Shown: positions 1 to 64,000 of the stretch, piece after piece | How positions within the stretch are numbered: the stretch's first letter is position 1 | How the letters are laid out: every line of letters begins with the position of its first letter | Assembly (NCBI GenBank): GCA_036245525.1 | Contig: BTPG01000004.1 | Location: 215,201,722 to 215,265,721 of the forward strand | Origin: Semisulcospira habei | Lineage: Eukaryota; Mollusca; Gastropoda; Semisulcospiridae | DNA length: 64,000 bases | Reading direction: 5' to 3' | The notes under the pieces: model-generated | Databases searched by the model: none | The model's input: only the letters and a program-made list of their open reading frames with translations | Told to the model about the DNA's origin: nothing | Made by a program: the position numbers and the translations under genes

Positions 1-1870
1 TGGAGCCCACACGGACATGGAACGACCTGTTGGACAAAAAATTGTGAATAAAAACGGGCAGATGCCCTTTAAAACCCATGTCCGACAAATCAGACATTAT
101 ACCATGCTTCCAGGTAGTGTCATATGCCTTTTCAAGATCAAAGAAAATTGCATAAACATGCTGCTTGTTGACAAAAGCATCTCGGATAAAAGACTCAAAG
201 CGGACTAGATGGTCAGTTGTACTACGGAAGCGCCGGAAACCGCACTGGAGGTCTGTGATGAGACCCTGTGACTCAAGATGCCACACCAGTCGGGCGTTGA
301 CCAAGCGTTCCATAGTTTTACATAAACATGATGTCAAAGCTATTGGCCGGTAGTTGCCCGGGTCGGAAGGATCCTTACCCGGCTTGGGAATTGGCACAAC
401 CACAGCCTGGCGCCAAGATGGCGGAAAATGACCGGTTATCCAGATATGGTTAAAGGCCTTGAGAAGTACAAGGAGTGAATCCTCAGGCAGATGTGTTATG
501 AGCTGATAATGGATGGTATCTAATCCAGCAGCAGAGTCAGTACATTTCTGCATGGCTTGCTGCAATTCTGAAAACGTAAAAGGGGCATTATAGTCTTCCA
601 AGTTATCCGATATAAAATCACAAGCACAAGATTCTCGCTTCTCCTTCTCTCTCTGGAAGAAAGGTGAATAATGCTCTGTTGAAGAATTATGGGCAATGGT
701 GGAGGCAAGCAAATTGGCCACAGCCTTTTTATCTGTGACCAAACTGGCACCATCTCTAAGATGGCCGACAGAAGCCGAGCCACCCCTGCCCCTAATTCTT
801 CGAACAGCCTTCCAGACTTTTTGGGACGGAGTCCTAGAAGATAAAGATGAGACGAAGCGTCTCCAGGAAGCACGGCGTTCACGTTTAAAAATGTAACGGG
901 CTTTCGCCCGCTGTCTTTTAAAGGTTAAAATATTTGCTTGCGACGGATTACGAAATGCACGTCGCTGAGCAGATTTGCGCATTGTTTGGGCCTTGCGGCA
1001 CTCTTCATTGAACCATGGTACTCTCGGCTTCCGAGGGAGTGATGTGGAAGTTCTAGGGATGGTTTCACCTGCAACCTCCAACAAAATAGAAGTAAAACAA
1101 GAAACAGGTTCTTCAGCTGACATGACCACCTCCTCTGTAAGACGAGACTGACAGAGAGAGGCAAACAGAGACCAGTTAGCTTTCTTGAGATTCCAGCGCC
1201 CCACCGGCGAATCCTCCTCACAGCTGACCGATGACAGGACTACTGGGAAGTGGTCACTACCACACAGGTCGTCGTGAACCTTCCAGTCAAAGTCCAGCAT
1301 GAGAGAAGGATCACACACAGTGAGGTATAGAACAGAACTAGATCCGGAACCTGAGTTAGAGTATGTAGGTGAGCCATCGTTAAAGACACATAGGTTAAGT
1401 TGAGAAAAAACATCTTCTAACATCTGACCTCTGCCATCATAGTGGTCACTACCCCAAAGGTGAGCATGACCGTTAAAATCCCCCATGAGAATAAAGGGAG
1501 GGGGCAGTTGATCTACTAAGTGAAAAATATCATTGCTACAGACCCGCAGTGATGGTGGCAGGTAAATACTGCATATGGTTATGGTCTTTTTTAAGGTAAC
1601 CCGAGCAGCGACAGCCTGAAGACAGGTGTCGATGCTAACGGGGCTACATAAAATTTGGCTACTAATGAGAAGAGCCGCTCCACCCGAGCGCCTCTCCGAA
1701 TCAGAGCCTTTATGTATAACATTAAAACCATTAAAAGACACAGGGTCAGAAGTCTTCAGGTAAGTCTCCTGAAGAGATATGACTGAGGGGTTATAGAACT
1801 TGACTAAAAGACGTAATTCCTCAAAGTTAGCTCGAAAACCACGACAATTCCACTGAAGCAAAGAGTCCAT
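1..1870 (-). CDS. I/Nimb-like non-LTR retrotransposon ORF2 (endonuclease + reverse transcriptase), cut by the left window edge
   Basis: The ORF begins with ATG at 1870, three bases beyond the ORF1 stop codon, and stays open to position 1 (about 623 codons), continuing outside the window. The first residues (LLQWNCRGFRANFEELR, then SLQETYL and RRSGGAALLI) are the start of an APE-type endonuclease. Near the left edge are RT signatures: AVVVPIPKPGKDPSDP..YRPIALTSC, then CGFRRFRSTTDHLVRFE and the motif A block FFDLEKAYDTTWKHGI. These are typical of the I/Nimb/Jockey superfamily. I see no frameshift or stop in the visible part, so this copy may be young. Its role would be target-primed reverse transcription of the element. 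RT motif C and any RNase H domain lie off-window, so the exact clade is not settled. Confidence 0.85.
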   Translation of the reverse strand, partial: MDSLLQWNCRGFRANFEELRLLVKFYNPSVISLQETYLKTSDPVSFNGFNVIHKGSDSERRSGGAALLISSQILCSPVSIDTCLQAVAARVTLKKTITICSIYLPPSLRVCSNDIFHLVDQLPPPFILMGDFNGHAHLWGSDHYDGRGQMLEDVFSQLNLCVFNDGSPTYSNSGSGSSSVLYLTVCDPSLMLDFDWKVHDDLCGSDHFPVVLSSVSCEEDSPVGRWNLKKANWSLFASLCQSRLTEEVVMSAEEPVSCFTSILLEVAGETIPRTSTSLPRKPRVPWFNEECRKAQTMRKSAQRRAFRNPSQANILTFKRQRAKARYIFKRERRASWRRFVSSLSSRTPSQKVWKAVRRIRGRGGSASVGHLRDGASLVTDKKAVANLLASTIAHNSSTEHYSPFFQREKEKRESCACDFISDNLEDYNAPFTFSELQQAMQKCTDSAAGLDTIHYQLITHLPEDSLLVLLKAFNHIWITGHFPPSWRQAVVVPIPKPGKDPSDPGNYRPIALTSCLCKTMERLVNARLVWHLESQGLITDLQCGFRRFRSTTDHLVRFESFIRDAFVNKQHVYAIFFDLEKAYDTTWKHGIMSDLSDMGFKGHLPVFIHNFLSNRSFHVRVGS

Positions 1871-1872
1871 GA

Positions 1873-3336
1873 TTAAGTCTGATCTGGGGGTAAGGAGTTT
1901 TTCCCCCCTTTTTCCTTTACCTTGGAAGGAGTTGAAGAAACAGAGGGGGGCCGGCTCCCGGGCCTCCTCTGGTTCTTCGGAGAGGAAGGGGGTGGAGCTG
2001 CCGCAGCATCAGCAACAACAACTTCCACTCCCTCCATCCGCTCCTCCAGTGCAGCATATTTGTTTTGAAGGGGCACATCTGTGTTCCCCTTCTGGGCCCG
2101 TGCGCACAGCGGTCCCATAGATTTCTTAGACTTCTGGTCCTGGGCAGCGTTCCTGCCGCTAGAGTTAGCGGCCTTAGAAGGCTGGCCAGAACCAGAAGCC
2201 TTTGGAGTTGACTGACTAACAGGTTTGGGTGGGGGCTGAGGCTTAGGGGCAACAGAAGGCGGCACAACCGGACCGGCAGTGTCCGCCTTCTGCGTTCCCT
2301 GGCTCCTTGTCACCACCGGAGGAGGGTTACTCTCCAGGGGCGAGATGAGCCGAGGCTCCGCCCACAACCAAGAAGTTGGGGTCTGACATGAAAAGTCTTT
2401 GGTGGGGCGCTTGCCTGCCACCGCTGCACTAAAAGTATACACTGAGGTGTTAGAGGTTGGGGCAGCCGCAACTGCACCAGGGCCTTCAACCAGTTTTTTG
2501 GCATCCAGAAAGGACAGCCCCTTCTCCACACGCACCTGCTGAATCTTGCACTCGGATATCCAACGAGGGCATTTCTTATCCGAAGCCATATGCGCCCCCT
2601 GGCAATTCACACACAGGGGGGTGGCTGTGCAGGACTCAGCAGAGTGTCCGGGCCTAGTGCAACGGGCGCATGAAGCCTCTGCCTGACGGCATGTCTTCTG
2701 CCCATGGCCATACTTTTGGCACTTAAAGCACCGGAGGGGAAGAGGGACGTACTTTTTCACTCTCAGGGAGTAGTAACCTCCCCAGATGGTAGTAGGAGGG
2801 GTGGGGGTGCCAAACGTCAGGATGATGGTAGGGAGACGGATCTCCCCACCACCTCGCTTGGAAGCGAAGCGCCTGACGCAAGTCACCCCCTGAGACTTAA
2901 GGTTCCTTACAAGTTCATCTTCTGACAGTTCTGCCAAAGCTTGATCTTTGATTACGCCTCTTGACGAATTCATAGTTTTGTGGGGTGTGACTTCCACAGG
3001 AGTGTCTCCGATGGAAGAGAGCCCCAGTAGCCCGCTGGAGTGTGCCCGAGTACGGCACTCCACCAGCAAGTCACCAGACCTGAGGCGCTGGGCGTCAGGC
3101 CTGCCAACACGGCTCCTGAGGGTCTCCCCCACCAGAAAAGGATGCAGCTTGGTAACTGGTTTCTCCTTCACCTTGCTATGGACAATGAGGAAGCGAGGCC
3201 ATACGGCCGACGCCTGAGGCGTCGCTTCCTCACAGTCTGAATCACTGTCATGTGCAATGTCGGTGTCTATGCGCCGTTTCTGTGCTAGTTTTGTTTTTTT
3301 TGGTTTTATCCATATTATATTAGTAGAGATATTCAT
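1873..3336 (-). CDS. ORF1 (gag-like, CCHC zinc knuckles) of the I/Nimb-like retrotransposon
   Basis: This ORF encodes a nucleocapsid-like RNA-binding protein of the same element. The longest open frame starts at 3411 with a non-ATG codon; I choose the ATG at 3336 (MNISTNIIWIKPKK...), giving about 487 residues. In the middle there are three consecutive zinc knuckles: CFKCQKYGHGQKTC, CARCTRPGHSAESC and CVNCQGAHMASDKKC. This arrangement is usual for ORF1 of I and Jockey superfamily elements. The C-terminal third is rich in Pro, Ser and Lys and looks disordered. The ORF ends TAA immediately before the ORF2 start, so ORF2 is probably translated by reinitiation or coupling (inference). The frame is intact. 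Confidence 0.85.
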   Translation of the reverse strand: MNISTNIIWIKPKKTKLAQKRRIDTDIAHDSDSDCEEATPQASAVWPRFLIVHSKVKEKPVTKLHPFLVGETLRSRVGRPDAQRLRSGDLLVECRTRAHSSGLLGLSSIGDTPVEVTPHKTMNSSRGVIKDQALAELSEDELVRNLKSQGVTCVRRFASKRGGGEIRLPTIILTFGTPTPPTTIWGGYYSLRVKKYVPLPLRCFKCQKYGHGQKTCRQAEASCARCTRPGHSAESCTATPLCVNCQGAHMASDKKCPRWISECKIQQVRVEKGLSFLDAKKLVEGPGAVAAAPTSNTSVYTFSAAVAGKRPTKDFSCQTPTSWLWAEPRLISPLESNPPPVVTRSQGTQKADTAGPVVPPSVAPKPQPPPKPVSQSTPKASGSGQPSKAANSSGRNAAQDQKSKKSMGPLCARAQKGNTDVPLQNKYAALEERMEGVEVVVADAAAAPPPSSPKNQRRPGSRPPSVSSTPSKVKEKGGKNSLPPDQT

Positions 3337-3985
3337 CCCCCGGGGGTCCCCGCCCGCCACCGAGCCCAACAAGGGAAAGTGCAACTGTCGGCGGGTCTCC
3401 AGCCGACGCACAATGGAGACTGCCCGAAAGATATACTCAAGGGGGTAAGCCCGATTGAACCGTTTGAGCCACCGCCTTCTATCACACCGTTGAATGCAGG
3501 GGAATACTGGCGTAAAGCACCTAATCAGCAGCAGAAGCTATAGCATGGTGCTCCGTATACCAACCCGCATGTCAACAGTGGGATAGGGCTCAACGTGACA
3601 AGAGCCGATTGACTAGGCCGGTACGACTAGCCTCCCGTTTAGGTAGAAGTCAAGGCCGAAGTGGAGTGTTGGCACCAGTGAGCCGCAGCCCAAAGGGAAC
3701 CTCAGCCACCAGGATCCTCTTCTCACCCGACACGGGTCTCCAAGCACGGCAAACACTTGGGATCCAAAGGACCAAAAAGTCACGAGTATTTTTAAGGACC
3801 AATCCAACATGGTACGACCTAGGTTAGCACAGCTCCTTAAAAACCGGACCAGTGAAAAGGCTGAACAACATATCTGCTGACATCAAGTCCTAATCCTGGA
3901 CAAAGATGGCACCCGTCCGCTAGCCCACTCAGTCAGGGACTGAGCGGACTACCCACCTACGCCACGTGGAGGCCGGTGCCGGGTA
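3337..3985 (-). mobile_element. Putative 5' UTR of the I/Nimb-like element
   Basis: About 650 bp with no long ORF lies between ORF1 and a SINE copy that is broken exactly at about 3986. Read on the minus strand it begins near CTACCCGGCACCGGCC and is GC-rich, as internal promoter regions of non-LTR elements often are. The boundary is inferred from where the neighbouring SINE sequence resumes; no target-site duplication can be checked because the 3' end is off-window. Confidence 0.5.
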
Positions 3986-4177
3986 GGCTACAGGCAGTGC
4001 AGACAGTAGGGAGAGTTTTAAAAAGGCAAATACAGGTGAATGGACAAAGGGTAGACAGAAACACATGCCCCAGAATAGAGAGAAAAACCCACCCTGTGGG
4101 GCTGACCAGGGTGACCCTGGGAACTAAAAAATACCTAACCCCACCCAAGTCCCCCAGGGCAGACCCGGGTGGGGGTG
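3986..4177 (-). repeat. SINE-like family S1, 5' part only
   Basis: The segment matches the 5' half of the family seen complete at 20475-20859: on the plus strand it runs from GCTACAGGCAGTGCAGACAG to the conserved end CAGACCCGGGTGGGGG. The 3' half is missing at exactly the point where the I/Nimb-like element begins. The simplest reading is that the retrotransposon inserted into this SINE and the rest lies left of the window. Confidence 0.6.
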
Positions 4178-4773
4178 CAGCGGGAAAGGAGGGAGGGGTG
4201 GGGGTGTAGTTAGAGTTCAGTTTTCCCAGGTAAAATTCGCAGCTTGTTCGGCGCGCACTAAGAATCCACACATAAAGTTGTTTAGTCTGCCAAACAAAAC
4301 GCTGACTGAAAAACTAGCGACATGGCATCTGCTGAGACGCAGCGCACTTGGCACTACTGGTATTTAACTTTAAAAGCCCAGAACTAAATGACCTCCATTC
4401 TATAGAGCAGCTTCCTTAGTGGCTGGTGCAGGACTAAGCTCACTCGTGCAACTGAGCCCTGGAAACGACATATCTGTCGACAGGGCCTCCATTTCGGGCC
4501 TGTAAGGCTGTGTGAACAGTCAGACACTCCAGAAGCCATGAGTTTTCTTGCCACAGACACCTGACTGCAAAATTGGCTCAGTTTCATCCACATTAGTGTG
4601 CTAGTCAGTGATTATAGACCTTACCGCCTCTAGGCCGTTAGACCCGTTAAACCCACAGACCAGCGCACATGATCTGCTGACACGGCGTCCATTTTGATGA
4701 CCCCATGAATGACCAGCTGCTCTGGGCGGTGCGCAAACTTTCTTGCCATACAGCTGTCGCAGTATTGTGCTAC
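4178..4773. other. No gene seen
   Basis: Short low-complexity G-rich stretch, then unique-looking sequence. Around 4410-4460 there is a fragment (CTTAGTGGCTGGTGCAGGAC) related to one arm of the palindrome at 5278-5355. Confidence 0.4.
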
Positions 4774-4989
4774 TTAACCCATTTAGCCCCAACACCCCTA
4801 CAGCATAAGACGGATTGACCATGATAATTCAAGGGTAGTGCCAGATGAGCATGGCGCCTGAAGGCGCCAAGCTCATCTGGCACTACCCTTGAATTAGCAT
4901 GGTCAATCCGTCTCCTGCAACAGGTACACAGTCCTGAAGTAGCACCTCCAAAATCTGGGAAATGAGGTCTTGGGGGTTAAATGGGTTAA
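4774..4989. mobile_element. TTAA MITE, family A (palindromic core)
   Basis: The copy is bounded by TTAA on both sides, with termini CCCATTTAGCCCC and its complement. The inner core is a near-perfect hairpin: GATTGACCATGATAATTCAA.. GGGTAGTGCCAGATGAGC..GGCGCC and its complement. The TTAA duplication and CCC..GGG ends are typical of piggyBac-type nonautonomous elements. Confidence 0.75.
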
Positions 4990-5069
4990 ACAAGGCCATG
5001 TGGCGGGCCCAATTTACTGCGGTAAACAGGTTGCTCTTTATAACGTCAAAGCAGCCACCTCACCCGCCT

Positions 5070-5182
5070 TTGGCTATCGGTTAACGGTATTTGTCGCGAA
5101 TGATTCCTGCAGGACGTCAAGGTGTTGTTATTCCGTCAGGAATCATCGCGACAAAAACCACTACCGACAGCCACAGGGTTAA
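5070..5182. mobile_element. TTAA hairpin MITE, family B (diverged copy)
   Basis: The arms (GGCTATCGGTTAACGG.. and ..CCACTACCGACAGCCA) are complementary but the loop is enlarged. The right end CAGGGTTAA matches the intact copy at 13474-13565. Confidence 0.6.
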
Positions 5183-5277
5183 ATGTGTGCTGGTCTGTGA
5201 TTTTGGAGCGTACGGCCTGGGGCCTATGTAAAAAAAAAAAAAAAAATTACAGGCCTGGGGCCAGCTGCTTGAGTGAA

Positions 5278-5355
5278 CTTAGTCCTGCGCCAGCCACTAA
5301 GCAAGGTGCTCCGCTATAGTGGAGCACCTTGCTTAGTGGCTGGCGCAGGACTAAG
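5278..5355. repeat. 35-bp palindrome with 8-bp loop
   Basis: CTTAGTCCTGCGCCAGCCAC.. at 5278-5312 is the exact complement of 5321-5355. It is a self-contained hairpin; no coding frame is associated. It could be a MITE core or a foldback DNA remnant. Confidence 0.8.
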
Positions 5356-6000
5356 GCGGCTCACTCATGCAACTTGCCCCACCACCCAGACGCATCCAAA
5401 ACTAAAAGCGAGGATCTGATCGCGTCTGCTGAACTGCACGTTCATTCGCTGTGCATCTGCCGCATGCAAGAAACATAGACTTGCATGGCACCCAGCAGAC
5501 GAAAAGGTCTAATGAAAAAAACAAATAAACGCATGCTTCTTGAGTACGACGGCCTCCAAACCTTCGTCAAAGTGAGGGTGCGGGTGTTATTTTGCGACTG
5601 CCTCGTGTCAGTGTTTCCGCTGTAACCAGACCAATGGAAAGAACTCCTTCAGGGGCATGCAGGATGCCGGTAATCTGACCAGACAGAATAATGTACGAAG
5701 AAGACACTCCACTCCTCCGAACCAGCTGAAACACACTTACTCCATAATTCAGAACATACGGCTGAGACAACCACGGTGAAGCTCGCTAAGAAATTTCGAA
5801 AAAAACTGAAAAGTCGGTTGTGAGTGGTGTAAGCGACAAACAGCTTAAAGCCCGCCGGACATGACCTTAGGGGAAGAAAACTCAACTTTCATGAACCTAA
5901 CCGTTCCTTTCTTCTTTCATTTTATGTCTCTTGCACTTGGGTGATGTTTGATTTGTCCAAGCAGTGAAGGAGTTAAACATACGCGAATATGTTCAGGAGC

Positions 6001-6026
6001 AGGGGGGGGGGGGGGGGGGGGGGGGT
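6001..6026. repeat. Poly-G tract
   Basis: An uninterrupted G run of about 25 bases. Other G or C homopolymers occur at ~6375-6398, 6550-6566, 17388-17401 and 30179-30243. Confidence 0.9.
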
Positions 6027-6098
6027 TGTTAGCCGCTAACAGATTCAATAAGGAATTCGTTAACCCCATCACTAGTGGGGCAAGGTGAACGCTACCCT

Positions 6099-6173
6099 GC
6101 TGCAAGAGACATAAATCCTCATGAGTCCCCACAGTTGCGGGGGCTCATGAGGATTTATACATGTCTCTTGCTG
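6099..6173. mobile_element. Hairpin repeat, family C
   Basis: The core is CAAGAGACATAAATCCTCAT..ATGAGGATTTATACATGTCTCTTG. The arms are complementary. Similar hairpins recur at 7114, 11767, 16441, 18421 and 36914. Confidence 0.65.
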
Positions 6174-7113
6174 GTCCTGTGTTCAGTCCTGATGCATGTT
6201 TCTGGTGCCGTTTCGTTTGTGTTCTTCACGAGAATGTCGGTCAGTGTGCAGTGGTTTCTGCCGCGAAATCCGTCAGCACTTGCAGCGAAGGGTTGAAACA
6301 CACACAAACAGGCGTTTTCCATGCGTGTTTCTAAATCACTTCAACCACAACTAGCAGTCTGTACATCTGCACACACACAAACACCCCCCCCCCCCCCCAT
6401 GTCAAGACATAATAATCTGATTTCACCTTACTCAAAGACCACCTCAACCCACAAGTGTCAGACATGACAAGCTCATAGACATGACACAGCGAGAGGACAT
6501 ACAGACATGCTAACTCACAAATGATGCGTGTGCATGTGTGTGTGTGTGTGGGGGGGGGGGGGGGGCGGTTTAAACAATATTGAGCGCAGGGATACACGGC
6601 AAACAGCCGCGTGTATGCGGCACGTCTCGGGTGAGCAACCTTCTTGAAAGGACGAAGGTGCAGGTGAAACCGGGGTCAGAAGTTCAAGGAATCGCTCGAC
6701 GGCTGGTACAGTCCTGGGGGATAGGAGCTTGATTACTAGAACGACAGTGTTGCCCAAGGACGCATAAACTCTTACTACATCATCATGGCTGTCTGTCCTC
6801 AGGCGCCCGTGTGAGAGACGTAGCTAAGTAAACTACCTCATAAATACGCGTGGAATCAAGCACACTTCGCAAGTCCCATAATATACGCTGGACACCCCCA
6901 CCCTACCCAACCTCTCAGACTTCGGGTCTCTATAGGTATGCGATCTGCTTGTTTATATTACATCCATTAATTTCATTAATTCCTCCTAGACCTTACTCTT
7001 CGAAATCCTAACCAACTACTTTGCTAGCTGACGCAAATTGTGTTTCTGCAATCTTCGTCAATTCACGACCAAAAAGCCCTAGCCTTCCGGGGAACACGGA
7101 TCCAAAGTGGTTT

Positions 7114-7183
7114 CAGCAAGAGGCATAGATCCTCATGAGCCCCAGCAACTGCGAGGGCTCATGAGGATCTATACCTCTTGCTG
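7114..7183. mobile_element. Hairpin repeat, family C
   Basis: AGCAAGAGGCATAGATCCTC..GAGGATCTATACCTCTTGCT; this is the cleanest copy of the family, with arms of about 30 bp. Confidence 0.7.
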
Positions 7184-7450
7184 TTGGGTGGTGTTTATAT
7201 TTTCTCGCCACTGAGTTCACAGACCAGCAATCGTGCATGACGGACGATACAGTTGCAACCCGCCTGTCACGGTTCGCGAACCCATGGCCATCGGTTTTAT
7301 TATGGGTTGTGCATAACAAACTGAATATTTTCTCTTTGAGTGTGAGGCAAGCTGTAGTCTTTGTCACAGAAACCTGTCTGCAAGATGTATTCCGGCCGTT
7401 ACAGCGATTCCGACGAAACTTCAAGGCAAACACGGCGCTTTCCTTTCTCA

Positions 7451-7642
7451 TCAACCCATTTAGCCCTGACATACTCGTTCATGATAATTCCAGGGTAGTG
7501 CCAGATTAGCTTGGCGCCGTCAGGCGCCAAGCTAATCTGGCACTACCCTGGAATTGTCACGGTCTATCCATCTCCTGCAACCGGTATATTCGGTGACACC
7601 TTCATAATTTGGGAAATGCGGCCTTCAGGTTAAATGGGTTAA
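7451..7642. mobile_element. TTAA MITE, family A
   Basis: The left end is TCAACCCATTTAGCCC (one change in TTAA); the right end is ATGGGTTAA. The palindromic core GGGTAGTGCCAGATTAGC..GGCGCC is intact. Confidence 0.7.
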
Positions 7643-8057
7643 AGCGAGCGCGGCGGAAAAAAGAGGGGACAAAACTCGTTCTGCAAATGTTAACATTAAT
7701 GAGTTGTCTCAACGGATCCTGTTTATATTCGACGAAAAAAGGAGGGTTAGGCTCATTGAAAGCTTAATTTTCCCCGGACACTATTCGGCGCGCTGTAAGC
7801 GCTGTACCATTGTGTGCTGCTCTGAGGTACTGCACCTTACAGTTCTCAGTCATAAGGTCCACAATCACAGACAATAATAATTATATCGTCTTCCAAGAGA
7901 AGGCCTTTGGATGAAAATCTAACCTCAAAAACGTGTGCAGCGTTTCCAAAGAGAAGCTGTTCATCTGCTTCAAACAGGGTGGGGCCCCTCAAGTTGGGAC
8001 ATCAAACCCTTGGAAGATGGTTCCCACTAGCACGGCGAACTCCTGGATTTTTGTCTC

Positions 8058-10646
8058 TCATCATCATCATCATCATCAGTCCCTTGCCCGAACTGGGCGT
8101 TGGGGGGACTGAAAGGCAGCAGCAACAGACAGTGCTCTCCACTGAGTTCTATTTTGGGCGGTGGCAAGCAAGTCTGGCATCTCGAGTTCGGTCCATTCTT
8201 TTATGTTTGCGACCCAACTCTTTCTCTGACGACCTCGCCGACGACTTCCTTCGAGAGTGCCTTGGAGGATAGTCTTGGACAAGGTGTTGTGTCGGGTCAC
8301 GTGGCCAAACCAAGCAAGCTTGCGCCGTTTCACGGTTGCCAGAAGGGGTTCATGTGGGCCCACCAGGGAAGTGACGATGCTCCGTACATATTCGTTGGTC
8401 TTGTGCTCGCGGTACGAGATGCGGAGCAACTTCCTCAGGCACTTGTTCTCAAAGGCCTGGATTTTCTTTTCTGAGTCTGCAAGCAGTGTCCAAGTCTCAC
8501 AGCCGTAGAGTAGAATAGACACTACGAGGGACTTGTAAAGCCTGTACTTGATGGTGAAGCTGATGGAGTTACTTCGCCATATCCTGTCCAGCCTGGCCAT
8601 TGCGGATGTTGCTGTACCTATCCTGATACGGATCTCTGCTATGCAACTACCGTCTTTGGACAGGGTGGCTCCCAAGTACTTGAAGCTATTGACCTCTTCT
8701 AGCTTCTGGCCGTTCATGTGAATGTTGCTGCTGCTGTCGCTTGTGGTGTTGATCATCACTTTGCTTTTATCCGTACTGATCTCCATGCCATAAGACCCTG
8801 CGCTACTTGAAAGTTTGTCTGTCAGGTTTTGGAGCTCACTATTGCTGCCTGCCATGAGGTCAATGTCGTCTGCGAATCGAAGATTGCACAGGGATCTGCC
8901 ACCAATAGAGATTGAAGTATGGTGGTCGTGGAGGGTTTCCTGCATGATCTTCTCCAGGAATATGTTGAAAAGGACAGGAGAGAGCAGGCATCCTTGACGG
9001 ACACCGATCGTCGTCCTGAAGAACTCGCCTGACTGATTGTTAAGTAGAACCGCGCTGCAGGCGTTCTTGTAAAGCGCTTCTATCATTTGGATCACTCCCT
9101 CCTCTATGTTGAACGATCTCATGACTTGCCAGAGTCCGTCGTGCCAGACGCGATCAAATGCTTTCCTGAAATCAATGAAGTTGTGGTAGAGTTCGCGCTG
9201 ATGCTGCAGATGTTTCTCGATCAGGACGCGGCAGTTGAAAATCTGCTCTACAGTGCTTCTTCCAACTCTGAAGCCAGCCTGTTCTTCTGCCAGCAGTTCC
9301 TCGGCGAAAGTTTTGAGGCGGTTGAGAATGATTCTAAGCATTACTTTGCTAGGGTGACTTATCAGACTGATAGTTCTGTAGTTCTGGCACTGTTTCAGGT
9401 TTCCTTTCTTGGGGAGCGGGATCACTAGAGACTGTGTCCATTCTACTGGCCATTTCTTTTGCTCCCAGATCTTTTGACAGAGTGTAGTGAGGACCTTCGT
9501 TGTTACTTCTCCTCCATGTTTCAACAGTTCAGCAGGTACGTTGTCTACACCTGGAGACTTTCCTCCCTTCAGGCCGCGTACGGCTGCTTCCACCTCTTCA
9601 GCTAACACTGGCAGGTCTTCAGCCTTCCTGGCCCCAGCCTGGTTGTTTTGGAGGATGCTGGTGTCTGGCTCAGCCTTGTAGTTATACAAGTCTCGGCAGT
9701 ACTCAGTCCATCTGTTTAGTACAGCAGTGTTTTCCGTAAGGAGTTGGCCGCTGCTGTCTTCGATGACTGTGGCTGTTCGCTGTTGAGTCTTGGTGAGGGT
9801 CCTTAGCGTTTCATAAGCCTTCTTGCTGTTGCCGTTTGCCATGCCCTCTTCCACGCTACAACACTGGTCTTCAATCCAATCTTCTTTGGCTTCTTTCATC
9901 CTCTTCCTGATCTTCTTGTTGACAAGTCTGTACTTGTTTGCTGATGTGAGGTCTTGGCCTCTCTTTTTCTTCCAGGCTCTCCTCTCATCACAGAGATCGA
10001 GGATGTCATCGGTGACCCAGGGCTGTTTGCGCTTCCTCTGCTTCCCCAGCACTTCTTCTGCTGTAGAAAGTAACACCTCTTTTATATTTCCAGCAAGGGT
10101 GTCTACGTCGCAGTCCAAAGTAGCCAAGGCTGCAAATCTGCCTCCCACCTGGGCTTGGAAGAGCTCTTCTACTTCCGGGTCTTTTAGCTTCTGGAGGTCG
10201 AATCTGATGCGAGGGCTCTTGCTATCTCGTTTCAATGCCAGCTTCAACTTGAGGCTAGTAAGGACGAGGTTGTGGTCGCTGCCAATATCAGCGCCAGGAA
10301 AGGACCTCGTTTGTGCTTTGTTAATGCTGGATTTGAATCGTCGAGGCAGCAAGATGAAGTCAATCTGGTTATGGACCAGGCCTCCTGGCGATTGCCATGT
10401 CACTGTTCTTGACTTCTTGTGTGGATGGAGGGTATTAGCAACGGTGAGACGGTGACTCTGTGCGAACTCTAAAAGTCGCAGGCCTCTGTCGTTTGTTTCT
10501 CCAAGGCCAAACTTGCCAGCTGTTCCTGCCCATTGTTGGTAGGCGTCAGGGCCGATCTTTGCATTCCAGTCACCGAGGACAGTCAGAATGTCTTTCTTAG
10601 GTGTTTTCTTGATGATGTTGTCCAGTTGTTCGTAAAATTCTATCAA
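8058..10646 (-). mobile_element. RTE-clade non-LTR retrotransposon, 5'-truncated
   Basis: On the minus strand the stop codon of the ORF is followed directly by a (TGA)n tail, 8058-8078, as is usual for RTE elements, which end in short tandem repeats instead of poly(A). The 5' end stops inside the endonuclease. I could not find a convincing target-site duplication. Confidence 0.8.
8076..10646 (-). CDS. RTE-clade endonuclease (C-terminal part) and reverse transcriptase
   Basis: The open frame of about 856 residues has no internal stop. It begins inside the APE endonuclease: TVLGDWNAKIG and, later, NQIDFIL and SDHNLVLTSL (the catalytic SDH). The RT domain follows with WTQSLVIPLPKKGNLKQC, AGFRVGRSTVEQIF, motif A FIDFRKAFDRVWHD, motif B GVRQGCLLSPVLFNIF and motif C LRFADDIDLMAGS, which keeps both aspartates (FADD). 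After RT come the RTE-type end motifs LYGCETWTLLADSEKK and RRKLAWFGHVTRH. The normal protein should have roughly 150-200 more N-terminal residues, so this copy cannot nick DNA by itself although the RT looks preserved. Confidence 0.85.
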   Translation of the reverse strand: MIEFYEQLDNIIKKTPKKDILTVLGDWNAKIGPDAYQQWAGTAGKFGLGETNDRGLRLLEFAQSHRLTVANTLHPHKKSRTVTWQSPGGLVHNQIDFILLPRRFKSSINKAQTRSFPGADIGSDHNLVLTSLKLKLALKRDSKSPRIRFDLQKLKDPEVEELFQAQVGGRFAALATLDCDVDTLAGNIKEVLLSTAEEVLGKQRKRKQPWVTDDILDLCDERRAWKKKRGQDLTSANKYRLVNKKIRKRMKEAKEDWIEDQCCSVEEGMANGNSKKAYETLRTLTKTQQRTATVIEDSSGQLLTENTAVLNRWTEYCRDLYNYKAEPDTSILQNNQAGARKAEDLPVLAEEVEAAVRGLKGGKSPGVDNVPAELLKHGGEVTTKVLTTLCQKIWEQKKWPVEWTQSLVIPLPKKGNLKQCQNYRTISLISHPSKVMLRIILNRLKTFAEELLAEEQAGFRVGRSTVEQIFNCRVLIEKHLQHQRELYHNFIDFRKAFDRVWHDGLWQVMRSFNIEEGVIQMIEALYKNACSAVLLNNQSGEFFRTTIGVRQGCLLSPVLFNIFLEKIMQETLHDHHTSISIGGRSLCNLRFADDIDLMAGSNSELQNLTDKLSSSAGSYGMEISTDKSKVMINTTSDSSSNIHMNGQKLEEVNSFKYLGATLSKDGSCIAEIRIRIGTATSAMARLDRIWRSNSISFTIKYRLYKSLVVSILLYGCETWTLLADSEKKIQAFENKCLRKLLRISYREHKTNEYVRSIVTSLVGPHEPLLATVKRRKLAWFGHVTRHNTLSKTILQGTLEGSRRRGRQRKSWVANIKEWTELEMPDLLATAQNRTQWRALSVAAAFQSPQRPVRARD

Positions 10647-11340
10647 GACAAAAAGGTTGCGTTGATAATATCACAGCGACGCTTATTATTATTTAATGCG
10701 CTTATTATTACTTACAGAAAATACAGCGAACTTGATCTCCATCCCCCAGCAGCCTCAAGCCGGAGTGAAGTCCTGGATGAGGTCTCTGATCACACTGGCT
10801 GGCTCCCTCAATGCGCTATCGCCTATCAGCGGTAGCGCATCGAGGGAGCCAACCAGATTGTTCTCAAAACACCGAGTGGTTTCGGGATAGTGTGATGGTG
10901 TGTGATTTGGGACCTTAGGGCTCTAAGGGCCGGCACATCCTTGTGTTAATGTATCTGTTAATGCAGGCAATGCGTTTTCATTCACGACTGCATTACAAAA
11001 AACACTCTCAAGGGAGGACCGTTCTGTGAAAATTCCAACACCAACAAACTCAGAAATGCGACTATAACAAGGCTGGGGCTGCTGCATGTTTTTGAATGTG
11101 GCAGATACTTTCAAAACTCCATTTCCAAATGCTCTAGGGCAGACACACTCCTACTTTAAAAAAAACACCAAAAAAACATACACACAGCCACACACAAACC
11201 AACAACATCACAGTGACAGCTGATTCAAACATCCACAAACTCAGAAACGCGATTTTAATGACTTATGGGATGTTGCGTGCTTTCAAATTGAGCAGCTTCT
11301 TTCCCAGCCCTCGATTTCCAACTACTCCCAAATAAGCACA
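10647..11340. other. No gene seen; contains a small palindrome
   Basis: A hairpin with 26-bp arms lies at 10797-10854 (GGCTCCCTCAATGCGCTATC.. and its complement). Short A-rich and CA-rich tracts lie around 11155-11200. No coding or splice signal was recognised. Confidence 0.4.
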
Positions 11341-11341
11341 G

Positions 11342-11420
11342 GTCTTCGGGCCCACGACGGCCTCAGTGGGCCCGCGCACGGCGGTGTTCGGGCCCACTGC
11401 GGCCGTCGTGGGCCGAAGAC
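11342..11420. repeat. GC-rich palindrome
   Basis: GTCTTCGGGCCCACGACGGC at the left pairs with GCCGTCGTGGGCCGAAGAC at the right. The inner part continues pairing with GTGGGCCC. It may be a CpG-rich MITE core. Confidence 0.7.
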
Positions 11421-11766
11421 GTTTTGCTACTGGGGGCTGCGGCCATCCACCAGGGGACTGACGCAAAGCGTCCCCCACTCCGATGTCCAAGCGCTCTAGC
11501 AACCAACAGAAAGAAAGTAAACGGGAAAAAAATCTCTCAGAAATTCCTATTTCCTCCTTTTGCCAGAAAACATCAAAAGTGTCCCTCAATGCGCATCCCG
11601 TTCGATCAATGGCTTGGGCCCCCGGTGCCATGCTCTTGTCGCCTAAGCTAAAAACTCGACGGCAGCCGGATTGGAATTCTATTTAATTCGATTATGGAAA
11701 AGCGGCTTTAAGTGAAATTTGCTTGCTGGCATTCCATTCTAAGAGAAAAAAATTGAACACCACCCA

Positions 11767-11837
11767 TCTGCAAGAGGTATAGATCCTCATCACCCTCCGC
11801 ATTCACCGGGGCGCATGAGGATCTATTCCTCTTGCTG
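11767..11837. mobile_element. Hairpin repeat, family C
   Basis: CTGCAAGAGGTATAGATCCT..AGGATCTATTCCTCTTGCTG, with a diverged loop. Confidence 0.6.
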
Positions 11838-12552
11838 AAACCACTTCCTATTCACGTTCCCTTGACGTTGAATTTACATTGATTTACAGTGCACTTCACC
11901 ATTGCACGCGAATTTTTCCGTCTTCGATTATTGAAAGTTTTCTCCATTTGACAAAAATAATACGAGGAAAGCCTAAATTTCATTGCAGCCCTGCGGATAG
12001 GCGAAACTGGCCAAGGGGCTAGGTGGTGGGGATGAGGATCGGAGTGTGTGAGGGGGTGCGGGTGGGTTCCAGCCGTACGGTCCAACCAGACCTGAACACA
12101 ATTCCTGTAACTCGCCTGCTAGTGCAAAGGTCTGCGCGCAAGGTTGGGTAGATGGACACGATGATTGCTCAAGTGTAGTCCTGATTAGCTTGGCGTTGTC
12201 GCCAAACTAATTAGATACACCATTTACCGTGACAGACTGACATATCTCCCGTAGACAGCGTTGGACGCGATTGAGGTACACGCTGACGATTCGTCAACTG
12301 ATCGCAAAATGATTGGAAAACATCTCGCGCCCAGCCCCACTCCCCCATCCTCCCCAAAGGGTCATCTAATGCATTATTCCATTCGATTAACTCTTTCTGG
12401 CATCACATGTCATGTCGGCATTGGCAGAGAGCCAAAATAAGCATTACCTAACTCCTATGGCAGCTCTCGGCATGGACGGCTATGTTCCAACAACATTTAC
12501 AGGCGAATGATACGCTACTTGTCCTGATTCACGTACTTTGAATTGTGCGTGT
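11838..12552. other. No gene seen
   Basis: Unique-looking sequence. A decayed family A core (TAGTCCTGATTAGCTTGGCG, 12175-12230) is the only recognisable repeat. Confidence 0.35.
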
Positions 12553-12755
12553 TTAACCCATTTAACCCCAAAGCCCTGCAGCAGGAGATGGATTGATCGT
12601 GATAATTCAAGGATAGTGCCTGATGAGCTTGGCGCCTGAAGGCGCCAAGCTCATCTGGCACTACCCTTGCATTATCATGATCAATCCATCTCCTACAACT
12701 GGCCCAGAGTTGTTAGTTCACACCTCCAAACTTTGGGAAATTACAACACTATTTA
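12553..12755. mobile_element. TTAA MITE, family A, right end degraded
   Basis: The left TTAACCCATTTAACCCC and the palindromic core are clear; the right terminal inverted repeat is lost after GGGAAATTA. Confidence 0.65.
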
Positions 12756-12889
12756 CTGAGTGTTGTAAATAATCGTCCTTCCTAAGCGTGTTTCTTTCTT
12801 TCTGGAGATTTTCTTTGAGCTGTCAGTTAAAAAGCAAAACTGCCACATACAAATTTATCAAGCCGACAAGCCATCCAAGGCAGTCATCT

Positions 12890-13050
12890 TTAACCCAATA
12901 CATCCCGAGGTTAGCTTTTTCAGAGATCTGTGAGTTGTCCTATGAAGGCTACATAACATATCCGGCGATAGAATGACCGTGATAGTTCAAAGGTGGTGCC
13001 AGGACAGCTTGGCACCACCCTTGAATTATCACGGCCAAATTTATCTCATG
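12890..13050. mobile_element. TTAA MITE, family A2 subfamily, decayed
   Basis: The core GTGATAGTTCAAAGGTGGTG..CACCACCCTTGAATTATCAC belongs to the subfamily with GGTGGTGCCAGAATAGC. The loop has shrunk and the right end is not found. Confidence 0.5.
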
Positions 13051-13473
13051 TTTGAGCGAATCGTGACTTAAGTGTTATGGAACTTATAAAACACAGTAAA
13101 AAGCAGGCAGGACTGAGGAGAAGGCGCGAGACACACGGATTGCTAATGCGGTAGCGAATCGAGGGCGACAACCAGTGTTGCACTGTGTCGTGCCCGTTAT
13201 GGACACCACACCGTATTAGCTCATTCAGATTCTGGCGGTCCCGTTTTCTGGACAACTGGCGTTACCGATAATAAAAAATACATTACTCTAGCATTCAATC
13301 GAGTATCGACCGTACAGTGTGGCACGCACTTTAATAACATATTGCCTGCGCCGCGGGGAGGGAAGTTAACACTACTGGTTCTTTACCTGTCCGCGTGATA
13401 CCTAAGACGTGCTTGAAGACTTAATTAAGATAATTTGCGGTGGCGGCCGTTGGTGCGACCGCGCGGGACGATT

Positions 13474-13565
13474 TTAACCCATTGGCTGTCGGTAGCGCTT
13501 TTTGTCGCGACGACTCCGACAGAAGTCGTCGAGACAAAAAGCGCTACCGACAGCCAAAGGGTTAA
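13474..13565. mobile_element. TTAA hairpin MITE, family B, intact copy
   Basis: TTAA-CCCATTGGCTGTCGGTAG..CTACCGACAGCCAAAGGG-TTAA. The whole 92-bp unit folds on itself almost perfectly, with arms of about 40 bp around a short loop (CCGACAGA). The TTAA duplication suggests mobilisation by a piggyBac-type transposase. Confidence 0.75.
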
Positions 13566-13741
13566 AAGCGTAAGGCAACTGGTATTGACTTTTCCCACGC
13601 CAGGCTGCGCAAAATGGATTAACCTGATCAGCTTTTAGAGCCTGCAAAACGCACCAGTTCCGAAATTAAGTTTCCACTGCGGGTTTAGCACTCTGAGCTT
13701 GTATGCACGTACAAGAACTACACTCGTTCAGTCGCGATCGA

Positions 13742-14133
13742 TTGATTGATTGTACATTGCTTAACGTCCTGACAGCAAAAAGACTTTCTCAGGACGTGCC
13801 TGCACTGCTTGTGAAAAAAAAAAAAACCCAACCAAACAGAACATTGAATGTATGTCGCCAGCCGGTCCAATATGTTAAATAAACCTACGAAATGGGGCCT
13901 AAATAAAACTAAGACCATTTAGCAACACACATCCAATATCAAGAGCTACAGGCAGCGCAGACAGCAAGGAGAGTTTTAAAAAGGCAAATACAAGTGAATG
14001 GGCCAAGGGTAGACAGAAACACATGCCCCAGAATAGAGAGGAAAACCCACCCTGTGGGGCTGACCAGGGTGACCCTGGGAACTAAAAAGTAGTTTACTCC
14101 ACCCAAGTCCCTCAGGGCAGACCCGGGTGGGGG
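13742..14133 (-). mobile_element. SINE-like family S1 copy with 14-bp target duplication
   Basis: TCAGTCGCGATCGA at 13728-13741 is repeated at 14134-14147. Read on the minus strand, the element starts with CCCCCACCCGGGTCTGCCC and ends with GACGTTAAGCAATGTACAAT followed by (CAAT)n. An A-tract lies near the middle. No RT is encoded; mobilisation in trans by a non-LTR element is inferred from the duplication and the tandem tail. Confidence 0.75.
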
Positions 14134-14184
14134 TCAGTCGCGATCGAGCTGAATCGGATTTGAGCGACCACAATTATGAGAGAT

Positions 14185-14252
14185 CGCCTGTCATCAGAGA
14201 CCATCTTTTAGATGACTGTAGCCACGTAAAATGATGGCCTTTAATGACAGGT
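14185..14252. repeat. Hairpin repeat, family D (diverged)
   Basis: GCCTGTCATCAGAGACCATC pairs imperfectly with GATGGCCTTTAATGACAGG; a better copy is at 16001-16073. Confidence 0.5.
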
Positions 14253-14362
14253 GGCACTTTCTGCAGTTCAAGAGTTCTTCTTTCAAATCACCCATGCTTT
14301 TTCCTTTGCAGAAAAAAAAGCGTTTGTTCAAAACAGGTTTTACTGTATTTTTCATTCAATTT

Positions 14363-14425
14363 AGTTTTGGTTTAATGTCGAGCAGGCGACTAAGGCCAAC
14401 TCACTGTGCGATGAGTAAACAATGA
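14363..14425 (-). repeat. SINE-tail fragment
   Basis: TTTGGTTTAATGTCGAGCAG GCGACTAAGG is the same short tail found at 20042-20092 and 61724-61767. On the minus strand it reads CGCCTGCTCGGCGTTAAACC, a form seen at the 3' ends of several retroposon families here. Confidence 0.5.
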
Positions 14426-14499
14426 AGGAAAGCTCAAATTTGTACGATCTTTATATGATCTACAACTCATTTCAACTTTATGACGACTCTTTCACAAAG

Positions 14500-15274
14500 A
14501 TTGATTGATTGTACATTGCTTAACGTCCCGACAGCAACAAGAATTTCTCAGGACGTGCCTGCACTGCTTGTGAAAAAAAATAAACAGAATATTGAATGTA
14601 TGTCGCCAGCTGGCCCAATACGTTAAATAAACCTACAACATGGGGCCTAAATAAAGCTAATACCATTTGGCAACACACATCCAATATCAAGAGCTACAGG
14701 CAGCGCAGACAGTAGGGAGAGTTTAAAAAAGGCAAATACAGGTGAATGGACCAAGGGTAGACAGAAATACATGCCCCAGAGTAGAGGGGAAAACCCACCC
14801 TGTGGGGCTGACCAGGGTTTTTGATTGTACATTGCTTAACGTCCCGACAGCAACAAGGCTTTCTCAGGACGTGCCTGCATTGCTTGTGGAAAAAAAACTA
14901 AACAGAAAATTGAATGTATGTCGCCAGCCGGTCAAATACATTAAAGAAACCTACAACATGGGGCATAAATAAAGCTAAGACCATTTAGCAACACACATCC
15001 AATATCAAGAGCTACAGGCAGTGCAGACAGTAGGGAGAGTTTTAAAAAGGCAAATACAGGTAAATGGACAAAGGGTAGACAGAAACACATGTCCCAGAAT
15101 AGAGAGAAAAACCCACTCTGTGGGGCTGACCAGGGTGACCCTGGGAACTAAAAAATACCTAACCCCACCCAAGTCCCCCAGGGCAGACCCGGGTGGGGTG
15201 CTGACCAGGGTGACCCTGGGAACTAAAAAGTACCTAACCCCACCCAAGTCCCCCAGGGCAGACCCGGGTGGGGG
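14500..15274 (-). mobile_element. Tandem dimer of SINE-like family S1
   Basis: TTTCACAAAG at 14490-14499 recurs at 15275-15284 and brackets the whole 775 bp. On the minus strand a first full unit (15274 to 14819) is followed head-to-tail by a second unit (14818 to 14500) that lacks its first ~75 bases. The first ~83 bp of the leading unit are themselves duplicated (15192-15274). One duplication around both units suggests the dimer inserted as one piece. Confidence 0.7.
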
Positions 15275-15513
15275 TTTCACAAAGAGAACAATACACGTAC
15301 TACATTAATTTGCTACATATCATGACCTCACTCGACCTCAACCTGTGACACGACCTAAATACAGGCCTGCTGTGACACTGGCACGGTCCTTATTAGTCTA
15401 GTTACCACGTACGGTAATCAACATATGGGGCGCTAGCCTTTCTGACCCATGCATGACACTATTCGGCTAAGCCTCTCTATTGATCACATTCATGTGAGAC
15501 GTTGGTCGCGCAC

Positions 15514-15727
15514 TTAACCTTTTTAGCACCAAGGTCCCATTTCTCAAATTTTGGAGGTGTTGCCTAATGGCTACGTAGCAGTTGCAGGTGATGGATTGAC
15601 CATGATACTTCAAGGGTAGTGCCAGATGAGCATGGCGCTTTCAGGCGCCAAGCTCATCTGACACTACCCTTGAATTATCATGGTCAATCTATCTCCTCCT
15701 GTAGGGACTCGGGGCTAAAAGGGTTAA
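15514..15727. mobile_element. TTAA MITE, family A (inverse orientation)
   Basis: TTAACCTTTTTAGCACC at the left, GGGGCTAAAAGGGTTAA at the right. The asymmetric part (CAAATTTTGGAGGTGTTGCC) is on the left here, while in copies such as 4774-4989 it is on the right, so this copy is in the opposite orientation. Confidence 0.75.
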
Positions 15728-16000
15728 AACCAATCCTGTTTCGCCTCTAAATCAAATCTACTGCGACTCTGCAAGCTCAAGACCAGTGCCTGCCTGATGA
15801 GCAAAACAAGGTCTGTTCCGCGGCCTTCAAATCAAATGTACCACGACTGTGCAAGCTCAAGACCAGTGTCTGCTTGACAGGCTTGACACCAGAAGGCCCT
15901 TATTAGCGCATGTTTTGGGCAACAGCCTTCTTTGCAAGGCAAAACTGGTCCTAAAAGGCGGGTGTTCTCTCAAGAGAAGACTCGAAGGGCAAAACGTGTC

Positions 16001-16073
16001 GCCTGTCGTTAAAGACCAGCATTTAGGTGGCTACAGCCACAGCCACCTAAATGATAGTCTTTAATGACAGGCC
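16001..16073. repeat. Hairpin repeat, family D
   Basis: GCCTGTCGTTAAAGACCAGC..TAGTCTTTAATGACAGGC, with inner arms CATTTAGGTGGCT. About 32-bp arms. Confidence 0.65.
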
Positions 16074-16440
16074 ATCTCTCATAAGGGTGGTCGCTCTCAA
16101 TAACAGATTCTGCTGTATTACGCAAACGAGCATGCAACGCTTCCTTGCGTTCTTTCGCGCAAAGGCGCATCATTTGGCGGCAGATATCATTTGGCGACAG
16201 ATAGGGAAGAGTCGAACGTATTCACCGATAACTGAATGATGCGCCCATCGACTTCATTCGAGTTATGCTGCTGTGAATTGCTCGCGTGTTTGATCAGCTG
16301 AGATTTGGGGCAGCGCGTTGGTACTAAACTTCGTGATAATGGTGAGGCTACGTTTGTAACGAACGACTCCCATCAACGAATGAGAGCGAGGTCACGGCAA
16401 ATAACCAATGTGTACTAGAAGTATAGACAACACTTCGAGC

Positions 16441-16492
16441 ATCTACAAGAGGCAAAGATCAGGGCTCATGAGAATCTATGCCTCTTGGAGAT
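16441..16492. mobile_element. Hairpin repeat, family C, shortened
   Basis: ACAAGAGGCAAAGATC..GAATCTATGCCTCTTG; part of the left arm is deleted. Confidence 0.5.
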
Positions 16493-16898
16493 GTTCGGAC
16501 TGTTGTCTCTGCTTGCAACAAAAGCTGGTTATCCGCCGTGACTTCGCTGTCGTTCTGGGAGTCGTTCGTTAAAATCGTAATCTAACAATTGTTATCAATC
16601 AATCAATCATTTTTTAAAAATTTTGTGTCCTTTCACTCATGACTAATATGCCTTCAAAAAGTTAATACATCAGCGTTCAGTCCCAGACATAGGTGTCGCA
16701 GTGACGACTGGTGGCATAAAAAAAACACAGTTTTTACATTTGGCGATACAAAGCCTGAATAGCGTTTAAGGTTTTAAGCTGTACTGGTGGACACGAAAAT
16801 GTTCTTTCGCTTTTAGCCTCACCAGGAACCGTTTTTGTATTGACTGTTGCGCAGCTACCCCTTATTCACATCACTGCGTCCCGTGCACTATATCCCAC

Positions 16899-17102
16899 TT
16901 AACCCTTTTAACCCCAGAGCCACAATTTGGAATGTCGCCTAACGACTATGAAACAGATCCAGGAGATGGATCGACCGTGATAATTCAAGGGTAGTGCCAG
17001 ATTAGCTTGGCCTCTGACGGCGCCAAAACAATCTGGCACTACCCTTGAATTATCACGGTCGATCCATCTCCTGCTGTAGTGCATCAGGGCTAAATAGATT
17101 AG
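16899..17102. mobile_element. TTAA MITE, family A
   Basis: TTAACCCTTTTAACCCC at the left; the right end TAAATAGATTAG is mutated. The core GGGTAGTGCCAGATTAGC is intact. Confidence 0.7.
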
Positions 17103-17779
17103 CAATGGAACAGGTTATGGGGGGGGGGGAGGGGCGGGTGGGTAAAGAGAGGAAGAGAGAGCTGTCTCTCCTCTACCCCTCTTCCCCCTTCCAATACAAT
17201 CATTTGCGTCGATTCTGTTTTTTGCAATACATCACATTCCGATAAAAGGGACAGCCGAGTACTGTAGGGACAGGAAGAACGCAAGCGGACCTACACGCTC
17301 TCTGCACGAACGCCAATGCAAGTTGCATGTTGGTGCGGTGGGTTTTTTTTCTTTTCTTTTATTTTTCCTTTTGTTTGTAACCAGCCCCCCCCCCCCCCCC
17401 CTCCACGCTCTCATACAATCAATAGAGGATCTCCGTAAATCAAAAGTAGGGCACTAAAAGTAAAAGGCGCATGCGTAACGCAAACGCCTGGACCAACATG
17501 CGCTGTCACGATGCCTGTCCGGGCCTCCAGCACATGTTTACCTGACCAGCCTGATTCCAGAACAACCTCTATTAGGCATTATTGACATACATTTTATGCA
17601 CAGCAGCTACATTATCATGTCAACGTACATAAACATCGCCAACATCGATAAAACTGAACATAAATTACAAACTATCAAAATTAAGTCAAAAGTATTGATT
17701 ATCCATCTGTTGACTTCCTGTTAAACACACACACACACACGCGCGCGCGCACACATATAATATTAATGAAAAGTCAAAA

Positions 17780-18330
17780 CGCAGAAGCGAAGTGCGCTTT
17801 GTTAAGCGGTTCATTTAAGTGCCGGAAATTCCTTGACTTGAAAGTGGCCATGGAGGGAGCTTCGGTAGTATTGGCTGGAAGCGAATTCCAAAGTTTAGCT
17901 CCTCAATAGGACAGCTTAGTTTTTAATATATCAAGTCGTGGCCTAGGTACTGACAGATTGTTCCTTGCCGTCTTGTACGGTGTGTTAGCATAACTAAACA
18001 AATCCGAAATGTACGGTGATGTTCTAGAGATCTGACCTTAAACATTAACACGTCCTTGTTGTACATAAGGAGGTTACGTAACGAAAGCATGTCAAGGGCT
18101 TTCAGTCGCTCGTCAGTGCTGTCCCTGCTGTTAGGAAGGGTTAGCTTGGTTGCCCTCGGGTGGAGGGAATTAACCCTCTTTAAGCATGCATCACTACACC
18201 CGTCCCAGGATGTTGATGCGTAATCAATGTGAGACTGAATGTGAGCAGTGAAAAACAGTTTCCTCGTCAATAAGTAAAAAAGCCAGTGAGGACATGCAAA
18301 GCAGTATGCAGGAACCGTTCGAGCGATCAT
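17780..18330 (-). pseudogene. CR1-like reverse transcriptase C-terminal fragment
   Basis: The minus-strand frame contains KLFFTAHIQSHIDYASTSWD and GCSDACLKRVNSLHPRATKL, then DERLKALDMLSLRNLL. This is the thumb and C-terminal region of a CR1-like RT and resembles the corresponding region of the element at 20964-21878 (KLFFHAHIKTHCDYSSTVWD). The N-terminal RT motifs are absent and the downstream frame is broken, so it is a 5'-truncated relic. Confidence 0.7.
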
Positions 18331-18420
18331 TGCCGGCGATCAGTGCGGCATGTCCCAGTTCATTTAAAAGCCTGAGTTAACCCAAAACAATATGGGGATG
18401 AAAAGGTGGCCACTCCTTGT

Positions 18421-18482
18421 CAGCAAGAGGCATACATTGTCATGAGCCTGCAGGGGCTCCTTAGAGTATATGCCTCTTGCAG
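18421..18482. mobile_element. Hairpin repeat, family C
   Basis: CAGCAAGAGGCATACATTG..TATATGCCTCTTGC, with imperfect arms. Confidence 0.5.
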
Positions 18483-19430
18483 ATGGGCTGGACAGGGCTG
18501 AATTCACCCAATGGCTGTCTTTGGACCCTGTGAAGTTTCTGATCTATTCCTGATTAAATAGGAGGAGATAAAAGCAGGTTCAAAGATGTAGACTTGCACA
18601 TCGTGCCGTCTGTGGCAATAGTTTCTCTCACTCATCTTTCTCTATAGCCTACCAAAGCTACGCGGCAAGAATACCTAATCCGCGAATTGATTCATTTCGA
18701 CAGTGGACATCCAGGGGTATATTGATAGGGCCGGGACACAGCTTTCAAATACTATTCACAGAATAATAACTCCAGTCCTCCTGTAGTATCAGTCTCTCAG
18801 TCTCATCCTCTCTCTCGGATGAGGCACACAAATGTATGCGTGTTTGTTTGTGTTGCTTTTACTGTGTAAATGACTGTAACTGAATTCTTTGGTAGAGACC
18901 TCACACAATGGTTTTCGACCACCACATTTCATAGACATACAAACTCAGTTATATATTTATTTCCCCTCCAATCACGATCTACGACCATTGTGAGTGGTAC
19001 ACAAATTCTAGTCTTTCAACAAAGTTAGGATGATCAATAATGGATACCGTTTGGTACGTACGGACCTAAACACCTAAAAAGTGAGAGCTGGGGAAGTTGG
19101 ACTACAAGGTCCGGGAGACAAGCACACAATGTGACGAATACGACCACTCCATGGTGAGGGCTAGGAAACAGGTACTATGGTCCCTGGACTACCTAAGCCT
19201 GGCTAATCAATAGCGGATATAGCAGGGGCAGACCTCAGATTGCGTTATTATCGATCACGTACTAGCTCCGCACTCTTCAGCAACCGCCACGCCGCTACAG
19301 GAAATGGATGAACCCTAATGGGTCAAGGGCGGTGCCTGACGCTAAAGCTAATCAGGCACTGCCATTCAGATATCAAGGTCGTTATATATTCCGCCACGTG
19401 TACGTTGTTAGTTATTTGGGTTTAACGACG
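18483..19430. other. No gene seen; one decayed MITE core
   Basis: A strongly decayed family A core is visible at 19300-19385 (GTCAAGGGCGGTGCCTGACG..CAGGCACTGCC). Otherwise there is no recognisable repeat or coding signal. Confidence 0.35.
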
Positions 19431-19434
19431 AGCA

Positions 19435-19945
19435 CTGATTAGAATCTTAAATGATCTCCTTTGCGCTGATGATAATAATGAGCTGTCTGTCCCGACTCTC
19501 CTTGATCTGTCCGCAACCTTTGATACTATCGATCATTCCATTCTTCTGTCTCGTCTTTACTTTGACTATGGCTTCTCTGACCGTGCTTTACTCTGGATGG
19601 AGTCATATCTCACAAACCTGCATCTAGGTGTCTCTGTCAACGGTTGTCACTCTGCACCAGCCTCACTACTTTTCGGCGTGCCCCAAGGTTCTGTGCTCGA
19701 GCCGATTTTCTTCATTCCATATACAACCGTTAGCTACTACTTTTTTTCAAAGTACTCTGTTAGACATCATATGTTCGCTGATGACACACAGTTGCACAAT
19801 TCTGGTCCCATTCCTGAAGCTGGTCTTTTATTTCCAACATGGAAAACTGTCTGACAGAAGTTAAAGACTGAATGATTAGCAATAAACTCCAGCTAAATGA
19901 TGGTAAAACAGAGTCCATGCTTATCACAGCTGGTGTGCGTCCTTC
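19435..19945 (+). pseudogene. L2/CR1-like RT fragment (palm domain), decayed
   Basis: The plus-strand translation shows motif A LLDLSATFDTIDHSILLSRL, motif B FGVPQGSVLEPIFF and motif C HMFADDTQLHN. These are the L2/CR1 order and spacing. Between motifs B and C the sequence is altered and a stop follows soon after, so the domain is not functional. It is the only sizeable retrotransposon RT piece on the plus strand here. Confidence 0.75.
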
Positions 19946-20041
19946 GCAATTGTCCTGTCTTCCCAGCAGAAAAGAAAGTAAGAAACGAACCGAACTGAAC
20001 CTCATATGATCAGTAGAGATGGCCAAGGTGCAAACAAATAG

Positions 20042-20092
20042 TTATTGGGGTTTAACGCTGAGCAGGCGACTAAAGCCATCTTACGGTGGCAA
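20042..20092 (-). repeat. SINE-tail fragment
   Basis: TTGGGGTTTAACGCTGAGCA GGCGACTAAAGCC; the same tail as at 14363 and 61724. Confidence 0.5.
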
Positions 20093-20154
20093 ATAAATAA
20101 GCCATACAGATTTCATTTTCCAAGCATGATCAGTTCGGAGATGGAGAGACAGAC

Positions 20155-20157
<3 letters not shown>

Positions 20158-20187
<30 letters not shown>
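20158..20187. repeat. (GA)n microsatellite
   Basis: A run of AG dinucleotides directly outside the 3' tail of the CR1-like element. Confidence 0.9.
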
Positions 20188-20191
<4 letters not shown>

Positions 20192-20474
20192 GATGATGAA
20201 ACGTTTTTATTCAGGATAAAAAGTTTTAGGCATAGCAATGCCTATCTTCCAAACTGTCCTGCTACTCTACACATATAAAAATACATCAGACGATACATCA
20301 AAAGATAAAACATATGTAAGTAAAAAGACCCATCCCCCTCCCCCCCCCCTCTCCCCCACCACCACCACTCAGAGGGGGAAAAAAAAAATATATATATATA
20401 TATATATATTTAATTATATACACAGGTATGAACCTGACATGTTAATGCAGACAGTCGAACTATTACATAATCTG

Positions 20475-20859
20475 ATTGATTGATTGTACATTGCTTAACG
20501 TCCCGACAGCAACAAGGCTTTCTCAGGACGTGCCTGCACTGCTTGTGAAAAAAAAAAATAAACAGAACATTGAATGTATGTCGCCAGCCGGTCAAATACA
20601 TTAAATAAACCTAACACATGGGGCCTAAATAAAGCTAAGACCATTTAGCAACACACATCCAATATCAAGAGCTACAGGCAGTGCAGACAGAAGGGAGAGT
20701 TTTAAAAAGGCAAATACAGGTGAATGGACCAAGGGTAGACAGAAACACATGCCCCAGAATAGAGAGAAAAACTCACCCTGTGGGGCTGACCAGGGTGACC
20801 CTGGGAACTAAAAAGTACCTAACCCCACCCAAGTCCCCCAGGGCAGACCCGGGTGGGGG
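20475..20859 (-). mobile_element. SINE-like family S1, complete reference copy
   Basis: ATTACATAATCTG occurs at 20462-20474 and again at 20860-20872, giving a 13-bp duplication around a 385-bp body. On the minus strand the body starts CCCCCACCCGGGTCTGCCC, has a T-rich middle and ends in (CAAT)n. I see no clear pol III A and B boxes, so calling it a SINE rests on size, tail and duplication. Confidence 0.75.
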
Positions 20860-20963
20860 ATTACATAATCTGTAGCAACAGTAGAAAAGTATTAGGTAAT
20901 AGGAAACTTGTCACTAACTGTACTAACTATACGAATAGTAGCATAAGGGAGCCGAACATACTA

Positions 20964-21878
20964 TTACTTCTGAAGTAAATATTTATGGAGGCGATCTTTG
21001 AAGACGCTAATCTTACAAATTGATTTCAGGTGTGGAGGCAACATATTCCACGCTTTAGCGCCTGAAAAAGACAGACTGGTTTTACAGATGTCTAATCTAA
21101 TTTTTGGAAGGTGGATCAAACTATTTCTCGTGTTTTTCCTATTATTGTCGGAAAATAGAGTTTTTAGATAGGGTGGGGCTTTTCCGTGCATGATCTTGTG
21201 CAGTAGAACACAGCGATTAAATTCAAACTGTTTCTTCAACGTTAGTAACTTGAGAGATTTTAATTTTTCATCAGTCGAAGTAGGACTGGGAAGTATTAAT
21301 TTAATGCCCCGACGATACAAGGAATTAACTTTTTTCATGTGAACTTCGCTGCATCCATCCCAGACGGTAGAACTGTAGTCACAATGCGTTTTGATATGCG
21401 CATGGAAAAAGAGTTTACGGATATCAGTATTAACTATATGGCGTAGTTTTGATAACAGGAACAGATTTTTGGAGATTGTTTTGCATATTGAGTCAGTATG
21501 CGGCTCCCAGCTTAATTGGTTGTCCACTATAACGCCTAATAAGCGATGCCTAGTTACTTGTTCAACAAGCTGTCTATCTAAGGAAAGTGTTAAAGGTGGT
21601 AGGCCATGCTGGTGTTTCTGACGTGTAGTAACTAACATGCTCTTTGTCTTTGGAATACTAATAATCATGTGATTATCACTGCACCAGCCTGCTACTTCAT
21701 CAAGACTTTGTTGGAGTACCTTATTAATGGTTGTGATATCTTTATCAGATGTGTGTATGGTCGTGTCATCTGCGAACAGATCGCAGTTTGCGTCTAAATG
21801 AGATATGCACAGTGGCAGATCATTAATAAAAAGATTAAATAATAAGGGCCCTAGAATAACCCTTGTGGAACACCGCAA
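20964..21878 (-). pseudogene. CR1-like RT, C-terminal part (after frameshift)
   Basis: This frame continues the RT of 21851-23428 after a one-base deletion in motif B. It holds ILGPLLFNLFINDLPLCI, motif C CDLFADDTTIHTS and the C-terminal region ending KAWNMLPPHLKSICKISVFK, a usual end for CR1-like proteins. The domain is otherwise complete, so the copy appears to have been inactivated recently. Confidence 0.8.
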
Positions 21879-23428
21879 GTTACTAAACCATCAGAGGAAT
21901 ACTTGCCATTTAGCAGTACTTTCTGTGTTCTGTCCCTGAGATAGGAAGATATAAAGGAGACAGTATCTGAGTCAATGTGATAGAATGGTAGTTTTTTTAG
22001 TAGGATAGAGTGGTTGACAAGATCAAAAGCTTTTTTCAGGTCAAGAAAGATTGTACCTGATACTTTATTGTCATTTATGGCAGAGAGCCATTTATCAATT
22101 AAATGATTGAGGGCAGTTTGGCACGAATGTAGAGGTCGAAATCCTGATTGTGCTGCAGTTATCAGATGGTTTTGCTCCAGAAAGTTTAGAAGATGAGTAT
22201 GGATATGTCTCTCGAGCGGTTTTGAAATACTGGATAATATGGAAATGGGCCTGTACTCGTTTAGGTTGCATAAATCTTTGCTTTTGGGAAGCGGGATTAC
22301 CTTCGCTTTTTTCAGCTCGTCGGGAAAAACGTTATGTCTGATCGATAAATTATAAATAAAGGTCAGGGATTCGATGACGTAGGGCAGAGATAGTTTTAAA
22401 ATCTGACTACTAATGCCATCTGGACCGCAAGACGATTTGTTCTTTAAACTGGAAATAGATTTGCCTACATCTAGGACAGTCATAAGCGGTACTAAAAATG
22501 GGCCGCAGGCTCTCTGTTGACTATGGTGACGTAGTTGATGAGAGCAAGTGTAGTTTACAGGGTTAGGTGTATTTGACTTCGCCAGAGTTTGAGCAACAGT
22601 TATGAAGTGAGCGTTGAATGCATCAGCAGTAAGATCGGGCGGAATATTAGGCGATCGTTTACTATTACCTTTGGTGAAATTGTTTATTACTTGCCAGACT
22701 GAACGGATGTCTTTGCCGTCGGCAATAATTTGTTCTGCATTTTGCCTCTGTGCTTTACGAACTAGAGATTTGACATGGTTTCGCTGCTTCTTGTATTCAG
22801 TAAATTTCTTGTCTCGTTTTAATTCATCTCTTACCTCCATTGCTTGTTTTATCTCATCAGAGAGCCATTTTGGCATAACAGGATATTTGACGCGTTTGAT
22901 GCGCTTAGGCGCGTGTCTATCCAGAACGGCGAGAAACAGCTCGTACCAGCGTGACAGGGCATCGTTAGGGTTTTTGCAGTTTTTTATATCATAAAATGGT
23001 ACTAAAGATAGTTCATATAAAAAAGCAGTTTGGTCGAATTTTTTAAAACATCTATACATTATGGTAGTGTGTCCTTTGATTGACTGTTTAGCTAACCTAA
23101 CAGACAACGTAAAACAAACAGGAAAGTGATCACTAATGGAAATATTAGGTACGCTAACATTTTTTACAACGCTGACATTTGTGCTATATACAAAAACTTT
23201 CACTGTCTTAGTTGGAATGACAGAATCCTCACAGAAACGAATGTAGCTTGAAACGACGTCTACAGTCTCCTCTAGCGACTTACTGCTGTCTAAGAACACT
23301 GACCAGTCTGTGCACTCAAAGCACCCCTGAAGTTGTGCCTCAGTGTCTGAAGTCCACTCCTTGACGATTTTCTCCACTGGCGGAACAGATTTCAACTTGG
23401 TTTTGTACATGGGCAGCAAATGCACCAC
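21851..23428 (-). pseudogene. CR1-like EN-RT, N-terminal part, chimeric and frameshifted
   Basis: The frame of about 525 residues holds RT motifs KVIPLPKSKDLCNLNEYRPI, AAQSGFRPLHSCQTALNHLI, motif A GTIFLDLKKAFDLVNHSILL and most of motif B (TCGVPQG), where the frame breaks near 21858: the serine codon has two bases instead of three. The N-terminus is unusual. The first ~80 residues (HLLPMYKTKLKSVPPVEK, then QGCFECTDW) look like the linker after the endonuclease of a Rex1-like element, with its own ADHCVVHLLP motif just upstream. They are fused in frame near 23190 to the endonuclease end of the second element (ISISDHFPVCFTL). Confidence 0.75.
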
Positions 23429-23630
23429 ACAATGATCAGCAGTGCTGAGTGGAGGTTTACTAAAAGCTTTGTAGGCGAGGGCGATATTCCCGAAACATTT
23501 GTCGAGAATTTTGTCTTTTCTCGTATTACAGTTTACATACTGATGATGATGATGAAACGTTTTTACTCAAGGATAAAAAGTTTTAGGCATAGCAATGCCT
23601 ATCTTCCAAACTGTCCTGCTACTATCTATC

Positions 23631-24301
23631 TATCTATATCGCGTAGTCTTGCCGACCGTTGGGGCACCACTGATGACTTTGCAACCAGCTCCCTCCATTT
23701 CTCTCTGTTCTCTGCCATTCTCAGCGTATCGCCCAGCTTCAGTCCTGACCACTCTGAGATATTGTCCTCCCATCTTTTCCTCTGTCTTCCTCTCCTTCAT
23801 CCTCCTTGCACAGTGCCTTGCAGGATTGTTTTGGAAAGCCCTGCTGAACGCGTGACATGCCCATGCCACTTCAGTTTGCATTTTTTTCACAATGGCTAAT
23901 AGGTCTCCATATAGGGCCCGATGGTTTGCCTGATTCTGCTTCTCACTTCCTCGTTCGTGATGTGATCTCTGTATGAAATGCCAAGCAGCCTTTGAAAACA
24001 TCTCATTTCAGTGGCTTATATCCTCCTTTCAAAGTCTGCTGTGAGGATCCATGACTCGCAGGCATAGAAGAACACTGAGATGACTAAGGAGCGCATCAGT
24101 CTGATCTTGGAGCAGAGTGTGACGTTTCTGTCCTTCCATATGGTCTTCAATCTTGTCAGTGCTGTTGTTGTCTGCACAATCCTGGACAGTATTTCTGGCC
24201 TTGATCCCTCATCTGTCACAATGGCTCCTAAGTATTTAAATTTCTTAACTGTTTCCAGTTTTTGGCCTCCATGATTTCAGTGCCAATGTCAATGAAATCA
24301 T
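23631..24301 (-). mobile_element. RTE-clade 3' fragment with 10-bp target duplication
   Basis: TCCTGCTACT is found on both sides (~23621-23630 and 24302-24311). On the minus strand the fragment ends in (TAGA)n. Its coding part shows the RTE C-terminal region: TDEGSRPEILSRIVQTTTAL, then SLVISVFFYACESWILTADF. A stop follows the latter block, and the RT domain itself is missing, so this is a 5'-truncated insertion. Confidence 0.8.
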
Positions 24302-24421
24302 GGTCCTGCTACTCTACACATATAAAAATACATCAGACGATACAGCAAAAGATAAAACATATATAAGTAAAAAGACCCATCCCCCCCCCCCTCCCCACCA
24401 TCAGAAAAAAGAAGAAAGAAA

Positions 24422-24523
<102 letters not shown>

Positions 24524-24864
24524 GTATAAACCTGACAAGAGAGAGAGAGAGAGAGAAGGGGGTGGGAGGTGAGTGAGACTTGTTTTCTAATAAATCCCCT
24601 TACGAGTCATTTTTCAACATGAAAAACACACATTTCAAGAAATATCGCCTCTAAAATTACAGCAACAGAGAGGTTGCAAATGTGATGGCAATTTCTTTTG
24701 GGGGAACAAGAAAATCAATAAAGCAACTTTTTAAGTAAACATCTTGTCCATTTCTTGAGCTCTTCTACACCCAGTATCAACAGGATTATGATTTATGATT
24801 CAGAAAGATAACTCTTTAAAGAGATGATAAGAATAGAAGGAACAAAAACATTACCCCCTCATAG

Positions 24865-24948
24865 CACCACGCTAATCTGGCACTGCCCTTGAATTATCAT
24901 GCTCATTACCATGTCCTGCTGTAGTGCATTGGGGCTAAAAATTCTAAG
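24865..24948. mobile_element. Half copy of TTAA MITE, family A
   Basis: Only the right arm is present: GCTAATCTGGCACTGCCCTT GAATTATCATG..GGGGCTAAAAATTCT. Confidence 0.55.
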
Positions 24949-25159
24949 ATTTCATGTGTATTACTTTACTGTCAGGTTATGTTGGACCTGAAGCCCATGA
25001 AATTTTGAAACACCATCATGAATCAGACAAACGTGTCATGCAATTGCAGCCTTATTGATTTCTGAAAGACAATAGCCGCAATTCAAAGAGCACTTTAATT
25101 TTTCCTTTCAATTCAAAGTTTTGTAACTATGTTCATCCTGATATGCCCATTGCTTGACA

Positions 25160-25344
25160 TAAATTTGACTATATGATAGTTCAAGGTTGGTGCCAGAATA
25201 GCTTGGTGCCTGAGGCGCCAAGATATTCTGGCACCACCCTTGAACTGAAACGGTTGATCTGTCTCCTAATGTGTAATGTAGCCTTCGTCTGACAATAAGC
25301 AATTAAAAAAAAAAAAATCAACCTTAGGATGTAATGGGTTAAAA
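25160..25344. mobile_element. TTAA MITE, family A2, next to a FAM20B exon
   Basis: The core TATGATAGTTCAAGGTTGGT GCCAGAATAGC and its complement are clear, and the right end is AATGGGTTAA. It lies 23 bp from the donor end of the exon at 25368-25538. Confidence 0.65.
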
Positions 25345-25367
25345 GGCCAGGTGCCATGCACACTTAC

Positions 25368-25538
25368 CAAGTTCAGGTGCTTTCTCCGGAACCACCTGCC
25401 TGGTGTTGACCCACTGTTCAGCGATGTCCCACGGCGACTGGTCCTTACGTAACTCATAACCAAAATCCACACTGAATTCTCTCGACATCTCCTCAATCAC
25501 CTTGTAAACCAGTACCGGGTTTCCATCTAGATCGCCAC
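25368..25538 (-). CDS. FAM20B: FAM20B-like exon 3
   Basis: This 171-bp exon has acceptor CTCCAG and donor GTAAGT, and is in phase 1 at both ends. It encodes GDLDGNPVLVYKVIEEM and then KDQSPWDIAEQWVNTRQVV followed by PEKAPELG. The pattern SPW-IA-QWV...PE--PELG is the segment that leads into the kinase core of FAM20B, and differs from FAM20A/C. Because the exon is symmetric, skipping it would keep the frame. It is flanked by MITEs at 23 bp and 83 bp. The family call rests on this one block and on the membrane anchor in exon 2. Confidence 0.72.
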
Positions 25539-25621
25539 CTGGAGTTAGTAACCGTAAACTCTGGATTTAACAAAATGTCAGGGACCTCTTTTTTGTTGTT
25601 GGTCAATACATCCAAAGTTTG

Positions 25622-25835
25622 TTAACCCTTTTAGCCCCAAGGTCCCATTTCTCAAATTTTGGAGGGGTTGCCTAATGACTATGTACCAGTTGCAGGAGAT
25701 GGATTGACCATGAAAATTCAAGGGTAGTGCCAGGTTAGCTTGGCACCTGAAGGTGCCAAGCTAATCTGGCACTACCCTTGAATTATCATGGTCAGGCCAT
25801 CTCCTGCTGTCGAGATCCGGGGATAAAAGGGTTAA
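25622..25835. mobile_element. TTAA MITE, family A, upstream of FAM20B exon 3
   Basis: A complete copy: TTAACCCTTTTAGCCCC..GGGGATAAAAGGGTTAA with intact palindromic core. It lies 83 bp from the acceptor end of the exon at 25368-25538. Confidence 0.8.
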
Positions 25836-26029
25836 AAGCAATGTAATTTACATTGAAAGAATGTTGTTATATCCGAATATTCTTATATCCAACCTTTTAT
25901 TAGTGAAGCTGACTGTTGGGTTATCAGCTTTTCATGCAGAGCAGGCTACCAAACAGTCTACCTCAGCCAGACTAAGAATAAGAGGAAAATGTTACAAGAA
26001 AACGTTGTTTTTACACACAAAATGTAATG

Positions 26030-26121
26030 GTAACCCTTTGCGTGTCGGTAGCGGTTTTAGTCGCGATGATTTCTGCAGGAATCATCGTGACAAAAACCAC
26101 TACCAACACGCAAAGGGTTAA
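26030..26121. mobile_element. TTAA hairpin MITE, family B
   Basis: GTAACCCTTTGCGTGTCGGT..ACCAACACGCAAAGGGTTAA; about 40-bp arms around TCTGCAG. It lies 60 bp from the donor end of FAM20B exon 2. Confidence 0.75.
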
Positions 26122-26181
26122 ATGAATTATAATTCAAGTGTTTGAAGCCAGAAAGTGATAAAACTGGTAAAGTCGCCCCAC

Positions 26182-26413
26182 CTGGTAGTTTTCCGTGATC
26201 CGCTGGAAAATCGATACGGTTGACAACCACCTCCATGCCAACTTGATCATGATCTTCAATGTTGCCAAGGGACTGGCCGATGGCTGCAGAGGATGAGAAG
26301 ATTTCTGGTTTGAGGATGAGGAAAGAGATGGTGAGCATGAAGATGATGGTGCCAACGACCAGAAACTGGAAGCGACGTTTCAGCCAGGACCCACTCCCAT
26401 GGCGTCCAGCTGC
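26182..26413 (-). CDS. FAM20B: FAM20B-like exon 2 (signal anchor)
   Basis: This 232-bp exon has acceptor TCTCCAG and donor GTGGGG, phase 0 in and phase 1 out. It encodes a basic stretch (SGSWLKRRFQ), then a single hydrophobic segment FLVVGTIIFMLTISFLIL, then a lumenal stem. This is the layout of a type II Golgi membrane protein with a short cytoplasmic tail. The stem (ending DHGKLPG) joins in frame to GGDLDG of exon 3. An ATG within the first bases of the exon is out of frame and runs into a stop, which supports exon 1 as the true start. MITEs lie 60 bp and 96 bp away. Confidence 0.75.
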
Positions 26414-26509
26414 CTGGAGACAATGAAAATTTCTGTTACTGTCATGTGCGCTCAATACCCAACCGTACGTCTGCCGAGTTTTGTATATAAAAAAAATATT
26501 TTGATAAAT

Positions 26510-26714
26510 TTAACACATCTTACCCCAGCACCCAAATCCCCAAAGTTTGAAGTTGCCCTCTGAAGGACAGTTCTAGAGGCAGATCAAGCATGATAGTTCA
26601 AGGGTGGTGCCAGAATAGCTTGGCGCCTAAGGGCGCTAAACTATTCTGCACCACCCTTGTACGATCATGATCAATCCAAGTCTTCCCGTGTTGTGTCAGA
26701 GCTGAATGAGTTAA
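26510..26714. mobile_element. TTAA MITE, family A2, upstream of FAM20B exon 2
   Basis: TTAACACATCTTACCCC at the left, GCTGAATGAGTTAA at the right. The core CATGATAGTTCAAGGGTGGT GCCAGAATAGC is present. Confidence 0.7.
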
Positions 26715-27012
26715 GAATACTATTTCGAGGATTTTTAAGGGCATGGATTGTCAAAGCTGTTTCTGGTTGCACCAAGGGTCCACTGCTTAGAGAAACACCA
26801 GCTGGGCGTGCACACACACACTTTCTATGTGCCCAACAGACTAAACACAGATTAAAAAAAAATAAAAAACATCAATTTTATTGTAGAATGATTCTTTGCG
26901 CCAAAACCATAATTAAATCAAGGGTCTGCTTCAAGCTTGTGTACTTATCTCAATGATTTTAATCTACTTAAGGCTGCATTTCCCAACTATGACATTTTAG
27001 AGGTGTCACTTA

Positions 27013-27364
27013 ATAAATAATAATAATAATTACGGTATTTATAATGCGCTTATCTTATAATAATTATAACTCTAAGCGCACACTCACAACTCGCGTACGC
27101 ATGCGCACGCTTTAGACAACGACTCACGTACCACAAATACATTATGACAGTCAGCTTAGGGTGGGGAGTATGGTGCTATTAGTGCTAGAACTGTTGAAAG
27201 AGGTGAGTTTTGAGGGCAGACTGGAAGGAGGAGAGAGAGTGTTTATGATGGAGAGAGAGTGGGAGAGTGTTCCAGGTGGAAGGACCATATACAGAGAAGG
27301 AGCGGGCCGAAAGTGCTGAGTTTGACGCTGGAGATGTACAAATACATGTACCATTTCCAGGAAA
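27013..27364 (-). pseudogene. L2-type retrotransposon 3' fragment
   Basis: On the minus strand it encodes the C-terminus ARSFSVYGPSTWNTLPLSL.. then SLSSFQSALKTHLFQQF, followed by a 3' UTR that ends TATAAATACCGTAATTATTA with (TTA)n. This matches the 3' end of the long L2 element at 49089. Confidence 0.75.
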
Positions 27365-27369
27365 ACTGA

Positions 27370-27508
27370 GTCGACGATGATGATTTAAGTGGTAGTGCCA
27401 GAGTTGCTTGGCACCAGACAGTGCCAGGCTGATCTGGCACTGCCCTTGAGTTATCATGGTCTATTTGATCTATTTCCTGCTGTAGTGCATCGCAGCTAAA
27501 TGGATTAA
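27370..27508. mobile_element. TTAA MITE, family A, left part lost
   Basis: The core TTAAGTGGTAGTGCCAGAGT and the right arm are diverged. The right end GCTAAATGGATTAA shares its TTAA with the next copy. Confidence 0.6.
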
Positions 27509-27717
27509 CCCATTTAGCCCCAAGCCCCTACAGCAGGAGATGGATTGACCATGATAATTCAAGGGTAGTGCCAGATTAGCTTGGCACCTGAAGGCACCAA
27601 GCTAATCTGGCACTACCCTTGAATTATCATGGTCAAGCCATCTCGTGCAACTTGTGCATAGTCATTAGGCAACACCTCCAAAATTTGAGAAATGGGACCT
27701 TGGGGCTAAAGGGTTAA
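27505..27717. mobile_element. TTAA MITE, family A, complete
   Basis: TTAACCCATTTAGCCCC to GGGGCTAAAGGGTTAA. This is one of the best preserved copies: the core arms from CAGGAGATGG to GGCACC are about 65 bp with few mismatches. Confidence 0.85.
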
Positions 27718-28725
27718 AGATCATTGAAATAAGCCCTTGCAGCTGTGTGCGTACACCTTAAGTTTCAAATTGTTGAGAAAACTTCAGGTGTCTCCATACA
27801 GCTGCAAGAACACTGTTTATAAGATGGCATACAAGAGATTCATATGTGAAATATTAGCATCATTTGTTGTGAACAGCTATAGAGTGTTGTTGGAATGTGC
27901 TGACCCTAGTAACAAAATCTTATAAACTTCACAGAAATTGTTACAAACAAGAAAGGAAAACAGAATTTTACAGTACGTGCAACATACATTGTCAGCAAAC
28001 ACTTCATCATCAGAAACATCAGTATCATCAATAAGCTGTCTGCTCAGGTCGAAAACACCAGAATCCATATTCCATGTCAAGGTGAAAGACTTAGTTTATC
28101 AACTGAGAACACAAGAAGGCCTGAAAACGTTAATGTACTGAAATTGTACTGCGTATGACATACTGAGTATACTGAAAATCTTCATAACTCACTGCATGCT
28201 CATCTAACAGGATCAATTATCATTGATCGTTCTAAATTAGCATGCATTGAATTAAGATATTGATAGCAACAAGGAGCAGCACACAAGATGTTTCAAGAAA
28301 AGACTCTGAATGATATGAATTGTCATTTGCTAACTCAGAACTAACATCTGGGACTGATCTTGGTCATCAACTGATCAAGAGTAGACATAGACTTTCATGA
28401 GCCTTTGCAGATGCAGACATCAACAATTATTGAAAATAACAAGAAGTAGCACACTGTGTTTCAAGAAAGACACTGAATGATATAGGGAAAGAGTTGTGTC
28501 CTATATATCTAAAATAATTTCCTCACTTTGACTTTGAGGGGAAAACCCCCTGGCCATCTCATGAGCTGCTGTAGCTGCATGTGCTCATGTGACTCTATGT
28601 CTCTTGATGATGTATTTTGCAAGACATTGAATGATGGGAATATGATTGTTGATAATTTACTGTCAACAGCTTGTGCTTGAGTAAATGGATAAATCTGCTT
28701 ATCTAATGTACTGGGTTGTTGATTA
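27718..28725. other. No gene seen (FAM20B intron 1)
   Basis: AT-rich intronic sequence. Short decayed pieces of hairpin family C (e.g. GACATAGACTTTCATGAGCC near 28385) are present. Confidence 0.35.
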
Positions 28726-28727
28726 TT

Positions 28728-28850
28728 TCACCCATTTAGCCCCGATGCCCAATAGCAGGAGATGGATCGACCATGACAATTCAAGGGTAGTGCCAGATTA
28801 GCTTGGGCTGCAGGGGCTCATGAGGGTCTATACCTCTTGCAGTTGGATGG
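28728..28850. mobile_element. Fused half-copies of MITE families A and C
   Basis: The left arm of family A (CCATTTAGCCCC .. CAGATTAGCTTGG) stops at the hairpin centre and continues directly with the right arm of family C (GGGCTCATGAGGGTCTATAC CTCTTGCAG). Confidence 0.6.
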
Positions 28851-29439
28851 TGTTCAAATTTTCTCATCACTGAACGGGTCACGACATACCGGTAACAGTC
28901 AACCAAACTCAGGAACAATATAGACTACAATCTTTTGCCAAGTCACACACACACTACGAGAGAATGGGTCAGCTAAAACTTCTGGAATTTGAGTTCCACT
29001 GGTTGTGTTTATTACAATTTTTGTGTAAATCGTGGAGGGGAGAGGGGGTGGGGAGGGGGCGGGGAGGGGGGGGGGGGTGTTTGGCGGTCTTTTGTCAGGG
29101 GGCCTGCATGCACCAAATTTTCATGTTCTGTTGTTACAAACAGTGGGCCACATATAAGACATGCCCCTTGTGATTGTTCTTTAGCTCTTGCACTGCCAGA
29201 TTTATTTACAAAGAGCTGCTGCCACAAGTGCCAGTGCCAAATTTGTTTCCAGCCATGAGAACAGCTGAACAGTGGGTATCTTTAATTGCTTGTATCCTAT
29301 TCCAGATCTTTACTTCAAATAGTCAAGTGTGTGTATTGGGGGCAGATGTTACTTTTATGAAAAAATTCATATTAATGATTGTAACTTTGACTGACTGATT
29401 ACAACGACAACCTAACCTTTACAATGTTTACAATACACG

Positions 29440-29631
29440 TGGAGTGCACATGACATGAACATGGTCGGTGAAAAAGCTAGCTGGTTCTGGCATCCACGTT
29501 TTACCAGCAGTACTATCAAAGTCTTCATCAGAATCATATTAAGACCCGTTGCTATTCTCATTGTTGAAAATATGATCAAGAACCTCTTGAGCAGGAAAAG
29601 AGGAAAGCGCACTTTTGAACTTGCAGCCATT
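29440..29631 (-). pseudogene. Possible piggyBac-like transposase N-terminus, broken
   Basis: The minus strand reads MAASSKVRF, then after a one-base shift PAQEVLDHIFNNENSNGS, a stop, and YDSDEDFDSTAG. Acidic N-termini of this kind (EVL-hIF-..SD-EDFD) occur in piggyBac-type transposases. I found no catalytic DDD core in the vicinity. The call is tentative, but it fits the abundance of TTAA-flanked MITEs. Confidence 0.35.
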
Positions 29632-29738
29632 TTCGTATGCTCAACTCACTGTGATGGGAAGCCCCCACTAGATATTCGGTTGTAATGTTGTAAAATGTGC
29701 TGGTGGTAAAGGGTAGGATATTGTGTGTCACTGACGCA

Positions 29739-30296
29739 GGGTTCGAAATTAACTTTTCAGCTTGGGGCCCCCTAGGTCCCAGTCACAGCAAATGCTGGGG
29801 CGGAGGAGCAAAACTTAGGGCCCATCATGTCAAACTGTAAATTACTGTAACGTTGCCTCCATCTTAATCCTAACTTTCAAATTTATAGTGAAATTTCAAG
29901 ATCTTTTGTGCGCAAGCTTGTCGGCTTCCAGGAAACGGAATGACATCATATCTATATTTCTCGAGTAGCTTCCCTTGGTTTGCTTTTGGTTCGGTCACAT
30001 TTTAAGCACAAGTTTTGAGAAACATTTGTTATTACAATCTAATTTGAGCCTGTGGTGGAGAGAAAACAAATAAAAGCGCCCAGGAAACGATAGTATAGCA
30101 GCAAAGAAAAGGTTGTAATCTAACAGACTGTAGAAATGTTGACGAGGCGGATATGACCCCAGCTTTAACCAAGCATGAGGGGGGGGGGGGGGGGGGGGGG
30201 AGGGGTGGGGGGGTAGCAGGGGGGGGGGGGGGGGGGGGGGGGGAAGCACTGATTTCTGGAGAGTTCTGCCCCCCGCCCCCATTAATTTCAAACCCT
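29739..30296. mobile_element. Possible hAT-like nonautonomous element
   Basis: The ends CAGGGTTCGAAATTAA and TTAATTTCAAACCCTG are inverted repeats. CAGGGTT-type termini are common in hAT elements. An 8-bp target duplication is not evident. The interior carries two long poly-G tracts (30179-30243). Confidence 0.4.
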
Positions 30297-30299
30297 GCT

Positions 30300-31790
30300 A
30301 CCATCAGTCAGTCTAGTAAAAACACTGTACTGCGGGAAATATGGTCCCTTTGACATGACCCTACCGTGTCAACCATAGTCGGCCATGGCCATGAATAAGT
30401 AATTAAAAGAGATGGTGACAAATATCTTTTTTTTTTCTGATCTTCTTAAGCAAGAGTTTTGTAATTTCCACCTTGGTCATCACACATTTTTTTTATGTCA
30501 TATGCATTCTTGCCCATCCTGTGGATACACCAGTGCAACCCATGAAATCCCATCCCATGCCACGCACAGTTCGACAGCCAGTTTTGCATGTCACACAGGG
30601 TCAGTAAAATAAAATGTGTATAACATGAAAAAAAATGCATGACACTCCCCTCAACAACAACAACAACAACAACAAGGGTGGAGGGGATTGGTGGAGGGGG
30701 GGGGGGGGGGGGCCGTTATGTGTGTTCTGACCTTTCAAAAAGGATGGAAGCAACATAGATGTGTGTGCCTATCAAACCTGTCTACCATTGGTGTATCTAG
30801 GCACATCCCATAAAATGCTTATGGCTTCCCCAAAGTGCAGGATTTTACACAAGATGGGGATTTCATCCCAAAGTCTACCGTATTGTTTGGAGCTAACGTT
30901 TTTTTTTTTTTTTTAGGAACATTCAGAGTTGTTCATATTTTTTAAGCTTATCCTTCTGATCCATTTCGCTCCTCTCTAAGCCATCCTCTGATCTGTCTGT
31001 CCAGCGCGGAGTAATTCCCCTCGGTGTGTGTACAGTTCTACCAGGCTAGCCTCACCTATCTGGTTTGTGAGTATTCTATAATTCGAGGCAAAATTTGTAA
31101 CAGAGTCGTTACATTGTTGAGTATTATCTTGAGTACTGTGGGAAATCAGGGTATTTACCCGACCACATTTTTAGTAGTGTGCTTTTTTGTTTGTGTATGT
31201 GTATTTCTCCTGCCTACTTCCTAAGTTCCAGAAATTACGAACTTATTTATGATATCCCCATAATCGCCCCCCCCCCCCCCCTCTCCTTTCCTGCCTGATC
31301 CACACGGCAATGGCACACACAAACACAAACGGCAGAACGGCACACAAAGACACAGATGGCTTACACACAGCGCTTCCTAACGGTTATATGTTCTGTGGGA
31401 TGGCGTAGCCACAGCCATTTTGAAGAGTAAGGTGGGATGGTCCATGCCCACAAAGCCTCTTCTGTATGAGCTTGCGTGCATATTCCACCTTTTCCACAAT
31501 ACGTTTGCAAATATCATACAACTATAAATGAAGGTGAACATCCCGCCAGCTCATACACATGTGAAAACACTGAGATGCTGGTGATTTGCGTCAATTAGGA
31601 ACATTGTATAAAACACTGACGCATTTGGTGCTTTTACGTCACCATCTGAATTTTCTGATGAAATCAAGGAATCTTACTTCTGACATTTTTTCCGCATTAA
31701 ACTTTTATTTTCGAAAAAGTTGAAGAGATACAAAGCTGGCTAACAAACTCATCCAATGTCTTTCTACAAACTATCCATTTCCAAAATTTC
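30300..31790. other. No gene seen (FAM20B intron 1)
   Basis: Low-complexity tracts (T-runs, CAA repeats at 30653-30677, G- and C-runs at 30698-30713 and 31267-31282). A 24-bp stretch, AGCCTCACCTATCTGGTTTG TGAG at ~31048-31071, is repeated at ~34677-34700. Confidence 0.35.
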
Positions 31791-32004
31791 AAGTGCATAT
31801 AATCAAATTTGCGGACTCCAATCTGAGTCAACAGACTTTCTATAAACGGTCTTTTGTGTCTTCAATGAGACATCCAATTATAATATGCTCGGAGGCTCTC
31901 TTAGCCACCCACAAAATAAAGTATTTTGCCAAGTTTCAAGTTTGTGTGTACAATAATATCGGATATTCTCGTGTTTACATATTACATACGTACACACACA
32001 CACA

Positions 32005-32325
32005 TACATACATACATGCCCCCGCTCCTTCTCTGTCTATGGTCCATCCACCTGGATGGACACCCTCCCACTCTGTCTCCATCAGAAACACTCTCTCTCC
32101 TCCTTCCAGTCCGCTCTCAAAACTCACCTATTCCAACAGTTCTAGCACTATAACATCACCACACTCCCCACCCGACACTGACTGTCGTAATATATTTGTG
32201 GTATGTGAGTCATTGTCAAAAGCATGCGCATGTGTGCGCGAGTTGTGAGTGTGCGCTTAGAGTTATAATTATTATAAGATAAGCGCATTATAAATACATT
32301 AATTATTATTATTATTACTTACAAT
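32005..32325 (+). pseudogene. L2-type retrotransposon 3' fragment
   Basis: The same C-terminus and 3' UTR as at 27013 and 49089, but on the plus strand: CAGTCCGCTCTCAAAACTCA .. ATTATAAGATAAGCGCATTA TAAAT then (ATT)n. Confidence 0.7.
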
Positions 32326-32529
32326 ACATACATACATACATATATGCACATAGGGCGCTTCGCGCCAAACCAACGTTCAACAGCAAGGTTAGAGTTGCTA
32401 GATGTGATGTCATTTTTATCTTGTTACTTCTTTACCAGACCATGAGCCCCACCCACCTGTTATGTCCTTTGCATTCTATGGAACATGCTCCCAACAGCCC
32501 CATCCTAAAGTCTACTGTATTTTCAATAC

Positions 32530-33540
32530 GGTAGACAAAAAATAATAATAATACATGGTATTTATATGGCGCATTTCTCATATTTATTATATAACTCGAT
32601 GTGCAGGCGAAAACGACACACACACACAGAGTCTGCAGGGGGTATGTACAGAAATACCATAAAGATTACATGAAAGTCTGCGAGAAAAAGTAAGTTTTTA
32701 ACTTTGCTTTGAACTGCGTAAGGGTGGAGGCATTTCTCAGTTCAGTCGGTAAGGAATTCCAAATTAAAGGAGCGGTACATCTGAAAGAGCATATACCGGC
32801 AGATTTGAGATATATATGGAACTTTGAGAAGTTTCTCTCCCGATGAGCGCAGTGAGCAAGAGGGCTGGTAAGTAATTAAACTGGAGGAAAGGTATGATGG
32901 AAGACTGCCATCAAAGTGGTGGTATGCAAGGGTCGCTATCTTAAACTTTATGCCTGATTGGTTTGGAACCCAGTGAAGGTCATTCAGTATAAGGGTTACG
33001 TGGTCTCGTTTTTGCCTGCGCTTCACAAGCCTTGCGACATTATTTTGAACTTGCTGAAGGCGGAAGACCGAAAAACAGAGAATTGCACTAGTCAAGACGG
33101 CTTGTGACTAAAGCATTCACTAACTTTGCAGTGGCAGATTCAGAAAGACTGCATCGGACAGAGGCGATGCATCTCAGAGAGTATGAAGCACCACGACAGA
33201 TTTCACCGACATGATCCTGCATACTCAAAGTCTTATCGAGCTTGACACCAAGATATTTGATTGAAGACTGAAATTGAATATCAGTGTCATCTATGCATAA
33301 AGACTCGGTGTGAATTTGTTGAAGCCAGGATGCTGAGCCAACGGCAGTAACTCTTTTTTTCTGGGTTTAACATAAGTTTGTTACTGTCCATCCATGTCGT
33401 GACATCGTCAACACAAGACTTGATGCCAGTTTCAACAGACTTAAATTCCGCAGGTGGACTACTCTGAGAGATTCAGTGTCAGCGGCATACTTATGATAAG
33501 AACTCTGATGGCTGAAAATAACATCTGACATAAAATGAGA
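32530..33540 (-). pseudogene. CR1/L2-like RT fragment (palm end to C-terminus)
   Basis: Minus-strand pieces in several frames: YAADTES (a mutated YADD), then VDDVTTWMDSNKLMLNPEKK, then VQNNVARLVKRRQKRDHVTL with LHWVPNQSGIKFKIATLAYH. These are consecutive parts of an L2/CR1 RT C-terminal half. The 3' end is TATTTATATGGCGC-like with (TTA)n at 32541. Several frameshifts; not functional. Confidence 0.7.
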
Positions 33541-33990
33541 CAAGCCCCCCCCCCCCCCCCCCCCCGCCCTCTGCCCCACCCCAACACATAAAAGGGGAAG
33601 GGTAAAGGGAGGGGGGGGGGGGCGAGGGTTTTGTGTCAACCAGTTGAGACGCTACAATACTTGTCAGACAGGCCTCTAAGCCCATTCACTATCGTCATGA
33701 TGAATGAAGGTAGAACCTAACGCGTTTAGCTACTGGTGGCGACCGACATATATGGGATACTATGACCGTCCATTTTTTCGCACTGATTTGCATATAACTA
33801 AGCTAATCGTTTGAACGTTGTTAGAACATTCTCTATTGGCAAAACAAAACACAAAAAAACCCACTAAAATTAACACTGGGAAGTGTCTGAAATCTCGACA
33901 AGCAACACGCCGGACTCTCTCTCTCAATCTCCAAAGCTCAGAACAAATGTTAACTGAACAGAAGCCAATTCTCCGACCAAATTCTAGTTT
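33541..33990. repeat. Poly-C and poly-G tracts, otherwise unremarkable
   Basis: C-run at 33546-33565 and G-run at 33612-33622. These create the long proline/glycine frames on both strands, which are not genes. Confidence 0.6.
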
Positions 33991-33995
33991 CTTAC

Positions 33996-34010
33996 CTTGA
34001 ATTTCGCCAT
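33996..34010 (-). CDS. FAM20B: FAM20B-like exon 1 (start codon, MAKFK)
   Basis: GAG-ATG-GCG-AAA-TTC-AAG is followed by donor GTAAGAAAC. The start context (G at -3, G at +4) is favourable. The exon ends in phase 0, which fits the phase-0 start of exon 2 at 26413 and gives MAKFK-AAGRHGSGSW. Five codons are a plausible cytoplasmic start. This choice was made from splice signals and frame alone; a cDNA would decide it. Confidence 0.6.
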
Positions 34011-34130
34011 CTCCTATGTTTCTTTAATCGGCTGCACGAAGCCGGCATTTTTCAACGCTGGAAACTTTCTCTGTCGTCTGCCATGTTCTTCAACGGTAGA
34101 TTAAAGAACGTTGTAAGTGGAAATTCGGCG
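34011..34130 (-). promoter_or_regulatory. FAM20B-like 5' UTR / promoter region with upstream ORFs
   Basis: Upstream of the start codon two other ATGs lie on the same strand. One (near 34083) opens a ten-codon ORF, MADDRESFQR, then stop. A second (near 34050) opens MPASCSRL.. in another frame, which overlaps the main start. No TATA box is evident; the region has several CpG dinucleotides. The transcription start is not determined. Confidence 0.4.
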
Positions 34131-34724
34131 GAACTCATTCATTAAATTTTTTTTTATATAAGTTTGCGCTAAATTTTCTCAAATTATCAAAATAACCGAT
34201 TTATAATACTAATATATAGTCCATAAATGTGTTATTTATGTTCGTCTGTACACGGCGAGCAAAACATCATTTGTTAATCTGTGCCGACAATAATCGATTC
34301 TAACTTTTCATTCTGGCAAGCAAGATTTCTCTCCCTTGCTCCAGAAAACCGAAGAGCACGGTTATTTCCCTTAGACCTATCTGGACTGCGGCGGACCCAA
34401 GCGGATGATAACTTGAGATTGTCTAATACAGAGATGACAATTATTTCAGTCGTTGCAGGGGACTAGCTGGCACAGCACTATTAATATATTATGCTTATTA
34501 TGATTATTATAATTTTTTGAAGTATTGTTCTTGCTGTTCTGGCAATATTGCTGTGCCGTGGTTGTGAGATCATAAGATAAACTTTATTGCCATATGCATA
34601 AACATTAGGAATGTTATTGTTATGATGATGATGACTGATGACTTCATGATGATTGATGATGACGATGATAATGATAGCCTCACCTATCTGGTTTGTGAGT
34701 CAGATGGTGATGATAATGATAAGA

Positions 34725-34788
<64 letters not shown>

Positions 34789-35685
34789 TGCTAGGGAAAG
34801 AGAAATCCCGCCTTGAGTGAAATGCATTGACCGATACTTTTTAGGCTGCGGTGTCACAGAACTGTCGAATAGATATTTTGATTTGTCATTGAGTAGGTAG
34901 GTCCGTCCCTATTCAAATAGTGGGTAACATCAGTGCCGGAGAGCGATATTTAGCTATTTTGCAACAAGAGCTGCTCTCAATGTATGAGCACGCATCACAA
35001 AAATATAAACATGGGCGAATAAAGCATCATCCGGACTACAGTTCTGTGGTGTTTGTTTTGTTCTGGAAATATGGATGTATTTGTAGCACCGCCAAATGTG
35101 GAGCTGGGGTAAGCGTAAAAACAAAACAAAACAACTTGGTTGCGCAAATCCAAGATCAGTTGTACACTGCTATATTCGATATCATTGGAAAGAGCTTTTG
35201 CTGCCCTTTATCACGGTGCCTGGTGCATGTTTAAATTCAAGAGATAACGGTATTAGATTTTTAGATTTTGACGTGAATTTTTATATATATTTTTTATATT
35301 TTATTTTATTATTTTTTTTTACTCTTAAGATATGTCATCTAGGAATGATCGCGCGCACACGCGCCAGCTACCGAAAAAAAAGCTCATTATCTGACACGGA
35401 CGATCAAATCTTGGATTTGCGCAGTGGCTTTGAAACTGACACCCCAACGCGCGAACACGACTTCACAAACGAGCCGTCCTTTTTGTGATATTAAATTTAG
35501 TGTACAAACCCTTTAATCTAGACTACAGACTTCGGGACTCCCATTTTCAAGCTGTTTGAATCCTAGTTAAGAAATTGAAAAATCAATTGGGCGGATAAAT
35601 AGATTCCACGTCATGAGCTTATAATGGTAACAAAACTGAAACATTTACGTCACTCGACAGCAAGATGACGTCACTGACACAGTTC
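34131..35685. other. No gene seen; (ATT)n microsatellite at 34726-34789
   Basis: AT-rich intergenic sequence upstream of the FAM20B-like gene. ATG-rich GAT repeats lie at 34622-34670. A 37-bp stretch around 35528 (CTTCGGGACTCCCATTTTCA..) is repeated with few changes at 40984. Confidence 0.4.
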
Positions 35686-35689
35686 TTAA

Positions 35690-36270
35690 TAATAAGTTTG
35701 ATAATGCTGCTAATATAGCGCTTATCCTAAAATAAGCTCTAAAGCGCTTTACAAATAAAGGGTGGGAGAATGGGGTCATAAGGGTCAGAGAAACAAAGGA
35801 TTCTGCAATACACACGCACGCACACAGACAAACACAATAGGTACATAATCACGAAGAACTGAGCTACATTGGGGTATCGAACAGGTGGGTCTTAAGGGCA
35901 GATTTAAAGGCAGTGAATGATTGAGAATGTCTAATGTCTATGGGCATGGAGTTCCACTGAGACAACAGGTCCAACGTGCGCAAAACAACGGCCCGTCACT
36001 GACCTCTGGGTTTTGTATTTGCAGAGCGGGACTCTGAGAAGGGCGCTGGTGTCACTACTTGAACGGAGCTGGGAGCGGGAGGGAGTGTATAGTTGAAGAA
36101 GATCGCAGGGGTAGAGTAGTTAATAGCTTTGTAGCACAGACAGGCGATTTTGTATGAGATTAAGTCTTTGTTTGACTCGCAGCCAATGAAGTTGTCTCAG
36201 GCCGGATAGGAGTGATGGGCTGATGCTGTGGGGCGCGGAATGAGTTTTGTTCATAATTCCTGTGACGCCT
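35690..36270 (-). pseudogene. L2/CR1-like retrotransposon 3' fragment
   Basis: The minus strand contains LHWLRVKQRLN.. and broken frames over the C-terminal region, and ends in AGCGCTTTAGAGCTTATTTT AGGATAAGCGC, a typical L2-like tail. No intact motif. Confidence 0.55.
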
Positions 36271-36318
36271 CTTGCAGTACGTATGACTAACACTGTACTC
36301 CTTGGAAAGACTCTTTAC

Positions 36319-36321
<3 letters not shown>

Positions 36322-36401
<80 letters not shown>
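36322..36401. repeat. (TA)n microsatellite
   Basis: About 40 TA repeats. Confidence 0.95.
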
Positions 36402-36407
<6 letters not shown>

Positions 36408-36714
36408 TAGGTAATTTTGCACCACCAGCTAATACTTTTTTTTTATTTTTATTTTTTACCGAGACAACTCTGCAGCGGAGATACAAGCATCACGTGTTCA
36501 AAATTGGAGCGGATTTCTTCCGGTCTAACGACGAAAACAACCTACCCTAAGCAACGGATCCGCTCCGATTCTAGGGTGCGCCAGGACACCTACAGTCAAT
36601 ATAGACCGTCCGTTGGCGTGAGGATCCAAAATATCTAGTTGTGCGCCACCACCATCTTGTCAGCTAAGTTAGTGCGCCTCTGATTTTCAGGGTTGGCTTC
36701 GGGGCCTCGTAGAG

Positions 36715-36797
36715 CCCTCCAAAATAACTGAGGCCCCGGCCGGGGTTACGTGAGCCCTAACCCCGGCCCGCGGTGCCTCAGTTATTTTGCGGGGGAG
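36715..36797. repeat. GC-rich palindrome
   Basis: CAAAATAACTGAGGCCCCGG CCGGGGTTA pairs with TAACCCCGGCCCGCGGTGCC TCAGTTATTTTG; loop CGTGAGCCC. Confidence 0.65.
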
Positions 36798-36913
36798 GGG
36801 GGCGGGGGGTTGGGGGCTTTACATGCTATCTTTTATCGTTGTGTAAATGAGAATTTTCATGAACCATGTCTTTAACCTCTTGCTAGCCGAGAACAAAAAT
36901 AAACATCACGCAA

Positions 36914-36966
36914 CAGCAAGAGGCATAGATCATTTGCGAGTGCTCATGAGGATCTATGCCGCTTCA
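36914..36966. mobile_element. Hairpin repeat, family C, shortened
   Basis: AGCAAGAGGCATAGATC..GAGGATCTATGCCGCTT. Confidence 0.5.
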
Positions 36967-37024
36967 GTGCTGACACCACTTTGAATCTACGTACCTAAGG
37001 CGGCTGGGGCTGGTTGGAGTGGGA

Positions 37025-37237
37025 TTAACTCATTCAGCCCGGCGCACGTATTTCCCAAATTTTGGAGGCGTCATCTAACGACTATGCACCTGTTGCAGGA
37101 GATGGATCGACCATGTAATTCAACGGCAGTGCCAGATTACCTTGGCGCCGACAGGTGTCAAGCTAATCTGGCACTACATTTGAATTATCATGGTCGACCC
37201 ATCTCCTGCTGTAGAGCGTCATGGCTGAATGGGTTAT
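37025..37237. mobile_element. TTAA MITE, family A
   Basis: TTAACTCATTCAGCCC to GGCTGAATGGGTTAT. It lies about 550 bp downstream of the last EF-hand exon. The core has several mismatches. Confidence 0.7.
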
Positions 37238-37733
37238 GGAGGTAGTACTTCTAGCGAAAACTCCGGAGAACCTCCCGAACAGTCGCATCCCTGCCCTCTT
37301 CACGTGCTTTCTTTTACAACCAGAAACCATCAGTTCAACCGAAAATGTCAAGACCGCAGAAAACTGTTCAAACACAAATACAATCTGTATACAAGTGTTC
37401 TGTCGCTTTATTTTGCATCGTCTGAACAAATTCAACTGGGACGAGGGCATCAATCAACAACACAAGAAAATAACAGAAACCAGCCCATGGAAGGTAAATG
37501 ACAGTCTACTTTGTAAAAAGCGAGATTTTCATTGTATTACAATAAAAACCTCGCTATTTCGCAAAGAAAATCTACTTAGTGTATTTTGCTTTCTCTGGGC
37601 AGAAACGATCTGTACAACACAATAATAACCGCGTCGAGTCACAGAAATGCATTCAATTATAAAAGCTGGCAATGGTTGTGAAGATTCGAAGAACTCGATT
37701 TAATCCAATGTGCCTGCTGCCACCAGAACTACA

Positions 37734-37739
37734 TTTATT
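37734..37739 (-). promoter_or_regulatory. Candidate poly(A) signal of the EF-hand gene
   Basis: AATAAA on the minus strand, 52 bases after the stop codon at 37792. It is close but possible; another AATAAA lies near 37409. Confidence 0.3.
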
Positions 37740-37791
37740 TCCGGTTCCGGTGCCTGCATGCCGCTAATGTGTTTTCTTCAAACTGATCAGA

Positions 37792-37848
37792 TCACACATG
37801 ATGAGTACCTCCTGCTGCGTGCAGCTGAGCCGCAACGCGTCGTTCCTC
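37792..37848 (-). CDS. EF-hand gene, last coding exon
   Basis: After acceptor TTTATTTTCAG the frame reads EERRVAAQLHAAGGTHHV and stops at TGA. It begins in phase 0, as required by the exon at 42315-42361. It extends the helix that follows EF-hand 4 and gives a short, basic, His-ended tail. The evidence is the strong acceptor, the phase and the helix-like continuation EFLTAASA-EERRVAAQL; it is the least certain exon of the five. Confidence 0.6.
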   Translation of the reverse strand, partial: EERRVAAQLHAAGGTHHV

Positions 37849-37901
37849 CTGAAAATAAATCAAAATTTACGCACACAACAGCCCATAACACGTTTCTATA
37901 G

Positions 37902-37957
37902 TCAACTCATTCGGGGACAGCCGCGGCATCCGAATGCGGCTGGCCGCGAATGAGTTA
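37902..37957. mobile_element. Very short TTAA-type palindrome
   Basis: TCAACTCATTCGGGGACAGC..GCGAATGAGTTAA, 56 bp. Its ends resemble those of MITE family A (ACTCATTC..GAATGAGT), so it may be a deletion derivative. It lies 53 bp upstream of the last EF-hand exon. Confidence 0.5.
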
Positions 37958-38399
37958 AAACAAAACCTTTCAGGACTACTTGACAATAGCAACTGACTGA
38001 ATCTGGCTTATTGTCCCTACGACTATGAAAGTATGAGGGACTAGCTGGGTGCAATAGCAACTAACAACACACCATAATATATCCTAGTCGGTCTTACCGC
38101 GCGGTGCCTTCTGGGAGCCATAGTATACCTCTAGGCGAAAAAACAACCACGGGTTACTACACTACAATCAAGGACATCGCGCTCCTGACAAAAGCAATAA
38201 AACATCTAAAAGTGAAACAGACAAACCTTTACGATTCATCGTCACTGCTGTAGATATCCAACGTTTTACATTGTTTACTCTACAAAGCAGGGGGGATTGT
38301 ACATAACGGGATAGAAAACGAGGAGAAATCACGGGATATGTGTGCCGCGACGTGACTTCACGAAACGTCGCGAGATTCAAAGCTTTCAACGGACGGAAG

Positions 38400-39140
38400 A
38401 AAGCATTTGGTGGGACAATAGGATGGTCACTGTCTATGTGGGTATGTATACTGAATCCCAGTAAAAGCTCTTTTTTTTGCGAACTGAAGCCTTAACAAAG
38501 ATTTGGTGTGCCCCTTTGGTCTTATTTAATATAAACTGTTTTCTCTCCATATATAGTGCACATTTTCTGTATTATTTCCTTCTGCTAGTCGGGCTCGATA
38601 CCGTAAGGTATAATTCAGTGCAGGAAGTTTGTGAGACGATCCGTTTGAAGGCCCGCTACCGCGGCCGTAACTTCTGTAACAGATGGTTACGAAACACTAC
38701 ACAAAGGTCTAGCTATGGACCATAGTAGACACAGGATAATCCAGTTTAGCACACGTCGTCTTTACATCAAGTAACCTGTCGATCACTCCACTCCGTTCTA
38801 GGAATACAACTCTTTCCGTACGAGAAACAGCTAAAAATAGATTGATACGTTAACGGTAGCGCAGAATAAACTAGTGCGATTAATCATGTGCTTTTCCTGC
38901 CGCGTGTCCAAACTGCTGTTAATGTTCATTGGGTGTATCGACAAAGGCATTACAAACACCAATGGTGCTGAAATGTGTCGTCAGATTCATGCGTAATGGT
39001 ACTTTAACAGTTAATGTGGTGTGACTGAAGTTGGAGTAAAACAACGTGTTCCTCATAATTATAGGACTTGATTTTGTCCAGCAAAGGCTTTCATATCTTT
39101 AGGTATATTACACATTTCATCTATTTATTTTCTTTTACTA
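38400..39140. other. No gene seen; one partial dispersed repeat
   Basis: A piece at 38597-38650 (TACCGTAAGGTATAATTCAG..GTTTGTGAGACGATCCGTTT) is related to the direct repeat at 39143 and 39784. Confidence 0.35.
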
Positions 39141-39142
39141 CT

Positions 39143-39284
39143 GCGGGTCTGTACCTTAAGGCATATAGGAATTTCGTGATGCGATCCGTTTGTATGTTAT
39201 TAGCGTGTAAAGTCGGAGCAACGTCAAGTTTTTCTCATATCGGACTTAGCGTGTTTCCCTCTGATGCGTCAGGCTTGATTTTGT
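39143..39284. repeat. Direct repeat, copy 1
   Basis: TCTGTACCTTAAGGCATATA GGAATTTCGTGATGCGATCCG .. GCGTCAGGCTTGATTTTG. It matches 39784-39913 over most of its length. A family A MITE is inserted at its right end. Confidence 0.6.
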
Positions 39285-39498
39285 TTAACCAATTCAGCCC
39301 TGACGCACTACAGCAGGAGATGGGTCGACCATGATAATTCAAGGGTAGTGCCAAATTAGCGTGGCGCCTGTCGGCGCCAAGCTATTCTGGCACTGCCCTT
39401 GAATTACCATGGTCGATCCATCTCCTGCAACTGGTGCATAGTCATTAGATGACGCCTCCAAAATTTGGAAAATACAGCCGTCGGGGTGAATGAGTTAA
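39285..39498. mobile_element. TTAA MITE, family A
   Basis: TTAACCAATTCAGCCC to GGGTGAATGAGTTAA. Complete, with core arms of about 65 bp. Confidence 0.8.
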
Positions 39499-39560
39499 TA
39501 CAAACTTTTAAAAAATGTATATATCTATTACACGTTGTATAAATGTATTTCCTTATTTCC

Positions 39561-39774
39561 TTAACTCATTCTACCCCAGACACACCACAGCAAGATAAGG
39601 ATCGACCATGATAGTTCAAGGGTGATGCCAGAATAGCTTGGCGCCTATGGGCGCCAAGCTATTCTGGCACCACCCTTGAACTGTCATGGTCGATCTGTGT
39701 CCTGCCCTGCAATGCAGTCTTCAGAGAACAACAGCAACATTTGGGGATTTCGGTGTTGGGGTAGAATGAGTTAA
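39561..39774. mobile_element. TTAA MITE, family A2, complete
   Basis: TTAACTCATTCTACCCC to GGGGTAGAATGAGTTAA: 17-bp perfect terminal inverted repeats. Core GATAGTTCAAGGGTGATGCC AGAATAGC. This is the reference copy of subfamily A2. Confidence 0.85.
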
Positions 39775-39783
39775 GTTTACTAG

Positions 39784-39913
39784 TGTAGATCTGTACCATA
39801 CGGTATATAGGAAGTTTGTGAGCCGATCCGTTTCAATATTATTGCGGAGTAAAGTTGGAGTAAAACTAAGTGTGTTTCACCCTAACGCGTCAGACTTGAT
39901 TTTGTATAGCACA
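39784..39913. repeat. Direct repeat, copy 2
   Basis: GATCTGTACCATACGGTATA TAGGAAGTTTGTGAGCCGATC .. GCGTCAGACTTGATTTTG, with copy 1 at 39143. Confidence 0.6.
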
Positions 39914-40221
39914 AAATTTAAAAAAAAAAAAAAAATCTCTGAAAAAGCTTCAGACGTGATTTCGTATAGCACTAAAAAAAAAAAGTGTTATCTTAATGTA
40001 TATTACAAATTTCATATAGCTCGTGATAATAATATGAAATGCTCAGATCAAATAGCCTGAACTGCGGTGTTCTCAATACTAATACTTTTGACGTGCTTTT
40101 AATTAATTGTTGGCATGTTTTTAAGACAGTTATTCAGCCGCACACTTTTTCGTCCATGCTGATAATCTACGACTGATGATTTGATATATGAAGTAGCTCT
40201 ATCTTCAGGGAGTTCACATCT

Positions 40222-40415
40222 TGTTTCTGGGCTGCATTATTTTAACACATAATGGTAATGTCTATTCACTCCCAAACTTGTAGTTCTTAACTGGCCTCAG
40301 GGCAGATTAATTCACGAACGTATTCTTTTGGTTAGCACCTTGTTTCAGGGCTGCATTATTTTAACACATAATGGTAATGTCTCTTCACACCTAACCTTTT
40401 AGTTCTTGAGGTAGT
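40222..40415. repeat. Local direct repeat, ~75-bp unit
   Basis: GGGCTGCATTATTTTAACAC ATAATGGTAATGTCT occurs at ~40229 and again at ~40348, a 119-bp offset. Confidence 0.7.
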
Positions 40416-41109
40416 GATCCAGTGTGACACGAAGCTACAAATGCCACGCGAAAAGAAAAGTGAAAGGACTCACACTAAATAGATAGTACAGTATTATTAA
40501 TAGAATCAAGTCATAGACTCTGATTCGGAAGAACGATAATCAAACAGACACCGATCTTTCTAATTGTAAATTGCGTTGCTAGTGTAAACGAAAACCAGCT
40601 GCGTCCTTCGGAACATGCGCACTACTTTGCTAACTGCTTTGATCGCAACTCGCGGATTGCGTAACTAGGTGAGTAGGCGATGTTCCGGCTGTATCACCGC
40701 GCGTCCGGCTGGCCCAACCACAGCCAGAGGGCCCGTTGGCACACATGTTTGGTATCGCGAAGAGGCCGTTTCCTATCCCGTTATATACTATCACTGAAAG
40801 CAGTGAAACGCGACAGAATCAGCGATTTTTTATTTTCTCTTTCTCAGACCGGCACAGCCGACAAACAGGCTAAGGCGAAACTGTCGTCTGCTTTGTTTGA
40901 TTTGTGGCTGGATTCATGTTTTGCCCCGAAAGGTTTTATAAACATAGAAGTGGAGTGTTCGTATACTATCATTTCTAAACATACTTCGGGACTCCCATTC
41001 TCAAACTGTTTGAATCATAGTCATACATGCAGTCACCAGAACAGTGAACAGCAACTATGGCTGCATGCACACGGGAGTTAAATACATAATGTGTAAACTG
41101 ACACAAACA

Positions 41110-41955
41110 AAAAGGCAAAGCCCTTATGGCTCACGTGTATGACCGATCTTGTGACAAGTGTGACCTTTGTGACAATAAGGGATGGCTTAATCAGCACCTG
41201 CAAAATCCATGTTTTCTCAAAATTTTATCACTTTCACACATCTGTCAACCCCCCTTGACCTTTGTGATGCGTTGACTAAATTAGTATACATACGAAGGTC
41301 TTATCATCATCAGTTACCTCTTGCCAAATTTGATTGAAAAGTTTGTAAAACTGTTGATAATAACTATAATTCTATCAAAAATTGACACTTTACACACATT
41401 TGCTGACCTCTTGTGACCCTTGACCTTTCTGAGGACTCATCCAAACTAGTTTGCATAAATAGGTCTTACCAACAGGTATCTCTGTACCATGTTTGGTTTG
41501 AAGTTGTGAATAGTATTTGAGAAGAAACAACATCTTTTGCCAAAATATGGCTATTTTTGTCCTATTTCCTGAGCTCTTGTGACCCTTGACCTTTCCGATG
41601 GGTTATCCAAATTAGTGTGCATAGATAGGTCTTACCATCAGGTATCTTTGTACCAAGCTTGGGTTTGAACTTGTGAATAATATTTGAGAAAAATAAATTA
41701 TGTCAAAATATAACTATTTTTTACCTACTTCCTGATCTCTTGTGAACTTCACCTTTGTAAGAGACCACTCAAATATGTATGCTCCAACAATCTTGCCACA
41801 AAGTATCCTTGGGCAAAGTTTGAAAACTGTGGCTTGAAAAGTCTCCGAGAAAATGCCAACGTTAAAGTTTACCACGAACGACGGCCGACGGACGACAGAC
41901 GATGGCGGACGGACGACCACTGGCCCAGAACATACTCACTTTTTGCTTTGCACGT
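41110..41955. mobile_element. Nonautonomous repeat with internal TGACC(C/T)TTGACCTT periods
   Basis: The ends AAAGCCCTTATGGCTCACGTG and CACGTGAGCCCAAAA are partly inverted. The interior consists of about three diverged ~170-bp periods, each with TGACCCTTGACCTTTC or a variant, then GGTCTTACCA and TTTGAGAA. A partial copy is at 60738-60962. No protein is encoded. Confidence 0.65.
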
Positions 41956-42314
41956 GAGCCCAAAATAAGTCGCAATGGTTTCATAATAATGTATCAACAT
42001 CAATGTACAACACTTAGCTTCTTCAATGCTCGCGCTCATTCATTGCCTTTCAACGACTTTATTTAGTCCCCCAAACCGGGGCGCTTGTGGCAAGTGCTTA
42101 GCTGATTCAGCAACACTGTACAGTCTGTTTGGAATGAAAGCAATTGACCACCGTGTGCATGCAGCTACCAGTACTGTCTATTGGTGGCTGCACGCACAAA
42201 GCGATGGTAACGCAACGCTATACGACTCTTCCGCAGCTATTGATGGTGGGTGCCTTGAATGAGTTCATGACCTTTTCTCCATTTAGCGTAGTGTAAAAGG
42301 TGTATAGTACATAC

Positions 42315-42361
42315 CGCAGAAGCTGCTGTGAGGAACTCTGCAAAGTTTGCGACCCCGTCAC
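42315..42361 (-). CDS. EF-hand gene, exon encoding the second half of EF-hand 4
   Basis: This 47-bp exon has acceptor GGTTTTCAG and donor GTATGT. It begins in phase 1 and ends in phase 0. It encodes GDGVANFAEFLTAASA, with the first G split across the intron. Joined to exon 3 (..FYLIDGD) it makes the canonical loop D-G-D-G-D-G-V-A-N-F-A-E, with Asp at 1, 3 and 5, Gly at 6 and Glu at 12. That exact fit over a 12-kb intron is strong evidence that both exons belong to one gene. It is too short to be found as an open frame. Confidence 0.78.
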
Positions 42362-42639
42362 CTGAAAACCAAGCAAGAGGCACAAAAACATTGCACACAG
42401 ATTCCAAATGTATACTCCGAGTAACTTATTAATAATGATGATGATATACTGATGATGGTGATAATAATAATAATAATAAACATACTTTCAGAGCTGTACA
42501 AATGGCATCCTACAATTACCTTGAATCATACAACACGCATATAAAAATGTAATTTTGACACAATGTAAGCTAGCTACCAGCCCGGAATTCCATGGCCGCA
42601 TTAGCACAGCATAATTATTAAGGCTACTTTCGATATAGA

Positions 42640-42815
42640 TTACACAGATTTGAAAAAGATGAGGATGTAAACGTTTTAGCAAATGTAGTGAAAGAAAAAT
42701 TACTGAAAACATATTTTAACCATTTGAATATTTTCACAGATGGTTCTGTCTTAGAATCTTCAGCATGCTTTGTTATTCCGGATCTCAAAGTGAAGAAATC
42801 TTTTTATCTCGGTAA
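42640..42815 (+). pseudogene. Non-LTR RNase H domain, first part (split by RTE)
   Basis: The plus strand reads YFNHLNIFTDGSVLESSACF, then VIPDLKVKKSFYLG. IFTDGS carries the first catalytic aspartate of an RNase H domain. The sequence is cut at 42815 by the RTE and resumes at 46115 after a 12-bp duplication. Confidence 0.75.
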
Positions 42816-45800
42816 CTTACTTACTTACGCCTGTCACCCCTACCCGGGTATAGGCCGTCGACGAGAGACCTCCAGCAACTCCTGTCCTGTGCTTCACCTT
42901 CGATTCTACTCCAGGTGGTTCCCAGTCTCTTGATGTCTGCTTGGAGGTCTCGACGCCAGGAGTTTCTCGGCCTACCTCTTTTCCTCTTTCCCTGGGGGTT
43001 CCATGACAATGCCTGCCTAGTGATACTGGAAGCTGGCTTTCTCAGACTGTGACCGATCCATCCCCATCTTCTTCGCCCAATTTCATTCTCTGCTGTTATC
43101 TGCTCTGTTCTCTCCCAGAGTCTGACGTTGCTGATCTTCTCTGGCCAGTGGATTTTCAAAATTCTTCTAAGGCAACTGTTCATGAAGGTCTGTACTCTGT
43201 TGACTGTGGTTTTTGTCAATCTCCATGTCTCTGCTCCATATAGGAGAACTGCTTTTACATTGGAGTTGAAAATCCGGACTTTGGTGTGTTGTGACAGCTC
43301 TCTGGAACTCCACACTTTTTTCAACTGGAGAAAGGCTGCTCTGGCTTTACCGATTCGTGCTCTGACATCTGCATCAGTGCCGCCTTTTTTGTCTATGATG
43401 CTCCCGAGATAGGTGAAGGACTCCACCTCCTCCAACGGGGTGCCAGCAAGCAAGACTGGTTCTTCCCTGGTTGCGTTCAGCCTCATTGTCTTTGTTTTCT
43501 GTTTGTGAATGGTGAGGCCCACTTGGGACGAGATGTCAGCAAGCCTCGTGGTCTTGTCCTGCATTTGTTGATGAGTGTGGGACAGTAATGCCAAGTCGTC
43601 TGCAAAATCGAGGTCGTCAAGCTGTGTCCACAGTGTCCACTGTATTCCACTTCGTCTGTGCTCTGTGGTCATCTTCATGACCCAGTCTATGGCCAGTAGG
43701 AAGAGGAATGGAGACAGCAGACACCCCTGCCTGACACCAGTTCTGACCTGGAGCTCTCTGGTGAACTGCCCTTCGTGGATCACGCGACATGTCATGCCAT
43801 CATAGATGCTCTTGATCAGGCGGACGAGCTTTGTGGGTACACTGTAGTGTCGTAGGAGTTTCCACAGAGTCTCTCGGTCCACGCTGTCAAATGCTTTCTC
43901 ATAATCCACAAAGTTGACGTACAGCGGGGAGCTCCACTCCAGAGACTGTTCCACGATGATGCTGAGAGTGGCGATCTGGTCTGTACATGATCGGTTCTTC
44001 CTGAATCCTGCTTGCTGGTCTCTCAGCTGGGGGTCAACGGAGCTCTTCATTCTCTCTAGGATGATCCTGTTGAAGACCTTTCCTGGTACTGACAGCAAGG
44101 TGATTCCTCTGTAGTTGGAACACTTGCTGAGGTCGCCTTTCTTGGGAAGCTTGATTAGGTACCCCTCCTTCCAGTCAGCTGGCATCACCTCCTCTTCCCA
44201 GATCTTTCCAAACAGTGGGTACAGCATCTCAACTGTTGTCTCTAGGTCTGCTTTCAGAGACTCCGCTAGGATGCCATCTGGCCCTGCTGCTTTGCCATTC
44301 TTCAAAAATGCCACTGCTTTTCTGATCTCTTCCCGGCTGGGTCTGTCACAGCTGATGGGTAGGTCGGTCTCTGCTGGCTGGATGTCGGGGGGGTCGGGTG
44401 GGTTAGGTCTGTTCAGTAATTCTTCAAAATACTCGGCCCATCTGTCGAGTTGGTCTGCTCTGTCTGCAATAGGCTTGCCTTCTTTGTCTTTTACTGGTCT
44501 TTCTGTATGGCCATACTTACCCGACAATCTTCTGGTAATGTCGTAGAGCTGTTTCATGTTGCCGCTGCCTGCTGCCTTTTCTGCCTCTGCTGCCAGGCTG
44601 TCTGTGTAGGCCCTCTTGTCTGCCCTGATACTCCTCTTCACCTCGCGGTTGGCTTCCGAGTATTCCCCCTGTGCCCTTACTTTGGCTGCTCTCGTGCGAC
44701 TGTTGTTGACCGCTGCTTTCTTCTGCTTCCTCGCTTCTATCTTCTTCAAGGTCTGTGCCGACAGCCAGTCCTTGTGGTGGTGTTTCCTGAACCCTACAGT
44801 GTCTTTGCAGGTTGAGTTCAGCGCCTCTCTAACTGCCTTCCACTGCTGCTCTGTGGTGACCGCCTCCTCTTCATTTACTAGCTCCTGTAGCGCTTGAAAC
44901 CGGTTGGACAGCACCAGTTTGAACTCTTCTCTAACTCCAGTTTCTCTCAGGAGGCCTACATTATAGCGCTGTCTTCTTGTTGTCTCTGTGCGGCTTTTCT
45001 TTAGCTTGAGCTTCATTCTTAAGGTAAGCAGATGGTGGTCTGAGGCGACATCTGCTCCCCTCCTCACTCGAACATCTTGAAGGGATCTTCTAAATTTCTT
45101 GCTAATGCAGATATGGTCTATTTGGTTCTCTGTTGTATGGTCAGGTGAGACCCAAGTTGCTTTGTGTATTCTTCTGTGTGGGAAGATGCTGCCTCCAATG
45201 ACAAGTCGGTTTAGAGCACAAAAGTCTACAAACCTCTCCCCGTTCTCACTCATCTCCGAGCCTAGTCCCTGTCTCCCGATCACCTCTTCGTATCCGGTGT
45301 TGTCCTCCCCTATTTTGGCATTAAAATCGCCCATGACGATGGTGATGTCTCGCTCCGCACATTTGTCCACGGCACTCTGGAGTCGGTCGTAGAACTCTTG
45401 TTTCTCTTCCTCGTCACTGTCATTGGTGGGCGCATAACACTGGATGACGTTCAGCTTGAGCTTTTTCTTGGTTCTAAAGGCTGCTGTTATAATTCTTGGC
45501 CCAAGAGGTTCCCAGCCCATCAGCGCTCTCTGTGCCACTGGTGACAGCATGAGTGCTACTCCTTCTGTATGGGGGGCATTCTCCTCTTCATGACCTGAAT
45601 ACAGAACCATCTCCCCACTTAACAGCCTTTTCTGGCCAGACTGCGTCCATCTGGCTTCACTGATGCCTAGCAGGGAAAGGTTGTACTTTTGCATTTCCGC
45701 TGCTATCTGGGCGGCCTTGCCGCTCTGGTACATGGTCTTGACGTTCCATGTGCCCATGGTTGTATCCCTGGATAGAGAGAGGCGGCTCGGTCCTGTGGCT

Positions 45801-46114
45801 TCCGAAGACTTCCGGCTTTCACCACAGGACGTCATAAGTCTTCTAGTAGAAGAACCTTCCTCCTCCAGGAAAGGAATTACTGTTAGTCTTTTCGTCGGCG
45901 TTTTTGTAGCTATTTCCTTTTTTGCAGGGTGGGGAAGCTACCCCCACGCCCAATCCCCTTACTAGGAGGACCAGGGGTTTTCTGTCGGGGTCACCTTCCC
46001 TTAGACCATGTTGGTTCACGGCACCTTATTTCATTCGGTGCACCCCTCTCACGAGGGACCCCCTATCCACCACCCAGGGGACGCGCCTCAACGCCGTATG
46101 GTCCCAGCGCGAGG
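42816..46114 (-). mobile_element. Full-length RTE-clade retrotransposon with 12-bp target duplication
   Basis: TTATCTCGGTAA lies at 42804-42815 and again at 46115-46126. The 3' end on the minus strand is (TAAG)n; the 5' UTR is about 280 bp. With an intact ORF and identical duplications the insertion looks recent. It sits in intron 3 of the EF-hand gene in the same orientation as that gene. Confidence 0.9.
42821..45835 (-). CDS. RTE-clade ORF: APE endonuclease + reverse transcriptase, intact
   Basis: 1004 residues without a break. Residues ~25-250 are the endonuclease: TMGTWNVKTMYQSGK, LLGISEARWTQSG, NVIQCYAPTNDS, IVMGDFNAKIG, NQIDHICISKKFR and VASDHHLLTLRMK. RT follows at ~520-800: LIKLPKKGDLSKCSNYRGIT, QAGFRKNRSCTDQI, motif A FVDYEKAFDSVDRETLW, motif B GVRQGCLLSPFLFLLAIDWV and motif C LDFADDLALLSHT. 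The C-terminal part has LLYGAETWRLTK and RRRWGWIGHSLRKP. All catalytic residues I can check are present. It would copy itself by target-primed reverse transcription. Such proteins are often mislabelled in databases because of the endonuclease similarity. Confidence 0.93.
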   Translation of the reverse strand: MTSCGESRKSSEATGPSRLSLSRDTTMGTWNVKTMYQSGKAAQIAAEMQKYNLSLLGISEARWTQSGQKRLLSGEMVLYSGHEEENAPHTEGVALMLSPVAQRALMGWEPLGPRIITAAFRTKKKLKLNVIQCYAPTNDSDEEEKQEFYDRLQSAVDKCAERDITIVMGDFNAKIGEDNTGYEEVIGRQGLGSEMSENGERFVDFCALNRLVIGGSIFPHRRIHKATWVSPDHTTENQIDHICISKKFRRSLQDVRVRRGADVASDHHLLTLRMKLKLKKSRTETTRRQRYNVGLLRETGVREEFKLVLSNRFQALQELVNEEEAVTTEQQWKAVREALNSTCKDTVGFRKHHHKDWLSAQTLKKIEARKQKKAAVNNSRTRAAKVRAQGEYSEANREVKRSIRADKRAYTDSLAAEAEKAAGSGNMKQLYDITRRLSGKYGHTERPVKDKEGKPIADRADQLDRWAEYFEELLNRPNPPDPPDIQPAETDLPISCDRPSREEIRKAVAFLKNGKAAGPDGILAESLKADLETTVEMLYPLFGKIWEEEVMPADWKEGYLIKLPKKGDLSKCSNYRGITLLSVPGKVFNRIILERMKSSVDPQLRDQQAGFRKNRSCTDQIATLSIIVEQSLEWSSPLYVNFVDYEKAFDSVDRETLWKLLRHYSVPTKLVRLIKSIYDGMTCRVIHEGQFTRELQVRTGVRQGCLLSPFLFLLAIDWVMKMTTEHRRSGIQWTLWTQLDDLDFADDLALLSHTHQQMQDKTTRLADISSQVGLTIHKQKTKTMRLNATREEPVLLAGTPLEEVESFTYLGSIIDKKGGTDADVRARIGKARAAFLQLKKVWSSRELSQHTKVRIFNSNVKAVLLYGAETWRLTKTTVNRVQTFMNSCLRRILKIHWPEKISNVRLWERTEQITAENEIGRRRWGWIGHSLRKPASSITRQALSWNPQGKRKRGRPRNSWRRDLQADIKRLGTTWSRIEGEAQDRSCWRSLVDGLYPGRGDRRK

Positions 46115-46490
46115 TTATCTCGGTAAAGGATTTTCTATATTTACGTCTGAACTGTATGCGATTCTCATGGCACTAAATTATATTCAACTTACACCTTATG
46201 ATGTATTTAACAGTTTGATTTGTGGTGATTCTAAACCTGTCCTATATAGTCTAAAAAGCTGAGATTGTAAAACAAGAAACGACTTAGTATATGAAATAAA
46301 ACATATTATAAGCTGCATTATGACCAGAGGAATAGGGATATATTTTCTTTGAATACCCTCACACTGCGGAACTTATTGGAATGAAATTTGTGACAGGCAA
46401 GGGAAAAAAGCACAAAAAAAGCTATAAATAGAGAAAACTCAGCAGTTTGTAATAATATGCAAATTATCTCTACATGAAAATGTACACTGT
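46115..46490 (+). pseudogene. Non-LTR RNase H domain, second part, decayed
   Basis: The frame resumes with YLGKGFSIFTSELYAILMAL (second catalytic acid, E in SELYAI), then CGDSKPVLYSLKS (third, D in GDS), a stop, and, further on, IPSHCGTYWNEICDRQ, the WIPSHCG-GNE-AD block of retrotransposon RNase H. Several stops show the host element was dead. RNase H of this type is found in I/Nimb-like elements. Confidence 0.75.
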
Positions 46491-46841
46491 GCTGAACATT
46501 TTTTTTCTCTCACAAAGATGATATGAAGTATACTTATCATGTTCCACCTTGTTCAAGAAAAAAAGCTTTGTTGATATACAAGTTAAGACTCCCGTATCGG
46601 TATTGACGCGATGTACTGTTTTACAGAATGTGTGGTTCATAAGCGTTATTGCTACTCTTATTTCCCGTGTTTTTCTCCTGCTGTCCTGATGGTGGTTATG
46701 TTAGTGTTGCACAATAAAGAAACAACACAAATAAACCAGTAGTCAGTCGACTACTCACACCAACATGAAGCAATAAAGCAGTTATACACACGCTAACGCA
46801 GGCACACATAAACACACACATACACACGCACGCAGGTACAC

Positions 46842-46873
<32 letters not shown>

Positions 46874-46899
46874 GCGCGCGCACACACATACACTCAAGT

Positions 46900-47224
46900 A
46901 CGTTAATTCGGGCGGACCGTCGGGGGTTCTTTCTCCGGGTACTCCGGTTCTTCCACCCCCCCACCCCACCCCCCACCACCCCCCACACTTTGGTACCGGT
47001 CTCAGGCCACTTTACAAATCTCAAATACAAGCGATCAAAAATCTCTGTAACTTCAGTAGCTGACTGGCCCTTCGTTTGTCTTGTACTGTGTTTGTCTTAA
47101 ATGGCGTAAATCCGTGTCCGTTTCGTGTGTGTGTGTTGGGTTTCAGGCGCGGCGCTTTGAGTCGATTTCCCCAAAATTGAGAAAAAGCGCCTATATAATA
47201 ACGGTATTATTATTATTATTATTA
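46900..47224 (+). mobile_element. SINE family S2 copy, head missing
   Basis: It matches 56236-56608: GTTAATTCGGGCGGACCG.. CACTTTACAAATCTCAAATA .. AAAAAGCGCCTATATAATAA CGGTATTATTATT. The tRNA-like head is replaced by a (CA)n tract (46830-46890). Confidence 0.7.
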
Positions 47225-47732
47225 AGGAGACTGTGACAATATGCGTTACTGATGAGAAAAATAAATGTTTAGAAATCATACATCTGACCCTCGACACCCA
47301 CGTCCCCTTCTCCCCCCCCCCCCCCACCCCCTTTTCTGAAACTCTGAACAAGTGATTTGTTTTTGGTAGTGCTTGTCTTATTCAGCCAACAATAGCAAAA
47401 GTGTTTTTTTCAACAAAAAAAATCATTCGCAGCATTTGGAGATAAACGAATGTCCGTTTAAATGGCGAGATCAGATTTACAAAGCTCCGGATGAAACGTG
47501 GGCAGTGCTTGATAAACAATGCGTCTCACATGAAAATGTTACCTTGCAAAGTTCGATTTTGGGGGTGTCGCGTTGAAAGGGTTGTAACTTAAAGGTAACA
47601 CAACCGAAAAGGACGCATTTTGTTGCATTGTTTCCACAAGTGTGTAAGCTTGTTCATGTTGCAGACATAAAATTAAAAGTCTTTAGGCATTAGAAAGATG
47701 TCGTCTCCAAAACTTAGTAAAGTTTATGTTGA

Positions 47733-47854
<122 letters not shown>

Positions 47855-48272
47855 TTTACTTTAACATTTAACAAAGGCGTCGCCCAAAGCCAAAAAATGC
47901 ACTCAATCAGAATAGCTCAAAGGACGTAATTTTTCATTAAATTCTGAGAATGCTCTTGCTACGCTAATGCCATGGAATTCCAGGCTGGGAAGCTCGCACT
48001 GTGTCATCAGGACATCAGCTGCCCTTTTTGTGACTGCATCGCCTACTATTTCTAGAAAGGAGAGGGTTAGTGGGAGAGAAGGAATGACAGACCTATCATT
48101 TTAAGCCTTCCACTGAACACCTACTACATAAAGTAATAGGGACTACCCCCAGGCCCCCCGCAATCCGCTGGAGAATATCCAGTCCTCCCCCCCCCCCCCC
48201 CACGAGAGGGGAGGCTAGTGCATGAATATCCCAAACAGATCTTGGACCTGTTGGATAGATTTAAGTTTTTGC

Positions 48273-48316
48273 CGCCCACGACCGGTTTCGCTCCAAAGGG
48301 GCTCATCAGGTAGGCA
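48273..48316 (-). ncRNA. Hammerhead ribozyme (type I, minimal stem III)
   Basis: On the minus strand: stem I strand TGCCTAC, core CTGATGA (48303-48309), stem II GCCCC-TTT-GGAGC (48290-48302, one mismatch), core GAAA (48286-48289), a very short stem III in ACCGGT, cleavage triplet GTC (48280-48282), and stem I return strand GTGGGCG. The two stem I strands pair over seven positions (two G-U). All invariant core bases are present. Predicted cleavage is after the C at 48280. Such minimal ribozymes are known in terminal repeats of Penelope-like elements and in retrozymes, where they may act as dimers. Confidence 0.8.
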
Positions 48317-48579
48317 TATATGGCGTAACCTGAAATTGCAAACACGACGTGTACTAGAAGCTGCCTCCAGAATTTACTGGTAGCACATACAATTACCTTG
48401 TACAGCGCGGATTGCATCCCTAAAACTTTGTGAGGTGTTGCAGTGGAAGAAGACAGACTAATTTTGAAAAGGCAACACCTAGGCAATTTTGTGGTGCAAT
48501 AATTCTTTACGTTAACAAAGGCGTCGCCCAAAGTAAAAAATTCCAGGGCATTAGCGTAGCAAGAGCATTCTCAGTGGTG

Positions 48580-48679
<100 letters not shown>

Positions 48680-48754
48680 TAAATAAAACCAGTCCAAGAA
48701 TGCTGGCACCACACACTCCAAATATGGTTGTGGATCCTTTCTTCACATCTTAAG

Positions 48755-48756
<2 letters not shown>

Positions 48757-48840
<84 letters not shown>
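48757..48840. repeat. (TA)n-(TG)n microsatellite
   Basis: A TA tract passing into a long TG tract (48775-48840). Confidence 0.95.
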
Positions 48841-48845
<5 letters not shown>

Positions 48846-48866
48846 AATTTTCAGGTTACGCCGTAT

Positions 48867-48927
48867 GCCTACCTGAAGAGCCCACCCCCCCCCCCCTCCC
48901 CTCCCTTGCAGCGAAACCGGCCGTAAG
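48867..48927 (+). pseudogene. Degenerate hammerhead ribozyme in the right arm
   Basis: The inverted partner of the ribozyme at 48273-48316. It reads TGCCTAC-CTGAAGA.. GCGAAACCGGCCGTAAGGG. The core has CTGAAGA for CTGATGA, the cleavage triplet is GGC for GTC, and stem II is replaced by a poly-C stretch, so it should be inactive. Confidence 0.7.
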
Positions 48928-49142
48928 GGACAAAAACAAAAATCTACTCTGCAGGTCCAAGATCTGTTTGGGAATATTCATGTACTACTCCCCTCTCGGG
49001 GGGAGGTCAGGATATTCTCCAGCGGATTGCGGGGCGCATGGGGGTAGTCCCTATTGGTATATGCAGTAGGTGTTCAGTGGAAGGCTTAAATAATAATAAT
49101 AATAATAATTACGGTATTTATAATGCGCTTATCTTATAATAA

Positions 49143-50160
49143 TTATAACTCTAAGCACTCACAACTCGCACACGCATGCGCACGCTTTAGACAATGACTC
49201 ACGTAACACAAATAGTGAAAATACATTACGACGGTCAGCTTGGGGTGGGGAGTGTGGTGATATAGTGCTAGAACTGTTGAAAGAGATGAGTTTTGAGGAC
49301 GGACTGGAAGGAGGAGAGCGAGTGTTTCTGACGGAGAGAGAGTGGGAGAGTGTTCCAGGTGGATGGACCGTATACTGAGAAGGAGCGGGGGCCGAAAATG
49401 CTGAGTTTGGTGCGGGGGATGAGGAGGCGGAGAGGGGCAGAGCGGAGGGAGCGGGGAGGAGTGTAGGGGTGAAGTAAGTTGGAGAGATAGGCAGGAGCGT
49501 AGTTGTTCAGGGATTTGTAGCAGAGAGACAGAATCTTGTATTGGATGCGTTGGGGGATGGGGAGCCAGTGAAGGAGCTTGAGCAGGGGAGTGATGTGGTC
49601 GGATTTTTTTCTTTCTCAGGACGAGGCGGGCAGCATTGTTCTGGACGCGCTGGAGAGTGAGAGTGGTGGAGTGAGGAAGGCCGGAAAGGAGAGAGTTGTA
49701 GTAGTCGATGCGAGATAAGATGAGAGAGACAGCGAGTTTGGTGGCAGCTTCGGTAGTGAGGTATTTTCTGATCTGACTGATGCGGCGGAGCTGGAAATAA
49801 CATGCCTGGGCCGTGGCGGAGACGAAGCTGGTCATGGAAAGAGAGGAATCGAGGATAACGCCAAGGTTCTTGACCGAGTCAGAGAGGGAGATGGGGGTGC
49901 TGTCGAGTTGAAGGTGGAGAGAGGGAGGGAGCTGAGAAAGTTTCTGGCGAGTGCCTACCAGCATGACTTCCGTTTTGTCGTCGTTCAGTTTGAGCTTGTT
50001 TGCTGTCATCCAGTTTTTCACGTCTTCATAGCAGTCAGCCGTGCGAGTCAGTAGTGTCTGAGTGTTGTCGAGTTTGTCTTTGTCTAGTAGTTGTGAGTCG
50101 TCAGCGTAGAGGTGGTGGTGTATGTGGTGAGACTGGATGATTTGGACATGGGGGAGGTGT
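49143..50160 (-). pseudogene. L2 RT: motif C to C-terminus
   Basis: This frame holds HLYADDSQLLDKDKL (motif C), DVKNWMTANKLKLNDDKTEV and VRQNN-type end block LQRVQNNAARLVLRKK. It shifts again near 49610, in a T-rich run, before the conserved L2 C-terminus (SVYGPSTWNTLPL-like), which lies in another frame. Confidence 0.75.
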
Positions 50161-50860
50161 AGAGTGTGAAAACGACCGGGCCCAGAACGGACCCCTGTGG
50201 AACGCCGCAGGAGAGCGTGACTGGGTTGGAGGAGACGCCGTCGATGGTGACGGACTGCTGTCTGTCGGAGAGGTAGGAGAGAAACCAGGAGTGAGCAGAG
50301 TCAGTGATGCCAAAGGAGTGGTGAAGGCGGTGGAGGAGGATAGAGTGGTCTATGGTGTCGAAGGCGGCAGAGAGATCGAGTAGCGTAAGAAGGGAGATGT
50401 TGCCCGAGTCAGTGGAGAGAAGCAGGTCGTTAAGAATATGTAGAAGGGCTGTTTTAGTGCTGTGATGTTTGCGATAGGCAGACTGGAAGGGACTGAGGAG
50501 GTTGCTGTCGGCGAGGTGGAGGTTGAGTTGGTTGAGTACAACCTTCTCAAGAAGCTTGGATAGGAAAGAGAGATTGGAGACTGGGCGGTAGTTCTTGAGT
50601 TCGTTTGGGTCGAGGTTGTGTTTTTTGAGGAGAGGACGGACGATGGCGGACTTGAAGATATCGGGGACGGAGCCATTTTCTAGAGATGTGTTGATGATGT
50701 CGGTAATGAAGGGCAAAAGTTGTGGGAGGCCGTCCCGGTAGAGGGAAGCTGGGAGGGGGTCTAGTTCGCAGGTTTTGAAAGGTATGGACTTTATGGTCTT
50801 GAGGATTTCATCCTGAGAGACGGGGCGGAAGGACGAGAGGGGAGTGCCGGAAAAGGGGGG
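50084..50860 (-). pseudogene. L2 RT: fingers and palm up to motif B
   Basis: The minus strand reads FKSAIVRPLLKKHNLDPNEL, KNYRPVSNLSFLSKLLEKVV, SAYRKHHSTKTALLHIL, motif A LTLLDLSAAFDTIDHSILL and motif B SCGVPQGSVLGPVVFTLY. These are clear L2-clade signatures. The frame then shifts near 50140 relative to motif C. Confidence 0.8.
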
Positions 50861-52272
50861 GGGGGGGGGTCAGGAAGGCAAGGCGGAGAAGGCAGAGTGT
50901 CGAGTGTGTTGCGCAGAGTTTGGATTTTGTCGGAGAAATAGGAGGAAAAAGCGGACGGAAGTTCTTCTTTGCTGTGTGTGTTGGGAAGAGGAGAGTCTTT
51001 AGAAGTGCCTAGGAGTGTGTTCATGGTAGCGTAGAGGGTTTTGGAAGAAGTGGATTCCAGGATTTTGTTTTGAAGGTGTTTGCGTTTGGAGTCGGAGATC
51101 ATTCTGCAGACTTTGGATCTGGTGGTTTGGAAGATCTCTCTGTGAACGGTGAGGTCAGATGAGCGCCAGCAGCGTTCCGCTTGTCGACGCTCGCTCTTCG
51201 CCTCAGCTATGTCGTCAGTGAGCCAGGGGGAGGGGAGTCGGTTGGGTATGGAACCGGTGGTGACAGGGGCATGGGTGTCTAGAAGTTTTCGAAGGGAGGA
51301 ATCGAAATGGGATGCAAGATCGGGAGAGGAGGCGGGGTCCAAGAGAAGGTCGACAGCTTCGTCGAAGAAGTTCTCTCGGTTGACAGATTTTAGTTTGCGA
51401 CGAGAGACAAAGAGCTTGGTTTTTTTCAGGGGAGGTAGGTTGAGGGCGACGAGAATAGCGAGGTGGTCGGAGGGAAGCACAGAAGAGGTGTCAGAGTCGA
51501 GGAAGAGTTGATCGGAGGTGCGGGTGATGATCCAGTCGAGGGTGTGGCCGAGTCGGTGGGTGGGTTTAGTGATGTGTTGTGTAAGATTGTGGTTTGAAAG
51601 TGACGTGCAAAGGCGTTTTGTGTCGGGGTGGTCGGGTTTGTCGAAGTGGAAGTTAAAGTCGCCAAGAAGGATGTGTTTTCCGGGTCGTGTGCTGTAGTGG
51701 TCGAGGAGGAGATCGAACTCGGTGAGGAACATGGAGTTTGTGAGTTTGTTTTGAGAGCTTGGAGGGGGGCGATAGATACATGAGAAGATGAGGGACTGGC
51801 CAGGGAGTGTTGCTACGGCCTCGACAGATTCAAAGGAGGGATGAGCAAAAGGGAGAGACTGAGAGAAGGAGAGGTGAGCAGAAAGACAGCCCCTGTAGAT
51901 GATGGCAATGCCACCCCCTCTGGAAGCACGCGGGAAGGAGGCCAGGCGGTAGCCACTGGGAGTGACGCTGGCGATGATGGGTTCATCGCCAGCTGAGCGG
52001 AGCCACGTTTCGGTGATCACGGCAACATCTAGGTCATTGTCTAGGATGAAATCTGAAATCACGTCGGCTTTGCCATCTTTGCAGACAGACTGTGCATTGA
52101 ACAGACACAGTTTTAGGTTGGATGAGCCAGAAGAGGAAGAGGGAGAAGAAACGGACGAAGAAGAGAAGAAAGGAAGAGGAGGGTCGGGAGGGGGGAGAGA
52201 GGATGGAGGGGGGAAGGAGGGGTGAGGGGGAGAGGGGGGAGGAGGAAAAGACGGGGAAGGAGAACCGGGCAA
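50791..52272 (-). pseudogene. L2 APE endonuclease
   Basis: The frame of about 490 residues holds CLFNAQSVCKDGKADVISDF, AVITETWLRSAGDEP, RGGGIAIIYRGCLS, SCIYRPPPSS, HILLGDFNFHFD, LDWIITR and LPSDHLAILVAL, in the order of an L2/CR1 endonuclease. A frameshift in a poly-G tract (50857-50870) separates it from the RT. Confidence 0.8.
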
Positions 52273-52818
52273 GAAAGAGGATGCGAGAGGAGGGTGGGGG
52301 GGGGGGGGGAGGAGGAGGGAGTAGGAAAAGCTGAGGTAGAGAGAGGGGGAGGGCGAAGGGGAGGAGAAAGGGGGGAGAGGGGACGAGGAGGAAAAAGCAG
52401 GCGAAGGAGGAGGGGGTGAGGGGAGGAAGGGGGAGGAGGGCGGGGGAGGGGGAGCAGGGAGCAGTAGATGAGCAAGAGAGGAAAGGAAATGGGAGAAGAA
52501 GGAAGGGAGGTGGATAAATCAAGGAGGCGGGGGGAGGCGGAAGGGGTGGAAGAGCATAGGAAAAGGAGAAGAAGTGTGTGGTTGTGTTTGTGGTGGCGAG
52601 TCCCGCCTTTTGCTAATTCCGCCCCTGTGGCCTCTCTTTCGCGATCGGATGCCGCGTAAGGCATCTGCAACACTGTCAGCGGCACCGGCCGCGCAGTAGG
52701 TGGCGTGGCGACGTAGAGATAGCAGTTGTTGGCGTGTGTATTTGATGAGCATGATTGCTTGTGAGGACAAGAAAGAGGAAGACGAGAAGAGGGTTTAGTA
52801 GGGTGTGTGTGTGTGAGT

Positions 52819-52889
<71 letters not shown>

Positions 52890-53396
52890 GTGTGTGTGTG
52901 GGCGGTGTGGTAGGGGAGCGACCTGATTTCCGGTCGGTCAGCGGCGAGATCGGGCAATGGCGCCGAAAGTGGGGAGAGCGAGATGTCGACGAGAGAGCAC
53001 ACGAAAACCTATAGAACGGTAGGAACACGAACGAGTCTACAACAACCAAGCAGCAGATGCAACCACGGGTGGCAAACAGACTCACACAGTAAACATATCA
53101 CACACTAGCACGCAGCACATGAAAACAGGGCGCGGAAAGGCCCGCGAACCCACGCTGCGGAAGAAGCAAAATCAGTGGCGACGTAAACAAAAATTCAAAT
53201 GACAGACACAATTCAATACGATACCACTCAAACAGCAACCAGATCCGACGAAACACAAGCATAATCCTCATCAGCTCACTCTTATACGATACTCAGCAGA
53301 CTTTCAGCACACGAAACACAGTACATCCAACGAAAAACCACTAAAACACTGGGAGAGAAAACACGTGGTAGGTCGCACAAACAAGATGGCGCCCGT
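52273..53396 (-). pseudogene. L2 5' region, low-complexity N-terminus and 5' UTR
   Basis: At 52519-52770 the minus strand encodes YTRQQLLSLRRHATYC, which resembles the YT--LL-LR motif at the N-terminus of some L2-like ORFs. The rest is a Pro/Ser/Leu-coding purine-rich tract (52130-52560), a (TG)n tract at 52806-52887 and a 5' UTR. Frames are broken. Confidence 0.5.
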
Positions 53397-53789
53397 AAAT
53401 AGATAGGTCTGTCATTCCTTCGCTCCCTTTTTTTTCTAGATCTCTTGAGCGAAGCAGTCACAAAAAGGGCATCTGATGTCCTGATGACACAATGCAATCT
53501 TACCAGCCTGGAATTCCATGGCATTAGCACAGCAAGAGTATTCTCAGAATTGAATGAAAAATTACGTCCCTTGGAGCTAATCTGATTGAGTGCATTTTTT
53601 GGCTTTGGGCGACGTCTTTGTTAAAGTAAAGAATATATATGCCGATTTTGAGGCCGACTGTCGAGCAGTTTCGAATCGGAGTGTGATCAGGCCGGACTAC
53701 AAAAACGTGTGCGCTGCCACACATTCCCCGACTTTTTTAGCCGACCGGTTTGAACCGAAGATCAAGGTCGTAAACAGCTTCCTGTTCTG

Positions 53790-53958
53790 CAAAATGGCTG
53801 CTAGGTTTGACAGTGATGATGATGTTCTTGCATTAGCAGCAATTTTGCATCATATTCGGGAAGAGGCGGGCGAAACATCGGCAACGAAGATGGTACTAAT
53901 CTTCCGCCATTTTCACACTGAAACGACGTGTTTCGCGAGACGCGCTCTGGTTGGTTGA
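53790..53958 (+). pseudogene. Possible PIF/Harbinger-like N-terminal remnant
   Basis: MAARFDSDDDVLALAAILHH is followed by IREEAGETSATKMV and a stop after about 55 residues. Short acidic then LALAA-type N-termini occur in Harbinger nucleases (inference). No DDE domain follows, and the repeat ends are not resolved. Confidence 0.25.
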
Positions 53959-54232
53959 AGCTTACAATCGGGGCCGATTCGTGTTGGAAAAATAGAGCAG
54001 GCTCTAAACAAACGATTCCCAACCGATTGGGATCGGATCGGATGCAAAGAGGCGTTCTGACGTCATCCGCTCGCAATCGGATCAGTAGATCTTTTTTACC
54101 CTAGTAAGGTTGGGGTCTGTTTGCATGGCCGACGTGGTTTGCAGACGGTCCGCGCAGTGGCGAGCGGGCCCGATGGCCTTTGCCTACTGGGATGCGAAGG
54201 TGACGAGCGCCTTTGGGATAAACAAGATATCT

Positions 54233-54446
54233 TTAACTCCTTCTACCCCAACACTGAAATCCCTAAATTTTGCCGTGGTCCTCTGAAAACTGCATTGCAG
54301 TGCAGGACACAGATTGACCATGGTAGTTCAAGGGTGATGCCAGAATAGCTTGGCGCCCATAGGCGCCAAGCTATTCTGGCATCACCCTTGAACTATCATG
54401 ATCGATCCTTATCTTGCTGTGGTGTGTCTGGGGTAGAATGAGTTAA
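54233..54446. mobile_element. TTAA MITE, family A2, 28 bp from an EF-hand exon
   Basis: TTAACTCCTTCTACCCC to GGGGTAGAATGAGTTAA, complete. It lies just downstream of the donor of the exon at 54475-54648. Confidence 0.85.
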
Positions 54447-54474
54447 GGAACACAGACCAAGAAACTCCCCTTAC

Positions 54475-54648
54475 CATCTCCATCGATCAAGTAAAAGGTG
54501 GCTATTGTGTCTCCCTTAGTGATGAAACCGTCAGCCTCCCGTGTCCCGCCTAGGGTGTCGTGATACGTGAAAAGGGCCTTGATCGTGTCAAGTGTAACAG
54601 CCGGTAGGCGGCTGCCCTGGAACTCGTGAAAGTTCACTTTGCCGTCAC
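54475..54648 (-). CDS. EF-hand gene exon (second half of EF-hand 2, EF-hand 3, start of EF-hand 4)
   Basis: This 174-bp exon has acceptor CATATGCAG and donor GTAAGG, and is in phase 1 at both ends. It encodes GDGKVNFHEFQGSRLPAV, then LDTIKALFTYHD, then TREADGFITKGDT and FYLIDGDG. Its first residues complete the loop D-T-D-G-D-G-K-V-N-F-H-E with the previous exon, and its last residues start the loop completed by the exon at 42361. The middle unit (around residues 92-108) is non-canonical: five extra residues and no Asp at loop position 1, so it probably does not bind calcium. MITEs lie 28 bp and 18 bp away. Confidence 0.85.
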
Positions 54649-54666
54649 CTGCATATGTCAAACAAA

Positions 54667-54873
54667 TTAACCCATTCAGCCCTGACGCACTACAGCAGGA
54701 GATGGGTCGACCCTGATAATTCAAGGGTAGTGCCAGATTAGCTTGGCAGCGCCAAGCTAACCTGGCACTGCCCTTGAATTATCATGGTCGATCTATCTCC
54801 TGTAACTGGTGCATAGTCATTAGATGACGCCTCCAAAATTTGGGAAATACGGCCGTCGGGCTGAATGAGTTAA
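54667..54873. mobile_element. TTAA MITE, family A, 18 bp from an EF-hand exon
   Basis: TTAACCCATTCAGCCC to GGGCTGAATGAGTTAA, complete. It lies directly upstream of the acceptor, leaving only TTTGTTTGACATATGCAG between the MITE and the exon. Confidence 0.85.
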
Positions 54874-55525
54874 GGCAGTTGCTGTCACTAATGCCTTGTT
54901 TTATCATCACTGGGATGTACTGTAGACCTCTTAACGTCAAGAAGCTGAAGGTTATGTCTCACGTAGAAAACCATCAGAGATTCACCACTGGACCTGCTCA
55001 GTGAAGGCAAATGACAGTAGGTCCCTATTGTGAAAAGAGACATTTCTACTGTAATACGATGACAATCTTGCTTGTGAGGAAAATGGACTTATACCAAAGT
55101 GACTCATGTGTGAGAGGACCTCAAGATAACCCGTAGTCGACCTTCAGATGTCACGGTCATTATGGCGTGTTATTCTGTCCCACTCACAATAGCCGTACCG
55201 AAGCGACCGTAAGCCAAAGTGACTCTGGCTAAATGCGATGTGAGAGTCATTTTGGCGAGTTACTCCCTTCATTATCAACATCAGTAGCAAAATAACTGGT
55301 GTTCAGCAACCCTTCCTTTCTTCCTTGTATAAAAAGCAGGTGCTTAACAAAGCCTTGCACATTGTATCTGATGATACTCATGTTCTACCCGAAGAATATG
55401 CCTTGTTGCCTTCCTCCAGGAGATACGGAACTGTGACCTGCAAAACAAATCGCAGACGTCTTGCTTTCGTGCCATCATCTAAGATGTCAGCCTCAGATCT
55501 ATGAATTTGCAATGTCATGTGACAC

Positions 55526-55598
<73 letters not shown>

Positions 55599-55985
55599 GT
55601 TTGCGTGTGTGCGTGCGTGTGTCTTTTGCGCGTGGTATAAGGTAGCATCGTCTCAGTTAGTTTTTAAGAACGTGTTCTTCTAGGTGGATATTAACATTAC
55701 CAATGGTTGTGATGTTATATACCTGCACATACTCACTGTAATCGGTCGGTGTGTTCTAGTCAGTCAAATGTATTTATTTGTTTTATGTTCACATTTGTTG
55801 TTTTTACAACTGTTTAAAACAAATTCCGCTGCTAATAAATTTCCCATCTTGGGACAATAATGCTATTCGTATTCGTATGAAGAAGTCCGACACGAAAGCG
55901 ATCGCGGACAGATCTGGCGTAGGCCCAACTGGCTTTTTCTCGCTGGCGTGTTATACCATCAACCGATTTCAAACGTGAACCAATC
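54874..55985. other. No gene seen; (TG)n at 55529-55597
   Basis: Intronic sequence of the EF-hand gene with one long TG microsatellite. Confidence 0.5.
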
Positions 55986-56044
55986 GGCACCCATGCCGAT
56001 TGCTGGAGTACTCCCCAGATAGACTCATCCGGGGAGTACTCCTC

Positions 56045-56101
56045 AAGTACGCTTCTATTCAAATGAGATGCTAAGCATCTCATTTGAATGGAAGCGTACT
56101 T
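56045..56101. repeat. Palindrome
   Basis: AAGTACGCTTCTATTCAAAT GAGATGCT pairs with AGCATCTCATTTGAATGGAA GCGTACTT. A second, weaker hairpin (GGAGTACTCC) lies at 55994-56042, left of it. Confidence 0.75.
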
Positions 56102-56140
56102 GTGGGCGCACTCTCCGGATGGGTTCATCGGATCATTTGG

Positions 56141-56541
56141 GGCGGTCCGTGGCGCAGTGGTTAAGGCGCCTGCCACCAATACCAAAGGTGCGAGGTTCGA
56201 TACCGGGTTCCGGCATCGGACTTTTCTCCTCTGGTAAGTGTCACCGTTAATTCGGGAGGACCGCCGGGGGTTGTTTCTCCGGGTACTCCGGTTCTTCCAC
56301 CCCCCACCCCCCCACACTTTGGTATCGGTTTCAGGCCACTTTACAAATTTCAAATACAAGCGATCAAAAATCTCTGTAACTTTCAGTAGCTGAACTGGCC
56401 CTTCGTCTGTCTTGTACTGTGTTTGTCTTAAATGGCGTAAATCAGTGTCTGTTACGTGAATGTGCGTGCTGGGTTTCAGTTCGCGGCGCTTTGAGTCGAT
56501 TCGCCCAAAAATTGAGAAAAAGCGCCTATATAATAACGGTA

Positions 56542-56609
<68 letters not shown>

Positions 56610-56610
56610 C
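56141..56610 (+). mobile_element. SINE family S2, with tRNA-like head
   Basis: The head has an A box (TGGCGCAGTGGTTAAGGCG, ~56150) and a B box (GGTTCGATACC, 56194-56204) and looks tRNA-derived. The body runs through CGGTATCGGTTTCAGGCCAC-like sequence and ends GCGCCTATATAATAACGGTA then (TTA)n at 56543-56610. The tandem tail suggests trans-mobilisation by an L2-type element. Headless copies are at 46900 and 58551. Confidence 0.8.
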
Positions 56611-56800
56611 TGATCCCGCAAACGGTACGGGCAATGAGAACGGACGAGCTATAACATCGTCCACGACCCGGCCGCCGTGAGATGGCCATAGTCGCCTGCA
56701 CGGCGTTAAACACAAATAACTAACTCCACGACCCGGCGAAGCTGCAAGGGACAGTTTTCATTTTTACGAAAGACGGACATAGAATAGAAACACTGAATAC

Positions 56801-56940
56801 CATCGGTGTCGATTGAGGCGAAGTAAGCGAGCATGTCGTCGCTAGTGATGAGACCGTCGCTGTTGAGGTCGATTAACTGGAAATGATGCTTCAGGAACTC
56901 CAGCACCACTTGGCGCTCAGGACCTGACGTCGTTAGAATG
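56801..56940 (-). CDS. EF-hand gene exon (EF-hand 1 and first half of EF-hand 2)
   Basis: This 140-bp exon has acceptor GAATTGCAG and donor GTATTC; phase 2 in, phase 1 out. It encodes ILTTSGPERQVVLEFLKHHF, then QLIDLNSDGLITSDDM and AYFASIDTDG. EF-hand 1 has the loop D-L-N-S-D-G-L-I-T-S-D-D, with Asp at position 12 in place of the usual Glu. A nearer AG (56924-56925) would give the wrong phase, so I use the acceptor at 56941-56943, which fits the phase-2 end of the signal-peptide exon. Confidence 0.82.
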
Positions 56941-57127
56941 CTGCAATTCAGGAGCTCACAACACTCAGAGACGGAGCAACATCAGATAGCACAGATTACG
57001 TTAATCCATATTATTCTCCGCTATGGTTCCCCCCCCCACCCCCACCCCCCCCCAACACACACACATTGTACTGATCAATGTTGGTAGGCTCACAATGCCT
57101 TTCAGTTTTCAGATAAATCACGTCATG

Positions 57128-57336
57128 GGCAAGAGACAAAGATTCTCATTAGTCCCTGCATAGCGGCCTGACGAGTAATGCAAATCCGCAGCGCCACCGC
57201 GTAAATAGCTCGTGAGAATACTCAATTGAGCTGGAGGACGCGGCGGTTGCGCGCACTCGGTGGCGCAGCGCATTTGCATTTAGTCAAAGCACCACTCGTC
57301 CGCCAGGCCCCTATGGCCTCTTGCTGGCAAAGATTT
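57128..57336. mobile_element. Large hairpin repeat, family C-like ends
   Basis: The ends GGGCAAGAGACAAAGATTC and TGGCCTCTTGCTGG resemble family C. The interior is a second inverted repeat: GCAAATCCGCAGCGCCACCG pairs imperfectly with CGGTGGCGCAGCGCATTTGC. Confidence 0.55.
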
Positions 57337-57417
57337 GCTTCTGTTCTTCACTGTTTGTTTGTTCTTTATGTTGTTTTTTTATAACAATTTTCTTCTGCTT
57401 ACAGCCATGGTCAACAT

Positions 57418-57733
57418 TGGTTGGTTAGTTCGGATTTAACGTCCACGGCACCGAAGTGATAATGGACGGCCCTGACGGGCGGGTTATGGGGGACAGGGAA
57501 ATCTATTGCCTATGGAGTACGACCTGAACACTGATCAACTCAGGCGCACTCCAACTGTGCCACTTTGATTTTCCAGGACCTTTCAACGGACATGCTATTG
57601 AACAAGCCCGTCTTTTCTCCCTGGATTGCGAGTCCAGCTACCGGGGCCGGGACGGGGATTCGAACCCACGACCCGGCGATTCCCTTCGCTCTCCTGCTCC
57701 GACGCTTAACCGCCTGAACTATTTCGGACTCTA
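57418..57733 (-). mobile_element. SINE family S3 (tRNA head) with 12-bp target duplication
   Basis: CATGGTCAACAT lies at 57406-57417 and 57734-57745. On the minus strand the head holds TAGTTCAGGCGGTTAAGCGT (A box region) and GGGTTCGAATCCC (perfect B box, ~57655-57667), so it is tRNA-derived. The 3' end is GGACGTTAAATCCGAACTAA CC. Confidence 0.85.
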
Positions 57734-57745
57734 CATGGTCAACAT

Positions 57746-58550
57746 GGCCAGCCCTCGGCCTTTATTGTTAGCTTTGGGTGGTGCACAGCAGTAAATAAGG
57801 CTGTTACTAGGCGTGGGGAGGTTTGTTTGTTTGTTAAATTAAATGTATTATCTACAGATGCTTCTTGCGGATGGGCGCGATCGCTCTATCACAGAGAATT
57901 TATAAAACGATTTCCCCTACATCTGAGTCATTCTTTGCTAATGGTGACAAAAAGGTGGAAACCCAGCCAAATTCTAAAACTCTATGTAAGACTAATTAAA
58001 TATATACTTTCTGACTTTCTAAAAAAAAAAAGAGCGCAAAAAAAAAATAAACTTTCTAATCTTACTACCAGAGCACCACACAACTCAAGGAAATTTTACA
58101 AAAGCAATTTTCTAAGCGGAACATTCATGCTTCGAAATAGAAATGTCCACGGCGATCAAATGGAGGCTCTGGTAGGACCCTCTGAATATAGAAGAAAAAA
58201 AAATGGATTCACCTGGGATGTTTGGATATGCAAAGAAGTCGCCCTTGTTGTTTCAGGAAGCTGAGTTAAGCCGCGTTCTCTTCATTTTTGACGTCTTTGA
58301 TGTGAATACAGGAATAAGATTCATTGACATATCTTGACCATAATCAACAGTTATGAAAGTTTAATGGAATGGAACATTTGAAAGAAACTCAAACCGATGT
58401 CACACATAGCGCAGGTTACCCGAATCAATCAAACCGAAAACTTTTCAAACAGTGTTTGAACTATCCGAAGCTGAACTTGAACATCTACTAAAGCTGAGCT
58501 GTAAAAGGAAAAAAAAAAAAAAAACCGAGAAGGGAAAATATTTCTCACCA
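57746..58550. other. No gene recognised
   Basis: One plus-strand frame of 145 codons (57827-58264) has no domain I recognise and no start or splice support. A 24-bp sequence (GAGTCATTCTTTGCTAATGG TGAC) at 57925-57948 recurs inverted at 60431-60454. Confidence 0.3.
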
Positions 58551-58778
58551 CTTTGGCACCGGTTGAGGCCACTTTATAAATTTCAAATACAAGCGATCAA
58601 AATTTCCGAAACCTCAGTAGCTGAGCTGACCCTTCGCACCACGTGAATGTCCTGTGTTTGTCTTGTACTGTGTTTGTCTTCAGAGTGTATGTGTGTGTGT
58701 GTCACGTGAGCGTGCGTGTTGGGTGCAGTTCGCAGAATTGGGAATAGCGCCTATATAATAACCGGTATTATTATTATG
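58551..58778 (+). mobile_element. SINE family S2 3' fragment
   Basis: CTTTGGCACCGGTTGAGGCC ACTTTATAAATTTC .. AATAGCGCCTATATAATAAC CGGTATTATTATTAT. Confidence 0.65.
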
Positions 58779-59433
58779 ATAGTCAAAAACAATGAAATTT
58801 GCACACACAAAAATCAGAAAATCAGTAACCCGCAGCCAATGTTACACGAACCGGAAGTAACCTGTATGCGTGCGAAGCGGAGTCATCGTGTCCAATTGAT
58901 GCAAGTTACCTAAAATAACGTTTCGATGAATATTCGTCAAAACTAACAATGAAATGCTGTATCCTCAGTAATATGATACACAATGTGTTTATCAAAGCCG
59001 AATGGAAATTAACACAACTTCAGTTTATCAAAAAAAAACGTCGAACACATTTCGAAGTAACCTACACAACACGTGACAAGACTGAAAACTAGAGCACAGA
59101 TCACTGAAGTCCCATCGAATTATCGTCCTAGGGCACAATGAACGAACTGTAATCAATTTATTTTCCCTTAATCGCATGAATTAGTTGTTTATCAAAGTTT
59201 AGTAACTCACCTTAGCCCAAGATAAAGCAGAAAACAGACAGTTCGAAACGATTTTCAGAGCGAGTCGAAAACGTTTGGTCAGAAGTAACCTGTAAATGGC
59301 TCGTAAAAGAGTGTGATACGTCACAGTCTTGGGGCCCCAACGGAAGCAAAACGTGAAACTTCTGCCGCAAAGCGTCATCAATGTTTTGATGTATGTACAC
59401 AAACCACTGGCGTTTTGCTGACGTTTGAAAAAA

Positions 59434-59768
59434 GCCGTCCTTGCAGGAAATCGTCGAAAGAAAACTTGCGGTAACCCCGCGACACTCTAAAGTAAGCGAC
59501 TAAAATCGCGAGACATAGAATTGTTTTATTAGCTTCTACTTCTTGACAGCAGCTTATTTTAAACTCGCAAGTAATAATTAATGCAAACATGCAGGTTTGG
59601 ATGGCGTCCTTGCAAGAAATCGTCGGAAAAAATACTTGCGCTTGTGACACGACACTCTATAATAAGCTATTGAGAGAGATACAATTGTTTTATTAGCTTC
59701 TACTTTGTGAAAGCAACTTATTTTAAACTCACAAGTAATAAACAATTCAAACATGCTGGCTTGGATGG
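59434..59768. repeat. Tandem duplication, ~170-bp unit
   Basis: GTCCTTGCAGGAAATCGTCG.. TTGTTTTATTAGCTTCTACT .. AACATGCAGGTTTGGATGG is followed by a second diverged copy starting at ~59606. Confidence 0.75.
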
Positions 59769-60005
59769 GTTCTCACATGAACAGAAAGCTCAAGCTGTGG
59801 TCAGGAAGACCAAACAGCGGAACATATTCTCCAGAGATGCCCCCTACTGGACGATGAAAAAAAAAGAAGTGTGGCCGTCGCCAACTCCACTGCAGACCAA
59901 ACTCTACGGCAGTCGAGAAGACCTGGAGAAAACGACGTCATTCATCGCCGGTGCTGGACTGACCGTATAGCCCACTGCGAACGACAAGAAGAAGAAGAAA
60001 AATGG
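59769..60005 (+). repeat. Possible retroposon 3' end with (GAA)n tail
   Basis: The sequence ends CACTGCGAACGACAAGAAGA AGAAGAA. The tail type fits a non-LTR 3' end; the coding part is not recognised. Confidence 0.3.
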
Positions 60006-60618
60006 GTTCTGTCGTCTGCTCATGATTCAATTTATGAACCCGTCTTCGTGACAACACCAGTATGCAGGTTACCCCTTTTTTCACAGAAGCGCTGTGCAAC
60101 AACAGCAGGATGTTTTAAACTTTCTTTGTAGTTTCAGATTTATTTAGATATAAGGAACGAACACATGCTATAATGATTGCTGTTTGAAACACTAACTGAC
60201 CAAAACAGATCGTAAACAAAGTGAGGGGTTGCCGTTCCACTTTTGGGCACCCATTTAGTGTGCTAAAATCGGAAACAACCAAGAATAATGACCATTTATT
60301 TTGCACTAATTGCCTCAAGGTTGCTTTTGCAGATACTGAAATATTGGAAGCATACAACAAACATATCATTTTATTATTGCCTTTTCCCCGATTGCCTGAA
60401 AATGGGTCAAGTTTACCCTGCCCCTCTGCAGTCACCATTAGCAAAGAATGACTCATCTACACAACATCAAATATGTTGGCATGAAAATTGCTATCTGTCA
60501 TTAAAAAAAAAAAAAGCAGACACGCTTCCAAAATACTGATCTGCCCATAGATTAAGATACTAAAAGTTTAATAGCAGACTAGAAGTAAACAATCAAACAA
60601 ACGGGTTGCGTAAATTAC

Positions 60619-60673
60619 CCTTTCACAACACCAGCAAGAACCAGCATTCCCAATAGATTCATTTTGAAGAGAT
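60619..60673 (-). CDS. EF-hand gene exon 1 coding part (signal peptide)
   Basis: After acceptor TTATTTCAG and 11 bases of 5' UTR, ATG at 60662 opens MNLLGMLVLAGVVKG, a short hydrophobic secretion signal, and the exon ends in phase 2 before donor GTAATT. It joins G|G-C to ILTTSG of the next exon. The coding part is 60619-60662. An acceptor upstream means at least one noncoding 5' exon exists. Confidence 0.68.
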
Positions 60674-60737
60674 CTGAAATAAATCAAACAAAGTAAGCAA
60701 AAAAAAAAAAAAAAAAAAAACACCCAAAAACAGAACA

Positions 60738-60962
60738 AACAAGAAAAGCAAAGCCATTATGGCTCACGTGAATGACCTTTGTGACAATAAGTAAAGTGCT
60801 GGCCTCTGCACCAGCAAAATCCATGATTTCTCAAAATGTAATCATTTTCCACACGACACCCCCCCCCCCCCCGTGACCCTTGACCTTTGCGATGAGTCGA
60901 CTAAATTAGTTTGCATAGGAGGGTCTTATCATCAGCTAAATTTGATTGAAAAATTTACAAAA
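60738..60962. mobile_element. Partial copy of the repeat at 41110-41955
   Basis: AAAGCAAAGCCATTATGGCT CACGTGAATGACC .. GTGACCCTTGACCTTTGCGA TGAGTCGACTAAATTAG. It includes one TGACCCTTGACCTT period and stops before the second. Confidence 0.65.
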
Positions 60963-61489
60963 TGTAGAGTCCGCTTAACACGAATTTCTGGGGACAGGGA
61001 AATTTAGTTCGCCTAAAACGTTTTTATTTGTTAACCGATTTAAACTAAAACTTGTTCACAGTCTGAAACATTGTGGGAGATGTGCATGTGAGTGTGCCCT
61101 GCCCTCGAGGTTAAAAGTGCACAGTCTGAGCAAAAAGATCATCAGGCTGACGTCAGCCTTAGATGGCCCTACGCTTAGTCGTGCGCGGGGCCGCTAATGC
61201 TGACATCGGCCAAAGGATCTCTTACTTGCAAAGTGTTTTTTTCCCCCCACAAGGCTGTGTAAATTCAGCACGTGGTCGCGAATAACGCGTTCAGTATTCC
61301 TGATGGCTTCCCAGTGCCGTGACACTGGCCTACTGCGGCTGACCTGTATTCTAATCTCGTAGAAGGTGACGAGAAACAGTCACGAGTAAGTGTGCACATA
61401 ACGACAGGCATCACATCAAGTTTATAACAGCAATGTTAAATTTAACTTTGTGTTTGAAACACCGGTCACACTAACCGTATAAGTACATC

Positions 61490-61558
61490 CCAATGCGCAC
61501 AAGACCATCGGGACGACGTCGGCCGCCGTTGGCCCGCGCACGGAAATGTGCGCATTGG
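61490..61558. repeat. GC-rich hairpin
   Basis: CCAATGCGCAC..GTGCGCATTGG with inner GCGGGCC-type pairing. Confidence 0.5.
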
Positions 61559-61585
61559 AATTTGTCTTCTCGCTTGCGCTTGCTT

Positions 61586-61587
<2 letters not shown>

Positions 61588-61663
<76 letters not shown>
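61588..61663. repeat. (TG)n microsatellite
   Basis: About 38 TG repeats. Confidence 0.95.
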
Positions 61664-61665
<2 letters not shown>

Positions 61666-61723
61666 CTGTAGAGCGATTTTATCCTTTTTCTACCAAAAGA
61701 AAATTCATCAACATTTAGGTAAT

Positions 61724-61767
61724 TATTTGGGTTTGACGCCGAGCAGGTGACAAATGTCATCTCACGG
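61724..61767 (-). repeat. SINE-tail fragment
   Basis: TTTGGGTTTGACGCCGAGCA GGTGAC, as at 14363 and 20042. Confidence 0.5.
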
Positions 61768-62080
61768 CAGGAAATTCATCAACAGTTAGCGAGACGAAAA
61801 TGATGTGTAAAATTCTGACTTTAGCTATCAAACCGACCTAGCGACCTTTTCTTAACACGCAGTCCAGACAAAAAGGTGACTGCCAAGCGTGTGAAATGCA
61901 GAGAACAACAGAACCAACGGAGAAAGAAACACGCTTAGAAAAGACAGTTACAATATAATTTATTAATATTTCGGGTAAATACCCTTTTTTCAAAATCCCT
62001 TTTCTTTCTCCGTTGGGTTTTTCTGGACCGCTTGATGGCAACTGTGATCTGATTCGACCTAGCAGCAATAAAAGAGTGCA

Positions 62081-62134
62081 GGTCTGTGATTTTGAACCTG
62101 ACGGCTGTAGGTGTAAGGTTTAAAATCACAGACC
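62081..62134. repeat. Palindrome
   Basis: GGTCTGTGATTTTGAACCT and AGGTTTAAAATCACAGACC, 19-bp arms. Confidence 0.7.
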
Positions 62135-62243
62135 AGCCCACACATCTTTAGAACCGGCTTTTTTTTTCTATTGTGGAAAAAGGACTTCTGCATTTATTTC
62201 TCTTTTCCACGGGATCCTAAACACAGTAAAAGCGTACACTTAC

Positions 62244-62272
62244 CTTCAACACAAATAACACTGACCTGAAAT
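62244..62272 (-). other. Candidate 5' UTR exon end of the EF-hand gene
   Basis: GTGTTGAAG followed by donor GTAAGTGTACG on the minus strand, 1.6 kb upstream of the signal-peptide exon. It has no start codon. Its 5' limit is unknown; an AG at 62271 could even make it an internal noncoding exon. Weak evidence. Confidence 0.3.
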
Positions 62273-62596
62273 AAGATCCTCACGACAAGATTGTCTTCCA
62301 AATTCAAGTCGCAGGCGATACAACGATCAAAGAATTCTGAAAATTGCTGTTAAGACAATTGTGCCAAACTGCCAAAGGTCTGTTCATAACGACGTCAGAT
62401 AATTCTGTTAACGTGAAAATAATCAAGCCGTTATAGATATGACGCGAAAGATATGACGAGACGAATACTGTGACGCGCAAGTTGTTGAACGAGTTCCATC
62501 ATCTGCAACTGCAGGGGTTCATGAGAATCAATGCCCTCTTACTGTTAGCGATCAGTTTCATTACTCGTCTCTTTTCTCATATAGGTAAAGTAGTGA

Positions 62597-62597
<1 letters not shown>

Positions 62598-62685
<88 letters not shown>

Positions 62686-62690
62686 TGCGT
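62598..62690. repeat. (TG)n microsatellite
   Basis: About 35 TG repeats, then TGCG variants. Confidence 0.95.
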
Positions 62691-63075
62691 GCGCGTCTCT
62701 GTGTGTGTGCGGGCGGTGTGCAATTCCTTGTATGAGTGACTGATAGGTATGTATTTAGCTCTATTGTCATGTAGCTCTGTTACCATGGTTCAGTGCCTTC
62801 AGTTTAGCCGCTGACTCATGAATAACAGGTCTCAGTCAACCAAGCATATCTCGTGGATTTTGTGGTGAACTCACTCACCAGAGGTTTCTTGCAAGTGAGC
62901 ACTGCCAATAACTATTTTAGGGAAAAGCTTATGCTACTGCCGTGTGAAAGTAAACGACTTGCAAGTCAAGATTCAAGACACAGACTGTAATACATAAACT
63001 GTTAGTACTGCGATCAGTGACTTATATTGAGTGCTGATAATAAGCCTATTATCTCTGAAAAACTCTTCCTGTCCG

Positions 63076-63076
<1 letters not shown>

Positions 63077-63170
<94 letters not shown>
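63077..63170. repeat. (CA)n microsatellite
   Basis: About 46 CA repeats. Confidence 0.95.
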
Positions 63171-63173
<3 letters not shown>

Positions 63174-63342
63174 TCACACACATACACACACGCACGCAAG
63201 CACGCACGAACGCAAGCACCCACTTAGTTTTGTGTATATTGTCTCGTAGTTTTGTATCAACGGCAGGTTTGAAAAATGGCTATGTCCGTGACGATGTCAA
63301 TGCTTCAATCGTTGATAAATATAGCTTCATTGAATCATTGAA

Positions 63343-63344
<2 letters not shown>

Positions 63345-63393
<49 letters not shown>

Positions 63394-63871
63394 ACTAAGA
63401 TCATCATGGCTCAGCCGAAGTATTCAACGTCGCTGATCATAAGTGCTGATTAACCCGTGCAATGCCGAGAAATTGTGAACATCACCCACCTGCAAGAGAG
63501 AGAGATGATGATGAATCTTTATTTATTCAGGATAAAGCTATTAGGCAACTCAATGCCTGTCTTACAAGCTGTCCTGTAAACAAACAACATAACAGGAAAA
63601 TAAACAGAGCATGCAAATACTAACAATAATAATAATAAGAAGAAGAAGAAGAAGAAGAGGAAGAAAAACTACGGGAAAAAAACGCAATGGAGAATTTGTA
63701 ACTGCCTCCGATGCAAAAAGCAAGAGAACGAAACGCGTGCACAGCATTAATATTATACTCTTATATATATTGCAGGTGGGTGATGTTCACAATTTCTCGG
63801 CATTGCACGGGTTAATCAGCACTTATGATCAGCGACGTTGAATACTTCGGCTGAGCCATGATGATCTTAGT

Positions 63872-63966
<95 letters not shown>
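63345..63966. repeat. Perfect 105-bp inverted repeat flanked by CT/GA tracts
   Basis: 63391-63495 (TTGACTAAGATCATCATGGC..) is the exact complement of 63770-63874. Outside lie (CT)n at 63345-63390 and (GA)n at 63875-63966, which extend the pairing. The 274-bp centre contains a relative of the CR1-like 3' tail (TTTATTTATTCAGGATAAAG, 63518 on). No transposase or target duplication is seen. Confidence 0.85.
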
Positions 63967-63970
<4 letters not shown>

Positions 63971-64000
63971 AGCGATGCGACCTCCACACAATGCATCCAC

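Follow-up and report, generated by a model that had tools for sequence, protein, structure and literature searches.

The question raised by this locus is whether a short motif on its minus strand is a true hammerhead ribozyme and, if it is, what kind of element carries it. The window, by which we mean the whole stretch of 64,000 nucleotides from the gastropod Semisulcospira habei that was analysed, had been given a sequence-only reading that placed a self-cleaving hammerhead in the left arm of a large inverted repeat and suggested a nonautonomous, circle-forming element. The hammerhead find is genuine, though of a kind already known, and the carrier is probably a noncoding, nonautonomous family of retroelements of the Penelope-like (PLE) sort that bears a genuine minimal type I hammerhead.

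The motif runs from 48316 to 48273 on the minus strand and is a type I hammerhead, open-ended at stem I, in which all the required bases are present. We compared it with the core-base list for this type in the cited section of PMC3088659, namely C3, U4, G5, A6, G8 and A9, G12, A13 and A14, the A15.1-U16.1 pair and H17, and every one of them was found, as the sequence-only reading had held. CTGATGA occupies positions 48309-48303 and GAA positions 48289-48287, with the ACCGGT palindrome directly after it; C17 is position 48280 and the predicted cut falls between 48280 and 48279, which agrees with the GTC cleavage site proposed before. Stem I has the seven pairs claimed for it (48310-48316 with 48279-48273), two of them being U.G. 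Stem II, described as five base pairs, consists in fact of four pairs and a C.A mismatch. The very short, self-complementary stem III was read correctly: it is a bare palindrome, and therefore a single A-U pair with a CCGG loop is the most that a monomer can form. A structural scan found one hammerhead motif of such design in the window. As for the 148-aa frame that passes through the motif, a coding role was considered and rejected, none of its eight candidates having an E-value of 1 or less. The coordinates of the features are collected in Table 1.

Table 1. Features of the ribozyme locus in window coordinates; m numbers refer to the family mapping reference (window's linker plus unit, m1-m649).
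Feature	Position	Strand	Evidence or remark
Type I hammerhead with minimal (dimer-type) stem III	48273..48316	-	RF00163 23.1 bits (below gathering score); family alignment
Palindrome ACCGGT: at most one A-U pair plus CCGG loop in the monomer, 6-bp helix III in the double hammerhead	48281..48286	-	Kept in 44/51 family copies
Stem-loop II, GCCCC-TTT-GGAGC, with one C.A mismatch (48300/48292)	48290..48302	-	Family comparison
Competing hairpin TCAGGT/ACCTGA	48306..48333	-	Strands CAGGT and ACCTG present in 38/51 family copies
Left arm: unit of the left element that bears the ribozyme	47853..48345	-	Self-comparison, family mapping
Linker of about 155 nt, 5' part of the repeat unit (m1-m155)	48346..48501	-	Upstream of the unit in many relatives too
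Upstream unit truncated at its 5' side, its 3' end (m606-634) remaining; head-to-tail junction across about 10 nt	48512..48540	-	
Inverted fragment (m523-558), 5' end of the left element	48539..48574	+	
(TA)n tract at the left element's 3' end	47735..47852	.	(TA)n common after family 3' ends
Right unit copy, 5' half (m157-402)	48838..49090	+	
Right unit copy, 3' half (m399 to end)	53396..53640	+	
Broken hammerhead of the right copy	48866..48929	+	GTC changed to GCC, stem I 4/6, stem II 2/5, poly-C in loop II
LINE (endonuclease and RT frames) within the right copy	49091..about 53395	-	(ATT)n-type tail
Additional weak similarity to the mid-part of the unit	42550..42617	+	74-78% identity over 65-73 nt

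Regarding the surroundings of the motif, the inverted repeat is real, with the left arm 77-84% identical to the two parts of the right one, but in our reading it consists of two copies of one repeat family in opposite orientation; the alternative of one palindromic element was rejected after the family mapping. The left element consists, from its 5' end, of the inverted fragment, the stub of an upstream unit, the linker and the ribozyme-bearing unit, and then comes the (TA)n run. In the right copy the hammerhead should be inactive, because the U at the cleavage site has become C, stems I and II are mispaired and loop II holds a poly-C run; Rfam gave no hammerhead match for this copy. The same right unit is split by a LINE with both endonuclease and RT matches, and thus the earlier statement that there is no RT in the window was wrong. 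Actually, RVT_1 matches were found in seven of the ten reading frames scanned (one of them below the cut-off), and they come from five LINE loci, one LINE being that inside the right arm. LINE-type endonuclease matches occur at four of these five RT loci, the exception being 20964-23566, and GIY-YIG was absent from the Pfam scan of the ten window frames; therefore no PLE enzyme was seen in the window.

The locus has one ribozyme-spanning unit per strand, the other unit of the left element being a stub without a ribozyme, and in a read-through minus-strand RNA 41 of the 44 ribozyme bases are predicted to pair with the right arm. Given this arrangement, and with the right copy broken, RNA circles from the window locus are unlikely. 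The proposal of a nonautonomous circle-former thus stood in one part, since the carrier is noncoding, and circle formation is unsupported at this locus. The carrier is a unit of about 610-650 nt, and the data support the view that it is too short, and its frame too broken, to encode an RT.

We searched the animal's own assembly (1.98 Gb in 507 contigs) with 141 bases around the motif. This gave 42 matches of 89-100% identity, the window included, from the best 40 of 1460 first-look candidates scored. For the analysis of the family we took 37 loci, which cover the 41 matches other than the window itself; this sample is biased towards the window's subfamily because the best matches were chosen.

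Head-to-tail junctions were found in 24 of the 37 loci, one unit ending near m635-641 and the next one starting at m2 after 5-13 nt. An opposite-strand unit abuts within 60 nt in 21 loci, and 17 loci show both features. Judged by eye, the opposite unit lies at the 5' end in several loci and the upstream units are often 5'-truncated. Unit pieces ended at m563-580 in 31 of 120 cases, many others reaching about m635-641. Some loci, for example L024, L031, L042 and L055, show no head-to-tail junction and have no opposite unit next to them; these four end at the same point, m575. The pairs L042/L055 and L024/L050 share sequence just upstream of the point where the similarity to the unit stops, so some of the apparent 5' truncations may be a different variant of the linker. 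Regarding the insertion sites, (TA)6 or longer lies within 30 nt of 49 of the 95 3' ends (internal ends included), against 313 of 7400 random windows from the same loci, and a number of elements are flanked by (TA)n at either end. We looked for target duplications at the family elements and none was clearly readable, because (TA)n hides them.

Two same-strand units that both span the ribozyme occur in six of the 37 loci, with spacings of 574, 591, 613, 622, 638 and 745 bp. Both tandem ribozymes are perfect in L054. L025 and L026 each keep two complete cores, with flaws in the stems or the palindrome, one of the two ribozymes of L047 has an extra base, one core is broken in L038, and only one of the two regions of L049 counts among the family copies analysed below. 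RNA circles from tandem copies elsewhere in the family, as in L054, would therefore be possible, since both of its ribozymes are perfect.

This architecture matches the terminal repeats of PLEs best, through the direct, partly tandem, pLTR-like units present at 24 of the 37 loci and in the left element of the window. Minimal hammerheads are reportedly found in the pLTRs of PLEs and in Terminons, as Cervera and de la Pena in 2014, Lunse et al. in 2017 and Arkhipova et al. in 2017 are said to have described.

The cited passages on PLEs offer several points of comparison. Like the hammerheads of PLE pLTRs and Terminons, those of our family are of type I, have almost no stem III, are palindromic and would be expected to act as dimers, and the terminal repeats are likewise both tandem and inverted (PMC7761336, PMC6466107, PMC6431247, in the parts cited); unlike them, the repeat of our family is noncoding and has no RT/EN ORF. 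According to the same body of work, PLE hammerheads lack helix III and may work as tandem dimers (PMC7761336, cited section), a palindromic loop III and a tandem arrangement being required (PMC6466107, cited section). In Adineta, PLEs are described with direct pLTRs plus an abutting inverted pLTR, with solo pLTRs and with sequences captured between pLTRs (PMC3846280, cited section). The Poseidon element PAc of Anolis, as presented in the cited part of PMC11167929, has a minimal hammerhead at the pLTR-ORF boundary, is cut 26 bp past the start codon and cleaves AT-rich targets. Our family resembles it in carrying the ribozyme in a pLTR-like repeat, in the AUG of CUGAUGA about 26 nt before the cut and in its AT-rich targets, but a full ORF follows the PAc ribozyme, whereas no long ORF follows ours and about 400 nt of apparently noncoding sequence lie 3' of it instead of a pLTR-ORF boundary. 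The same part of that source reports that PAc RNA was not cleaved without protein.

The main rival is a metazoan non-LTR retrozyme, that is, a tandem replicon of circular RNA with type I hammerheads which is copied by some host RT and is unrelated to PLEs. Such elements are known in molluscs (PMC7229834, in the part cited), and our family shares with those of mussels and corals its noncoding tandem units, its type I hammerhead and its high copy number. In this respect the GC content of 0.477 in the window unit, the 1460 first-look candidates with 42 matches from the 40 scored, and the six loci with same-strand ribozyme-spanning units fit well. Nevertheless, a monomer of about 610-650 nt exceeds the roughly 170-400 nt of retrozymes given in the cited part of PMC7229834, and the ribozymes of the mussel and coral elements are mostly canonical, whereas stem III is minimal in our family. 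Furthermore, the abutting inverted copies and the 5'-truncated units are PLE-like, and an arrangement of this inverted kind is not described for the mussel and coral retrozymes in that part of the source. A further likeness on the retrozyme side is found in the axolotl HHR_Amex1 and the newt satellite hammerheads, which also have a one-pair helix III and a palindromic tetraloop and are active mainly as dimers; they differ in that they keep loop-loop contacts and sit in tandem retrozymes of about 330 nt, shorter than the unit of our family (PMC7229834, cited part). We therefore regard the retrozyme as a rather unlikely explanation and keep to a nonautonomous PLE-like family.

A foldback element or DNA transposon with long terminal inverted repeats, in which the inverted repeat would be the transposing unit and the ribozyme in its arms incidental, is very improbable. 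The large inverted repeat with (TA)n near its ends and the opposite units abutting in 21 loci would suit such an element, but the head-to-tail units in 24 of the 37 loci would not, nor would loci without any abutting or head-to-tail unit, such as the four that share the end m575.

As to whether the motif is a hammerhead by descent, the covariance-model check gave two different results. Rfam at gathering cut-offs returned no match over the whole window, but in a focused search of 111 bases Hammerhead_1 (RF00163) aligned in full (model positions 1-45) with 48274-48315 at an E-value of 0.00077, its 23.1 bits being below the gathering cut-off of 34 bits. Scaled to the whole window and one family, the E-value is about 1e-4. 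A 10-kb Rfam search listed HH9 alone at this position (E-value 4.4), Hammerhead_1 being absent. The minimal stem III presumably depresses the Rfam score of the whole family, and none of the copies in the 37 loci reached the gathering score; the standard Rfam cut-off therefore misses every copy scanned. Regarding chance, 908 Mb of first-order Markov sequence with the composition of the window gave an expectation of 0.0016-0.016 per window across three comparable designs, all drawn up after the motif had been seen, and the palindromic dimer design did not occur in it at all. For a much looser pattern that leaves out the stems, the expectation rises to 1.25 per window.

Within the 37 loci, 51 family copies cover the motif. 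The core is complete in 40 of them, and 34 combine it with at least five of six stem I pairs and at least four of five stem II pairs. Perfect hammerheads (core, 6/6 in stem I, 5/5 in stem II and ACCGGT) represent 19 of the 51. One further copy, L047:3297, was left out of both figures because of an extra base at the cleavage site, and with it they would be 35 and 20. A test for unbroken stems, with stem II of at least three and stem I of at least five pairs, was passed by 25 copies. The five common variants inside the motif fall at N7, in loop II, at H17 (C or U), in a stem I wobble and in stem II; U at N7, which gives the AUG within CUGAUGA, is present in 38 copies.

Stem II occurs as GCCCC/GGGGC (23 copies), GCTCC/GGAGC (5) and GACCC/GGGTC (4), plus minor forms. 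At pair II.3, 40 copies have C-G and eight T-A; at pair II.2 the counts are 40 for C-G and four for A-T, both sides having changed in each case; compensatory changes are thus found at these two positions of stem II and none in stem I. In total, 529 of the 561 stem cells are paired and 12 double changes were counted, whereas shuffling the 3' letters gave at best 524 and seven, respectively, none of 2000 shuffles reaching either observed value. This control overstates the significance because the copies are related, and the compensatory evidence would amount essentially to about two events. The 11 core sites show no significant excess of conservation over the rest of the unit: in 52 copies, 2521 out of 10000 randomly drawn site sets were equally conserved. 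The window copy seems to combine the 5' strand of one stem II version with the 3' strand of another, which would account for the C.A mismatch; a single point change would explain it equally well.

The reading of the motif as a hammerhead of the kind reported for PLE terminal repeats gains support from these 51 copies of the same genome and their compensatory changes, and we have hardly any doubt that the window motif is a hammerhead by descent. A chance or by-product resemblance within a repeat, with no catalytic history, is barely credible, because the lack of a match at the Rfam cut-off in the single-window search, the ordinary conservation of the core sites and an alternative fold favoured over the hammerhead are outweighed by three matched stem II versions, 19-20 perfect copies out of 51 and so small an expectation per window.

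Regarding the activity of the window copy itself, the competing upstream hairpin occupies the 5' strand of stem I and the bases C3-A6. When folded freely, the alternative is favoured by 3 kcal/mol without flank and, through this hairpin, by about 6 kcal/mol with at least 20 nt of flank. Two copies together gave a computed -30.9 kcal/mol as a double hammerhead versus 2 x -13.8 kcal/mol as two monomers, and the unconstrained two-strand fold lies 1.8 kcal/mol below the double hammerhead. In five hand-picked family copies the double hammerhead was also computed to be more stable than two monomers in every case, the alternative fold was lower by 2.6 kcal/mol without flank and by 2.6-5.9 kcal/mol with 40 nt, and the unconstrained two-strand fold lay 1.2-3.8 kcal/mol below the double hammerhead. 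Useful self-cleavage by the window copy itself would be improbable. Probably it is a partly decayed member of the family which cuts poorly or not at all.

We consider a PLE-like mobilisation of the ribozyme family fairly likely, and it might proceed as follows. Transcripts of tandem units would adopt a double-hammerhead fold, with a 6-bp helix III made by the pairing of two ACCGGT palindromes and with stems I swapped between the units. These transcripts would then cut themselves into monomers of about 620 nt, which may stay linear or be circularised by a host ligase. The monomers could serve as templates for an RT acting in trans, which would most likely come from a PLE with a GIY-YIG endonuclease. 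This RT would reinsert the copies into TA-rich DNA, in many cases truncated at the 5' end and joined there by an inverted copy.

The unit itself contains neither a PLE RT nor GIY-YIG. In the genome we found 35 GIY-YIG matches among the best 150 of 1583 candidates scored, and four of the listed loci (L058-L061) were examined. L058 and L059 belong to one family, in which GIY-YIG is accompanied by an RT-like region; L061 represents a second family and L060 the GIY-YIG part of the latter. From their sequences, the RT frames beside GIY-YIG in L058, L059 and L061 have the appearance of PLEs. None of the four loci had a hammerhead in the scan or any resemblance to the unit, so no autonomous, sequence-related partner was found among these four of the 35. 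All four adjoin GA- or TA-rich runs.

Many animal genomes contain thousands of minimal hammerheads, most of them scattered through noncoding DNA, and what these ribozymes do in PLEs and Terminons is, according to the cited part of PMC7761336, still a mystery. The present family offers a definite carrier: its copies can be measured, its stems vary naturally, L054 holds a perfect tandem pair and the setting is (TA)n, so that dimer cleavage, circle formation and provision of the enzyme in trans are all open to testing. As a speculation, which we hold unlikely as a whole, PLEs and retrozymes might be linked by a noncoding RNA of about 620 nt that would be cut by double hammerheads, circularised and copied in trans into (TA)n by a PLE enzyme, while the hairpin masks the core until the dimer forms. 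If this were true, many of the dispersed minimal hammerheads of animals would be nonautonomous passengers of PLEs.

Outside this genome, the stricter motif patterns gave no match in IMG/VR, the pattern searches of genome contigs gave none and no phage records were found. A loose pattern gave 12 loci in IMG/VR, 10 of which, judged by eye alone, did not look like hammerheads. L002, another of the IMG/VR loci, had no hammerhead match. In the remaining one, on the minus strand of a viral contig (L003:35-114, IMGVR_UViG_3300037485_002668), there is a hammerhead-like motif with a longer stem III, which scored 23.5 bits with HH9 and 25.0 bits with RAGATH-1, both under the gathering score. Among the papers listed by the literature searches we found none naming this ribozyme family, the primary papers on PLE and Terminon hammerheads being outside the search, and we claim no priority; a search by sequence strings gave nothing relevant among the matches listed.

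Some minor observations concern the rest of the window. The tRNA search of the window found none. Two near-perfect hairpins on the plus strand (54326-54393 and 54714-54784) are shaped like microRNA precursors and are possibly small inverted-repeat elements; the mir-4890 and mir-154 models gave no match at the gathering score. The five LINE loci with RT frames are all on the minus strand, at 2-2008, 8076-10670, 20964-23566, 42821-45937 and 49143-52518, and the family of the LINE that splits the right arm has further 3' ends at 27011-27336 and 32018-32317, which are 86-88% identical. The LINE at 42821-45937 keeps a frame of 1038 aa without interruption. Among the best 120 of 759 matches, relatives of its protein include Littorina, Batillaria, Schistosoma, fishes and Branchiostoma, and also metagenome bins labelled as bacteria.
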